The notes under the pieces were generated by a model, which saw only the letters and a program-made list of their open reading frames with translations, searched no databases and was not told the origin of the DNA. Below, in pieces: positions 1 through 64,000 of a stretch of 64,000 bases of DNA (position 1 is the stretch's first letter; every line of letters starts with the position of its first letter). Source of the DNA: Pagrus major (Eukaryota; Chordata; Actinopteri; Spariformes; Sparidae); contig NC_133215.1 of assembly GCF_040436345.1 (NCBI RefSeq), positions 21,998,806 to 22,062,805 of the forward strand, given 5' to 3'. The position numbers and the translations under genes are program-made.

Positions 1-1312
1 GTCTGCCGAAAAGTGACTGCACCCTGTAACTCTGGATTGGGAGGGGTTACATTCTCTGTCTTTTCAGCATTAATAGTAGAGGAAACCAGGTGCATGTACA
101 GTGAATTTGGTCAATATCACTCCTTGCAACAAGGATTTACAGGGTGCAGTCACTTTTTAGCGGGGTCTGCCGAAAAGTGACTGCACCCTGTAACTCTGGA
201 TTGGGAGGGGTTACATTCTCTGTCTTTTTAGCATTAATAGTAGAGGAAACCAGGTGCACGTACAGTGAATTTGGTCAATATCACTCCTTGCAATAAGGAT
301 TTACAGGGTGCAGTCACTTTTCGGCAGGGCCTGCCGAAAAGTGACTGCACCCTGTAACTCTGGAATGGGAGGGGTTACATTCTCTGTCTTTTCAGCATTA
401 ATAGTAGAGGAAACCAGGTGCATGTACAGTGAATTTGGTCAATATCACTCCTTGCAATAAGGATTTACAGGGTGCAGTCACTTTTCGGCAGGGCCTGCCG
501 AAAAGTGACTGCACCCTGTAACTCTGGATTGGGAGGGGTTACATTCTCTGTCTTTTCAGCATTAATAGTAGAGGAAACCAGGTGCATGTACAGTGAATTT
601 GGTCAATATCACTCCTTGCAATAAGGATTTACAGGGTGCAGTCACTTTTTGGCAGGGCCTGCCGAAAAGTGACTGCACCCTGTAACTCTGGATTGGGAGG
701 GGTTACATTCTCTGTCTTTTCAGCATTAATAGTAGAGGAAACCAGGTGCATGTACAGTGAATTTGGTCAATATCACTCCTTGCAATCCAGAGTTACAGGG
801 TGCAGTCACTTTTTAGCAGGGTCTGCCGAAAAGTGACTGCACCCTGTAACTCTGGATTGGGAGGGGTTACATTCTCTGTCTTTTCAGCATTAATAGTAGA
901 GGAAACCAGGTGCATGTACAGTGAATTTGGTCAATATCACTCCTTGCAACAAGGATTTACAGGGTGCAGTCACTTTTTAGCGGGGTCTGCCGAAAAGTGA
1001 CTGCACCCTGTAACTCTGGATTGGGAGGGGTTACATTCTCTGTCTTTTTAGCATTAATAGTAGAGGAAACCAGGTGCACGTACAGTGAATTTGGTCAATA
1101 TCACTCCTTGCAATAAGGATTTACAGGGTGCAGTCACTTTTCGGCAGGGCCTGCCGAAAAGTGACTGCACCCTGTAACTCTGGAATGGGAGGGGTTACAT
1201 TCTCTGTCTTTTCAGCATTAATAGTAGAGGAAACCAGGTGCATGTACAGTGAATTTGGTCAATATCACTCCTTGCAATAAGGATTTACAGGGTGCAGTCA
1301 CTTTTCGGCAGG
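1..1312. repeat. 164-bp satellite array, 8 units
   Basis: Eight head-to-tail units start at about 1, 165, 329, 493, 657, 821, 985 and 1149. Each unit opens with gccgaaaagtgactgcaccc and closes with its near-perfect inverse, so every monomer is bounded by ~25-bp inverted repeats like a small MITE. Units differ by a few bases. Variants shared between units 1-3 and 6-8 (for example 'cttttta' in units 2 and 7) show a higher-order period of about 820 bp, five monomers. The array is open at the window start and may continue outside. The short open frames inside it are repeat artefacts. Confidence 0.95.
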
Positions 1313-1402
1313 GCCTGCTGAAAAGTGACTGCACAGTGACACAGTGATATTGACCAGATTCACTGTACATGCACCTGGCAAACACAGAGAATGTTATGCA
1401 GA
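1313..1402. repeat. Satellite edge: partial unit joined to an inverted fragment
   Basis: The ninth unit stops after gaaaagtgactgcac and is followed by 'acagtgatattgacc' through 'catgcacctgg', the reverse complement of the middle of the monomer. The array therefore ends in an inverted partial unit rather than fading out. Confidence 0.8.
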
Positions 1403-1473
1403 ATGTAAAGGCAATCCGTTACAGTTAGCCTACAGTTCTATATATACTGCATTATTGTATTCATAATTATGCT

Positions 1474-1551
1474 CTTAAAAGTACAAGTTATCCAAAAAGT
1501 TACTTAAGTAAATGTAATGAAGTAAATGTAAATCGTTATTACCCACCTCTG
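1474..1551 (-). mobile_element. hAT-like terminal fragment
   Basis: Read on the minus strand it starts CAGAGGTGGGTAATAACG and continues with short acttaagta/agtacaag-type subterminal motifs, as in teleost hAT (Tol2-like) non-autonomous elements. No transposase and no opposite end were found nearby. Confidence 0.5.
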
Positions 1552-2363
1552 ATAGCACTTACTAATTTCTCAGTATGTGTTATATGATTGCTATCTAATG
1601 TGACGTGGAAACACTCCGGCATTCTTTTCTGCATTGTTTTCCTAATCCACGTTATAAAATCACTGAAACAGGGATATTGAATTATGACTTTATTTATAGA
1701 TCAAAGCGGTGTAAAATCACATTGCAACAACGATAACAACAACAACAACAACAACAACAATAAAAGTGGCAAGGTAAAGCATCTTCCCTCATCAATTGTT
1801 GACAACTAGCCTACATTATGGAAACATCAGGTTACTTTTTTTTTATCTGCGCCGTTCTTTTTCCGTAGCCTCCTCACTTGGGCTACAGGACTGCACAGTA
1901 AAAAAAACATTTCTCTCGGTGCTGCGTCTGCCAGCCGACCCGTAGTAGACCTACGCCCACTTCCTCTGAACTGATGCGCGTTCCCGTCGGGGGCAGTCTC
2001 TTCTCGGCACTACACCTGTGCTAGTTATGTGCCACGGGCGTTACATTAAAACCGATGCTAGTTCGGAGTTGGTGCTACCTGAGAACCTTTGAAGAACCAT
2101 TTGCTTTTCCAAGGGACACAGGGCCACCGTAGGGTCACGTCATTACGTCACGAAATACGCCTTGCGTCACTAAATACATCACCGCTCAAAAGGGTTTGAA
2201 CCATGGATCTATGTTTTGAACAAATACGACGGACAAGTGTAGCTCCTGGCTTAACCGTGCCTTCCTTGGCATCAGAAAAAGACAGATCCTATGTACTTTT
2301 GATTGATATAAAGTTATAAAGTGATAACACACATTATTGTTTCTAAGTATTCCAGTGTTTCTT
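1552..2363. other. Intergenic, no gene found
   Basis: Apart from the AAC run this holds a moderately GC-rich, CpG-bearing block (about 1850-2170) that looks like transposon or promoter-like debris. No coding exon is recognisable. Confidence 0.5.
1733..1761. repeat. (AAC)n microsatellite
   Basis: About nine to ten consecutive aac triplets. Confidence 0.9.
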
Positions 2364-2765
2364 TTATACCACAGGCACATTCACAGCTAGAAGTCCTTTT
2401 CTACCAACAGTCAAACAACACAAACACTCACCCATGTTTCCTGCTTCCTCCTCTGACGCTGCAGAGCTGCAGCACAGTGTCCCTCTGTACACTGGTATGT
2501 TTACTTCTGGTTTAACTATGACTTCTTCATCTTGGCTGCTATTCTGTTTCTCGCCTGCAGAGGGGCTCATTCAGCAGGCCTGGATGGTTTGCCAGTGGAG
2601 AGAAAGTGGAGAAAATCAGGTGGAAGCAGCTGATTTACAAGAAACAGCCCTCACTGACTGTTACTGCAGCAGGCTGTTAAACAGCCACAGTAGTGAATGC
2701 AAGTGTATGTTACTTTTTTTTTTTTACATTTATTTTGCTGACGCTTTTTTCCTAAGTGACTGACA
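2364..2765 (-). pseudogene. Orphan lysozyme g 5' block with exon 1
   Basis: This block repeats the first exon and 5' flank of the intact lysozyme gene at 4.3-5.5 kb. A minus-strand ATGG followed by GTGAGT lies at 2435-2426, where the intact gene has ATGG followed by GTGGGT. The upstream flank (about 2491-2690) is nearly identical to 6431-6625 and more diverged from 5610-5800. No further lysozyme exon lies downstream on the minus strand, so only the start of a duplicate gene remains, or the rest lies beyond the satellite. Confidence 0.7.
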
Positions 2766-2779
2766 GTAAATGTTATATA

Positions 2780-4028
2780 AATTTTTTTTTTTTTTTTTTT
2801 TTTTTTACCTTGTTTTACCTTTATACAGGTAAATTTGCTCCAAATATTGTCTTCTGATTTTCTGATATCTGTGGTGGATGTGGTGGTCAGGTCAGATGAA
2901 CTCTACATAAATGTTGATATGTGGTCCCATATAAGTTTATAGCAGATTGTGTGAACAGCTCATGAGTTTACTGTAGGCCGAGCCAGCAACAGCGACCAGA
3001 AGCTAAAAGACTAAACCAGAGATGAAACAAATGAACAACAGACACCATCATTTAGGTTTTAGTTCTCCAGTGTTCATCTATTCTTTGCAGATATTTTCAT
3101 GTCTGTCAAGTTTGAAGACTCACATGTGCAAGAGTCAATAGTGTTTTATATTTATATCCAAGAAGTGTTGCCATTATTTGTGTGGTTTTATTTTAACTGA
3201 CAGTATGTCAACAGCTGTGAACAAAATGTGGTTGTATATTAAAATAAGAAATGGCATTACTAAAGACGACAGCCAACAAAGTAAATTTAAAGGTGCTTTT
3301 GTTCTTTTCTACACATGATGTGTCCATCTTCTCTGCAGATCTGTGATCATGTTCGGACAGAACTTCAAGGTTCATGTGCAACTTAACTTTTACTTTCCCA
3401 ACAGCACTTAATTTTACAGGTCTGCAAATTTTTCCAGTAAGTACATTAGAATTTTCTTTGAAATGACCCCCAAATACCACATTATTTACCTCAAAGGTTG
3501 TTGTGTATACCCCAACATGATTTATAACCAGTGGTAATTTCTTTGCCTTTTTAATCTCAGCAGGCCACTAAATCGAAATGAATTGTTGCAGCTTAATTTC
3601 CATTTTGTTTCTGCCAAACTTCTGCAGGGTAGTAAATTGAGGTAAAGGGGAAGTTGGACAGAAACTACTAGCAAATCAAAATGGCATGATCAACAGAAGT
3701 TAAGCAGAAAGCCGTGTGAAGTTTCCTGGAAATGTATGAAAAGAATTAGCAGCTACTTATTACTTATTATTATTATTGTTGGGAAAAAGCAGAATATTCA
3801 TATTTAAAATAATATTGGGGTAATTTTCAATGGATTTTGAGGTAATTATTGTGGTAATTTGAGGGTAATTTCAAAGACATTTCAATTATATGCTCTATAA
3901 TAACCACCTACTTACCATGACATTTCTGGACCTGTGAAATGAAGTATTACCACTTTCCCTTTACATTGAACAGATTTAGCATTGAAGAAATGTTGCTTTG
4001 ACACAGAGAGTAGTGACAATAATATGTT
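2780..4028. other. Spacer, AT-rich, no gene found
   Basis: Contains a long poly-T run near 2783-2807 and AT-rich unique-looking sequence with several 'ggtaatt' motifs around 3780-3900. No exon or RNA gene was recognised. Confidence 0.5.
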
Positions 4029-4034
4029 TTTATT
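4029..4034 (-). terminator. Candidate poly(A) signal of lysozyme g
   Basis: AATAAA on the minus strand, about 310 nt after the stop codon of the lysozyme gene. Confidence 0.45.
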
Positions 4035-4344
4035 ATATCTCTCACAATCAATTGCGATAATCAATGCAGTAAATCAGCAATATTAAGTAAATTATGTTAA
4101 TCATGAAGCAGCCTCAAAAGCAGGGCAGTTACAGTCTTAAACAAGGATACAGAGAATGTTACTTTTCTCCTTACATTTCTGCAAATTATCTCAACTAGAG
4201 TTCACACTGAGCCCTCAGCTCAACAAACAGATATGTCATTAGTGGTTTAGCTTTGCATTATTTCCATTTATATGATTAAATGCGGGGCACACATCAACAT
4301 CAACTTCCTTTATGAGCTGAAGGAGATTTCAGAGGTTTGTGCTG

Positions 4345-5545
4345 TTAATATCTCTTATTTTTTTTGTACCACTGAGCTCTGGCAACAACATCATTGGAGT
4401 AGTCTCCACCTGTTGTGCTGCTGTCAACATTTTCATAGGTGCGGACGTTTCCATCCCCCATATTGTAGGCTGCTATCCCTCCTGCAGAGACAAAATGAGA
4501 ACAAAGCTGAACAACAAACAGTGAAGAGAGATGGTGAGTGATGTGTGAGTGTACTGGTTCAATAAAACAAACCTTTCAGCTTCTTCTCTGTGTTCCAGCC
4601 AGGAAATTTTTTGCTGATCCGTCCGATGAAATAAACCAAGATCTCGGTGGCTTGGCAGAGGTGTTCCTCACTGTCCCATGCACCCCGTGCAGTGTGTCCA
4701 CCTCCATTTGGATTTACGTCAACCTACAGAAATGGGATGAAAACTGCTGTTATTGTATTGGACTGTGAGGCTCAACTAAGAGGACATGAGTAAAAGAGTA
4801 GTCTTTGTTATGACCTGCATCAGTCCCCAGGCGTTACCCCCATCTCCCCAGCCACCATTTAGTTGATTTCCAGCCCTGGACTCTCTGGAGATGATGGCAG
4901 CGATGAGAGCTGGATCGATTCCATATTTACCTCCAACTCTGTTGATTTTAGACCTGTACTTTTCCATTCTGTCTTCATCTATCTCTGCCATCCGTTGTGA
5001 TGCCTTCACACCTTTAGAGAGAAATCAGACAGAGAACAGAATTATAGCATCAGCACAACAAATGCATCTATTTCTCTGTCAATCCATCAAACACTGTGGA
5101 TGCAGATGATGAAAGCTACATGATGACTTATTCTATCATTTGTGATTGTATCAGCTCCTGTCTTTGTCTACTGCAGACTTTACCTGAGAATCCCAGTCCA
5201 TCCTGCTGCGATGTTTGCCATGAAGCACCAGTAGTTTCAACATCCATGATGTTTCCGTAACCTGCAAATGTTCAGTTTATTAGATTGTTTTCAATACACC
5301 TGCACATTTAAATCAGCACAATGCAAGTGGATTTGGAGAGAATTTACTATTACAGTCAAATAAAAATAAAAGAATAAGGTTAAAGACAGATAAAGTGCAT
5401 TAGTGTTTTAAGTTTGGAAGTAAGGATTTCATGTAAAGTTAAAGTGATAAGAAATTATTCCCTGGTTGTGTGTTTATACCACAAGCGCGTTCACAGCTAA
5501 AAGCCAAGTTCTACCGAGAGTAAAATAACACAAGCACCCACCCAT
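4345..5545 (-). CDS. lyg: Goose-type lysozyme (intact)
   Basis: Hydrolyses the beta-1,4 link between N-acetylmuramic acid and N-acetylglucosamine in peptidoglycan (GH23 family). Five coding exons, minus strand: 5545-5542, 5261-5184, 5011-4815, 4723-4573, 4481-4345. They join in phase to 188 residues, the usual length for fish g-type lysozyme. The start MGYGNI splits after ATGG, as in fish relatives. Catalytic Glu is E71 in ISRESRAG, and the goose Asp86/Asp97 equivalents are D84 in GWGDGG and D95 in LMQVD. The conserved end [14 protein letters not shown] is present. No signal peptide is visible, common in fish copies. AYNAG is AYNMG here. All introns have GT/AG ends, and a TATA box lies upstream. 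By its residues this gene should be active. It is the ordinary member of the cluster and the best comparator for the PYD-linked copy upstream. Confidence 0.95.
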
Positions 5546-5648
5546 CTTTCCTGCTTCTGCTTCCAACGGTCTCCTTGAAACTAGAATGTGAGAGCTGCAG
5601 CACAGTGTCCCTCTGTTCACCCTGTGGTGTAACAAGGGAGGTGGTCTG

Positions 5649-5656
5649 TATTTATA
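5649..5656 (-). promoter_or_regulatory. TATA box of lysozyme g
   Basis: TATAAATA on the minus strand, about 105 nt before the ATG. The duplicated 5' blocks at 2.5 and 6.4 kb have altered or lost this box, which fits them being non-functional. Confidence 0.55.
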
Positions 5657-5805
5657 CTGTTATACTTTCTTTTGGTTTCACTGTGACACCTGCACAGGGG
5701 ATTATTCAGCAAGTAAACCAAAAGTAAAACAAAAAAGTGAGGTGACAGGAGCTGATTTACATGAAATAGCCCTCACTGACTGTAACAGGCAACCTACAGG
5801 ATCAT

Positions 5806-6059
5806 TTTAGTTTAGACCTTCATGGCTTCAGAATTTACACAAAATGACCCAAACGCAAGACAGACACACAAAGGCAGGTGGGTACATGAACACAAAGCAA
5901 GCTTTAACACTGTGTCCAAAAAACAAAATCAAATATTATTAGATGAAAAAAAGTTTATGGCTTTACTTTAGCAACAAGTAAAGCCATCTGTTCATCAGGA
6001 AATGAATCTTGATATTCTCAGATATTCTGTCAATGCAATTTGTGAACTGTGATTTTGTT
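5806..6059. other. Spacer between lysozyme flank and LINE tail
   Basis: Nothing recognisable; AT-rich. Confidence 0.4.
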
Positions 6060-6350
6060 GTTCTGTTCTGTAGGCTACATGCGACATCTATTGCATGTCT
6101 GTCCGTCCTGGGAGAGGGATCCCTCCTCTGTGGCTCGTCCTGAAGTTTCTTCCATCTTTTTTGTCCCTGTTAAAGGGTTTTTTTTTTCTCAACATGTCAA
6201 GTTTTTCCTCACTCGAATCGAGGGTCTAAGGACAGAGGATGTCGTTCACTGTACAATTTGTAAATGTAAGAAATGTGATTGGCTATATAAATGGGCTATA
6301 TAAATTAAATTATAAATACATGAAATGTATTCGATTCGATTTGACTTGAA
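6060..6350 (+). mobile_element. LINE 3' tail (teleost type)
   Basis: Carries the familiar fish LINE 3'UTR wording: 'ctgtccgtcctgggagagg', 'tcgagggtctaaggacaga', 'gggctatataaatt', ending in a cttgactt-like tail. Only the 3' end is present, as expected of 5'-truncated target-primed insertion. It joins the lysozyme 5' block exactly at 'cttgaaact', so the insertion or a linked deletion removed that block's exon 1. Exact clade is uncertain (L2/Rex type). Confidence 0.65.
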
Positions 6351-6700
6351 ACTGGAATGTGAGAGCTGCAGCACAGTGTCCCTCTTTACACTCTTTGGTA
6401 TAAGCAAAGCAGTACACCTGTAATTATACTGGTATGTTTACTTCTGGTTTAACTATGACTTTTTCATCTTGGCTGCTATTCTATTTCTTGCCTGCAGAGG
6501 GGTTTATTCAGCAGGCCTGGATGGTTTGCCAGTGGAGAGAAAGTGGAGAAAATCAGGTGGAAGCAGCTGATTTACAAGAAACAGCCCTCACTGACTGTTA
6601 CTGCAGCAGGCTGTTTTTGTTTTTTTTTTACATTTGTTTTGCTGACGCTTTTATCCAAAGTGACTGACAGTAAATGTTATATAAAATATCATCGGTTTCA
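6345..6700 (-). pseudogene. Second orphan lysozyme g 5' block, no exon 1
   Basis: About 6431-6625 is nearly identical to 2491-2690, and 'gagctgcagcacagtgtccc' matches the flank of the intact gene. The ATGG first exon is missing because the LINE tail abuts it. It is a relic of tandem duplication. Confidence 0.7.
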
Positions 6701-6725
6701 TTTTTATTCCTTATACAAGAAGTAA

Positions 6726-7840
6726 ATGAGTTGAATGACCTTGTTTTACCTTTATACAGAATAATTTTACTGTTTCTTTCATTTTCATGTTCTGATGATG
6801 CACAGTCAAAATGTTTGCATGTAGAAGAGCAGGCACACCCTAAAAGCTCACTTTATTTTCTGCGCTGCACAACAATGAAGCTGGAACACAGAGACCTCAG
6901 ATGACATCTGTGTAAATGTAAACGTGGAACATCATGCTTTAAACTTTGCTCTTTTTCAATGGGCAACGTTTTGAATCACTTGAGATATCAAGTCACTTAT
7001 TAGCCTGCTGCAGCTGTGTATCAAATAGGTGGAAGCATTTATCCCATATAAATACCAGTCTTTCATCACCACAAGAGGAATCAATATTTCCAACAAGCAG
7101 TTAATGTTATGCTGCCCAGAGGAACCAGAGGAAATGTGCAATTTCCACTGCACATCCTGTGTTTCTTCTCTCTGATTATTAAGAGAAACAGCTCATGCAT
7201 CATCCCTTCAGCATCTATGAATCTGGGTTCTGCTGGTACAAAGTCCAAAAGCATCCAGCTCAGACTCGGTCTTAATTGGAGTTACCCCTAGACCAATATA
7301 CACAGGGGAGCCCATGTTCTATATATTCCATATGACGTAACTTTTAAATAATAGAAAAATACATTGGGGCAGAGACAACTGACAGTTGACAACAAATGGA
7401 TGTTTTCTGTTAACTGCTCTTATCTCTCTTCCACAAGTCGTTTGTCCTGCACATCAGTGACTGTGTGATAGTCTCAACGTTTAAGTCGCAGCTTGACTTT
7501 TACTTTCTCTGAACAGTACACAGATATTTCAACACAGTGATCAAGGTCCATTAGTTGTCCTGAAGCTTTCAATCATACCATATATTCTCAACTGTGTGGT
7601 CACATACATTTCTAATGTACAAAGGGTGTATAACAGACTATAATGTAGCTGTAAGCAAATAGAAGGCTATTTAAGAGCTTATTAACATGTTTCTGAACAA
7701 CAGTAACTCATATGGAGAATCCATAACTGGTGGGTTACCAGTTAGGAGAAGAATAACTGTTGAATGCAGAAAGGAGATAAAAAGTAATATTCTAAATGCG
7801 TGCACAAACAAATGCACTTCATTGCATAAAAACACTAAAA
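6726..7840. other. Spacer, no gene found
   Basis: No exon, RNA gene or clear repeat boundary was seen. Confidence 0.4.
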
Positions 7841-7844
7841 GGGA

Positions 7845-7965
7845 CTTTTCTGTTGTGCTGCCGTCAACTTTTTCATCCTTGAGTCCAAGCAGACATGAGT
7901 ACCATCGAAGACAGTCCCTCAAGGCGTTCTTGAGATATTGCGTTCACAAGAATGTGACCGACAGA
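7845..7965. repeat. Possible lysozyme last-exon scrap joined to a dispersed repeat
   Basis: 'gttgtgctgccgtcaact' to 'tttcat' matches the intact gene's last exon (near 4417-4441) at about 23 of 25 positions, but similarity stops there. The following 'tccctcaaggcgttcttgag' and 'gcgttcacaagaatg' are typical of a widespread fish dispersed repeat. The lysozyme match is short and could be chance. Confidence 0.35.
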
Positions 7966-8214
7966 TGTCATTCTGACAGAATCTTAGCTCTGAGCCACTC
8001 ACTCACTGCTTTACGTTGAAGATTAATTGATGGCTGGATGGCGTGATATTATTGGTTGAAATTAGTTGGTTCAAGCTGTGTATAATATGTAAGCACACAG
8101 GATGTTTTGTTCTACAGGAGGAAGGCATGACTGGATTCTGATCTAAAAATGCAATTAAATTATTTTTTTGTACATTTTAGGGTATATATTGTTAAATAGG
8201 TAAACAACATGGCT

Positions 8215-9899
8215 GTAGATGTTATCATTTCAAAGAGTTGGTTTGCAATTGAAACAGACAGCAGGATGGACCAATGTGAAATTAAAAAGAAGTGTTGAGT
8301 CTCTGAGTTTCAGAGAGACTAGAGACCCAGAACTTCCATTGCTGGATCCACCCACTCACTTCCCCAGGAAGGTGGTTAAAAAGAAGGTAAAAAACTCCAC
8401 GACCACGACCACTCATCAAGGGTGTAAATTTCTCAGGCAGCACCCACCTCTTTACATTGATAACACAATTAACAAACATAACACAGACCTTTATTGTCCC
8501 TTGAGGTGAAATTTGACTAACAGACGTGGGTAAAAACACAACACACAAGATGATACGAGACATCACAACAGCATACGACCAAAAGAAAAAGAAAATGTGT
8601 CTGTTCCTTAAAAGGAATGAATCCATTTGTGTGGTAGCAATAATAAAGTGCTGCTGAGCAGTTTTAGAGCAAATTAAACACATTTATTACACTTGTAAAA
8701 AAGGAAAATATTGTGACATGTGATCACACACAATCAAATCCTTACAGTGTTTTGTAAAGCCCTCAGGTACTTGACTGGAAATAAATAAATAAATAAAAAT
8801 GTTGTGAATAACACTGAAATAATTAAATATATTACATGATGGTATGGTAGGTAGGTATGTTAATATTGTTATCATCATGAGTATCATTTGATAACCATTA
8901 AGGGCATGAGTTCAGTCCGGTCAAACAGTAAAAATAAAAATGAAAGCAAAAATAACTTATAGCTATAAGGTTAAGATAAGAAACTGCTTACGATGAGTTC
9001 AGGCTGGTCAAACAGTAAAAGTAAAAATGAAAGCAAAAATAACTTATAGCTATAAGGTTAAGATAAGAAACTGCTTACGATGAGTTCAGGCTGGTCAAAC
9101 AGTAAAAGTAAAAATGAAAGCAAAAATAACTTATAGCTATAAGGTTAAGATAAGAAACTGCTTACGATGGAATAATTTGTTTTCAGTTCAGTCATCACAA
9201 CATCTGACTCATAAAAACTGCAGTAAAATGTCTTCTAGGGCTCTGAAACAAGCAAATATTTCTAACAAAACCCTTGTTTGTGGGCAAGGCGGGTCTAATG
9301 AAAGATACCACCAAGGTTGCATTATGGGAAGTGTATAGTGTTTTGTGCTGCTGCACAGATTTTGGTCTTTAATATATATATTTCAAGCCCCCAGGCTTTA
9401 TACAAGTGCAAATTACAAACAGACCTATTAATCAATATGGTCTGGGGTTCTGTTTTGGGTTTTTTTTTTGTCGGATTTGTGATAAAATGTTTCACAATTC
9501 TGAAATATCCTGGTCCAAAAAATTAAGATAGTACGTTTTGATAAATTTTATATTATCATTTCAAGGAGTTGGTTTGCAATTGAAACAGACAACAGGATGG
9601 ACCAATGTGAAATAAAAAAAAAAAGTGTTAAGTCTCTGAGTTTCAGAGAGACTAGACATGCAGATTACCACCATCCACCCACTCACTTCCCCAGGAAATG
9701 CGCAGCGAAGTGCCTGTGTGCTGCTCTTTAGAGAATAAGTTCAACTTAAAATAAATATGAATTTAAATTGTTTGGTATACTTATCCTTTAATGCACTTTG
9801 AGTAATTAAACAGATGTAAGTTTGATTTAAAAAATAAATAAATAAAAAAAAGTTCATGCTTTATCCATCAAGTCGTTTCTCTTGTATGAACTAAAGACA
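8215..9899 (-). pseudogene. Truncated tandem copies of the PYD-lysozyme gene
   Basis: Pieces of the PYD-lysozyme gene recur here without its protein-coding core. 9550-9899 repeats its intron 1 (11830-12137). 9170-9540 repeats 11440-11820. 8780-8900 repeats 11293-11345. 8757-8776 is a damaged copy of the 30-nt microexon, and 8660-8756 repeats its 3' flank (about 9893-9990). 8215-8345 is another piece of the same intron. The PYD exon and all lysozyme exons are absent. This suggests two or more unequal-crossover duplicates that later lost their middle. Confidence 0.75.
8906..9166. repeat. 87-bp tandem repeat, 3 copies
   Basis: Units begin atgagttcag at 8906, 8993 and 9080. The orthologous stretch inside the PYD-lysozyme intron (about 11352-11440) has a single copy, so the expansion occurred after the local duplication. 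Confidence 0.9.
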
Positions 9900-9989
9900 G
9901 ATTAAACACATTTATTACACTTGGAAAAAAGGAAAATACTGTGACATGTGATCACACACGAACAAATCCTTACAGTGTTTTGTAAAGCC

Positions 9990-9995
9990 TTTATT
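9990..9995 (-). terminator. Candidate poly(A) signal of the PYD-lysozyme gene
   Basis: AATAAA on the minus strand, about 290 nt after the stop codon. A second AATAAA lies about 80 nt further on. Confidence 0.4.
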
Positions 9996-10280
9996 AACGG
10001 TATGTGCACATTGACAGATCATTCACATCCAAGCTTAAACAATTTGGAAATGTATTCAGAGCTCATTCACACATGATTACAACTATAATCAAGCTTATTA
10101 AGCTTTTTTTTATTGTTTTAACAACAGCTCGGGTGCTTTTGAGAAGTAACAGTTGAAAATACATCAATAAGAAGTTTAAAGAAGAATGACTGAATTTTTA
10201 CGTTTTCTTTTTATATATAGCATTTATTATAGACATTGTTCCCTGTGTGATTTGAAGGAGGTCGTGGACAGCTTCAGGTT

Positions 10281-12505
10281 TTAAAAACCTCCTTTGTTTT
10301 TGTACCACTGAGCTCTAGCAACCACATCATTGGAGTAGTCTCCACCTGAGGTTTTGGCGTCCACCTTTTCATAGGAGTCGACGTTCAGGTCCCCTGCATG
10401 GTAGGCTGCTATCCCTCCTGTAGAGACAAATACAAGTGAGTACAAAGCAAAGCAAAGTGTGGAGGCAGTTTGTCGAGTGAAACACACCTTTCAGCTGTTG
10501 CTCTTTAGTCCAGCCAGGAAATTTATTCTTTATGCGAGACGAAAAATAAATCAGGATGTCCATGGCTTGACAGAGGTGTTCCTCACTGTCCCACGCGCCC
10601 CGTGCAGTGTGTCCACCTCCGTTTGGATTAACGTCAATCTATGGAAATATTAGCTGATAAAGGTCAGATCAATGCTTGTGTATTGTAACCTGAGAAACTA
10701 CTAAGAGGAACAAGAGAAGTTGTATCCTCACCTGCATCAGCCCAAAGGTATTATACGCTTTTCTCTTTTCGTCATAGCACCCCCAGCCATCCGTCAGTGT
10801 CTTTCCAGCCCTGCTTGATCTGGAGATGAGTGCAGCAATGAGAGCTGGATGAAGTCTTTTCTTATCAGCCACATTGTTGATGATGGATTTGTAGTTGTTC
10901 ATTTCTATCAAATCACTCTCTGCCATGGCTTCAGACGCCCTCACACCTTAATAAAGGAATCAAGACGAGATCATGAATATGGCCTCTGTGCAGCTATAAC
11001 CTTGTCAGTCTTTTGATGTAGTTACACTGTAGATATGAATATATATGTAACTATAGATGGATGGATCCATGTTCACCTGAGTATTCCAACTTATCCTGCT
11101 GAGCTGTTTGAGATGAGGCACCAGTAGTTTCCACCATCATGATGTCTCCGTTAGCTGCAAATGTTCAGTTTAGTACAGTCTTTTTCATCAACACACCTCA
11201 ACATGAGCACATAGCATGAGGAACTGAAGGTATTTTCACACCATTTACAACCGCTTACTTACCGGAAAAAGATGCATCCCTCAGGTACTTGGCTGGAAAT
11301 AAATAAATAAAAATGTTGTGAATAACACTGATAACCATTAGGCGATAAGGGCATGAGTTCAGGCCAGTCAAACAGTTCAAAATAAAAATGAAAGTAAAAA
11401 TAACTTATCAAACTATAAGGTTAAGATAAGAAACTGCTTACGATGGAATAATTTGTTTTCAGTTCAGTCATCACAACATCTGACTCATAAAAACTGCAGT
11501 AAAATATCTTCTAGGGCTCTGAAACAAGCAACTATTTCTAACAAAACCCTTGTTTGTGGGCAAGGCGGGTCTAATGAAAGATACAATCAAGGTTGCATTA
11601 TGGGAAGTGTATGATCTAGTGTTTTGAGCTGCTGCACAGATTTTGGTCTTTGATATGTATCTTTCAAGCCCCCAGGCTTTATACAAGTGCAAATAACAAA
11701 CAGACCTATTAATCAATATGGTCTGGGGTTTTGTTTTGGGTTTTTTTTTGTCGGATTTGTGATAAAATGCTTCACAATTCTGAAATATCCCTGTCCAAAA
11801 AATTAAGATACTACGTTTTGATAAGTTTGATATTATCATTTCAAAGAGTTGGTTTGCAATTGAAACAGACAACAGGATGGACCAATGTGAAATTAAAAAA
11901 AAAAAGTGTTAAGTCTCTGAGTTTCAGAGAGACTAGAGATGCAGATTACAAGTGCCTGTGTGCTGCTCTTTAGTGGATAAGTTCAACCTAAAATAAATAT
12001 GAATTTAAATTATTTGGTAAGCTTATCCTTTAATGCACTTCGAGTAGTTTGATTTAGTTTGATTTAACAAATAAATAAATTAAAAAAAGTTCATGCTTTA
12101 TCCATCAAGTCGTTTCTCTTGTATGAACTAAAGACAGCCTGCTGTTTAAATGGCTTCTGGTAGATGTGGACCTCACCTCTCAGGGCTGTATTATTGTGCA
12201 TAATTTCACTTCAAACCCTTAAAGGAGTAAACAGATCTGTTGTTACACTCACTGAGGCTCTCTTTATGCGCGTTGCAGCCAATGTTTTCCAACATCTTCA
12301 CAACCACCTCCACAGCCTTGGACTCTGTGAAGGTTTTAACCAGGACATCTACGACTTCTAGACGACTCTTGTCTTCCACAGCACTCTTTCTGATCCGCGG
12401 CTCATCCCTGCGGTCCAAGATCTCGGAGCAGAAGGCCTTGAAATCATCCCGGCTGAGATCCTCCAGTGTGTCTTTGATAAGCGATTTAGCGGTTTTGGGC
12501 GGCAT
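10281..12505 (-). CDS. PYRIN-domain/g-type lysozyme fusion (predicted)
   Basis: Predicted six-exon gene, 287 aa: 12505-12253 (PYD), 11292-11263 (30-nt microexon), 11154-11077, 10946-10732, 10638-10488, 10417-10281. All junctions are GT/AG and phases match (1,1,1,0,1), with no stop. Residues 1-84 are an ASC/NLRP-like PYRIN domain ([17 protein letters not shown], later [11 protein letters not shown] and [10 protein letters not shown]), a death-fold partner for inflammasome assembly. Residues 95-287 are a whole g-type lysozyme domain. The catalytic Glu is Ser (S164 in ISRSSRAG), six residues are inserted after GWG ([17 protein letters not shown]), AYNAG is AYHAG, and the Asp97 equivalent remains (D194). 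It is therefore probably a non-hydrolytic peptidoglycan-binding domain. No signal peptide suggests a cytosolic product. Alternatives: PYD is a separate relic exon and the lysozyme starts at M100. The lysozyme half is near certain, the fusion likely. Confidence 0.7.
11263..11292 (-). other. 30-nt microexon linking PYD to lysozyme
   Basis: Flanked by an acceptor ending ttatttccag and a strong donor gtaagt. It keeps the frame (phase 1 to phase 1) and encodes [10 protein letters not shown] with the split codons on either side. It could be a residual linker exon of an ASC-like donor gene; that is inference. Confidence 0.65.
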
Positions 12506-12645
12506 CCCTGCAGCAGCTCAGTCAGGACAGAGAGACACTGCTGCTGTGAACTCAGCCTCAGCTCACTGTGGGACTGCCGCTGCAGTGGGAGTAGCCTATT
12601 TGTCTAAATCACGGGGGGTACAACCCTTAAGTTATGTACCTTTCC

Positions 12646-12653
12646 CTTATATG
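12646..12653 (-). promoter_or_regulatory. TATA-like box upstream of the PYD exon
   Basis: CATATAAG on the minus strand, about 140 nt before the PYD start codon. This spacing is compatible with a 5'UTR of about 110 nt and with the PYD exon being the first exon. Confidence 0.4.
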
Positions 12654-12719
12654 ACAGTGAATTGAGATATCCGCCCTTGACTATGACAGAACTGACCAGA
12701 AGACTCAAAGGGAAACTGA

Positions 12720-13515
12720 TCCTCATGTCTGTAAATTAAAAGCAAAAGCAATTTTTGGCCAATAAATGTACTTGAGTATCAAAAGTGAAAGATAATTAAA
12801 CATATTTGCATACCTACTACTACTGATTATTGGCCTGGTCGATTATTGGATCAGATGTAATGTTGATTTATCATAACTATAATTATATTATGGTCAAATC
12901 ATGTCTTGCTCTATGTGCTGACCTACAATGTGACCTAATGACACTTCCAGTGTGCTGTATCTGATTCTTTTACATCCTGCTGGTGGTAAATAACCACAAA
13001 ATACGTCTGTAGCTGTTAGACCTGAGCCACAGTTCCTCTTCTTATCTTTAACTCATTTTTCTTTCTGTCTTTTGTTGTATGTGACAAACTGAACCAACTT
13101 TCTGTTCAACAGAGGATAAATGCAGCACCTGTGTCAGACCTCAGACACTCACCTCAGCCGCACAGGCTCTGTCCTTTCAGCTGAGACCTGATTACTCTGT
13201 AAACTTACTCCTTCATGAATATCCAGAAAGACAGTAAGTTTTTATCCGATTGTAGATAAAGAATAAAATTTTAAAAATAATTCAAGAATGTGCTACTTTG
13301 GCTCTGATGCAGCATGAGATCTGCGAAGTTACTGTGAACTAAAGATATCAAATAAAAGTAGTGGAGTAAAAAGTACAATATTTGCCTCCAAAATGTAGTG
13401 AAGGGGATGTATAAAGTAGCAGGAAATGGAAATAGTCAAGTAAAGTACAAGTTACTCAAAATTGTACTTAAGTACAATACTTGGGTAAATGTACTTAAAT
13501 GTACTAAAGTTTGAG
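12720..13515. mobile_element. hAT-like non-autonomous element, broken
   Basis: About 12755-12795 ('tgtacttgagtatcaaaag') and 13362-13515 ('ggagtaaaaagtacaatat', 'acttaagtacaatacttgg') carry the subterminal acttaagta/agtaca motifs of abundant teleost hAT MITEs. The intervening sequence looks inserted or decayed, and clean termini were not found. Confidence 0.5.
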
Positions 13516-15240
13516 CTACTATAAAAACCACGTTAAGTCAGATAATAATGAAAATCTTCATGGATTAGATGGAAAATGTACTGTGACAAAGCTGAAAACA
13601 GGCTGCTTTTTTTGAGATCATGAAAAGCTGATTTTTTGAGATGCGTGGCTCTCACAGGACAGTGACACTACAAACATATGATGATCTTATAGAATATGAT
13701 GCCATAGGTTATCTTTGTGTCCTCAGGTGCACCCTCTGAAGGGCTCTGCCTCCTGAGCAGGATGGTTGTGAAACAGGAACCTGCAGATGGCGCCAATGTT
13801 AAGGAAATAACTGTACTGACCTAAGGCCTAAGCAAGGCTGAGATAACATAGTCTATACTGGTGTTAGTGGAGGATCAATGTTTATTTATGATTGAAAAAC
13901 ACACACTTCTTATTGACTTAATGAACTGTGAAAATAATTTAAAACTTGTAAGGTGCAAATTAAGTGTTTCAGTGGTACAACCCACACATTTTTTAGCCTA
14001 ATGAAGGTTTTCCAATTCTCATTGAACTCGTGTTGAATAGTGTGACACCCAGGTTCTCTGCTTCACTATCTTCGATGTGAAAAGTTAGGCTGCTCGTAGT
14101 GTACTTTAGGTTATTCCTGTTCTACATCTGCTAAATCCTCCCATGGTATGATGAACTCTACAAAGTAAACAGTCTGTCTAGTGTAGCAGCAGCATGGGTC
14201 GGGTCATACAGGGTCAGTGTGTGAAGAAAAGTGGGTCAGGTGAAGGTGCAGCATTATGGGAAATTGTTGGGGTCTGTAGGTCTGAAAAGGTACAGTGATT
14301 TTGGTGTAAGAGATATGTTTGGGTTTTGGATTGTTGCTCTGACAAAACCAGATTTTCAGATGTCACCTCACCCTTTCTGAGATTTTATGGAACCAGCGAT
14401 TGACTAATTGATTAATTGAGTAAATAATCTGCCAATTAATCCACAATTAAATTAGTTGCAGCTCTACCATGCATCTTTCAGTGCTGGGAGGTTTGTTCAG
14501 TGTGTAGCCAGACTGAAGTTTGTGTATTCTATTTACTTAGTCTAGTATTTACTGTGTGCTTTGACTGAAGCCCTTGCCCTCATTCCTATTTGGGAGTAAA
14601 CAGCAGACTGTGTAATGAAGTTATCCACCAGGCAGAAGCATCCCACAGGCACTTAAACCCAGCTTGTTTGGAGAGTGATGATTTAGATTGAGTGTTTTCT
14701 TCTTGTTCTCTAGTGGCCTTCAAATTACCTCACTGAGGACGGTAACAACTCACAGTATGACACAACACCTGCAATGAGTCTGCTTAACAGCATATTGCAA
14801 TATGTATATGGCAACTAAAATGTCTTTAGCCTTTAGCAGGTAATGGTATCGTAAGAACCAAAAGTAAATTATTGTATGCTTAGAATATAAAACATTAAAA
14901 GACTTTAATGTAGTTTGGATAAAATGAGTTAATAGTCAGCCGTAGAGTACCTTTTCAATCAAACAACATTAGCAGTTAACAAGTAAGACTTTATACTTAA
15001 TAGAACAACTCCTGACACTGACTGGAGTCAAGTTGGAATTGAATGTAATGCTGTTCATTGACATTAAAAGGTAGAATTTCAATCATTTTAAGGTTCATAG
15101 TTTGCTTTGTAAAGCTAATATTGGTATTTTAAAATAAAACACTGAACATTTTAAATCAAGGCCAGTATTGTGTTTCAGTTGTACTAGATGTACAATGAAT
15201 CCTGCCAGTGAACACTCGATGCAAACAAGACAAACACATT
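13516..15240. other. Spacer between the PYD-lysozyme gene and pglyrp2
   Basis: No exon seen. About 14385-14465 ends 'ttagttgcagctct', the terminus of a very common teleost MITE also seen at 43.3 and 52.4 kb. The remainder is unique-looking. Confidence 0.45.
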
Positions 15241-15260
15241 TATTACAGTTGGCCAGTGTC

Positions 15261-15266
15261 TTTATT
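15261..15266 (-). terminator. Candidate poly(A) signal of pglyrp2
   Basis: AATAAA on the minus strand about 735 nt after the stop; a second one lies at about 15240. Confidence 0.35.
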
Positions 15267-15505
15267 CTTCTGTTTGTTTCCTGTAAAATAAAAGTGGATA
15301 AATAAGATTAATGTAAAATAGGATTAGGACTTAAACATGATTGCATTTTTAAAATGATTTAATTCATAAAACAAATTTTGTCTTAAAATCATCTTGGAGA
15401 CCCAGTTCTGAATGAGCTTCAAACTATCTGACTGTCAGAATTAAAGCATGTGAGGATGACCACACAGATCCCATTTGACTTGACGTCATTCAAAGCAACA
15501 ATAAT

Positions 15506-15834
15506 TTAAAGGGTAGCGTTGCATTGTGGGTAATGTAGGCACCAGTTTTATAAAGCAGTCCACTCCTATATCACTGACTCATTATGGACAGTTTAAGAAC
15601 AATCATATCATCATTGATACAGCAGAACCAGAGAGAACACTTTTCAAAACCTGGTGCCTACATTACCCACAATGCAACTTGACTACTGAGTGATATCGCA
15701 GGAGGCAGCTTATCCAATTACATGCATCTTCCTCTGGAATTTTCGTACTACATTTTTCATATATGCAGTTGTACTTCCCAAGACCCGTAAACATCATTTT
15801 ATGTGTTAAATAGGTAGGTGGACTTATCCTTTAA
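15506..15834. mobile_element. TTAA-ended MITE, 329 bp
   Basis: Begins TTAAAGGGTA and ends TATCCTTTAA. Internal arms 'gcattgtgggtaatgtaggc' (about 15519) and its inverse (about 15655) form a long hairpin. The same family at 47174-48462 shares ends and the internal arm. TTAA ends suggest piggyBac- or Kolobok-type mobilisation; no transposase is present. Confidence 0.7.
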
Positions 15835-16000
15835 AGTAATCCTGCCCTGGAAAAGGTGGATTTGAATGAGTCAGCTACATTAAAATGATAATTTAGTCCA
15901 GAGTCTGGAGGATTAACTCATTTAAAACAATTAAAGTATTTCAAAAAGTAGCAGTAGCTGCCATACCCTGAAGATTCAGTGATGATGTTTAAGAATCCCG

Positions 16001-19000
16001 TCATTCCCTGAAATGTTCCCAGCTTCTTATTTCTGAAAAGAAGGCATCTCCAGGGCAGGTGGTGTAGTTTACCACCTGTCTGTGTCCGTGGATGGTGAAG
16101 TTGGCCATCAGTCCTCCTCCATCTACTGCACATTGGACGAGACGATGGCGCAGCAGATCCATAGCATAGCGAGAAGGCAGGGTGGTGGTGTAGTTACCAA
16201 TGATGGACACACCATACCCGATATTATTGTGCCCCCTGGTGTGTGTGCCGAGGTGTCTCCAACCTCTGCCTTCGTAGATGTAACCATCAGAGCCGACAAC
16301 AAAGCTGATAGCACAAAGATACAGAGCTTGAATAAATGCAGTGTGCAGTAACCATTCTGAAGTAAATTCAACATTATGCAAAAATTGGAATGTGATGTTA
16401 CGACACAAATAGGGCAAAATATTCAGAATCAAGGCTAAACTTGTTTGAAAGTTTGATACATCTTTAGCAATAAGTGCTCACGTGCATAAAAGACATGTAT
16501 TCAGCAGCATTCTAACAAGCACTCCCACTATCTTTAACAAGATTCGAATTATCTCTTCTTAAAGGAATAGTTTAAGGGAAGACTGATACTCGCCTAATCT
16601 CATATCTGTGTTAATTATAGACAGAAGGGACAGGACGTGATTAGCCTAGCAGAATAACTGGAAGCAGGGGGAACAGCTGGCCTGGCTGTAATCCACCTAC
16701 CAGAAGCAATTAACACATTATATGTTGTTTGTTTAATCGGTATAATGGTAACATGGGTAGTGGTTTTACATTTAACATCACAAAGCTAGCCAGTATCAAT
16801 CTTCTCAAGAAAGCAAATAGGTGCATTTCTTCTCTTTCTTCAGAGGTTGGTTACCTATATCCTATGTCACTCCACTCTCGATCTTCCTGGTGGAAACGCT
16901 GCATGGATCTCATGTTACGAGAGCAGTCTGGGAAGGATAAACAGGGCGAGGATGGCTCATAGGTGTGGTGAACGTAGAGGAACTGGAGGGGTAGAGACAG
17001 TGGGACAGGTGTACCCCGGGAGGCCTTTGCCCCCCACTGACAACGAGGGATGATTTGCGGGCAGTCTGAGGAGAAGAGGAGAGAGAATGAGGCTGAGGAT
17101 ACTAAAACAACTGCAGATTGTGTTGTGTCACACCCACAAGCTTATATTTCCAACACTCAAAACAAGCTATCCAAGAGTCACAAGAATATACACAATGACG
17201 ATGCACTCCTATATAACGAGAAAGACTATTGTACATGGGGTTTATGAACCTTGAAATTTGGGAACTTACGATGGACATTTCCACAATTTCTAACATTTTA
17301 CAGACCAAAAGATGAATCAGTTAATGGAAAAAGAGTGTGTAGTGTAATGAATAATGACAACATTCATTTACTGCAGCACTACCTTGCACCCAAGCACACT
17401 TTTAAAAAAATAATTTCATTGCTCACCCCAGTATTTGTGTACAAATGTCTGCAACCCATTCTTCACCGCCTTCCCCACACCGGTGTCCAGAGCAATCCAT
17501 TCTGTCTTCTCCAGCTTCCAGACTAATTTCAGTGTCTCCATCACCTGACTGTGAAGATCCAGAGGCTCCAGAATAGATCTAGAGATCTCCCTTCGCCTTG
17601 GACTAACATGGCTAGTCACAGCATCGAGTCCCTGCCCCTCATGCAGAGTAAAACTATAGTATCCTTTCAAAATCTCACTGAGGGCCTGCGGCTGTTCATG
17701 TGCAGATAGGTTGCTGAGGTCCATTCCCAGTATAGCTCCATCCATGCCTCCATTAATAACAGCATCAGTGGCCAGAGTGGCAGGTCGAGACAGCTTGAAC
17801 ATCTTAGGGTGGTCCACGTTGTCCCAGCAGCCGTTGGGCCCCATGCGAAAAGATGCTGGGAAGTCCTGGAGACTTTGGAAGGACAGGCCCAGCGTCCTTC
17901 CTAAGGTGAGAGGGAAGAGCCCAACAATTGGCGTGCCCTCCATCTTGGCTTTCAGTCCTGTTTCGATTCCTAGCAGTAAGGGTGCAAGAGCTACCGTGGT
18001 GCCATCTGGAGCGAGGACCACCCCTCGTTCCTCTCCGGAATCCGTCACAATGTGGTGGATAGCCTTGTCAAAGAAGCTAAAGGATGAGGCATTGAGAATG
18101 GCTGTCTCTAGGACCTCAACATCACTGAGATTATATGATGAACCCAAGAAATGGATGGTCATTTGATCATCGTGGCCAGCGGTCCTCCGCAGGGCCCTGA
18201 CCAGAGAGAGGGGGGACAGCCCAGGGTTGGAGTCTTCGACCTGCTGAACAGCTCGGATGAAGCTGTCCATGTTACGCAGGTGGACACCTGAAAACAACAG
18301 CAGGGACATTGAAGTGCAATAATGAGTCAGTGACCTTTGAGACCTTTGTTCTCATGGTTACAATGACAAATGTGAGGTACAAGTTATGGAAGAAGGATCA
18401 CAGTTAAAAGAAACCAATGTTGACTGATGGTAGACTAGACAAAAAGAAACAAACTGCAATTTCCTGCGTTTAAGTCTGATGTTTTGTTGATCCATCTGCT
18501 CCTGCCGACCTCCTCCCAACATGTACTCTGCCACTCTTTCACAATGTCACACTACTTCCTCCTGACAAACTGTTGTAATTCCTACAGCTGCTATAGCTGC
18601 TAGTCACTTTAATGTGATTAAATCTTGTTTTGCGCCATTTGATCAAATGACTGATGCTGCCTTTTTTATTAGAAGACAGTCTAAAAAAGAAATAACCCTC
18701 CACTCCTCTGCACCTAAACCCTACACCAAGCCTGCTAATAACTTTTATAAAGTCTCTTCACCTGATGTAGTTGTATGACATTCGGTTGTGTCCTTCTCTG
18801 CTCTACTACTTTGGAAGCCAATTCTATTCAGGTGAAAAACGACTACAATACAATCTCATTGATGCTTGTTGGCGGAGGTAATGGAAAACTTAGATCTCTA
18901 ACAGCTTAAGAACACAATTCAACCTGTATTTGTGATAAATGTATCTGTAAAAATAATTGATTTGTATTCAGAAAATTCAATATCATAATAATAATAATTT

Positions 19001-19233
19001 CAAAAAAGAGTCAGGGTTAGGGAATTATTACTTCAACATGACAGGTTGTCTAGAAAGAAAATATTTCTTATCAGCATACCAAAAACAAATTATGTAGACT
19101 AACTAATTTAACTCAAGATAACACAAATATTTACATATTTTGAAAAACTGAACTTACCTGCCGGCCTGCTATAAACAGTCATGAAGTAGGATAAAGCCAG
19201 GATAAAAAACAACCCCAGTCCAAATAAAGTCAT
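16001..19233 (-). CDS. pglyrp2: Peptidoglycan recognition protein 2 (amidase)
   Basis: N-acetylmuramoyl-L-alanine amidase that cuts the stem peptide from peptidoglycan; vertebrate family members are secreted. Four coding exons on the minus strand: 19233-19158, 18287-17427, 17065-16855, 16304-16001. Phases 1, 1, 2 join cleanly to 483 residues. Residues 1-22 are a hydrophobic signal peptide (MTLFGLGLFFILALSYFMTV). Residues 25-312 are the PGLYRP2-specific N-terminal region. The PGRP/amidase_2 domain begins at DCPQIIPRCQWGA (313 on). Zinc ligands expected for active amidases are present: H346 (VHHTY), H457 (HGHR), C466 (TTCPGD), with Tyr382 (DIGYS). The Cys distinguishes it from binding-only PGRPs, which have Ser. 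An upstream ATG in the same exon (19326) would add 31 residues ahead of the signal, so 19233 is preferred. It lies beside the lysozyme cluster, on the same strand. Confidence 0.95.
16560..16748 (+). repeat. Widespread teleost dispersed repeat in pglyrp2 intron 3
   Basis: 'aaaggaatagttt' start, then 'agcagggggaacagctggcc' and 'aattaacacattatatg' to 'tgtttaatcggt' are hallmark phrases of a repeat abundant in percomorph introns. Family assignment (SINE-like or MITE) is uncertain. Confidence 0.6.
18288..19157 (-). other. pglyrp2 intron 1
   Basis: 870-bp intron with gtaagt donor and ttttcag acceptor. No other feature recognised. Confidence 0.6.
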
Positions 19234-20996
19234 GTTGCTTTTTGCCTCTAAAAAACTCCCCCCAATTTTTGTGTAAAACTGAAAAACAGAATTAGGATTT
19301 CTCCAAGCTGAATGTACAAAAGACAACGTAAACAGTGAGATCCGAAGGAATGTCTATAATCAACATGCAAGCTTTCCAAACACGTAAACTGAAAAGCACA
19401 GTTGTGCTCCCCACGACTTCTGAGAGGAGTTGTGTAGGTGTATTTGTGCGTGACTGCAATGTTTGTCCCAGTAGGGATCAGAACTCTTTGTACACCGGCG
19501 GCTCCAAATATTGATTTATCCTACAGTAAGTTAAAGTGTGTGAGCAAAACAAAGTCTGCCTCTGCAAAAGGTTTATTAAACAGATACAAATACAGTAAGT
19601 GCCTTTTCTAATTATACTTGGTTGTCTCACTCTTTCCCCACGTGTTATACCGCCTTGTACAGCTACCTTTGTATGTATGTCATTCAATAAAAACAAGTGA
19701 AGTGAAAAATAAAGCAGATTTATGGTTAATGTTTACCATCTCATGTGATTTGTGCATCGACTGCGTACTCACCAGTGTCAGTGACACACTTTAGTCACTG
19801 GTGAAAACATAAAAGGTCAGCTACTGGAACATTTAATGCAGGGAAGTTATGAAAACAACAATTGTCCTGTTTTTGTCCGGATTTTGTCATTCAAGGTCTT
19901 GTTTTAAACTATCACCACTGGGCTTCATAGACATACATTCATAATAATTTGTCCCAAAGCTAAGAAAATATCCCCTTCTTAGATTTATAAATAATAACAT
20001 ACAATAGGCTACAAGGGGCAAAAGTCACAACATTTTCATTTCGAAACTAAACTTTTTGATATGATTGTAGTTCTAGTTTGAACATAATAGGTTGTGGTAA
20101 ATATCAGTAAAGTTAGTCATTAAATTAAAGAATTAATTTAAAGATTAAACAATATAAAAAATAAATGTTAAATGTAAATTAGTGTAATTAAGATTATATT
20201 AACTCACAAAAATGTATGCTTGAGATTCTACTGCACTTTGTGGGTAGTGTATGTAGGCCACTGCTTGCCATTTAAAACCCTTGTACAGTTTCTATTTCTC
20301 ATTTCTATTTCATATACTTCTAATTATGTTTTTTCCTTTACCTTTCTCTTTGTTTTTGTTCTCATGTCTGTCCTTATACTGCTGCAACATTTCTCATCTG
20401 GAGATGAATAAATAAAGTATTAGGAAGGAGTAAAGAATAAAAATACTGATGTTAAGTCAAAATTATACTTTATAAAGTCAAAAGTATTATTATTCTTTGT
20501 CAAAATTATGGCATTGATTAAGTCATACTGTTGATTTGCTATTTCAAAATGTACTAAGTCAAAGCTCTAAGTGCAAATTTTGCTGCTCCTTTAAGAGTTA
20601 AACATAAAAAGATGCAAAGTTAAAAGGCTGAGTCACAAATTATCTTATTAGTTCTCATTTCAGTTTGGTCAAAATACTTATACCTATATAGACTCATAGA
20701 CCCTTAATTCTATTTTGCCATTTTACAGTTTTTTTTGCGTGTTAGGAGAGATACAGTTGTTGATGTCAAAGGCAACCACTAAAAGTATCACGAAATCAAA
20801 CTGGCATCTGAATCTGAAAAAAATAGAAAAATATTATTAAGTCACAGTTGTATTTTCACTATCGATGAAAATATTATTAATAATATTATTATATTATTAA
20901 TAATATTATTATATTATTAATAATATTATTATATTATTAATAATATTATATTGGGGGAAAATAGAGAATCGTCTGAATTCGAAAAAGAAAATAGTG
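19234..20996. other. Divergent spacer between pglyrp2 and trappc5
   Basis: Should hold the pglyrp2 promoter and 5'UTR at its left and the trappc5 promoter at its right. AT-rich, with no third gene found. It contains the AT minisatellite at 20871-20950. Confidence 0.5.
20871..20950. repeat. 20-bp AT minisatellite
   Basis: The 20-mer taatattattatattattaa repeats perfectly at 20881, 20901 and 20921, with partial units on both sides. Confidence 0.9.
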
Positions 20997-21061
20997 GTGT
21001 CATGTGACAAAGTGACGTTTACACTCGAAACAGGAAGTAATCGCAACAACAACAAAAGCAG
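20997..21061 (+). promoter_or_regulatory. trappc5 promoter/5'UTR exon region
   Basis: Holds tcatgtgac and agtgacgt (E-box/CRE half-site-like) and an ETS-like caggaagt. A 5'UTR exon probably ends at 21061 (aagcag, then gtgcag), because the coding exon is preceded by a clear acceptor (ctctctcttcag) ending at 21235. Confidence 0.45.
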
Positions 21062-21252
21062 GTGCAGTAAGTGATCATGTGAATTGTAATTGTAGTTATT
21101 ATGGGTTTTTTCTTATCTTCGCAGATGTTATTGTGGTGTACAGCGTAGTTTACTGTGGTTAGCATTAGCCTGTTAGCCTGAAGTCCAGCAGCTTGTGTCT
21201 GTAGTTAACGTTAGCTCTCTGCTCTCTCTCTTCAGCCGCTGATTAAATAATA

Positions 21253-22009
21253 ATGGAGACTCGCTTCACCCGAGGCAAGTCTGCTATTTTAGAGCGGCCT
21301 CTGAGCCGACCCAAGACCGAGGTGAGTGTGAGCGCCTTCGCCCTGCTGTTCTCGGAGGTGGTGCAGTACTGCCAGAGCCGGGTGTACTCGGTAACCGAGC
21401 TGCAGGCTCGTCTGGCCGAGCTGGGTCAGCGGGTGGGAGCCAGCCTGCTGGACGTGCTGGTGCTGAGAGAGAAGAACGGCAAGAGGGAGACCAAAGTATT
21501 AAACATACTGCTGTTCATCAAGGTACACACTCACTGAACGTACTGCTGTTCATCAAGGTACACACTCACTGAACATACTGCTGTCCATCGAGGTAAACAC
21601 TCACTGAACATACTGCTGTCCATCAAGGTACACATCAAAATTGTACAATCAATACAATATCAATCAATCAATCAATACACCCCCCCTCACACATTTTCTT
21701 TGTACTCCACAGGTATCTGTGTGGAGAGCCTTGTTCGGTAAGGAGGCAGACAAGCTGGAGCAGGCCAATGACGATGACAAGACCTACTACATCATCGAAA
21801 AAGAGCCCCTCGTCAACACATTCATCTCTGTCCCTAAGGAGAACAGCAGCTTGAACTGTGCAGCCTTCACTGGAGGGATTGTAGAGGCCATCCTCACCAA
21901 CAGCGGCTTCCCTGCCAAGGTCACCGTCCACTGGCACAAGGGCACTACGCTCATGATCAAGTTCAATGATGCGGTGATCGCCAGAGACAAAGCACTGGAG
22001 GGCAGATAG
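21253..22009 (+). CDS. trappc5: Trafficking protein particle complex subunit 5
   Basis: Core subunit (Bet3-like alpha/beta fold, yeast Trs31) of the TRAPP complexes that act as tethers and Rab1/Ypt1 exchange factors in ER-Golgi and Golgi traffic. Two coding exons, 21253-21522 (90 codons) and 21713-22009 (98 codons plus stop), give 188 residues, the human length. The product starts METRFTRGKSAILERPLSRP and ends VIARDKALEGR. The longest helix-rich part contains ELGQRVGASLLDVLVLREK. The splice junction lies after NILLFIK. Its intron begins with a four-unit repeat that copies the exon end and donor site (separate entry). It lies upstream of mcoln1 on the same strand. Confidence 0.97.
21502..21634 (+). 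repeat. 35-bp minisatellite duplicating the exon-intron junction
   Basis: Units at 21502-21536, 21537-21571, 21572-21606 and a partial 21607-21634. Each contains the last ~21 bases of trappc5 exon 1 and a donor-like GT (21523, 21558, 21593, 21628). Using any donor but the first would add codons that read VHTH then a stop. Confidence 0.95.
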
Positions 22010-22043
22010 GGGAGGGACAAGAAGATTAGATATTGGATGAGAG

Positions 22044-22070
22044 ACTGTGTGTGTGTGTGTGTGTGGGTGG
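22044..22070. repeat. (TG)n microsatellite in the trappc5 3'UTR
   Basis: A short tg run followed by gggtgggt just after the stop codon. Confidence 0.85.
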
Positions 22071-22475
22071 GTGGAGGTATGATGTTAATCGACTGCTGTA
22101 ATGTCTGTAAAAATGCTGCAGATTGTGGTGAAGGCAGTGTAATGATTTTGTTTTTTTTGCCTTTTTTGTGGATTATAAATTCACTCAAACTAAAAAAAAA
22201 AATATTTTTATTGCCGGTTATAATTGTCTATGATGTAAGTTTGTATTTAGTTGTATTTATATTGCATCAACAGGCCAAAACACAAAGATTTTCAATTTTA
22301 CTCAGTCGATTCGTTACATGTACAATACATTTTTGGCCCTTTAATGGGAAAGTATACTGTCAGCTGTTGGCTGTCAATGAAGCTAAATTGCTGTCATTGA
22401 CTTAACAACTACAGCATGTACACTCCAACACATTAGGTGGTGGTTTGCACCTCTAAAGTTGGTTGGCAGTCCGCC

Positions 22476-22481
22476 AATAAA
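22476..22481 (+). terminator. Candidate poly(A) signal of trappc5
   Basis: AATAAA about 470 nt after the stop codon. Confidence 0.5.
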
Positions 22482-22589
22482 CACAAAGTAGATGAAGAAG
22501 AATATTAAATCATCCATCTTTGCTCACAACATGATGGCATCTTTTAATCTTAGGTGTGCATAAACTACAAGTTAGCAAATTCCTTTCAA

Positions 22590-22975
22590 AATACAGAAAT
22601 GAGACATTATTGGATATCGGTATCAGCCATGTGGACAGGTTATCTGTTATTATATCGGCTGAAAAAAATCCACATGGTGCATCCCTATGATTAATTGATT
22701 ATTAGACTAATCATTTCCGCTCTAAAGAAGAATATACTGTGTTGAATTGATCTGTTCCTCAGACATATTTATTGACTATTGATTCCACTTTGCAGTTGGG
22801 CTGAATGATATGCAAAAAAACATTTTGTAATTATTATGACAGATGTTGTGGTTGTGATATGAGTCACAATTTTAGTAGGATGGTAGTTTTTGAATTTCAT
22901 GTTCAGTGAAAGAAAATGATGAAGTGATTGCGATTTTGATAAAATTTTGATTAATTGTTTAGCCCTACTTTGCAG
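22590..22975. repeat. Two teleost MITE-like repeats
   Basis: About 22600-22690 has 'ttggatatcggtatcagcc' to 'ggtgcatccct'. About 22798-22975 runs from 'gggctgaatgatatgcaaaa' to 'attaattgtttagcccta', with inverted ends gggct/agccc. Both word sets are common in fish non-autonomous DNA elements. Confidence 0.5.
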
Positions 22976-23969
22976 TGGAAAATGAGACGAGTTCAGAATG
23001 TTAATGTTACACTAAAGTGTCTTTTTATTCATCTGAAAATGTATCTTGTGATGCAGATGAGGTTCTTGTTTGCTGCACATAGTATTAAGCTGACACAAAC
23101 AATTTCTAAGCCAAACAGCTGATGGAAAATAATCCATTTCCCCATATTACTATATTAGTCAGTTAAAACGTGTAAGTGCATCTGTATCGACAGGCGGGAT
23201 AGGATAATAGCTGTATACTTCTCAGGCTGTCTGCACATGCTGTTATTATGGGATCACCACAACAGAGTCTAACAGGGATGTGTCTTAAAGGTGTAGCAGC
23301 TTTACTCGTGTCCCACATTAAGCCTGCAATTAAAAGCATTATGATTGGCATGTGTGTTTATGCAATACAATGTTTATACATTTATTTTTCTCTGATAAAT
23401 GTAAATAAATACACGAAGCAATGGTGGATAAAGATTGTTTTCCTTAAACTCTGGGGAAAAAATATTTTGTAACTATTAACTTACTAAGTACTTAAATTTT
23501 GTGTTTTCAGAAATCATGGGCATTTTAGCAGATAGGATGCTGCAACTGGAAAATAAATTGTTGGGAAAGCAGGGAGGAAAGATGAGTCATTTGTCAAAGA
23601 GAAGAAAAACAAGAGACTTCTCACGCTGCTCCTGTTTCTGTGTACCGCAAATGTGTGATGGCAGTGTATTAAACTTGACGTAAAGTTGAAGTCTCTTGCA
23701 AGAGATGGTGTCTTTCTGCAATTTAGAATCGCAGCAATGGCCAAATGTATTATTCGTCTAATTTTCAGTGAGTGATCAGACAAACAGAAACACCTGTACA
23801 GTGTAATGTGATGCAACACAGTCCTGTAATAACTAAATAGCAGACAATGTTGAAATTATATTACTTTCTCATGTTTCTACTACCTCATTTATATCAAAGA
23901 AAAAATAATAGATCAGCCTACACCTCTGCCAAGGTTGCTTTCTCCAGGATTATTCTGTAATAATAATGA

Positions 23970-24133
23970 TGAGTTTGGATTCACTCTGACTCAGCAGTTT
24001 ATCTGACGTTGAACATGCTGACTTCAAATACAGTAGTAATACCTAAAGATTATCATATCTGTTCGTGCAAATACTCTAAAATGTACTACTCTACTATAAC
24101 CACTGCTCAACAAGTCATTTTCCTGAATGTAAA
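23970..24133 (+). repeat. 164-bp direct repeat, copy 1
   Basis: Matches 28527-28690 over 164 bp with one substitution (ctaaaatg versus ctagaatg) and no gaps. Similarity begins and ends abruptly. It is unrelated in sequence to the satellite at 1-1312. Confidence 0.95.
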
Positions 24134-24189
24134 TAATATGTTAAATACACCTGGACTCAAGGTGAATCAAGTCACTGTTTTGATGACTT

Positions 24190-24290
24190 GCAACTTGACA
24201 GAAAAAAAAAAATCAAAACTCAAATCAATCAGATTTTATTTGTATAGCACTCTTCATACAGCATAAGTTAAGTGCTTCACACAATGTTAT
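24190..24290 (+). mobile_element. LINE-type 3' tail fragment
   Basis: 'agattttatttgtatagcac' followed by 'ttcatacagcataag' is the recurrent 3' end of fish L2/Rex-like LINEs. Short relic. Confidence 0.5.
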
Positions 24291-24502
24291 TAGTAACAAA
24301 CAAGCTGTGGCAGGCTTACGTCAGGCCGCTCAAGATAAAGGCGACTATTTAGGGTTTATAATATTACAAATAAACAAACAAACAAATGAATGAGTGCAGC
24401 TGTAAATCAAGCCCTGCACGGGATTAACTCATAAACCTGCTGTAGACCAGAGTCCTGCACCGCCTGTACCAGCTGGCACACGAGCCCAGAGCTGTGAGTA
24501 AC

Positions 24503-24545
24503 GTGGTCACGTGGTGACGTCACATGACGTGAGAGAGGCGGAAGT
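24503..24545 (+). promoter_or_regulatory. mcoln1 promoter: CLEAR-like E-box, CRE, ETS site
   Basis: Within 43 bp: GTCACGTG (24506-24513, containing E-box CACGTG), a full CRE TGACGTCA (24515-24522), TCACATGAC (24520-24528, M-box-like), and ETS core CGGAAGT (24539-24545). Mammalian MCOLN1 is a known TFEB target through CLEAR elements (GTCACGTGAC type), so this arrangement suggests conserved lysosomal-stress control. The start codon lies about 170 nt downstream. Confidence 0.65.
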
Positions 24546-24710
24546 GAGTTTGAGTCAACAGCAGCAGAGAGCAGCTCTGCCCGGCTGCAGCCTCAGGACT
24601 GCGGTGTGTTGCTGTGATAGCTACACACAGTGAAATAATAAAACAGTTAGCTGCTTGAAGCGTTAGCTGTGTGACTTACCTTGTTATTGTTTTTATACAC
24701 GGTTAACTGA

Positions 24711-27700
24711 ATGGCGGCGACAGGACAGCACGACTCCTCAGGTAATGTGATGCCGACATTTAAATTTAACTCAGCCGTTACTCACGCCTCTTTGTCCCTG
24801 TCTGTTTGACTCTTGGTCAGTTTTGTTGCTAGTTTTCTGCTACATTTGAGCTAGTTTTACAGCTGCCTTGTTGTTGTTGAGACATCTACAGCATTACAGT
24901 CACCTCAGTTTACTGTATTTCTGCTCTGTCATCTCCTGGGCAGCAACTCTGGTCGTTATCATCATGTGTGTTTTCCCCAAAGTGCGCTGTCAACATCAGG
25001 TTTTTGCTGTGATAACTCTGTTTTTTCCCCTCTCACCTAAAATGACTCCACAAGTCTTAATACAGAAACTTTGGCAGCAACATACGGACAGAGATATGAC
25101 TGGAAGACAATAACAGAAAGGTTGTTAGACGTGACCTAATTGTGAGTGTCACACAGCAGTAAAACCTAATAAAACTCAGTCAGAGATTATTACATGATTA
25201 TTTCCTCCTTAGAAGACATTTAATGGCAATGTTTGAACTTGCAATGACCTTTTTCCTCTATTTTCTGATGTTTTTCGACTAAATGATTGGTTGGTTAATC
25301 TTAGAAATAACAATAATGACAGATTCATTGAAATTTAAAGTTAGTGAGTGAGCTAGTCATGGGCCTACATCTTGCCCCAGACTGGGTTTTCCTGGTTGGT
25401 CTAATGGAGACTGTTGTTGCACCAATTAAGACCCAGATCCTCCGACACCACCACCATCACCATCACCCCCTTTCAGCAAATCTGTTAAGTCATGCGTATC
25501 TAAACGGTCTGACAATTTCAAGCATAATAATAGTTCCAGTACCTCTTCATAAGCTCCTCTCACGCACGACTGAGTCTGCAGTTTTTTGAGATTGTTGATG
25601 TGGGTTGGATGAAGTAAGGCTCCACTTATTATAGTTAAGTCCTGACTTTGAAAATAGTAGTTTGATGAGAAATATCTGAATTCAGGTATCTTTTTCCACT
25701 TTTAAGACACGGATGAAAAGCTCTGATAAAAGCTAGTAAGTAGACCTTGAGTTACAATATTTATTACCAGTTTGTGTTTTCCTGGTCTGCTTTAGGGAGC
25801 CATGTACCATCACATACAGATTAAGGATTGTTTTATGTAGCATCCCACACAATGTGTGTTCAGTAAGCTTCAAGTTAAAGGGTCAGTTCACCCAAATTAC
25901 AAAAATACTTTTTTATGCCTGCTCCTCGTGGTATTTGCTATGCATAAGCAGAGCTTTTGAGATTTCTTTCAGATTTTTCTCTTCCATCCTAATACAATAA
26001 AGCATTAAAATAAGTTTAGTTTGTGGTATTTGCAATGCAGAACAGCTTTGGATAATCAACAGAGCTCATTGTGTTTACGTTGGAACTACTTTTGTGTCAT
26101 CATTTTGCTGAGTAACAGGGACATTTTGTCGAGAAAGACTGTGCTTTACTTCCTTGCTTACTTGCATGGTGTTGTGGTGTCAGCACAGGTTCAGAGCTGC
26201 ATATCATAAAGCCTCTGCACATAAAACCCTAAGTGTCTGCACTAACTACTACCATAAAGAGGTTATGTTGTGGTTTGTTTTGGGTTGTTTGGTACTTTTG
26301 GTAAACTGACCATTTAACGCCACATTACCAGGCCTTTTTTCATCCCTTGATTAACTGTTGTGTTGAAACAGAACTAAATGCTCATGGTAAAGTGAAGTTC
26401 ACACATTGCTGCAAAAGAAGGATGTAGTTCATGAAAAAGTATCACCTCCTATCCACAAATAACCCAGAACACGCCTATCAGTGGGTCATTTTTTTTGTTC
26501 AAGATGCTTCCTTTAACTCAAGTATAAGTGGAGGTTTTAGACTCTTAACCTGTGGGTGGCCTCTCGCTGTGGACTACCAGACAGATCTAGGCCCAGATAA
26601 CAAGTTGTTGACATATTTCCAGTTGCAGTAAGGATTTTGATTGACAGACATGTTGCTACATTAGTGTTTCTGCCAGCACTCCACAGGCGGCCTTGAACCA
26701 GAAGAGCCAGATATTTTCACAGATTAACTCCACTTGTGTCAAATCTGGTGTTAGGTCAGTGGCCTGCACCTACTTTTGTTTGTCCGATTGTTGTCTGCCG
26801 TGACGACCGACACACTCCTCTGATCAGTGATATGTACGCTTGGTCTGCCGCCTATTGTCTGCACGAAATGTGAAGTGCTTGGATTCTTTGGTCTGTTTTT
26901 CATTCTTTTCAGCGAGGCACGCAACCCCTGTCCAAGCCAGGCCACCTCGCCTTACTCAGAGTTGCTGTCACTCTGAGCAATTTCTGTGAGGCTCATCTGG
27001 GTGTTGCTCATATCACTCTTAACAGCTAGAAATTTTCATAGGTTAACAACAGGTGTTGGATGATACAGGAACTGATCCCTATCATTGTGGATCATGGTTT
27101 TCTGCAGGTAACCACATGTGGTTATCAACCAACAGAAACCACAAAACCACAGGTGCAAACTTATTTCCAAAGGGAAATCATACACAGTAGACTCGGCTTA
27201 GTTTTCAGACGCTGAGCAAAAAACAAAACAACGACTTAAAGACTTGAGACTTAATTTATGACATAAACCATACAAGGGCGTGGCCTGCTGAACTAAAGGA
27301 AAGTTATTAAATCAGTTGCCTCATAGTTATAAAGATCTTTAAAACGTTGAACTTGACAGTTAATGTCATGCTTCATCAAAGGCCCAAACTGTATTTTTAT
27401 GTGCCCAATATATTTAAAGCTGCTACGAAGAACTCATCAAACCCGGATAAGTCAGAATCCAACCCAATGACAGGCATTAAGAATAACTACATAATCTATA
27501 CAGAAAAGGCCAGTCTTCTCACTGATGGTCTCATTTGATTATGTGTGTCATATAGAGAAAATATTAATGACTTGCGAATCTTTCATTAGTTAAAAGTTCC
27601 TTGTAGTACATTTAAATTGAGTAAATAAACTATATATCTGGTTCTGTTGCATTGATTTTGATCCATTGTAAAAAATTAAAAAATTAAAAAAAATGTCCAT

Positions 27701-30700
27701 CGTGTATCCAAGAGTGTTACAGGAGTGCAGTGCTAAATCAGTGGAGGATTCTTTTCAGATTCAGATACATAATTGAAGAGTTCAGAGATGGAAAATAAGC
27801 ATTTTGTCAACTAATCATATTCAGAATAAAAGCCTCTGTCTCTTCTTTGTTTACTAGGGTTAGGGTTAGAAATGAACAAATGCAAAACATAGGATTGGAA
27901 CCTGCCTTCACTCCCAAACAGATTGACTACATTTCAATACTCACTAGAGGTAAAACTCAGTTATTAGTATTTTCTGATGCACGAAAAATGTTTTCCATCA
28001 GTAGTAGCTGAGTTTCATGAAGCATTACCCGAAGAATTACCTGGTCAACTGCTTTGAGTGAAACCCAGAACAGTCCATGCATCAGAATCTCCACCAAAAA
28101 TGCTGATTGCACCTTTAACAGTATCAGAAAACATTAATTACTCAGATCTAATTGTTGTGTAGTGTTGTGAAAGACGGATCATTTAAGTGTGATAGCAGGT
28201 CGCAGTCTTTTGGGTAGTCAGGCTAGCCATTTGTTTACTTTAGTGTCACAGATGGTTACTTATAAAAATAAATGTCCTCTCCATTTAATTCCAGTAGCCA
28301 AAATGATTTGTGTAAGGAAATGATTCTAAGCATTGTGCCACAAAACAAGACATTTTTTTAAATTGTTTGTTAGCAGTGCCAAATAACACATGACAAGAAT
28401 TTGGAGTTCAGCCAGTTCCTTACTTTTCTGTGTGATGTTATTCTGTTTTTGCCCTGTTTCACTTCTTATTTCCATTTGACAACCCTGTCAAGCTGCAGGT
28501 TCACTCTGCTGACTTGCTGTGTCTTTTGAGTTTGGATTCACTCTGACTCAGCAGTTTATCTGACGTTGAACATGCTGACTTCAAATACAGTAGTAATACC
28601 TAAAGATTATCATATCTGTTCGTGCAAATACTCTAGAATGTACTACTCTACTATAACCACTGCTCAACAAGTCATTTTCCTGAATGTAAACTGAGCGAAT
28701 AAACTGAGTGACCCCATTCTTGGTTGTTTCTTTAAAGCAGCCAGGGTCAGCATGTGACAAGTATTAAGCCTGATTAGCCAACTTCGTGATTTGTGACTTT
28801 CCCCTGATTTGGTCGGCTCCTGCAAAGTCATGACAAGTTATCCAGCTTTGTTTCCAGGCATGAATTGTCTGCTCTGTCCAGTTTAGTCATGTCAGATGTT
28901 TTGAACACAGCTTTATTTATTAAACTTATTTAATCAGGTAGTTTTGTTGAGACTGAGATCTCTCTGTCAAAAACAAGAAGCATTCATAGTCAGACAACCA
29001 CATAACCTGTCACAGAGCGACAAAGAATTCCTAAAAATAATTATTAAGTTTAAAAAGAAACTTTAAAGCTTTAAAGTCACCAAGAGGAATGCACAAATCT
29101 AGCTGGAGGTCATTTTGTTAGATAGTAGCTGAAACCAGATTTGCCAAGATTAGTGCTTGCATGTGAGATATCTATGCTTAAGTTGTTTTTGGACCATGAG
29201 CTGAAGTCAGAAGATTAAAATAAAAGAAGAGATGTGAGGTAGCTTGGACATTTTAACAGTAGAGCTTTATAGAAAAATAACTTCCAAACTTCCAAATTCA
29301 CTCTTTGAATTAGCAAACAGTTACTGAGTAGAAATAGTTACACATATGGTTGCAACATATGGCAAATTATTTCTGATTTAGTTTTAGGGTTGACAGCATG
29401 CAGAAACTAATCGTAAAATTTCGGCGTGAGACTATACGAAAACATTTTAATAAGAATAGGATTGGATTTAAAAGAAAAAAAGAAATCTCACATTTTGTGT
29501 CAAGTGTGTCAAAAGTTGTTGATCTTGCTTGAAAGCTCTTGTGATCATGCTCAGGAGTATGATTATTAATATAGTTGTAGTTGTCAGTGTCTCCATGTTC
29601 TCCTGTGTAACCTCATACATACTACATATTTATGTTCTTACCCCTGTCAACTGCAGTCAGGCCAGACTCTTAACATCTGTCTCTTATCTAACCGTCCCAG
29701 GAATATGCCTCACTTCTCTGACTGCCACTCATCTACTCAGCCGTAACTAGCAGACATACTACAGACTCTTTCACTGGTTGAAATAGATGTGCACACTTAA
29801 TGAGATATAAGTAACAGCTGAAATTAAATTTCTTTTCAGTATTTAAAGGAGGAGAAAGACAGAAGTATGACTTGTCTCCACATTTAATAAGAAAAGTGTT
29901 GCATGACTTTTAGAAAAACATTAATGCACTAAATACAAGTATAAAAAAATATCTCTTTTTGTGCCCTTTGCCCATAGCAACATTTATCTCCATTAGTTCC
30001 TGTAACTTTAGAGTTAATAGGGTTGAATCACATGTGAAGCTGAGCTGAGCACATGTTCAAAGTGCCTGAGGGGACAGAGATGATTAAAGCCATCCACACT
30101 AAAGAGACAAAGAGGAGGTGTCAGACTGAGGTGAAAACAGTAAAAGATGAAGACAGACACACTGTTGAGGCTCTCAGGCACATGTGTGGTGCTGACAGGA
30201 TACTGTCACTGGAACCAGTCAGTGTCAGCAAGTTTAAGGTGGAGTCATGTTTTTGGAAGAAATGACTAGACTTGTGGTCAGCACGAAGGAAAACCAGCTC
30301 AGTTCACATGATTAATGCTTTCCCTCTCAGCAAATTACAACTGCTCTACAGCACAATACAGACTCTTTTGACTTATTGCCTTTTGCCAAAGACATCGATT
30401 TAAAATTAATGTTCTATAGTGTAACAGCCTTGTGACCTAGATTCATTTATATACCGAAAAATAATAAAGCCAGGGTTTCCCGTAATGGTTTATGGCAGAT
30501 GTGTGTCACCTCGCCTAAAACAAAGTCCAGCTAAACACTAACATAAAATGAAGAAGACTAAAGCCATGCAGCAGGTCTGTGAGACTGTTCTGAGGCCCAG
30601 CTGTGTTTTGAGCTGAATGCTAACATCCATATGCTAACATACTCACAATGACAATGCTAACATGCTGATGTTTAGTAAGTCTGTTTAAGTTTATCATGTT

Positions 30701-33700
30701 CACCATCTTAGTTTAGTGTGTAAGCATACTAAAATTAGCTAATTAGCAAACAAACAAAACATAACATAAAGTTGAGACTGTTGGGAAGGCCAATTGTCTT
30801 GCATCAAATGATTGGACGGGCTTGTTAGAGGCCTGCGACAGCCACAGAAACTGGATTTACTTCTCTTTTTTTTCATAGCATTTGATTTATTGATTTCTGT
30901 TGGGATCTTTTCAACAAATATAATATATAAATATAATCTAACTTAGCTTTAACTGAGCCGACCATCATTGCCGCAATTACAACCATGCCATTGGTTTAGC
31001 TAAAAATAAATACAGTACACTTTTATCAAATAAAACATTCACCTCCATGGAGAAACAGCAATGGAGCTATATATTTCACATACCAAATGTTTTCAGTGAG
31101 TGTGGTAATTGTATAGGCCATCATTTAGAAACTGAATGACCACAATTCCTAGGTAAACACTCTGAAAACAGTACTTACTTTGAGTCACAAGTCTGCCACA
31201 CTCAATAAATGTCAGCAGATAGAAGAGTCCTTCTGTGGTTATCGTTTGTAACATACTGCACGTCGTGGTTTTGTGAATCAGGAGCTGCTTGTTGTATCAA
31301 CTAGAGCCTGTACAATAATGGGTTTGATGTGGGTCTTTAATGATTTTTTGCATAGACACATAACATAAACACATTTTTAAATAAGTGCAGTTAAGGTATT
31401 TCTAAGATCAAACATATCTTTAGCATTTCTTTAATTTCTTGTTGCTTATTGTCCAACATACAGTGTACAACAACACCATTATATCTATGATAAAGTATTA
31501 ATCACTATCAGCTCTGACAAATAATTGATCAGGCTCTTGTACTGACACACATAGGATTTGAGTTTGACCACTAAAACGTTTTAGTTGATATAAAGTGAGC
31601 TCCATGGCACAAAGGGTTTTTAAAACCTTTTTCTTTTGAACAACCAAAAGCTCAGAGGGGTGGGAGTTTCTCAGTCTGTTCAGCTTTTTCCTCCGTTGTC
31701 TTTGAGTGGCAGTCCTGATCAAAGATCAAATGTTGACTGAGGGTAAGTTCTTAGAAAACTTAGATCAATATCTGCCCGAGTATCTCTGAGGAAATAGACG
31801 TTTTATTTTTCTTCTTTCAGAACGAGATGGCCTGTCCTGCTCAGTGTCTCGCTATGGCTCCACAGACAGCAGTGGGGAGTACAACCATCAGAGTAACAAT
31901 CATGGCAACAACAACAGCAACCATCGTTTTCCCACGACGACGGCAGGTCATTGGGTCGGGGCTGAACAGGAAGAGGAGGCCATTCGCAGGAAGCTGAAGT
32001 ATTTCTTCATGAGCCCTTGTGATAAATATCATGCCAAAGGCCGCAAGCCTTATAAGCTGGTCCTGCAGCTGCTCAAGATTGTTGTTGTCACAGCTCAGGT
32101 ACATCATGTTACATCCAGATCCTTTATTACCTCTGCCAAGGAGGTTATGTTTTTGCCTGTGTCCATTTGTTAGTTGGTTGTTGGTTTGTCAGCAGGATAA
32201 CACAGAAACAACTGAATGGATTTCCACTCAACTTAGATGGAGGACAAGTCCCGGCCCAGAATAGACCCCAATAACTTTTGATGAGGATTCAGTAATTAAC
32301 GTTGCGAGATTTCAACATTTCCATTAATTTCTCAGGGAATAATGCATGGATCATGAAAAAACAGATTATGATATTTAGGTGGTTGGTATCTATGAGTGAA
32401 TACAATTTGATGCATGGACGACCCAACCCAGTCGGATATTTTTATATAGGCATTTGTGCACAATGTCAGTGATTAATGAGGTGCAGAAACACACAGAGAA
32501 CATTCTGATTATTTGATTGACAAGTCATAAATTACATTTTTTAAACACAAAACCTGCAGTGTTTATGTTGCACATGAAACATACAGCCTCGGGGCATTTT
32601 TTTGTCCCTGCTCCTCCTCCTGACATGTCTCACTTTCCCCCCGACAATATTTTTAACAGCCTCCCCTCTTTGCTGCAGTTGGTGCTGTTTGGCCTCAGTA
32701 ACCAGGTGGTGGTGACCTTCAAGGAGGAGAACACTATGACCTTCAAGCACCTTCTCCTCAAAGACTACGACGAGTCTTCAGGCGACTCCTTTGCTGTTTA
32801 CACGCAGAACGACGTCTACGACCACATCTTCTACGCTGTGGAGCAGGTAAACCTTGAGAGAAATGGAAAAACTGCTTCAATATATGAAACCACTTGTTAA
32901 AATAGTGCTGTAGTTTTTAATTCTTACTAAACTCAGTTACTCTCTTGTCCTCCTCTCCCCCAGTATCTGGCTTTACCAGAGACCACAGTGGGACGCTATG
33001 CATATGTCTACGGTGTTGGTGTGAATGGCAGTGCGCTCTCCTTGTGCCAACAGTACTACAAGAAAGGAAGGATCGACCCCGCCAATGACACCTTCAGTAT
33101 AAACCCGGACGTCATCACAGGTCCATGAACTACACTGGACTATGGGGAGGAGATATTACTAACATGTGATTTCCATTTGCTAGAAGGCTGTAATCAACCC
33201 TGTAATGCGGTTATACCTGAGCTTTTTCTCTCTGTGACAAGTTGTCTTGGTTCACATTCATTGGTGGGAGCTGTATTGGTTATGGACAGCACATCAAAGG
33301 AGACAAGTACCATGGTGTGAGTTTAGTGTAAACTGAAACATGTTAACCAGAGGAACAGATAATTCAGTCAAGGTCGCTGAAAAACACAAGTGCACGCTTC
33401 CCTTTTAGACTAAAAAAACAGATGAAAAAGTGGCAGACCACATGAGGAATAGATTTTCCTAAAAATGGTTCTTCATGCTTAGTTTGCATATAACTTGGTT
33501 TCAAGTGGTCAGAGGTCAAGCAGAGTATAATTATCTGCAGAGTAATCAAAGAGACAGTTCTTCGCCTGAAGCAACATTAGCAACCTATTTTATCACTACA
33601 GAAGGAATCTTCTGAGTGCGAGGAATGTTTGAGAATGCACTGCGGCTCTAACAAAAGTATTTACTGGAGACGGAATATTTTCTCACACAAAATGCAACAA

Positions 33701-36700
33701 AGACTTCTTCAGAGAACTCCTGACAATTAACAGTTGAAGTCCTAGAGTCTTGTGTTAGCTTTCATGTCACATTCCACTGAAATTATTAGGTAAAAATATA
33801 CAGTGATATTTCTTAATTACACCTGATCAGGTCACAGAATCTGATGTACAACTGATCTCGTAATTAGGTGATAATAAGTCATAAGTATGGGTTTCTCCAT
33901 ATGCAGATGTCAATCTATTGTTATTTTTAACATCCCTGGATTCATCTAGCTGTCAGTCTATTCAATCTTCAAAGAAGTTTTAGCTAAATGTCTGTTTTTT
34001 CTTTATAAAGTAAAATTGTTACAAATAACTGTCACCTGCACTTTTGCACATGTAACCTTATTTTTATGCCATATGCACAATTCCAGTGAGAGAGGGAGTT
34101 GCGTACCCACGGACTTTTTTTTACTTCCTTATATCACTTTGTTAAGAGTCAGATTTGAGGAAGTACAAACAGTGGAAACAACCTTGTGTATTAATCTCTC
34201 CTCCCCTCATATCCCTCAAGTATGTCAAATGCTCCTTTGTGATCTGCTACTTCTAATATTTCTAATAGGATTACTCATTACTTACACTTGTTTTTTTTTA
34301 TTTTGTATTCACTAAATAAAGGAACAGCAAACTGCCAGAAATAGGAAATTCTGTTTTTTCCCTTCACTTTGTAACTTCTATTATGCAGATGTTTACTCAA
34401 CATGACTTTCCCCTCTATTTTCAGACTGTATAGGTGTGAACCCGCTGTCGGTCCCTCCAGCTCGGCTCAGCAACAACTACAAGAACTTTACACTCAAGTT
34501 CCACAAGTAAAGCTTCATTTTTCACATGGCTTCAGCTTCTCCTCGTTTGACTTCCTTTTCTTAGATTTATCTCTGTAGTATCTGATTATGATGACATTCA
34601 ACAAGTCACTTATCTCTGCTGTACACGCACGCTCAATACTGTATACTAGAGCACTAACACAGGTTTCTGTACAAAAACACACACACAGGGATGCAGGTCA
34701 GTCATTCTAGCCACATGAAATGTCTTCTTCAGCTTCCTAATCAGTGTCTGTTTCCCCTCTTAATTACCGGCAATCTCTTTTTTCAAGGTTCATTAATGTC
34801 ACCATCGAATTCCAGCTGAAGGCGATCAATTTACAGACCATCATCAACAATGAGATCCCAGACTGCTACACTTTTTACATAACGGTGAGCAAGGACATAT
34901 GCATGCATGTTCTAGAGCTCATGGACAACAGGCTGCCTTGTTGTAAAGGTGTTGATGGTTCAATTTCCAGCACGTCTGAAGAGCTTATAGTGGGCATGTG
35001 TTTTGAAAATTACAGCAATACACATCCTGGTTGAGGCATCTCTGTAAATTTTGCACACGTTTTGTTGTGTTTTTTGGGATTTTATGATAATAGGACTGAA
35101 TAACAGCTTGCTACTGTGATATCTGGCTATTTGGGCATTTGGTCAAAGGTTTCATAGAAGTTATGTTACCTGAAAGGGACTAATTGACAAAGTTATTAAA
35201 AATGAAATAGTTAAAATTAACTACAATTGTATGTCTTGTTTATTATAGCTACTTTTTTCACCTCTAACCCAGATATTTGGGTCAATCAGCACTAATCTAC
35301 ACTCACCACGGATCCAATATATCCTCGTCTGGCTGTCATAATGCAACACAATGACAAGATATTTTAGACACGTTTTTCACTCTTTTTATCCACCCACTTA
35401 ACTGTATAAAATATGAACGGAGCTTCAGGGCCTGAAAAGTGAAGCCAATGCACAAGTGCCTTAGACCTGCATTCTTTCTAATCGCCAGCGGGATTCAACT
35501 CCTCTGGTTGCAAAAAGAAGTCTGATTACATGTGAATTTATGAGAAGATGACCCTACTTCTCACTTGATTTTATTACCTCAACAAACAGTTTCATAATGA
35601 GTTTATGGTCTCAATCTGTAGTTTCAAATCTTAATAATAAGTAAAGCATCATGTTGATTTGTAAATGATGTTCCCATTAACAGTAAAATAGATGATAAAG
35701 CAGGGAATGCTTTAGGTGTGGCTACCTTGTGATTTATAATCCACTACCTCGATGTGTCCTTCATGTCATTAAACCACTCAACTTGTCCCTTGCCTCTGTG
35801 TTCTCAATGATAGCTGCTGCCCTGTACAACTCTGTTTGAATGAAACAATGGAAACCCCTTCTATATTTCATCATACAAACTGTATGACAAAGGATATTAA
35901 CGGTCTGCTGTCGGCCTCTCTCCTCCAGATAGTCCTGGACAACAAGGCTCACAGCGGCAAGGTGAAGATCTGGTTAGAAAACCAGGCAACCATAAAGGAG
36001 TGTAAAGACCCGAGCGTCTCTGGACACGGTGAGACACCAGATGAATGGATTGAAAGAGGACAGAGCATGGAGTAATACACAAATCACAGCACTCATGGAA
36101 ACACTGCAGCAGGGAGAGATGACACTAAGCTAGTAGAGAGCTAGCAGAGGTGTTAAAGAACATTGCAGCAGTGATACTATTGCAGTACATCTAACTGAAA
36201 CACTGCTCTGCTTCCTCCTTCTCACTTCCAGCTGAGAACTACACGCGTTTAGCGTTTGATGTCGCTGTGGCTCTGCTGTGCATGCTGTCACTGCTGCTGT
36301 GTGGACGCTCCATACTGCGAGGCATCATGCTGCAACAGGTATGGAAAATCTGTTCTAGCCAAAGGAAAACATACAACAGGATGAGAGCTTTGAATTACAG
36401 CATCATCGCCGGTTCATGCAGAATCGTACAGGTCAATAAACGTCTCACTGCACGTACAACTGATGTTTGAAGTCTTTGTTAATTCCTCTCTTATTGTCTC
36501 TGTGTATCAGGAGTTTGTGCACTTCTTTAAGGAGTCTCTGGACCGTAAAGTGTGCTGGGGTGACCGGATGGAGTTCATTAACGGCTGGTATATCCTCCTT
36601 ATCATCAGTGACATCCTCACCATCATTGGCAGTATTATCAAAATCGGCATCGAGTCAAAGGTGTGTGTTGCGTCACCTACAAGTGACAATACCTGCTTTA

Positions 36701-39579
36701 GTTTCTCCTTGCACTGAACTCAACAAGCCTTTAGCTGATGTCAGCGAGTAGTATTGTAAGCCACCGTTAATTAATCATCAACACAGCCATAGTCGTGTTC
36801 ATTGTGAAAGTGCTGCCTGTATCCAAAAATATCTTCCTTCCTCTCCTGACAGAATATGTCCTCGTATGATTTGTGTGGCATCCTGTTGGGAACCTCCACA
36901 CTCTTGGTGTGGGTTGGAGTCATTCGCTACCTCACATTCTTCCAGAAATACAATGTAAGTCACAGACACACTAGTGTGCATCAGCTGATAAGGTTGTAAG
37001 CTGCTGTTGATTTAATAATGTGTCAAATGGGTTGATGTAATGTAATAAACTCCGTTAATCAAGTCTCTCTGCTCTCTGTCACGTTGTAATTTGATCTTTC
37101 TAAAGTCTCTGTGCCTCCTGATATAGATCCTGATCGTGACGCTTCGAGCAGCATTCCCTAATGTGATTCGGTTCTGCTGCTGCGTGGCCGTCATCTATCT
37201 GGGCTACTGCTTCTGTGGCTGGATCGTCCTGGGACCATATCATGTGAAGGTGAACAAAACTGAAACTCTTGTAGACACAAATATGAATTTTTGGTGCAAT
37301 GCAACAGCTTAAACATGCAATCACTTATTATTTTGGCCACCTGGGGGCAGTGGAAGCATGTAGCACAATATTAACATGTCAATATTAACATGCCACTTTT
37401 TAAAGGGGAGTTGCAATATTTTTTAAACCTGGGTCCTATATTTACATGTTTTGGTCGGAACACTGGTCAACTGACAACATTATGGAAAGGATCCCTACAA
37501 AATTAGACCTTTATGTTAAAGGGTAAACTCCTTTTTGTAACCAGAAACACAAGTCCTGTTCAAGGAGTCTTTGTGTGGATACTTATCCAACCACAGGAAG
37601 TGACTCAGTGAAACCACAGAAAACTGGACTCACTCATAGCATTGCTCATAGTAGACATCCTGAGTGGATGCATTATGCATAAATCTCTAAAGTCAGATTT
37701 CTTCCATTTTAATAGTTTTCACAGAGTTACCTCCTACTGTGTTTGCTGTAGCTTTGTGCTTTACTCGCTGTATAAACACGCTCAGTTCATCCTCATTATT
37801 TCTGTTTTGTCTCCCTTAGTTCCGCTCTCTGTCCATGGTGTCAGAGTGCCTGTTCTCCCTCATCAACGGTGACGACATGTTTGTGACGTTCTCGGAGATG
37901 CAGGAGAGCAGCACTCTGGTGTGGGTGTTCAGCCAGGTGTACCTCTACAGCTTCATCTCCCTCTTCATCTACATGGTGCTGTCACTGTTTATCGCCCTTA
38001 TCACAGGAGCCTACGAGACCATCAAGGTAGGAAATTGGGTTGACCTAAACCAGGTTGTTTTTTCAGGTTTTCTGACTGCCAGAATGGTGTCAGAGCTTTA
38101 GAATATGGAAGATAATTTATACTCTTTGATTTCCACAGCACCAAACCCAAGAACCCATCCACATCACAGACCTGCACGCCTTCATAGCAGAGTGTACAGA
38201 CGCACCAAGCTCGGGGAAGTTCAGGGGTCTGGAGACATCGCCGTGCTCCTTTTTCTGCTGCTGTGACAGGTGAGGAGGACAAAATCAACAACAACAACAA
38301 TCATCTCTCTGATGATCAACAAGGACTGAATAATTATTCTGGAATGATTATATTGAGGTGTCATTAACAACATGTCAGCAGATTTTATAAATAACAGACA
38401 GTAGCAATGAAGGAAAGAAGGGGAAAGGCATGATGTGAACTTCCTCATTATATCAGGTAAACAAACTGTTTCTCTCAACATTTCAGCCAGAGAGACAAGT
38501 GTGTTAGAAAGTTTTGAGTTTGAGGGACATTTGAAAGACTAATTTCCCTGATGCTAAAACAGAAGTTTACTCTAAGATTGGTCAGCTAGTCTAAAAGTAA
38601 GAAAGAAAGCTCAGAAAACCGTCACAATTAAGCACAATTTGATCTATAAGGTTAAACATATAAACAATCATGTTGTAAACACTGCTGAAATGTGTCAAGC
38701 TTTGAAAGAGACCTAACGATTAAGGGTTAAGGGTTTAAAAGCCTGCAACTCCCCTCCAGTTAGTTAGAACTGAAGACGCCTCTTGGATGAGAGGTGAAAC
38801 GTCTTCAAGAAACTGAAACGAAGTCCAGTTGCCTACGATACAGCACTTAGAGTCAGTGTTGTTAACATTAGTAATGGATGTTCATTTTATAAAGCAACAT
38901 TTGAAAAGGAAGAAATGATATTTCAGTGCATTTTTTTGTCATAATTTTAAGCGAGGGTAGCAACGTTTAATCAACTAGTCGACTAATTCTGCACATCCTT
39001 TGTTGCATGTCATACTCTGCTCTTTTTATCCTCTGTCATTTCTTGTACTATCAAAATAAAAGCAAAACGCCAAAAACAATTCTTTTCAGATCAGATTTTT
39101 ATCTCATGACAGCATGTGTTTGTAAGTATTTCGAGGTAGAGTAAAGACGGTGTTTAAAGAACATTGTTTATAAATTTGTATGATAATTTTCATAACATAA
39201 TTTTAAGTGAAAAAGAGGTAGTGCTGTGCTCGAGGAACATCTTTATACTATCAAACTCTACAAAAATGCAGGTGCTCCTAAAGAAAAAGGTCAGCAAATG
39301 AGAGGAAAGACAAACTTCCAGCACTCATGCATGAAGCAGCTGTGTTTTATTGTTCTATAAGTAGACATGTTTTGGCTTCTGCTGTATTTTTGTTCCTGTA
39401 TGAATGCCTGGTTTGTTTTTTCCTCTCGTAATTTTTAAGTATGTTTTACTAAATACCATCATTACTTGACTCTAGATAAGAATATATGATTATGATATAA
39501 AGTATCATGACTACATGTGTCGTCTTTCTGATTTTCCCCCAGAACAACAACATATGAGGACGCCCTGCTAGTGAACTGA
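24711..39579 (+). CDS. mcoln1: Mucolipin-1 (TRPML1) lysosomal cation channel
   Basis: Releases Ca2+, Fe2+ and other cations from late endosomes and lysosomes, opened by PI(3,5)P2. Fourteen coding exons: 24711-24741, 31821-32098, 32679-32846, 32964-33120, 34425-34506, 34788-34884, 35929-36028, 36232-36338, 36511-36660, 36853-36954, 37127-37249, 37820-38026, 38139-38269, 39543-39579. Phases all agree and give 589 residues (human 580). Visible: [22 protein letters not shown] ahead of TM1 ([18 protein letters not shown]), the luminal domain with [12 protein letters not shown] segments [34 protein letters not shown] and [20 protein letters not shown], pore filter NGDDMF (481-486), last [22 protein letters not shown]. 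The tail keeps the palmitoylation-type cysteines (FFCCCD) and the di-leucine end EDALLVN. The exon 4 donor (gtccat) is weak. Whether this is the a or b paralogue is not decided here. Confidence 0.98.
28527..28690 (+). repeat. 164-bp direct repeat, copy 2
   Basis: Partner of 23970-24133, lying inside mcoln1 intron 1. The two copies flank the mcoln1 promoter and first exon at 4.56 kb spacing. Confidence 0.95.
30615..30745. repeat. tgctaacatg-rich dispersed repeat
   Basis: Recurring 'atgctaacat' and 'gctaacatgctgatg' with 'accatcttagtttagtgtgt', a familiar fish intronic repeat. Confidence 0.55.
32126..32410 (+). repeat. Dispersed repeat in mcoln1 intron 2
   Basis: 'ttacctctgccaaggaggtt', 'tttgtcagcaggat', 'tctcagggaataatgcatgg' and 'tatctatgagtg' match, in order, the interrupted copy at 41315-43465. 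That copy has inverted-type ends (acctcc.ccaag and ccttgg), suggesting a non-autonomous DNA element. The 3' end is missing here. Confidence 0.7.
33121..34424 (+). other. mcoln1 intron 4
   Basis: 1.3 kb, begins with the non-consensus donor gtccat. No other feature recognised. Confidence 0.5.
34885..35928 (+). other. mcoln1 intron 6
   Basis: 1.04 kb, gtgagc donor, ctcctccag acceptor. No exon or clear repeat recognised. Confidence 0.5.
37325..37640. repeat. Dispersed repeat in mcoln1 intron 11
   Basis: 'ttggccacctgggggcagtg' start and phrases such as 'aggaagtgactcagtg' are recurrent in fish introns. Family unknown. Confidence 0.4.
38270..39542 (+). other. mcoln1 intron 13, with a repeat scrap
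   Basis: 1.27 kb. About 38765-38840 carries a small imperfect hairpin around 'ctcttggatgagaggtgaaa' followed by 'cgtcttcaagaaactgaaa', a phrase common in fish dispersed repeats. No exon found. Confidence 0.5.
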
Positions 39580-41290
39580 AGTTGACCTCAGTGACCTCAC
39601 TCTCCCCTCTGCTGACCACAGGGATACACTGCACACTCCTGATGCCCAGTGTCTCTGTACCAATATACTGTATCTGGGTTAAACCTCAGCACTCATGTGA
39701 AGGAGGAGTCAAAATCAACCTGAAAGCACTCTGCAGGAGGAATGTGTAACAGGGTTCCTCTTATTGGACTTCTTAATTTTCTGTCCTTAAGTCCATGAAG
39801 AAGAAATTGAGGGCTGATGCAGGACTGGACTACTGGATGACCAATGCACAAACATTTCTCTGTTCCTTGTTGGACAGAAACAGTATTTTTTATGTATTTA
39901 ATGATGCACAATGCTGAACCAGGAACAGATACTAAGTGGATACAGGTGCCATGATGTGGACTGGAGTGGTGCATACATGGTACTTTCTGTTTTTATTGTT
40001 GTGTTTTTTTCTTTTCATAGTATTTCAAAATAGATCGTGACTTGAAGACAAAGCTCTTCAATTGAAGCATTTATACATGTCATGAAACATAAGAAGGATA
40101 AGTTATATCCTTTTACACCCAAATACTCTTTATTTTGAAACACCGTAACATCCCTTAAACTGTCATAACTGTTTCTCCGGGACATGTAAATTCATACAAA
40201 ATGAAGGATCCGCCTCATTGTAGTCTTTTTTAGACAATCAGGGAGATGGTGTTCAGAAAGCTATCTGAAAACAGGACCATAAATTGATGTTTTCTCTCCT
40301 GTGAGCTACATCTCCAGTACAAAGTTTCTACTGCACAAGTATCACGCTGCCTTTAAATGTGGAGTCTATGTTGTGTTTTTCTTGCTCCACTTGCTTGCTG
40401 CATCTATCCGAGTAATGATCAATATAATGTCACTAATGAACCACTCAACGTTCCCTGTGGTTTGCTACAACAAGGAAAGCTCTTCTCCAGACCCATATGC
40501 ATGTTTCTTTAATGATGCCAAAGTATGTTAAGATACAAAGAGTTCATCCATTGTTTGGCTGACTGCAGTCTACAAAACTGTATCTGACTTGTTGTAAGAA
40601 AATGACTTGAATTGCCTTACAAAGTGGAGCAGGGTTTAGTTTAGATAACCGGAAGACAACTTAATGACAGCAGAAGCATAATTGTAGCTCTGTTATAATG
40701 TCCTTTCAAGCTAAATCATAGTGCTGTATATGTTTATTGTTTTCATAATGATGTCTTGTCCTAAACTGTCGCTCAGCGACTGGATCTTGAATTTCTTTTT
40801 GTTTTAATTTTAACTTTGTACCGCATAAAACGCACAATAGCTAAAGGAGTGTCAGTCTGGACTCCAGAAGGTGTTTTTAGGAAAATAGTTTTGTTTGTGT
40901 TTGAGTTGATTTCTGGTCCAAACAATAGCAGGTTAATACTTTATTTTCGTATTTTTTACAGTCATCTCGTACTAAGTTAAATCTGCTGATAGACTTCTCG
41001 GTGGCAAACGTGCCAAAATTATTCACTGCCTTAACTTTATATTGTATGACACACATACATATATATGTGTATATATACACACGCACATACACACACACAC
41101 ACAGACGATGTCTAGTATTACCTAGATGTACCTTTCCTACATCTTGATGTTGTCATGTTTTTTTTATGCAGATGATCTGTACTGAATTGTATTCAAAAAA
41201 TGCAAACATTAGAGACATGGGTCGTCTGAAGGCATTTCCTTGGTGTCATATACTGTATGTTGCCATTCTGCTGATTAAAGTTTCCCAGAT
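39580..41290 (+). other. mcoln1 3'UTR and downstream
   Basis: No AATAAA was spotted; the best candidate signal is ATTAAA at 41274-41279. A (CA/TA)n microsatellite lies at about 41050-41102. No other gene seen. Confidence 0.4.
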
Positions 41291-41579
41291 CATCTTTGAT
41301 ATTAAGACAGATAAATTACCTCCACCAAGGAGGTTATGTTTTCACTCATGTCCGTTTGTTTGTTGGTTTGTCAGCAGGATTACACAAAAACTACTGAACG
41401 GATTTTCACGAAACTTGGATGGAGGATGGGTGTCAGCCAAGAAAAGACCCCATTAACTTTTGGTGTGAATCCAGATAAAGGGACAGATGCATGTATTTTG
41501 TTCTCACTTTCTTTAACATTGCAAGATATTAATATTAATATATCAACTAAAAAAAAACTTGTTTTCTTGCAGAATTACG

Positions 41580-42391
41580 GAAGCCCTGCATTCATACATT
41601 TTATTTCCTCCGTTTTCCCGTGATAACAAGTTAATTTCATTTGTTTTCTCGAGATCTCGAGTTATTATCTCGAAAAAACAACTGCCGTTTTCCTGAGATA
41701 ACAAGTTAATTTCATTTGTTTTCTCGAGATCTCGAGTTATTATCTCGAAATAACAACTGCCGTTTTCCCGAGATAATGGGATAATTTTCTCAAGATCTCG
41801 AGATAACGAAACTTTGTTTTCCCGAGATAACGATATAATTAATTTGAGATCTCGAGATAATGACTGTGATATGATAGGCCTGAGATTATGGAGACGCCGG
41901 GACCTCGTAGCTGGTCAGCTATGTAGTTAACGTCGACATTAGGCTCACTTAGATTGTGCCGCCGATATAGCTGAAGCCTTGCAAACCGTCTTTTTAGATA
42001 ATGCACACTAATGTGTATATTATCTGTAATAGCACGGCATAATGCTATTTCAGCCTGTGTCAGGCCTTGATTGAAAAGATATGTGACGTGGTGATCGATA
42101 TGCTCCTGCTCCTCTGACATTGCTACACTGAATGATATTTCCTGCAATGATTTCATATACTACACTATCGTTTTGTTTTCTCAAGATCTCAAATGAATTA
42201 TATTGTTATCTCGGGAAAACAAAGTTTCGTTATCTCGAGATCTCGAGAAAATTATCCCATTATCTCGGGAAAACGGCAGTTGTTATTTCGAGATAATAAC
42301 TCGAGATCTCGAGAAAGCAAATGAAATTAACTCGTTATCACGGGAAAACGGAGGAAATAAAATGTATGAATGCATGGCCCTTTAGGGCTTC
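41580..42391. mobile_element. Fold-back DNA transposon with long inverted arms
   Basis: Ends gaagccct/agggcttc. Arms of about 250-300 bp ('ttcatacattttatttcctc' and its inverse) contain direct repeats of the palindromic ctcgagatctcgag with tatctcga. The unique centre (about 41870-42160) includes the minus-strand frame described separately. Superfamily not settled. Confidence 0.85.
41839..42156 (-). CDS. Partial integrase-like transposase N-terminus
   Basis: 105 codons open, ending within the inverted arm. Around residues 13-60 the wording HHVTYLFNQGLTQAEIALC and HISVHYLKRRFARLQLYRR resembles the N-terminal helix-turn-helix segment of integrase-like (DDE/rve) transposases seen in fish genomes. 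The catalytic core is absent, so this is a fragment kept in a non-autonomous element. Family assignment is by remembered resemblance only. Confidence 0.45.
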   Translation of the reverse strand: MKSLQEISFSVAMSEEQEHIDHHVTYLFNQGLTQAEIALCRAITDNIHISVHYLKRRFARLQLYRRHNLSEPNVDVNYIADQLRGPGVSIISGLSYHSHYLEISN

Positions 42392-42795
42392 TGTACAGAC
42401 TATTTGTTTCTGCTATTTGTTAAGGATACCCAATACATAATACACTGTTTTTGGACTATATTACTATATTATGTGTTAACAATACCAACTAGGTATTAGT
42501 GCCTCGCAAAGTGCAGATATTTTTATATGCATATATATATTTGTAGATAGGAGGTTTTGTGCTTTGGCCATTGATATACAAGTTTCTCAGGGAATAATGC
42601 ATGGATCTTGATGAAAAAAAGCAGGCATATTTAAGTGGCTGGTATCTATGAGTGAGAACAATTTGATGCAGATCCAAATAAAAACCTGGATCTGGCCGAT
42701 TTAAATGTTTTATGTGATATTAGATTAGGCTTGATTGGGTCACAGGAAACTGTTGGGCCTTGGCAGCGATATGCGATCTACAGAGTGCCATTCTG

Positions 42796-43453
42796 CAGGG
42801 ACGTGCAGAGGAGAGCTGAGGGTGCTGGGGCACCTGCCCCTCGGTCCAATGTGCCCTTTTGTCATATTTTATTGTGTTTTCTTTTTCTGCAGTGGTTCTA
42901 TTAAATTGTTCGGCTAATTTGTAGAAAACATTTCTCCAATTGTTTTGCTAGTTTGGAGAACAGAATAACATCCTTTGTGATCAGATGCGTTGCTCTGTTC
43001 CGTTTTAATCGGTCATTTGGCATCTTAATAGAGGAAAGCACTATATTTGAGAAAAATAAAGCATGCAAACAGCTTTTGCTAAATTTTGCTAGCTGTCTAA
43101 ACTAGATTATTGTCAGTAAAAGTTCATTTCGCAACGTATACATTTTAATTGTATTTTTTTTCTATGTTTTCATGTTTATCATTGTTTCTTGTTTATTATC
43201 ATGTTTAATGCAGTGCAGAGACACCTCGTAAAAACGAGATCGAAACGACAAGAAAAGGAGCTGAAACGAACAATGTTTGATATTTTTCCTTTGAAAAAGT
43301 ACTTAAACGAATAATTGGTAATCAAAATAGTTTGCAAATCATTTTCTTTTAATCACTAATCATTGCAGCCCTAGTACTCTGTGCTGTTTTTTTCTTTGTT
43401 TTCTTTTTTAAACTTTGACCTCCTGCCCCTCTAAAGGTTTCTGCACGGCCCTG
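42796..43453. mobile_element. hAT-like non-autonomous element, 658 bp
   Basis: Termini CAGGGACGTGCAGAG and (inverse) CAGGGCCGTGCAGAAA form terminal inverted repeats. Flanks ccattctg and gcattcta resemble an aged 8-bp target duplication, the hAT signature. Near its right side (about 43305-43373) it carries the tail of the common 'cattgcagccct' MITE, a further nested insertion. Confidence 0.65.
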
Positions 43454-43465
43454 GCATTCTAGTTT

Positions 43466-46425
43466 TATTATGTATCATGAGATAATTTGATCTACAGTGA
43501 CTGTGGGTGCAGTTCTTCTGTATTGTCAGAAGGGGGCGCAAGCTGTTCATGTGTCTGGATGCAGTTTATAACACTACTTAAAGTCAACAAGTTTATTTAA
43601 CTTCTTTGCTGGCAGATACAAAAAAAAAAGGCACATGGATGATTTATAAGAAAACTATGATTCTTTGTTTGGAAATAGATCCTTGAATCTAACTGATGGC
43701 TGTCATGAGCAGCCTGCATGTTTTGGTAGAGACGCTGCAGCACAGAGAGCTCACAGAGGGGAAATTATAATTCTGGTTTCTTTTTTTCAGAACAGTCCGA
43801 TATGATGAGCTCATTTCCTGCTTATTGAGCTTCCCATGCGAGGCTTGGCAGCTGATGTAGCACATCTTTGCCTTCTACTCACTTAACCTAATATCATCAT
43901 ACATTACTGTACTGCTCAGGCGGTGCCTCTATGGCTCATGTCAGATTGTTAGAGAGCAAAGGAGGACATTTTTCCTTGAATCGAGGGCTGTTTTTGTCCT
44001 TTAACATAATTTTCGTGAATGTAAGACTACTCTTGCTCTGTATTTGATGCACAAAGAAAGCCCAAAGGTAATGCCTTGCTTCAGAAGCTGCTAAGGGTCT
44101 GTCAGTATTTTCAGTGCACTGATGTCGGGTGTGGTCCTTTGTTGAAGTTTGATCTCAGCTTGAATTGAAATGTGCTCCAGTCGCTCACTTGTGACTCTCT
44201 GTTTGAAGTTCAGCCCTTTTTATATTAACAAAGCGCCTCAGATCAAAAATGCAGGCCTGAAGCTGCAGCAGCAGTTTCTACTTCCTCTCTTATATCTTGT
44301 ATAATGACTCACTGAATCTGCTGCTGCCTGAGTTTGTATGGTGTGTCAGTCTGGGTGTGTGCGTTGGCCCAACCTGCGTGTGCAGCTGTCCTAAGATACG
44401 AGGTGTTTGGGCAGATGGATGACCCGATCTAACTAAAGAAACAGATTTAAAAGAAGCAAAGTCTGTGTATAGAAGCCTTGTAGATTATCAGTCCATCCTA
44501 ATTCTGTTAAGGATTTCAACCAGAGCTGAGCCACACCCTTGTCTAACAACATTATGAAGCAATCTGAAGTGGATGGACAGGATGTGAGGAGATTTAGCTT
44601 TTACAGCTCAGTGATATAATGATGGATGCTGTGAGCCCAGTTTCACCTATGGTTAATGGTTCCACGCTGGTTTCATTTTGTAGTTTTGTGCGCTCCTCTC
44701 TCCCACAGAAAACACAGCTCCTGAAACGCCTCGTCAGTGGTCCCACCTTTGATTCTGTGACTTTGTGACATCACACTATGTCACCAGGTCACACATTTGC
44801 ATAATTAATACCTATATTCATGGTAGAAGTGAAAACAGGACAGAGCAGACTGGAGACACGGTGAGCTGTGCTGGCACAGGCATGTGTGAGCTGATCAATC
44901 AGAGGAGACTTGGTTTCCAGAAAAACATTGAAAGGCCTAAAATTCACATTACTGGATGTTAGATTTTTAAGGCAATCCTTAAACCCTACAAGTCAAGGAC
45001 AAGCTGTATGGAGCCATTTTATGTTTTTCTCAGTTGTTTCTTCAAATGTTTTAAAACAAGTCCCCTCCATCTGCTTCTGTTGTTTATGAGAATAAAGCGA
45101 CACTGTTTTGCTTTGAAGCTCCAGAAATGTTTTCTGGACTATGCAACTTCCCCTGACTTTCCATCTGCCTGAGGGTGAGTAGATCATGACTGAATATTCA
45201 TTTTCAGAGGAACTTTAACTGCAGAAAACCCTGTCTAAAAGAAGGTTTACTAAAATGGTTTACTAAAATTCTTCTCATGGATCCACACTCAAGATCCAAG
45301 AGTCATATATGCAAATATAATGTTAGTTATAATTGTGTCACAGCTGCAAATTCAAACTGCTTACTAAAAAGAGTTGAAGTTGCAGGATTAGTGAAAGTTT
45401 TGTGATTCCCCCTCACTCTGCTGCAGGGCCCCTTGCCGACTGGAAAGGCTGGACAGGCTGCTGATGAAAAAGCATAGTACAGAGCAGGGATGGAGAGGCA
45501 GAGCTGAGACATGACTCACACACTCTTTCTCTTCGTGAGGAACATTGAGATTCAGTCACTGGTTGATGATTTCTGGTAAGTCTTCATTCCTCCCTTCACT
45601 TAGTTTTTGATGTCTCTTTGCCCGAGGCTTTTTTCTTTAAATGTCTTCATTCTTTCTCCTCGTCTCTGAGTTTAATCAGAGAAAACAACAGTTAATGTCA
45701 GATGACATGACCCATTCACTCTCTCTGTCTCTTTCTGTGAGTTGCAATAGTCTTTGTCTGTTGTCTCCCTTTTCATCGATTTCTATTGTGGAGGACGCAG
45801 CTGCAGCCCAACATTTTAAAAAAAGAAGAAAAAAAAAAGCATTCAACTCACAGCTATTGTGGGCTGGTACCATAGGGAAGTGGAAACTGTGCAGAAAATG
45901 AACCATGTACATTTAAAGGAAAACTTTCTTCATTCTGGAAGAATCTGTTTTAATCAGGCGTACTCCCATCTATCCAACTCTCAGGAAACAGAAACCCTTT
46001 GTGTGTGTAGAGAACGACGACTCATGCAACTTGATGTCTCAGATTTCATTTCAAGCACAGAGAATAAACATGTGGGTGGAAGAAAAGGGGAAGGAGTGTG
46101 TCAGCAATCCTGAAGTTTTTATGCCTAAAGCCTCAAAATAGAGATTATTGGGAACCCCTGTTTAATGAGATTGCGTTGCTCCTCTGGCTATTTTTGTCAC
46201 TTGAATGCAGATTGAGAGTGAATCACACATTTGACCTACACAGCATGTGGAAATGAAACAGTGGAAACACTGAAACCTCACTGCAATTACTTCCACAAAT
46301 TGATAAAGACCTTCTTCTGATTATACTGAGTTGTTTCACACTGTAGAGCTGGTGTTACATATTATTGTACCAGCTAAGTAATATTAATAATGAGTTTGAT
46401 GGACATTTAATGTGCAGGGAGGGTC
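43466..46425. other. Intergenic, no gene found
   Basis: Several short open frames have no recognisable domain. No RNA gene seen. Confidence 0.4.
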
Positions 46426-46429
46426 AAAC

Positions 46430-46620
46430 GAAATAATACCATGAGATGTATTATGGGAAATGTAGGATACTGTGATCTCTCAGGATATCTCTTGTGACCA
46501 TTCTATTTAAAAAAATGTGTCTCATCTGAGGCCCCAACTTTACGGAAGTGCAATACTAAATCGCTGAAACTCCCTTTTGACCACTTTTCACTGACTTCCT
46601 GTTTGACAGTTTAGCTTGAG
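46430..46620. repeat. MITE-like repeat
   Basis: 'tgtattatgggaaatgtagg' and 'aagtgcaatactaaatcgct' resemble parts of the TTAA-family element at 47-48 kb and the 'gcattatgggaagtgta' segments at 9.3 and 11.6 kb. Confidence 0.45.
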
Positions 46621-47173
46621 GTTATTTTTTTTGAAGGACAGCATTTTCATTTCTGAAACAAAGCTGTGCTACATCTATAATGGCTGCCCAAAGTGTGGCC
46701 ACAGTATGATTTCACTTGGCCCACCAGATAGCTTTTCATAGCCAAAAAAATACTAAAGAATAAAGAATAAAGAAAATTAGAATATGAATCCCTATTTATG
46801 CTGTTTTATTTTTTTTAAAGGCAAAAATGTTCTTTATATATGCCTTTGCAGGATCCCTAATAATAATAACCCTTTTTCATATTCTGAGCATGGTGGGCAG
46901 AGTGACAACTTGTGCAGGAAGTCACTCGATTCAGGGTACTTGGTATCCTACGGAAGCCCCGAGAGGCAGAAAAAGGGGGAAAAGGAACTTCTAAGATTAT
47001 CTTGGCAAAACATGTTTTCCACCTGTTCTTTAGTCACATGCACAGGAGAGAAATCAATTTACATCAGACTTGGAAAATGCATCACCAGATTTTTTTTCCC
47101 CTTCTCACTCTCTTTGGGATTCCATATAGCACCATTTCACATCTTAGCACAATACGGCACAAGAGGTCAACCA

Positions 47174-48462
47174 TTAAAGGGTAACACAACCAATTTTACA
47201 CATTAAAGTGTGTTTATAAGTCTTGAGGAGTACTACTGCATATGTGGAAAAAAAGTGGTATAAAGACTTTTGTGGCTTCAGAGGAAGCTGCATGTAATCT
47301 AATAAATTTCCTTCAGTGGTGTCACTTAATGGTTGTTGCATTGTGGGTAATGTAGGCGTCAGTTTTTGAAAAGGCAATAACAAAAGCGATATCTCTGGTT
47401 CTGTTGTATCAATTTTGATAATTTGTTTTTAAACTTTCCTTAAGATTTGGCTGATTACCTTTAAAGCTCTTCTGGGTCCGGCCTCAAGTTACACAGCAGA
47501 AATGCTGACCCCATATGAGCCTATTCGCAGCCTTAGATCCTCGGGTGGGGCCCTTCTCGTCATTGCAAAGACGAGGCTCAAAACTAAAGGTGACTGCACT
47601 TTTGCCATCAGGGCCCCTTGACTTTTCGACGACCTACCTGAGGAGATAAGGCACACAGAATCAGTGACTTCTTTTAAATCACTTCATAAAACCCACTTTT
47701 ATAGACTTGCTTTTATGTGAAGGCACCGTTTTTTAAAACTGTGTTTTCATCTTTTATTCCTTTTACTGCTCTTAGTCTATTTATCTGTTTTTAATTCCTC
47801 CCTTGCGATGTCTTTTTTCTTACCCCTTGCTGCTTTTATTTGTTATCTTTAAACTATTTATTGTCCTTTATTCTTTTAACTGCCCATAATCTTTGTATTT
47901 GTTTTTAATTCCTTTCATGTGATGTCGTCTTCTTTTTGTCCTTTATTGATTCCATTCTTTTATCTGTTTCTATTTTTGCATTACTTTGTTACTCTCTTTC
48001 TTTTTTGTTTTTGCCTATTTTATTACTTTTATTCCTTTTACTTGTAAAACTTGTAATGAATCATACTGACCTTTTGTGTTTTACATTTTCTGTTCTACCG
48101 TCTTATTTTAACTCACCTTAGACAAGGCTTCCTGTGTGTTTATTCCATAATACTGTCTTGAGTTTCCTGCTTTTGCTTGTTTGTCACAGCACTTTGTAAA
48201 CTCTGTTTTTAAAGGTGCTATATAAATAGAGTTTATTTGTTCATTTATGATGAGTCCAACGGTGTTATAGGAGTGCAATGATAGACCACTGCGCCTACAT
48301 TACCCTCAATGCAACAGTCACTGATTGACATCACTGGATGCAATTTTTCAGATTACCTGCAGCTTCCTCTGGAGCCACATAAGGCTTTATAATATTTTAG
48401 CAGGACTCCCCAAGACCTGTAAACACACCTTAATGTGTAAAACTGGTGACGTTACCCTTTAA
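47174..48462. mobile_element. TTAA-ended DNA element carrying a LINE
   Basis: Ends TTAAAGGGTAAC and GTTACCCTTTAA, with a subterminal match 'ttacacattaa' and inverted 'ttaatgtgtaa'. The internal 'gcattgtgggtaatgtaggc' (47339) and inverse-like 'gcctacattaccctcaatgc' (48293) match the 329-bp relative at 15506. The middle is occupied by LINE sequence. Confidence 0.8.
47440..48240 (+). mobile_element. LINE (L2-like) 3' end nested in the TTAA element
   Basis: Plus-strand relics of a LINE ORF2 C-terminus: the 'ctgattacctttaaagctct' region and a stretch reading like LTEEI..TESVTSFKSLHKTHFYRLAF with frame damage. The T-rich 3'UTR ends 'ggtgctatataaatagagtt', typical of fish L2-type LINEs. 5'-truncated. 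Confidence 0.7.
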
Positions 48463-48814
48463 GTTTCAGTTTTGGCCCTCCAGGATAAAAAGTTTGTCCT
48501 CCCCTGATCAATAATAATCAAACATAATTTTTATCAAACAATACACACATAAGTTGCTCCTCACTCCACGGGACACTCTCTATACCACCCCGAGGTGACC
48601 CAGGACCACAGTGACACCCCCACCCTCCACAGGACAGAGGAGCTCGAGCTTGGTTTGAATTTGACGTCACTGCCGCTTTGCATAACCACCAGTCTCGCGC
48701 GTCTGATTGGACCGCTAGCCGGATTTAATCTGCATTTTCTTTTATGAGCACCACGCTTCTCCTTCAATCTGCTGCTGTCGGACTCCTCTGTCACTCCCAC
48801 CCCTCCACCACCAC

Positions 48815-48846
48815 CACCGCCTCCTCCTCCTCCTCCTCCTCCTCCT
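48815..48846. repeat. (CCT)n tract
   Basis: Uninterrupted cct/ctc triplets in the CpG island. The Gly/Glu-rich frames on the other strand are artefacts of this tract. Confidence 0.9.
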
Positions 48847-48874
48847 TCCCTCCTCCCGCCCGGGTCCATCTTTC

Positions 48875-48979
48875 ATGAAGGGAAGTAGCCCTCCGCTCCG
48901 CCGCCTGCCGCTGCTCAAACGTGGAGGGAAGGACACGGAGAAGGGACGCTCGCAGCTGACTGCGCGGCTCCATTGTTAG
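48875..48979 (+). CDS. Upstream ORF in the 5' exon (34 aa)
   Basis: ATG-to-TAG frame inside the probable 5'UTR exon, product MKGSSPPLRRLPLLKRGG and so on. No homology recognised. It may be a translational uORF or chance in GC-rich sequence. Confidence 0.25.
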   Translation: MKGSSPPLRRLPLLKRGGKDTEKGRSQLTARLHC

Positions 48980-50439
48980 TCCGGTGAAATTTACGGCTCT
49001 GTCGACACATTTAGTGCAGACATATTTAAGGAGGGACTGTTTGTTTCTGCGCGAGTCTTCAAGAAGAGAGTCGACCGTTCAAAGGTACGAGGAATTTACT
49101 ACGTTTACAGCGCGAGCGACATTATTGAAGTAACGCTGCATCACCGTCACGTTGTTTTTGTGTCGTTTCAACCGTAAAGCAGCCTCTAAAACGAGACCAC
49201 TGCTGAGGAGAAGTCGCCCTCTTTTTTTTGTTTCGTCTTTGAAACGAGCCCAGCCTGGCTTGTTTTGACGCCCTCTCTGTAACGTGGCTGGCTGGATGTG
49301 ATGATGGAAGTGTAACGTTAGCATCGCACCAGACGATCGGGAGGCGCCGTCAACGTGTCTTCCACTCTCAGAAAGACATTTATGTCGGGTGTGCAGCCGT
49401 ACGAGACTCAGCTGGCCTGGTCTTCAGTGGTATCAGGTTCAATTTATTGACTCACCTCATGTGTTCCTCTCAGCAAGCCGCCCCGGCGTACACCGCTATT
49501 GTTCTGTGAGGCTAAACCGGGCCTTTTGCTAAATCTGGGAGAATTCAGCGTGTTTGTTCCCAGAGACAAATGCTGTTATTAAAGCTTCACTTGAGGCTTT
49601 AAAACACGCAGAAACTCTCAAAACACTGGTCACAAAAGTGCAGGGACCACCTTGGGTTCCTTGGCAGGGATACAAAGACAGAAAATCTCATCTGGGCTTT
49701 CACATTTTTCAGATTGTGTTGTTGTCTTTGCTAATCATTTAAGATTGAATGAACTCCCTAAGATAAGACAGAAGTATCAGCAGCACGTCATACATCAGTG
49801 AAAGTGATAATGTGAGGTAGCTTGACTCATGGATTTCTTGCCTGCACACTCTTTTCAGTCTTTCCATGCCAAGATAAGAATCATCTCTGTTTTTAATATT
49901 TGCATCCCTGCACAGGGAGTGATCTCATTCTTGACTTGGCTGAGCCACATGAGAAAAGAGAGGAGTACAGAGAGCTCAGAGGCAGACTATCAGGCGGCAT
50001 CGGCTGCAGATCTCAGTGATAAGAGGGATGCTGTTTTGGCTCGGAGTCTACATTACATAATCAGTGTGTTTTGGGCCTTATGGGTGTGGTGGGCATGGTT
50101 AGGGTGTGGGAGCAGTGACACTATCCTTGGCTTCAAAATGGTATTTGAGATGCAGACACTGGGGAGTGTGTCGCTCCCTGAAAACCATCATGCTACTGCT
50201 GCCTGGGTGTGTGTGAGTTGTTGCTGAGGCGTTAGTCGTCAGCTGGGTGTGAAAGTGTGAATGATACCACACCCGTGCATGGTCTCCCTCTCCCCCTGAC
50301 ACCTTTCCTGACTTTCTGGATAAGCTCCAAGAGCTTATTGCAGGGTCATTGAGGCAGTGTCCCATTTTAAGGACACAGATGCAGCCTTCTTTTGCCTGAA
50401 CTATAAGGACTCAGCTGGTGTATCGTTTGTGGTCTTCAG

Positions 50440-50560
50440 TGTCCTACAATCCAGTGTGCACTGGTCAATAGTAGCGCCTGACCAATACTCGATTTTTGGG
50501 ACTGATGGTGATACCATCATGATATTAGGGAGTGGAAAATTCTGCTGATATACACACGTT
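50440..50560. repeat. MITE-like fragment
   Basis: 'agcgcctgaccaatactcga' and 'tgataccatcatgat' resemble the fish element whose end reads gcgcctgaccgata. Confidence 0.4.
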
Positions 50561-52189
50561 TTTGCAATGATCCCTAAAATATGGCAATCAAACGCTTGTG
50601 ACACAAATATGTCGCAAGGCAGGATACTTACAGGTTAACAATAAACTTTATTCTCCTAAATCTGTCTGATGTGACTCAGGCATAGTTATTGTCAAAAGAG
50701 GTAATGTTTTAAAGTTTCATTCACCTTAAATTTAGTCTTGTTGCAGACTTCCCTACCCTGGAAGTAGTGACAGCAGCGAATGACACACACCGTTAGTTTA
50801 AACTTGTTGATTTCTCTGGGTTTGTACATTGTTGGAAACATTTGGGATACTGTAAGTTCACAACTCAACAAACTGTAACAAAGGTTTACTTGTTTGTAGA
50901 AATTGTAATGCTCTTTGAGGATAGATCGTATTTCCAGATGAGTAGGAACAGGTTCTGCCTGGCCTTCAGGTTCGGTAAAGGCCCTCATCTGTTGCCAGTT
51001 TCAGACTGTATTGGGACACGGCCTGTGTTTTTACACTGCACAACACTTCCCCTATCTACACCACTGTTTCCCTTTCCTCTTCCTGAAGGCCAGGGCAAAC
51101 CAGAAGTGGAGTTCAAAATAATCTTGTTTCAGTGCATCCTATAACCTTGAAGGCTCTAGGGATTGGATAAGGTGCTTTTAAAAAGAGGAAGTGGAAGCAT
51201 TATGCAAATAAAGTTGTCATACTTTCTGAGCAGTGTGTGTCACCCTCATAAAGATAATCAGTATTACAGAAACTAAATTTTAGTAGGTGTGGCATGGAAT
51301 TGGTTTACGTGTTTAATCATGATGAGATATCGTGATTAAACATGTAACACGATCATAAAACTTGATTTCTTTGCTTTATCTGTTGGTTCACTGAGTGGCT
51401 ACAGCAAGTTCAAGTTAATTTCATGTTGTCGCTGTCAGTCTTGGTATGTGCTTCCAAATGCCACTTTTATGGCTCAGGGCAGGTCTGGGGGTGACTGATG
51501 GTGTGGCTGCAGTTGTTGTTTGTCTCAGACATGACAGTCGGAGAGAAATGCAGGTGGTTAACATTGCAAAATTTGCGGTGGTGTGACTATTTGAAATGGA
51601 TACCACACACTGAGAAACAAATCAAGCCTGCTGATGTGTGACTGGGTGAAATACCTTGAACATTTTCTCCTCAATTATTTGAAGACTTCTTTTAAGTTTG
51701 TTAGATTTCAGAAACCCTAGTCAGCGTTCCAAAAGGCTGATTTTTATCTAAGATGACAGGCCTGTGAACAAACAGTAGTAATCTACTTTCTCTACTGTCA
51801 GCTGCACTCTGTTAAGTGTTGTGATATGCTGTTGGATTAAAACTTCTTTAGGCCTATGATTTGCGCTGTATTTTTCAGCTTAGTGTGGGCTCGTGCATCA
51901 GTACAGCAGCTGTGAGAGGTGATGATGGTTGTGGATGTTGAGGTCAATGGTTCAGATCTACTCTCCAACATGATCCCACAGTGTGAGAACAGAATGTACT
52001 CACCAATTACTCTCTAGTTAGGTTCAGTTTTATTTGCATTGATCTGTCTCTAGAACATTTGGATTGGATGCAAACATTGATCTTTTTGATTGTGTGTGAG
52101 CAGTAGAAACTGAAGCATGCAGTTCCCTGAAAATTTAGCATCCAACACTAACATTTTATGCACAAACATTTAATGAATACTCTAACTTA

Positions 52190-52443
52190 AACAGTGAAAA
52201 CTGCCCATCAAAATCACTGATGGCCCAAGATGATGCCTTCAAAAATCTTGTTTTGTCAACAACTGAAATTTTTTTTGGTTTTCTGTTTGAGAAGAGCAAA
52301 GAAACCAGAAAATATTCACATACAAGTAGCTGTAGTTAAAAAAACCCCAACTCAAACTGATTAATCGGTTGTCAAAATGGTTGGCGATTCATTTAATATT
52401 TATTGAATAATTGATCAATTGTTGCAGCTTGATTGCAGATTAA
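52190..52443. mobile_element. Common teleost MITE, copy 1
   Basis: 'aatcttgttttgtcaacaac', 'aagaaaccagaaaatattca', 'gattaatcggttgtcaaaat' and a terminal 'attgttgcagctt' are in canonical order. The left end is missing. Confidence 0.7.
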
Positions 52444-52483
52444 AAGATGAATCTATGTTAATAGTGAAAGTGTTTGTTTAAGG

Positions 52484-52757
52484 GCTGTAACTATTGATTA
52501 TTTTCATTATGATTTAATTTCTTGATGTAACAGACTTGTTGAAAATGCCTCTCTGTTATTATTATATTATGTCTGACCAGCCATCCAAACCCCCCAAATA
52601 TTCAATTTACTATTACCGGACCAAGAAAACCTGGAAATATTCACATTTGAGAATCTTGAATCAGTAAATGTTTGGCTGTTTTGCTTTAAATAAAAATAAT
52701 AAATAAATAAAATCAATGGTCAGAATTATTTTCACAGCTAATCGTCTCGGCTCTAGT
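52484..52757. mobile_element. Common teleost MITE, copy 2
   Basis: Starts 'agggctgtaactattgatta', carries 'gaaaacctggaaatattcac' and ends 'ctaatcgtctcggctctag'. Same family and orientation as copy 1, 40 bp away. Confidence 0.7.
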
Positions 52758-53506
52758 TTGGTTCTGTGAGTTTCTTCCTAGAAGAGATGGTGGTGAATTT
52801 AAATCTGTAAAGACTATCATTTGTACCACAGGGACATTGGTACTGCTTTGCCTGTTCCTTGTCTGAGAACTCACTCAAAAATCAGGGCAGCTGAATGGAA
52901 AGCTCAACCCCTGCACAGAGCAGAGCATTTGCATCTGTTTGTAAGTCAGCTGCTTTTTACAGCCTGCAACCAGTGTCAGTCTCAGTCCCACACCCATGAA
53001 AATTCCACCCCTGCCTGCTTCACTGCATCTGTTTGGGATGACATTCAGGGTTAAACCATATTTCATCCCTCACCCTTCAGGTTGGTTGTGTGTCTCCTGC
53101 GTTGCTCTTGGCTGTTCAGCTGTGGGGGTGGTGAGACGGGGTGGTGCTGTAACTCTCGTCACTGTGGTTTGGAGGCTGGCACTCTCTTGCCCATTAGGAT
53201 AAAGTGGTGGACGCTGGCGCTGCACTTTCAGCACTCAGTCTGTCTGGGACTGTGAAGCTGGGCTCAGTGCACTGTAATTATTGAAAGAGTCATTCAGCAC
53301 TTTCATAGTCTGTTTGTTAGTTCACTTGGGTAGCCTTGAATGTTGTCCCAAAGACATATTTTACTGTAGCATGTGTATTTACAGTGGTACATTGTAGCAT
53401 TGTAAAGTGCCGTTAGTGAAACACGTCATTACAGTTTAATATTTATTTTTTTCTTGCGTTTGAATAAAGTTTTGATTAAAAGTGACAGCCCCTGTAGATT
53501 ATGTGA

Positions 53507-53510
<4 letters not shown>

Positions 53511-53547
<37 letters not shown>
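53511..53547. repeat. (GT)n microsatellite
   Basis: About 18 uninterrupted gt units. Confidence 0.95.
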
Positions 53548-53548
<1 letters not shown>

Positions 53549-56500
53549 CTAAAAACGTTGACATTTAACAAATCTGATTGGATATTGGATGATGTAGCAG
53601 CTGTCTCTACTGAAGCACTGCTGTATATTTTGATCTATTAAGTTATTGATCCGACGCTGTCTGAGGTGACTCAAAGTGCATAGCCGCTGTGTGTGTTTGT
53701 TTGTGTTGTGCTGGCTGAGCATATCCTGTTATCATCCTTTGAGAAAGTCAATCCTGCGTACTCCGTAGTGTGAGCGTGTGTGTGTGTCTGTGTGTGTGAG
53801 AGAGTGTGCGTGCATTTGAATCCACACAGGGGTGTGGCTGTCAGAGTTTCAGGCAGGAGAGGTGTGGGATCACTGTCGATCTGGCCTCAGCTCACCCTGC
53901 TCAGTCAGAGGCATAGTAACTGATCTGGCCCTCGGGCTCCAGCACCGTATTGACTATCTGCCTGTGTGTAGCCAGTTGGCTGGTGCGCAGGAGAATAGCC
54001 GCTGGTTGGCTTTAATATGGCAAAGCTGATGTCAGCGCTGGCTTCTCTCCAGCCATCTATCCTTGATAGAATTACTTAATGTGGTTCCTCAGTTTTCATA
54101 ATGAATTCAAGTTCCCAAAAACATCAAAGGCTTTTAAAACAAAAATAATGAAATGATGTGATAATAAGAAGACTAGTGTTTCAGTTTTCTCATGCCTGCA
54201 CAGTCTTCTCCAGCTCCCTCCATCTACTTTCATTAGCTGTTTGTTGGTGGAAAGCAACAGGAAATATGGAAAAACAGGGAGATAAGATGGGACAAAGGTT
54301 TGTGGCAGGAAACTGGCACGAGTTTTATACTAAAGTATGCCTGGTCTAAATCTATTTTATAGCCATGGCTTCACTTGTCAGATCCTTCCCTGCCTTTATT
54401 TTCCATCCGTGTCTCCGTCCTTCTGCAGCCTTTCTCCTTGTTTCTACCTTATGTCCTCTAATAAATAAGGTTAAACTTAAACTGAGGTTAACTTCTTGGA
54501 GCAGAACTATTTGGCATGATTAGTTTTTTGTAAGAAAACATTTAACTGCCTTCACTGATCTAAATGTGAGAGAGAGCAAGTGAGCAAAAGCAAGCCTGCC
54601 CTTAAACTCATGCACTATTATTGTGTAACTTTATAATGCCCTGATTATACAGTGATATGAATGGGATGATATGAAAATGTCATGTTACGATTGCCCTGTC
54701 CAACATAATTGCATTTCACAGCATTAAGCCTGGAAGCTATCACAATATTCTTAAAACTTCCAAATAAACTAAAATAAACTAATACAAAATTGCTCTTAAA
54801 CATACAGGAATCACTTAATCTTACATTTTGTTGGAAAACAAATATTTTTAATGCATCGCAGAAGGGACACACCTTTTTTTTGTGGGGAAAAACAAAGACT
54901 CTTCAATAAGTAATCATAAATCAAAAGGTCTTCCTGCACAAATTCAGGATGAATAAATGGTGGTAACCTCATCTGTCGTTCTTTAGTTTGGAAACCATAG
55001 TATTTACACACATTCGATTTCACTCGTTTTTGTGTGGAATACAATAGGCAAGCCATGGCGACAGGCAATAGAAATTAAACCAGTAAACCAATATAGGAAT
55101 GTACATCAGTAAGCTAGATGGCTTTTCCAAGCTATAAATGTGAGGATATTCACGATTATTTAGTTTCATGAGTATCTCGATAATTCACCAGGATCAGCTT
55201 ATTGTGAGTGTTTTTTGTCATGATCTGTGATAAAATCTGTTCTCATCCTATCCCCGAATTGGACTATAGCTCTACACAAGTGAAAAGTAAAGATGAACCT
55301 CTAACAGACTAGCAGGGGGGCTTTACAGTCCACTGTATTAAAGAGACGTCATCCATTACCCCGTTCACCCTGCAGCCGATTCGAGTCCCTGGGTCCTTTT
55401 AGGGTGAAGTAACCCATGCCAGCTGCTTCTCTGTCCCGTTGCACAAGTTAATCCACTCAAAACCTACCCCCACTCCCCTCGGCGTCATGTCCGTGGGGGT
55501 TACATGGTGTGCAGTGCTGACAATGAGGCATGTCTGCCCACCCTCCCCCTCAAAGTACCCCCATGTTATACGCAGTTATGCATGCAAACACTTACGATGA
55601 TCATGATTGTTGTTTTAGACTAGATCTTATCACAGATCAAAGAATCTCATTCCCTCCCTTGGTGATGATGCCACTCTACTAACTGCTCCCCCCTGCTGTC
55701 AGCCTGTCATGGTGGCAGCAGGGCCTGGCGGGTGCCTTTTTTTGGGGGGGGGGAGATGCTGCCAGGTTTCGAGCAGATTGTAACCCATTTCCCTGCAGCC
55801 TTGTAGACCACTCTGCTGCCAGTAGCTACAAGTTCATCCCGTGTTGTCTGCCACTCCCTTAAAGGCTAACTGGCTTAGTCCACTTAACTCATAGCCACAT
55901 TTAACCACCTGCTCCTAATGGCCTTATTGAGTAGCTTACAGTCACTTAGCACATGTTAGTGTCCCGTATGGAATTGATTAGAATAAGCTGCATGCTTAAC
56001 GTCAAGCCCAACCCCCACTATGATGAAAGTGTTTTTTCTCCTGAAACCATTGATTGTTTTGTCACATGGATCATCCTAACATCTTGTTAGTAGTTTTAAA
56101 AAAAAATTTTTTTTACATCAGGCTAAAAGAAGCTCAGGGTGGGAACATTTCCTCCCGAGAGGCAACAAAGTCAAATATAAGCTAAAATCTGTGATACTGC
56201 TTTAGTTAAATTTTACCATGTCAACCAGTGTGGTAAAGGTTGAGGGAGGCTTCAAAGAGTAAGTTAGGTAATGTAACCTCAAGTCCGAGTATGTTATGAC
56301 ACGATGAGCTGCTGTGACTAGACATATGGAAAAGCACTTTCACAGGAAGAATTATGAGCTAAAAGTCAAGATGGCCGAGGCAGACATGCTAATGTTAGCT
56401 CCGACAAGAGACTGCTGGACAGCTCCCAGAAAACAAACACTAACCTCACAACTACCTGTAACTTCACCAGAGCTGACTGTGAGATTCAGTGGAATAAGCT

Positions 56501-58617
56501 ACTTTCTCCAGCGCTGATACACTGTGGAAATAAGTCCAGTTATGCGAGACGAATGTGCTCCTCAAATGGAGTCCCTCCGTCATGTTTTTAATTTAATGCA
56601 TATTTGCTACTGGTTTCTGGGCACAAGGCTGCATTATCATTTGGTTTGGGTTTGGACTTTGGGGACTGGGCTTTACTTAGTGTTTTTCCTATATTTATTT
56701 GTCCTAGGTTTGCTTTAAAATTACTGCTCAATAACGCTGGGATTCATGACAAAGAGTGATGTTGGAGAAGCAATTTGTAGACAATAAGTCAGTTTGTTCA
56801 GGACAAACATTTGTCAGTGCGAGTGCAGTCTTGGGACGAAACCTGATGATGCAGGGCTTGTCATCACTTGTACACAGTCTGGTTATTTGGACAGATGAAG
56901 AGAAGGCAGTCAGTTGGGAAAATCATTGAGGGCTAATACGGTTCTTTGTCTACAGATAACGAGGTGCATGGCGTGTCATTCATCTTCTTTAGCTCTCTGC
57001 ACGGGGTGAGAAGCCACTGAAGGTGGACCTGCCTTCAACACACACATAAAAAAGGTCTTTCCACAAGCTTCAACACCGACCTGCTGGCAAAGGTGCCAAT
57101 GAACATCTTCAGTGGTGGCCAGGACCTGATGATGAGGAATAATAAAGGATTAATATTAACTCTAAATATCCTGTTACTCTACTAAGCCATAGGATGGTGC
57201 ATCTTAAGGATACATCTATTTTCTTGGATTTTATCCTTTTCTACCTTTTTGTGTCAATATATCTTTTGTGGTTAAACCACCCAAAGCGGATCAAATTGAG
57301 TTATTGTAAAATATACTATGGATATTGCTATGATCAAATTTATTTTAATGTTTGACAAATGGTTTTCCAGCCAAGTACTCCAGTATGAATTTAAAACAGT
57401 CCTTGCCAGCCATTACCCCTCCCCCCCCCCATGAGGGCATTCATTAGATGGGGGAGGGAAAGTGTTAAGCAGTACTGTGGCTTTGAGTGACATTTTAATG
57501 CCCTTATTGCATGAATGCAGTGTCCACGATACAGGATGTTGACAACAGAAGTCGGAAACAGATGATTAATGTTGTAGTGCTTCCTTTTCTGGGGCATAAT
57601 GTGGCCTGAGCACTCCTGTTGTGTTAGAAGAAAAGCAAATAATCCACCATGCATCAATGGAAAGCAGGTTATATAGGTGTGTTTCTATTTCCAGAAGTGT
57701 TTTATCTTAATAGGGCATTTCACTTTGTTTTATTTTCATTCCTTGGTAATACCCCTGTTAGATTTGTCACTCTTAGTTAGTTTTGCATTTACTGTAACTC
57801 CTCTTCTGTGGTGTGGGTCAAATGCTAGGTCACTTGTAATGCAGATTCAATGTGCAGTAAGCTTGTTATGGTCTGAGTTTTTAGTGAAATTATAAAAAGA
57901 AATATCCCTATGCTTTGACAGAGTTGAGTTGAGGAGTCGGGGCTTGCACTTACTGTCGCTCCACTAACAACATAAGCTTGAACTGGGACAAGCTGTTGTG
58001 TGATCTTCACTTTGATCGATGGGTGGTACACACAGTCTGTGGTTTTGTTTTAGTGCAACAATGTTGCGGACAGTGAGATTGAATTTTAATGTCTTATTCC
58101 CTCCTCCCTTCGTGTCCCACAAGTAGTAGGGATGTTAAGTGTGTGTCTTCTCTCCTGTTGGGCAGCTTGCTGAGGAATGCATCTAGTAATTAATGGGTGT
58201 TGTAATGTAGACAGTCATCTCCAGTCTACTCACCATGGCCATGTCTCAGCTTTGAGGTAGAACAGGTGTAGTAATGTCAGGGAAACTGTTCTGGAAAGCT
58301 GAAACTTGTTCACTGTTTTTAAATGAACTGTAATAAAGAGACATTTACCCTGATAGGAAACCACACATGTGACCATGAGTTTACCTAATAATAATAATAG
58401 AGGCAGTATTCAATAGTAGAACAAGAGATCCATTCTGAATTGATGAATCCTCTTGATATAGCGCATATTTCTTACCAAACTGCAGTTTACCTTTTATTCT
58501 AGATAACCTATGAACTAGACAACAGAGAATTTCCTTTTGACCACCTCTGTGCTCTTCACAGCCAATGGGACGCTGTGCTAAAAGTCAGTAATCCAGTGGC
58601 TGTGTTGCACAAACACT

Positions 58618-59120
58618 AGCCCCATTCACACTGCCCTTTGAGTGCGGGAATCATGCGCGAATTCTCCGACAGTCTCACTCTGGCTCTGATGCGTCTCCGG
58701 AGGTAGTATCGGAGCCGCAGCAGAGGCGCGCCGGTGTCTGTGTGAATGGATAATGGTGTGTCTGATGGTGTTCACATTCTGACAGCTAAAAAGATCCATT
58801 GCTCATCAAATAAAAGAGAAATGACCCGCAAAGCAACGTTACAGGACTAAACAACAGTAACGTGGTAACTGGTAGTGTCAACTTACATGAGGAAAAAAAT
58901 ACTGCAGTTATATGTTGAAAAGCCTCTGTCATCCTGTCTGTCCTACTGACTCTTCGTCACATTTCTGCCCGAAAAACGGCGTCTGTCATCGGCAAAAAAC
59001 TTAAACTCACCATGTGTTTGTCTCCTTCCACTATTGTGTTGTTGTAATTACTGTCTTGGAAAAAAATTCTGCTTGGTTCTGTGTGAACAAACAAATGCGG
59101 AGAATTGGCGAAGCTTCGCT
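58618..59120. mobile_element. Possible non-autonomous element with inverted ends
   Basis: 'ccattcacactgcc' at 58622 is mirrored by 'tgtgtgaatgg' at 58739 and, less well, by 'ctgtgtgaac' at 59080. 'gcgaattctccgac' (58658) is mirrored by 'gcggagaattggcg' (59096). Boundaries uncertain. Confidence 0.45.
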
Positions 59121-62100
59121 GCAGAGATAATGCAGAGTCTCTGTGTCCTAACAGCTACTGATAGTAGCTGACACGCTGCATCATCCTTCATTGGCTTGAT
59201 GTTTATTGGTTGTTTCTAAACAGGCTGTCACCTTCATTTAAAGATCAGATAATGTTTGCTGCAGAGAAGATGGGTATTTCACTCACAGTGAGCTTTACAC
59301 ACAAGTGACTGAATGTGATGGCCAAGGTGCATCTGTGGCTTCAATGATACTTGACAAAATCGTTGCCTTTTTTTGGTTGTCATAGCTTCATAAAACTACA
59401 TCATCATCCCTTTCTTGGACATGGAGCTGACGCTGATTCTTGTTCAGTGTTTTCTGCTTTTAATAATGCATTCAGGTCCTTAGTCGGCTTTTTAATTCGC
59501 AAGAGTGTGTACCTCATTGTACAGCACAAGCCGGACTTCATTAACTGGAGAAGTCACAAGTTTGTTTTGTTGTACTGATATAAGCCAGTGCACAAAGTCT
59601 CATTTGCTCAAGACGAGAATAAGATAGAAACACTGAATGTCCCTTTTCTCAGCCTTGTTTGGGAAATACCCTCCAAGGACTCATTATGATATACCATGTT
59701 TGTGTTTGTGTGTCAGAGCGAGAGAGAGCTGCAGAGTCTCTTGGTGTGCATAGATGGAGGCAAGTATTCAGCTGTATATTCACAAACCTTTGACTCATAT
59801 GCACTCCGCCTCTCCTGTCAGCATGCTTTGGGAGAATCTGTATGTGTTCCAGCAACAGATTAAATTTCTCTTCTTTCTCTCTCCCCCTCTGTCACTCTGT
59901 ATGTGTGTGAACTTAACACTCACTTGGTGATACAGCAGAAACGGCACTACTGCCTTGTATGGTCAGATGGAGCAGCAGAGCTTTATACACTGAGCCTCCC
60001 ATTTCTCGGAGTCAGTTTACCTTATCAGTTTGACGATTGTTTTTAGATTCTTCATCGGTCATTGAAGAGAGATTTTTGTAGTAGTAGAAGTAGAGGAAGA
60101 CGAGAGTTGGAGTGAAAGTAAGCAGTTTTCCTGCATTTGGTCGGTTCCTCTGAGACTGAAGCTTGAGCTTGGTGTTAGGAAAACCCCTTCCTATTCCAAA
60201 CAGATTAAACTTCTTGTTTTGCTCGTCATTCCACTGTATAAACCAACCACCCTCTTCCTCTTTGCCTTTTCATTCTCGTCTCACAGTTGCATGCGCACAC
60301 ACACATGCACAATGCTGCCTGTGTTTCTTCCTGTGTACATGCCTATATCTCAGACACACACCAGAGGAAAGTTAATGAACAAACAGTCAGAGGGGCTTCA
60401 TATCGCATTTGTAAACACTCTCTACCAACACTGTCTGCCGAACACTCCCAGACCTGTAACCACAGTCAAGTTCACCAGGTCAGCTTTAGTTTGTTTTAAT
60501 TGTCTAAAGGCGCGGCTCTAGTTTGAAAGAAGAGATGAAACAACTGTGCCTTTTTGGATTTGAAAGAATGCAGGAAGTGGCGGGCCATGAAATTCCAGTT
60601 TTCACTTTTTTTGTCTGCATGCAAATAACATTCATGCACACTTTCCTCCTACACATTCTTCGCAAACACACACGCATAGCTCTTTCTGATGCATGTACAC
60701 ACAACGTGCACACACATATATTGGACTCCCTCTGACCCTTTCACTCCCTATTCGGTCACACACATAAACACACACACGGACACACAGCCAGCTGTCACTG
60801 TGTAGCCCTGAGGAGTCTTGAGGAAGTCCAAGCAGAGCTGGAATGTGGATGGGTCGGATGTTCTCCTGATACCACTGCTGCTTAAGGCATGCACTTTCCA
60901 CTATAAATCATCTTTTAGCAGCTGCAGCATTGGCACAAATCTCAAAGTAGAAAGTCAACATCAGGCAAATTAAGTGGCTAGTTTAATATGCAAACCAGGT
61001 CTGCAATTTAAGATTATTTGAACCAATTAGACAAGATATTTTTTTGATAGACCTATCAATCTAATGTGATGCACCAGATGGTTTGTCACACAGAACCATC
61101 TGGAAAGTAGCCACTAGAAACTGAATGGAAAAGGGCAGATACTTGATTGGACAAATCATCTGTCTATCACAGGCTAATTTCAACCAATCAGATCAACAGA
61201 GACAGTTGGTAAAACAAGCTCTGACTTAAGCTAGTCGGAAAAGAATGAAAACATAATTTCCATCAAGAAAATCCTTTAGTGCTGCTCGTCTTTCATTGAA
61301 GAAATACTCTCCATTTCTGATATAACAGAGGCTGTAGCATCTATGCTAACCTCCTGAGGAGCTGCCATTGTTGTTATCAAACAAACAGTTGCTTCTCCCA
61401 CTGGTCGTCACACCCGAACTACCCCTGTAGCTGCCATCTCTGGCTGCCAGTAGTTCCTCACAGGATGCTGTTTGTTTCTTTGCATGTTGGCTTTGCTTCA
61501 AGCCTGGCAAGATGGATTTGCGAGATCAAATGATCCAAGTGAATCCAGCAGCCTCACAAGTCAATCGTTAGGTCTATTAGATGTCTGAAAATTGTGAAAA
61601 ATTGCAGTCACCATTTGTCCAAGGCCAAAGTGAAAGAGATATTCAGTTCAGTATATACTTCAGACAAAGAAAAGCTATAAATTATTACTATTGAGAAGCT
61701 GAAAGAACAGAATGTTACTTATCTTTGCTTGAACCAAAAGGGTCGATCTATTGGCAAAATAGTTGCCAAAATACTGTCTTATGATTGAATAATTAATTCA
61801 GCCCGACTATAAAGGCACATAGGGAAAACTTGACTTTGAAATGGTTGAAATGTGTTCCTAATTTTCCTTCGCTGGCTTTTGTAAATGCTTGTGTACCCGC
61901 AGTTCTGTTTCACTCCTAATTGCATATTGTCTCTTCCTCATTTTTATAACTGCAGACAGCAGTCTGTGGTAAATCTACAGATGACATTAAGCCCTAGCAT
62001 CAGTATCAACACCCCCCTCCAGCAGTCTGCACAATGCATTCCAAACCCCTGCCATGCTCTCAACACTGCTAAATCCCTCTCTGCTTGTATTAGACACAGT

Positions 62101-64000
62101 ATTAAAGTGACCCATTTTGCCAGGCACCACTTCTGACGTCCGGACATGTAGAGCAGGAGACCGAGAGATGGGGTGCGACAGATGTAATTAAACTGCCTCG
62201 AGACAGGTCAGGAGTAAGATTTAATGACACACGAGGCCATATTTCTTTATTAGAAGAAGTGGATTGTAAATACCACTGAGGCCGCCAAGTTCTCTGTCCG
62301 TCTAGACAGACTCCCTCTAACAATCTTACAAAGTGATGGCTGCATTTATAAACACACTCTACTCGGGCCAAAACATGTATTGCTGCAGTTGTGTCAGCGT
62401 TTGGGCCTTTGTCTTCATCGTCACAATACTTGCAGCACATTGTAATTGTCACCCGAGGTATTGAGCTAATTGTGATATTAGCCATGTGAAGCGGGCTAGA
62501 AAGAAGGCAAGCTGCGCCCTGAATATGGTGTTCAATCCTCACTGAACTAGGATTTGTTATGCAAATGTGGATTGAGAGAATGGCAGCCAATAGAGGGTGT
62601 CTTTTATTTCATCAAAATGCATGAGGCAGACTATTTTAAAAATGCTGCTGGTATTGTTGGTGCAGTCATTTTTCTGAACATAAAAATCTGATGCTCTGAC
62701 ATAACATGTTCCCAGCTAGGTGTAAACAGCCTGAAGAATCCCTAAATTGTGTATCATACTAGTGTCAAGTGTTTTCTAAAGGATATGAAAACAAGCACCG
62801 GTGCTGCAGAGCAGTCTAGCTGTAATTTAGTAAAACATCACTTATCCGTGTGTGCGTGTGTGGATGGGATTTTAATGATCCATTAACTTCCTCCTGGTGC
62901 TGCGTCACATGGTGTCAGGTGGTCAGAGATGATGCCCTTCCTTGCCCAGAAGGGGGTCATCACATGAGGAATATGATTCATTCTGCTATCTGCTAAGCCC
63001 CTGGCATTAGTACCTGGTGCCGTCCCATACACGTCACAGTGCCAGTTCAGCTTTTTTCATTTTTCGATTTTTCAATGTATTTATTTTTTTGGTCCCTAAT
63101 TATCTAATGGCTTAAAAATCTTCCAATTCACACAACTGGAGTGATGATGATGGATTTGATTTGAGCATCACTGTCCCAAAGGCTCTGCACATTAGCTAAT
63201 GGACCCTCACCAAAGGCGGGATATTTTCCAAAAGCAAAAGCAGTCCACACATTGTGTTGGTAGGCAGGTTACTCTGCACTACCCTTTCTGTATGAGATTT
63301 GTAACCACAGAGACCAGATGAGCAGCAGAAAGACGAGAGAAGGCAGCAGGAGTGAAAACTATTGTCAGGCAGTTCAGTCTGTAACCTTTCCATGGCTGAA
63401 CCAAAGGGTAGGACTCTAATAATTATATACAAGAGATTAGGGGGATTTCAGTGGCTGTGTGTGTACAAATGTGTCTGTGGGGAGCTGTATTCAATGGTTA
63501 TCGGCACTAAACGGACCAAACAAGTTATTCCAGAATTGGCAACAAATGTTCCAGTTATGCATCTGTCATTTTGATGAAGCATTGTCATTGCTTGGCTAAC
63601 CCTCAGTTCAAGAGCTGAGACTTGCAGAGACCTTTCCACCTTGTAAACATGAGTGTAAATGTTAAAGCATTTTTGGATCTGTCACTAAAGGTGCCGCAGT
63701 ATCATGTTACCTTCGATGTTAATGTGTAACTGGCAAAGATGCAAATGTTTCTCTGACCTTTGGAACGAGAGCAATTGTTGTTTCTCCAGAAGACTTACTT
63801 CTGAAATGTCTGTTGGAAATTTGTTAGATGGAGATGAATAAAGATGCTTTATCCATCAAAGGATATCTGACAAAGGTTTGTGGTCCTTGATCATTATTTT
63901 ACACTGTGATGCTGTATAAAGGCACTCTGTAGTCTCATGACTGTGGAAACATTTGCTCATTGGAACTTGTCGTTTTTCCAATATGTTTTAAGTTATCTGG

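Follow-up and report, generated by a model that had tools for sequence, protein, structure and literature searches.

The stretch of DNA analyzed here, referred to as the window, is 64 kb in length and corresponds to C1:21998806-22062805 in a genome of 786 Mb that is distributed over 25 contigs. Its genes, among them tandem lysozyme g copies, one of Pglyrp2 type and extensive clusters of PYDs and CARDs, suggest a teleost. On its minus strand, at positions 12505-10281, is located a predicted PYD-lysozyme locus, hereafter gene A, which was compared with paralogues inside the same genome and with the PDB, Pfam and published papers. Its features, and the neighboring canonical lysozyme g gene (gene B) that served for comparison, are given below in window positions.

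12651-12646, minus strand: TATA-like box, TATAAG, 141 nt upstream of the ATG; read in the sequence, a putative promoter element
12505-12253, minus strand: PYD exon, 253 nt, 84 codons plus 1 nt, with a phase-1 donor; ASC-type PYRIN
11338-11263, minus strand: candidate alternative first coding exon with an ATG at 11338, 76 nt, 25 residues, in frame with the lysozyme
11292-11263, minus strand: in-phase microexon encoding a 10-residue linker, 30 nt, with a strong acceptor and donor and no stop
11154-11077, minus strand: equivalent of lysozyme coding exon 2, 78 nt, homologous to canonical exon 2, with an acceptor common to the paralogues
10946-10732, minus strand: lysozyme coding exon 3, 215 nt, with RSSRAG replacing RESRAG and a 6-residue insert after WG
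10638-10488, minus strand: lysozyme coding exon 4, 151 nt, with homology to paralogue exons
10417-10281, minus strand: lysozyme coding exon 5 and stop codon, 137 nt, homologous to canonical exon 5
4345-5545, minus strand: gene B, with an MG first exon and an intact RESRAG

When joined, the six exons of gene A yield 864 nt that encode 287 residues with no interrupting stop codon. Every junction is GT/AG, and the exon phases match throughout. Indeed, all of the coordinates, phases and splice dinucleotides agree with the open frame running from the PYD through the microexon into the lysozyme that was put forward in a preliminary description of the locus. That description also divided the lysozyme into five parts. 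The domain is complete, as claimed, but it is formed by four coding exons (canonical 2-5), and five are reached only by counting the microexon. The TATA-like box said to lie upstream of the PYD exon is present, and its position is now settled as that listed above. In a Pfam scan of the predicted protein, PYRIN alone exceeded its cut-off, and no NACHT, LRR, HIN or B30.2 domain was found. A search of NCBIfam returned no family for gene A, and a scan of viral contigs for relatives gave seven pattern matches, none of which was confirmed.

Residues 10-78 of the predicted protein match PYRIN (PF02758) with a score of 55.2 bits against a cut-off of 22.9, and residues 7-85 match the ASC PYD construct of PDB entry 5gpp (E 3.4e-11). 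PYDs in general adopt a death fold of six helices. Modeled alone from its single sequence, the product of the PYD exon adopts a helical domain with a mean pLDDT of 73 and five helices of at least four residues. The best five PDB matches to this model are ASC PYDs, with TMq values of 0.67-0.70 and a Foldseek probability of 1.00, none at E ≤ 0.001.

PYRIN matches number at least 144 across the genome, with many grouped in clusters on contigs C17 and C1. A search with the gene A PYD gave 18 passing matches, one of them the query itself. Among the others, the top four are all positioned on C17 between 25.27 and 25.38 Mb and display 50-55% identity, with the next one at 42%. ASC is among these four; its PYD starts with MPPKT, and a CARD follows ~3.5 kb downstream on the same strand. 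The PYDs of gene A and ASC are identical at 43 of 84 residues. Counted from the ATG to the donor, the PYD exon measures 84 codons and one further base in gene A, ASC and the copy at C17:25375, and 83 codons and one further base in the copy at C17:25368. In an unrooted tree built with FastTree from 19 PYDs, namely the four ASC-type sequences (gene A included) and 15 others, the four are placed together with a local support of 0.998. On the basis of the C17 matches, the equal exon length and donor, and the grouping in the tree, the PYD exon of gene A is judged to be an ASC-type first exon that is sited away from the ASC cluster.

Two other identities for the PYD-bearing gene were considered and ruled out. 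Gene A as a whole is not ASC, given that none of the 67 CARD matches in the genome falls in the window and that lysozyme exons follow the PYD. Neither is it a caspase with an N-terminal PYD, as in zebrafish, for none of the 37 caspase matches falls in the window. A second PYD copy was not found in the joined 112.8-kb stretch from 21.950 to 22.063 Mb, where only one PYD match passed.

PYD and CARD exons are densely clustered around ASC over C17:25.10-25.38 Mb, which probably reflects a large NLR expansion. Two near-identical ASC-type PYD exons are found at C17:25368878-25369126 and C17:25274650-25274877. The former is followed, approximately 1.6 kb further on, by a same-strand open frame of 152 aa that matches no Pfam family, and this locus may represent a further gene that incorporates a first exon of the ASC type. 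Positions 1-1450 of the window are occupied by a 164-nt tandem repeat. Open frames near-identical to its own recur upstream of ASC on C17, at about 8949-9960 of a stretch taken from that region, and a common satellite thus seems to be present at both loci.

The C-terminal portion of the predicted protein, residues 96-285, matches goose-type lysozyme 1 (PDB 3gxk, E 8.3e-62). Its score for the Pfam SLT family, 14.0 bits, is below the cut-off of 21.3; gene B passes with 34.7 bits. A lysozyme query gave 20 exon matches, all within C1:21.969-22.010 Mb. By exon mapping, the array is composed of five full canonical copies, three broken copies (near C1:21,973, 21,985 and 21,993 kb) and, at the 5' end, gene A, whose lysozyme is the most divergent among the six full copies. 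The chance of a PYRIN match lying within 1.4 kb upstream, on the same strand, of any of the six lysozyme genes is ~8e-4, as estimated from the genome count of at least 144 PYRIN matches and with their clustering ignored. Note that the canonical copies at C1:21.969 and 21.977 Mb have identical coding sequences over the part compared, and result either from duplication in the very recent past or from duplication in the assembly.

The newly identified lysozyme g genes surveyed by Irwin all contain five coding exons with conserved introns (PMC4243810). Measured against this vertebrate structure, exons 2-4 of gene A are of canonical length apart from an 18-nt insert, and exon 5 is homologous, but a PYD exon and a microexon precede exon 2 and an MG exon was not found. 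In all five full canonical copies, the 3 kb that precede exon 2 contain an MG-type first-exon pattern. A search of the same distance upstream of gene A exon 2 revealed none, which bears out the earlier remark that an exon 1 of this type was not found for gene A. The search did give a second match in three of the five canonical copies, one of them within a simple repeat. Of the 700 nt that precede exon 2 in gene B, several hundred bases recur in two canonical copies and shorter blocks in the other two. Gene A has in common with this gene B region a single 46-column piece adjoining the exon, two further weak matches (E 0.036 and 0.13) being outside this count. Intron 1 of the canonical lysozyme genes and intron 1 of ASC are both of phase 1, and thus an exchange of first exons keeps the reading frame.

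The gene beside gene A, on the same strand at about 15918-18351, encodes an Amidase_2 domain (open frame 16001-16477), and a 311-aa frame at 17416-18351, without a Pfam match, is provisionally assigned to it. The gene is taken as Pglyrp2-type, and Pglyrp2 is listed among lysozyme g neighbors in a figure legend by Irwin (PMC4243810). An assignment of gene A as LygF2 is not supported, since LygF2 sits in a different neighborhood and lost all three active-site residues (Irwin, PMC4243810), whereas gene A keeps Asp97 and adjoins the Pglyrp2-type amidase gene.

Splice sites were scored with matrices entered by hand. On this scale the donor of the PYD exon reaches 5.3 and is only fair; it had been described as good, in an exon of 84 codons ending in phase 1, and the length and phase stand. 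The open frame does continue beyond this donor into the intron, to a stop at 12208-12206, and would give a protein of 99 residues. Such a product, encoded independently of the lysozyme exons, could serve as a POP-like decoy that inhibits ASC assembly, and a human PYRIN-only inhibitor, POP2, is known (PMC3056782). The donor, however, is positioned as in ASC exon 1, which indicates an exon built for splicing, and the 1098 nt that precede the lysozyme exons yielded no in-phase mini-exon other than the microexon. A protein consisting solely of the PYD is thus regarded as quite improbable.

The uniqueness of the microexon within the PYD-lysozyme intron, among mini-exons of 9-60 nt, holds at each of three splice-score thresholds. 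Dinucleotide shuffles yielded an in-phase mini-exon in 1 of 1500 cases at the strictest threshold and in 6 of 1500 at the middle one. The length of the microexon is a multiple of three, and thus the PYD exon can also be joined directly to exon 2. The acceptor of exon 2 corresponds by paralogy to that of the canonical genes; it is weak in gene A (0.7), as compared to 2.6 in gene B. Derivation of the microexon from the linker of ASC was rejected, there being no convincing match in the C17 stretch (best E 4.5).

A partial duplicate of intron 1 of gene A is located in the spacer between genes A and B, where positions 8670-9990 correspond to 11278-12137. It contains the microexon acceptor and about the first half of the microexon, and on both sides it is bordered by a direct repeat of 92 nt (9898-9989 and 8670-8761, 95% alike). 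We also considered whether the intron is a transposon that carried the microexon. Apart from the intron block itself and the spacer, the matches (43, of which 40 were scored) are dispersed pieces of 35-82 nt around query positions 510-588, and local duplication thus provides the better explanation.

Two candidate first exons other than the PYD exon were noted. The shorter one, 25 nt in length, has an ATG at 12201 and a good donor. The longer one, 11338-11263, ends at the microexon donor and encodes a signal-peptide-like hydrophobic stretch. Translation might thereby begin internally, either in this exon or at the ATGATG inside exon 11154-11077, to produce a pseudolysozyme devoid of a PYD, with the PYD exon belonging to something separate. 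In keeping with this, the ATG at 11338 is in frame with both the microexon and the lysozyme and is followed by a strong donor, and in salmon and cod the alternative 5' forms of lysozyme g genes include ones that carry a signal peptide (PMC4243810, PMC4914998). The hydrophobic peptide, however, is mostly a translated polypyrimidine tract, as would be expected upstream of a good acceptor, and in the spacer duplicate the frame from the matching ATG (8898) ends after four codons. An internal start would also have to do without the MG-exon pattern, which is absent from the 3 kb upstream, and it would leave no known partner for a PYD exon that shows constraint and ends in a phase-1 donor. We consider it unlikely, and favor the joining of the PYD exon to the lysozyme exons.

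The catalytic glutamate of goose-type lysozymes (Glu 73 in goose numbering) is replaced by a serine in gene A, a change of RESRAG to RSSRAG that was absent from the preliminary account. RESRAG is kept in all five full paralogues, and RES occupies the catalytic position in all four of the PDB chains aligned. The six-residue insert follows WG in the loop of the second acidic residue. There, where the alignment is uncertain, a cysteine stands after WG in place of Asp 86, with the insert and an aspartate two residues on. The third acidic residue, Asp 97, is retained in the sequence MQID. Much of the remaining domain is conserved, including stretches of 15 and 16 residues. Replacement of the glutamate with alanine or glutamine abolishes lysozyme g activity (PMC4914998; glutamine also in PMC4243810). 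We strongly infer from these comparisons that the lysozyme of gene A is catalytically inactive, the literature precedent covering alanine and glutamine and not serine. Gene A is thus described as a well-formed fusion gene model whose lysozyme domain is, as judged from its sequence, very probably dead.

Loss of the glutamate favors a binder over an enzyme. It may also be asked whether the fusion is expressed with a lysozyme domain that no longer binds glycan, or whether the protein, instead of sensing, regulates ASC in a dominant-negative manner. The catalytic residue is gone, and the insert in the active-site loop might block the groove as well; against this stands the conservation of much of the rest of the domain. 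Such an outcome seems rather unlikely, and a glycan-binding domain remains the preferred reading.

Comparisons of the gene A lysozyme with each of its five paralogues by the Nei-Gojobori method gave dN/dS values of 0.38-0.56, at dS values of 0.48-0.59, these being averages that also include the paralogue branch. The canonical copies among themselves give 0.46-0.99, so that the gene A values are not unusual for the family and are not strong evidence when taken alone. For the PYD, the dN/dS values relative to ASC and two other ASC-type PYDs are 0.43, 0.22 and 0.39. The bootstrap intervals of pS-pN are above zero in all three comparisons, in which dS, at 1.0-1.8, is near saturation. In 3000 runs of a neutral simulation, the 861-nt frame was still open in 5.9, 0.8, 0.2 and 0.1% of cases at 0.1, 0.2, 0.25 and 0.3 substitutions per site, respectively. 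The first of these values makes the open frame weaker evidence if gene A diverged recently. The PYD part alone was open in 28% of the runs at 0.25 substitutions per site; being short, it often stays open, and the signal thus comes mostly from the lysozyme. Apart from a C-terminal residue, there is only one indel inside the lysozyme exons, that of 18 nt. Taken together, the frame of gene A looks to be under coding constraint.

These data bear on whether gene A is simply a decaying pseudogene, in which an orphan PYD exon came by chance to lie next to an inactivated copy of the lysozyme. Three broken lysozyme copies are present in the same array, and the lost catalytic residue could also mark early decay. 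Yet there is no stop and no frameshift, the insert is exactly 18 nt, the splice dinucleotides are all kept, and dN/dS is less than 1 in both halves. Decay is accordingly judged highly improbable. The fusion of a PYD to a g-type lysozyme, as originally proposed, is supported by the architecture, the homology to ASC exon 1, the loss of the usual first exon and the signs of coding constraint.

In our preferred reading, to which we assign a probability of roughly 55%, the locus is one gene encoding a PYD-pseudolysozyme that would bind peptidoglycan in the cytosol and, by clustering of its PYDs, would nucleate ASC and caspase-1. The architecture, the homology, the loss of the catalytic residue and the signs of constraint on which it builds were observed or computed; transcription of the locus as one mRNA is inferred. 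With respect to origin, a copied ASC-type first exon, complete with the PYD, its phase-1 donor and its own upstream region, would have replaced the short MG exon of a tandem-duplicated goose-type lysozyme gene. The product would be a 287-residue cytosolic protein with an N-terminal PYD, the microexon linker and a lysozyme-g fold without the catalytic glutamate. Most fish lysozymes g have no signal peptide and are thought to be intracellular (Irwin, PMC4243810); with a PYD at its very N-terminus the fusion has no place for a leader and should likewise be cytosolic. Most likely, the groove of the pseudolysozyme would hold cytosolic fragments of peptidoglycan and leave them uncut. Several molecules on one glycan chain would bring their PYDs together, and the clustered PYDs would presumably nucleate ASC and then caspase-1. 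Fish ASC is known to link PYD sensors to caspase-1 (PMC9978379). The sensor or adaptor function put forward in the preliminary description fits, and no result refuted it; taken as a whole, that interpretation is supported in part. More tentatively, and with doubt outweighing confidence, gene A might represent a new class of inflammasome sensor in which a lysozyme turned from enzyme to receptor was exon-shuffled onto the ASC pathway, with the peptidoglycan polymer itself serving as the scaffold for PYD clustering and pyroptosis as the outcome.

Why dead lysozyme g copies persist beside active ones is a question left by Irwin in 2014 (PMC4243810). A PYD fused to a dead lysozyme g would provide a concrete answer for one such copy, namely binding without cutting, coupled to inflammasome assembly. 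If this is true, a peptidoglycan-binding enzyme fold joins the set of PYD sensors, and the genomes of fish may contain ASC-type first exons that have acquired new partners.

Among known systems, ASC shares with gene A the length of the PYD exon, the phase-1 donor and the MPPKT start. The two differ in what follows the PYD, which is a CARD in ASC and a lysozyme domain in gene A. In the PYD sensors, including the NLRP family, AIM2 and pyrin, a C-terminal sensor module is preceded by an N-terminal PYD. Gene A has the same order of an N-terminal PYD and a C-terminal module, and PYD clustering on a ligand is likewise the logic proposed for it; unlike in those proteins, a lysozyme fold would act as the sensor. 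The altered LygF proteins of fish, LygF1a and LygF1d in cod and LygF2 in medaka and tetraodon, resemble gene A in having a duplicated lysozyme-g fold with the catalytic glutamate replaced and in being kept beside active copies (PMC4914998, PMC4243810). Cod LygF1d occurs in both alanine and glutamate forms (PMC4914998, PMC4243810), and the expression of LygF1c and LygF1d rises upon Francisella infection and with IFN-gamma (PMC4914998). Unlike gene A, these cod, medaka and tetraodon proteins have no PYD in the passages that describe them. A precedent for a lysozyme-g domain fused to an immune module is provided by an oyster PGRP with a goose-type lysozyme domain (cited in PMC11576321 and PMC3308963), although there the partner is a PGRP domain and not a death-fold domain. 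No description of a PYD-lysozyme fusion was found in the titles and abstracts of the open-licence papers listed, a result that is confined to those papers and that agrees with the preliminary description, whose author knew of none. In three of the papers that contain terms for both domains, these stand in unrelated places of the text retrieved (PMC3308963, PMC9957108 and PMC3091668). The PYD-lysozyme architecture thus appears to be new, built on the already known plan of an N-terminal PYD attached to a ligand-binding module.
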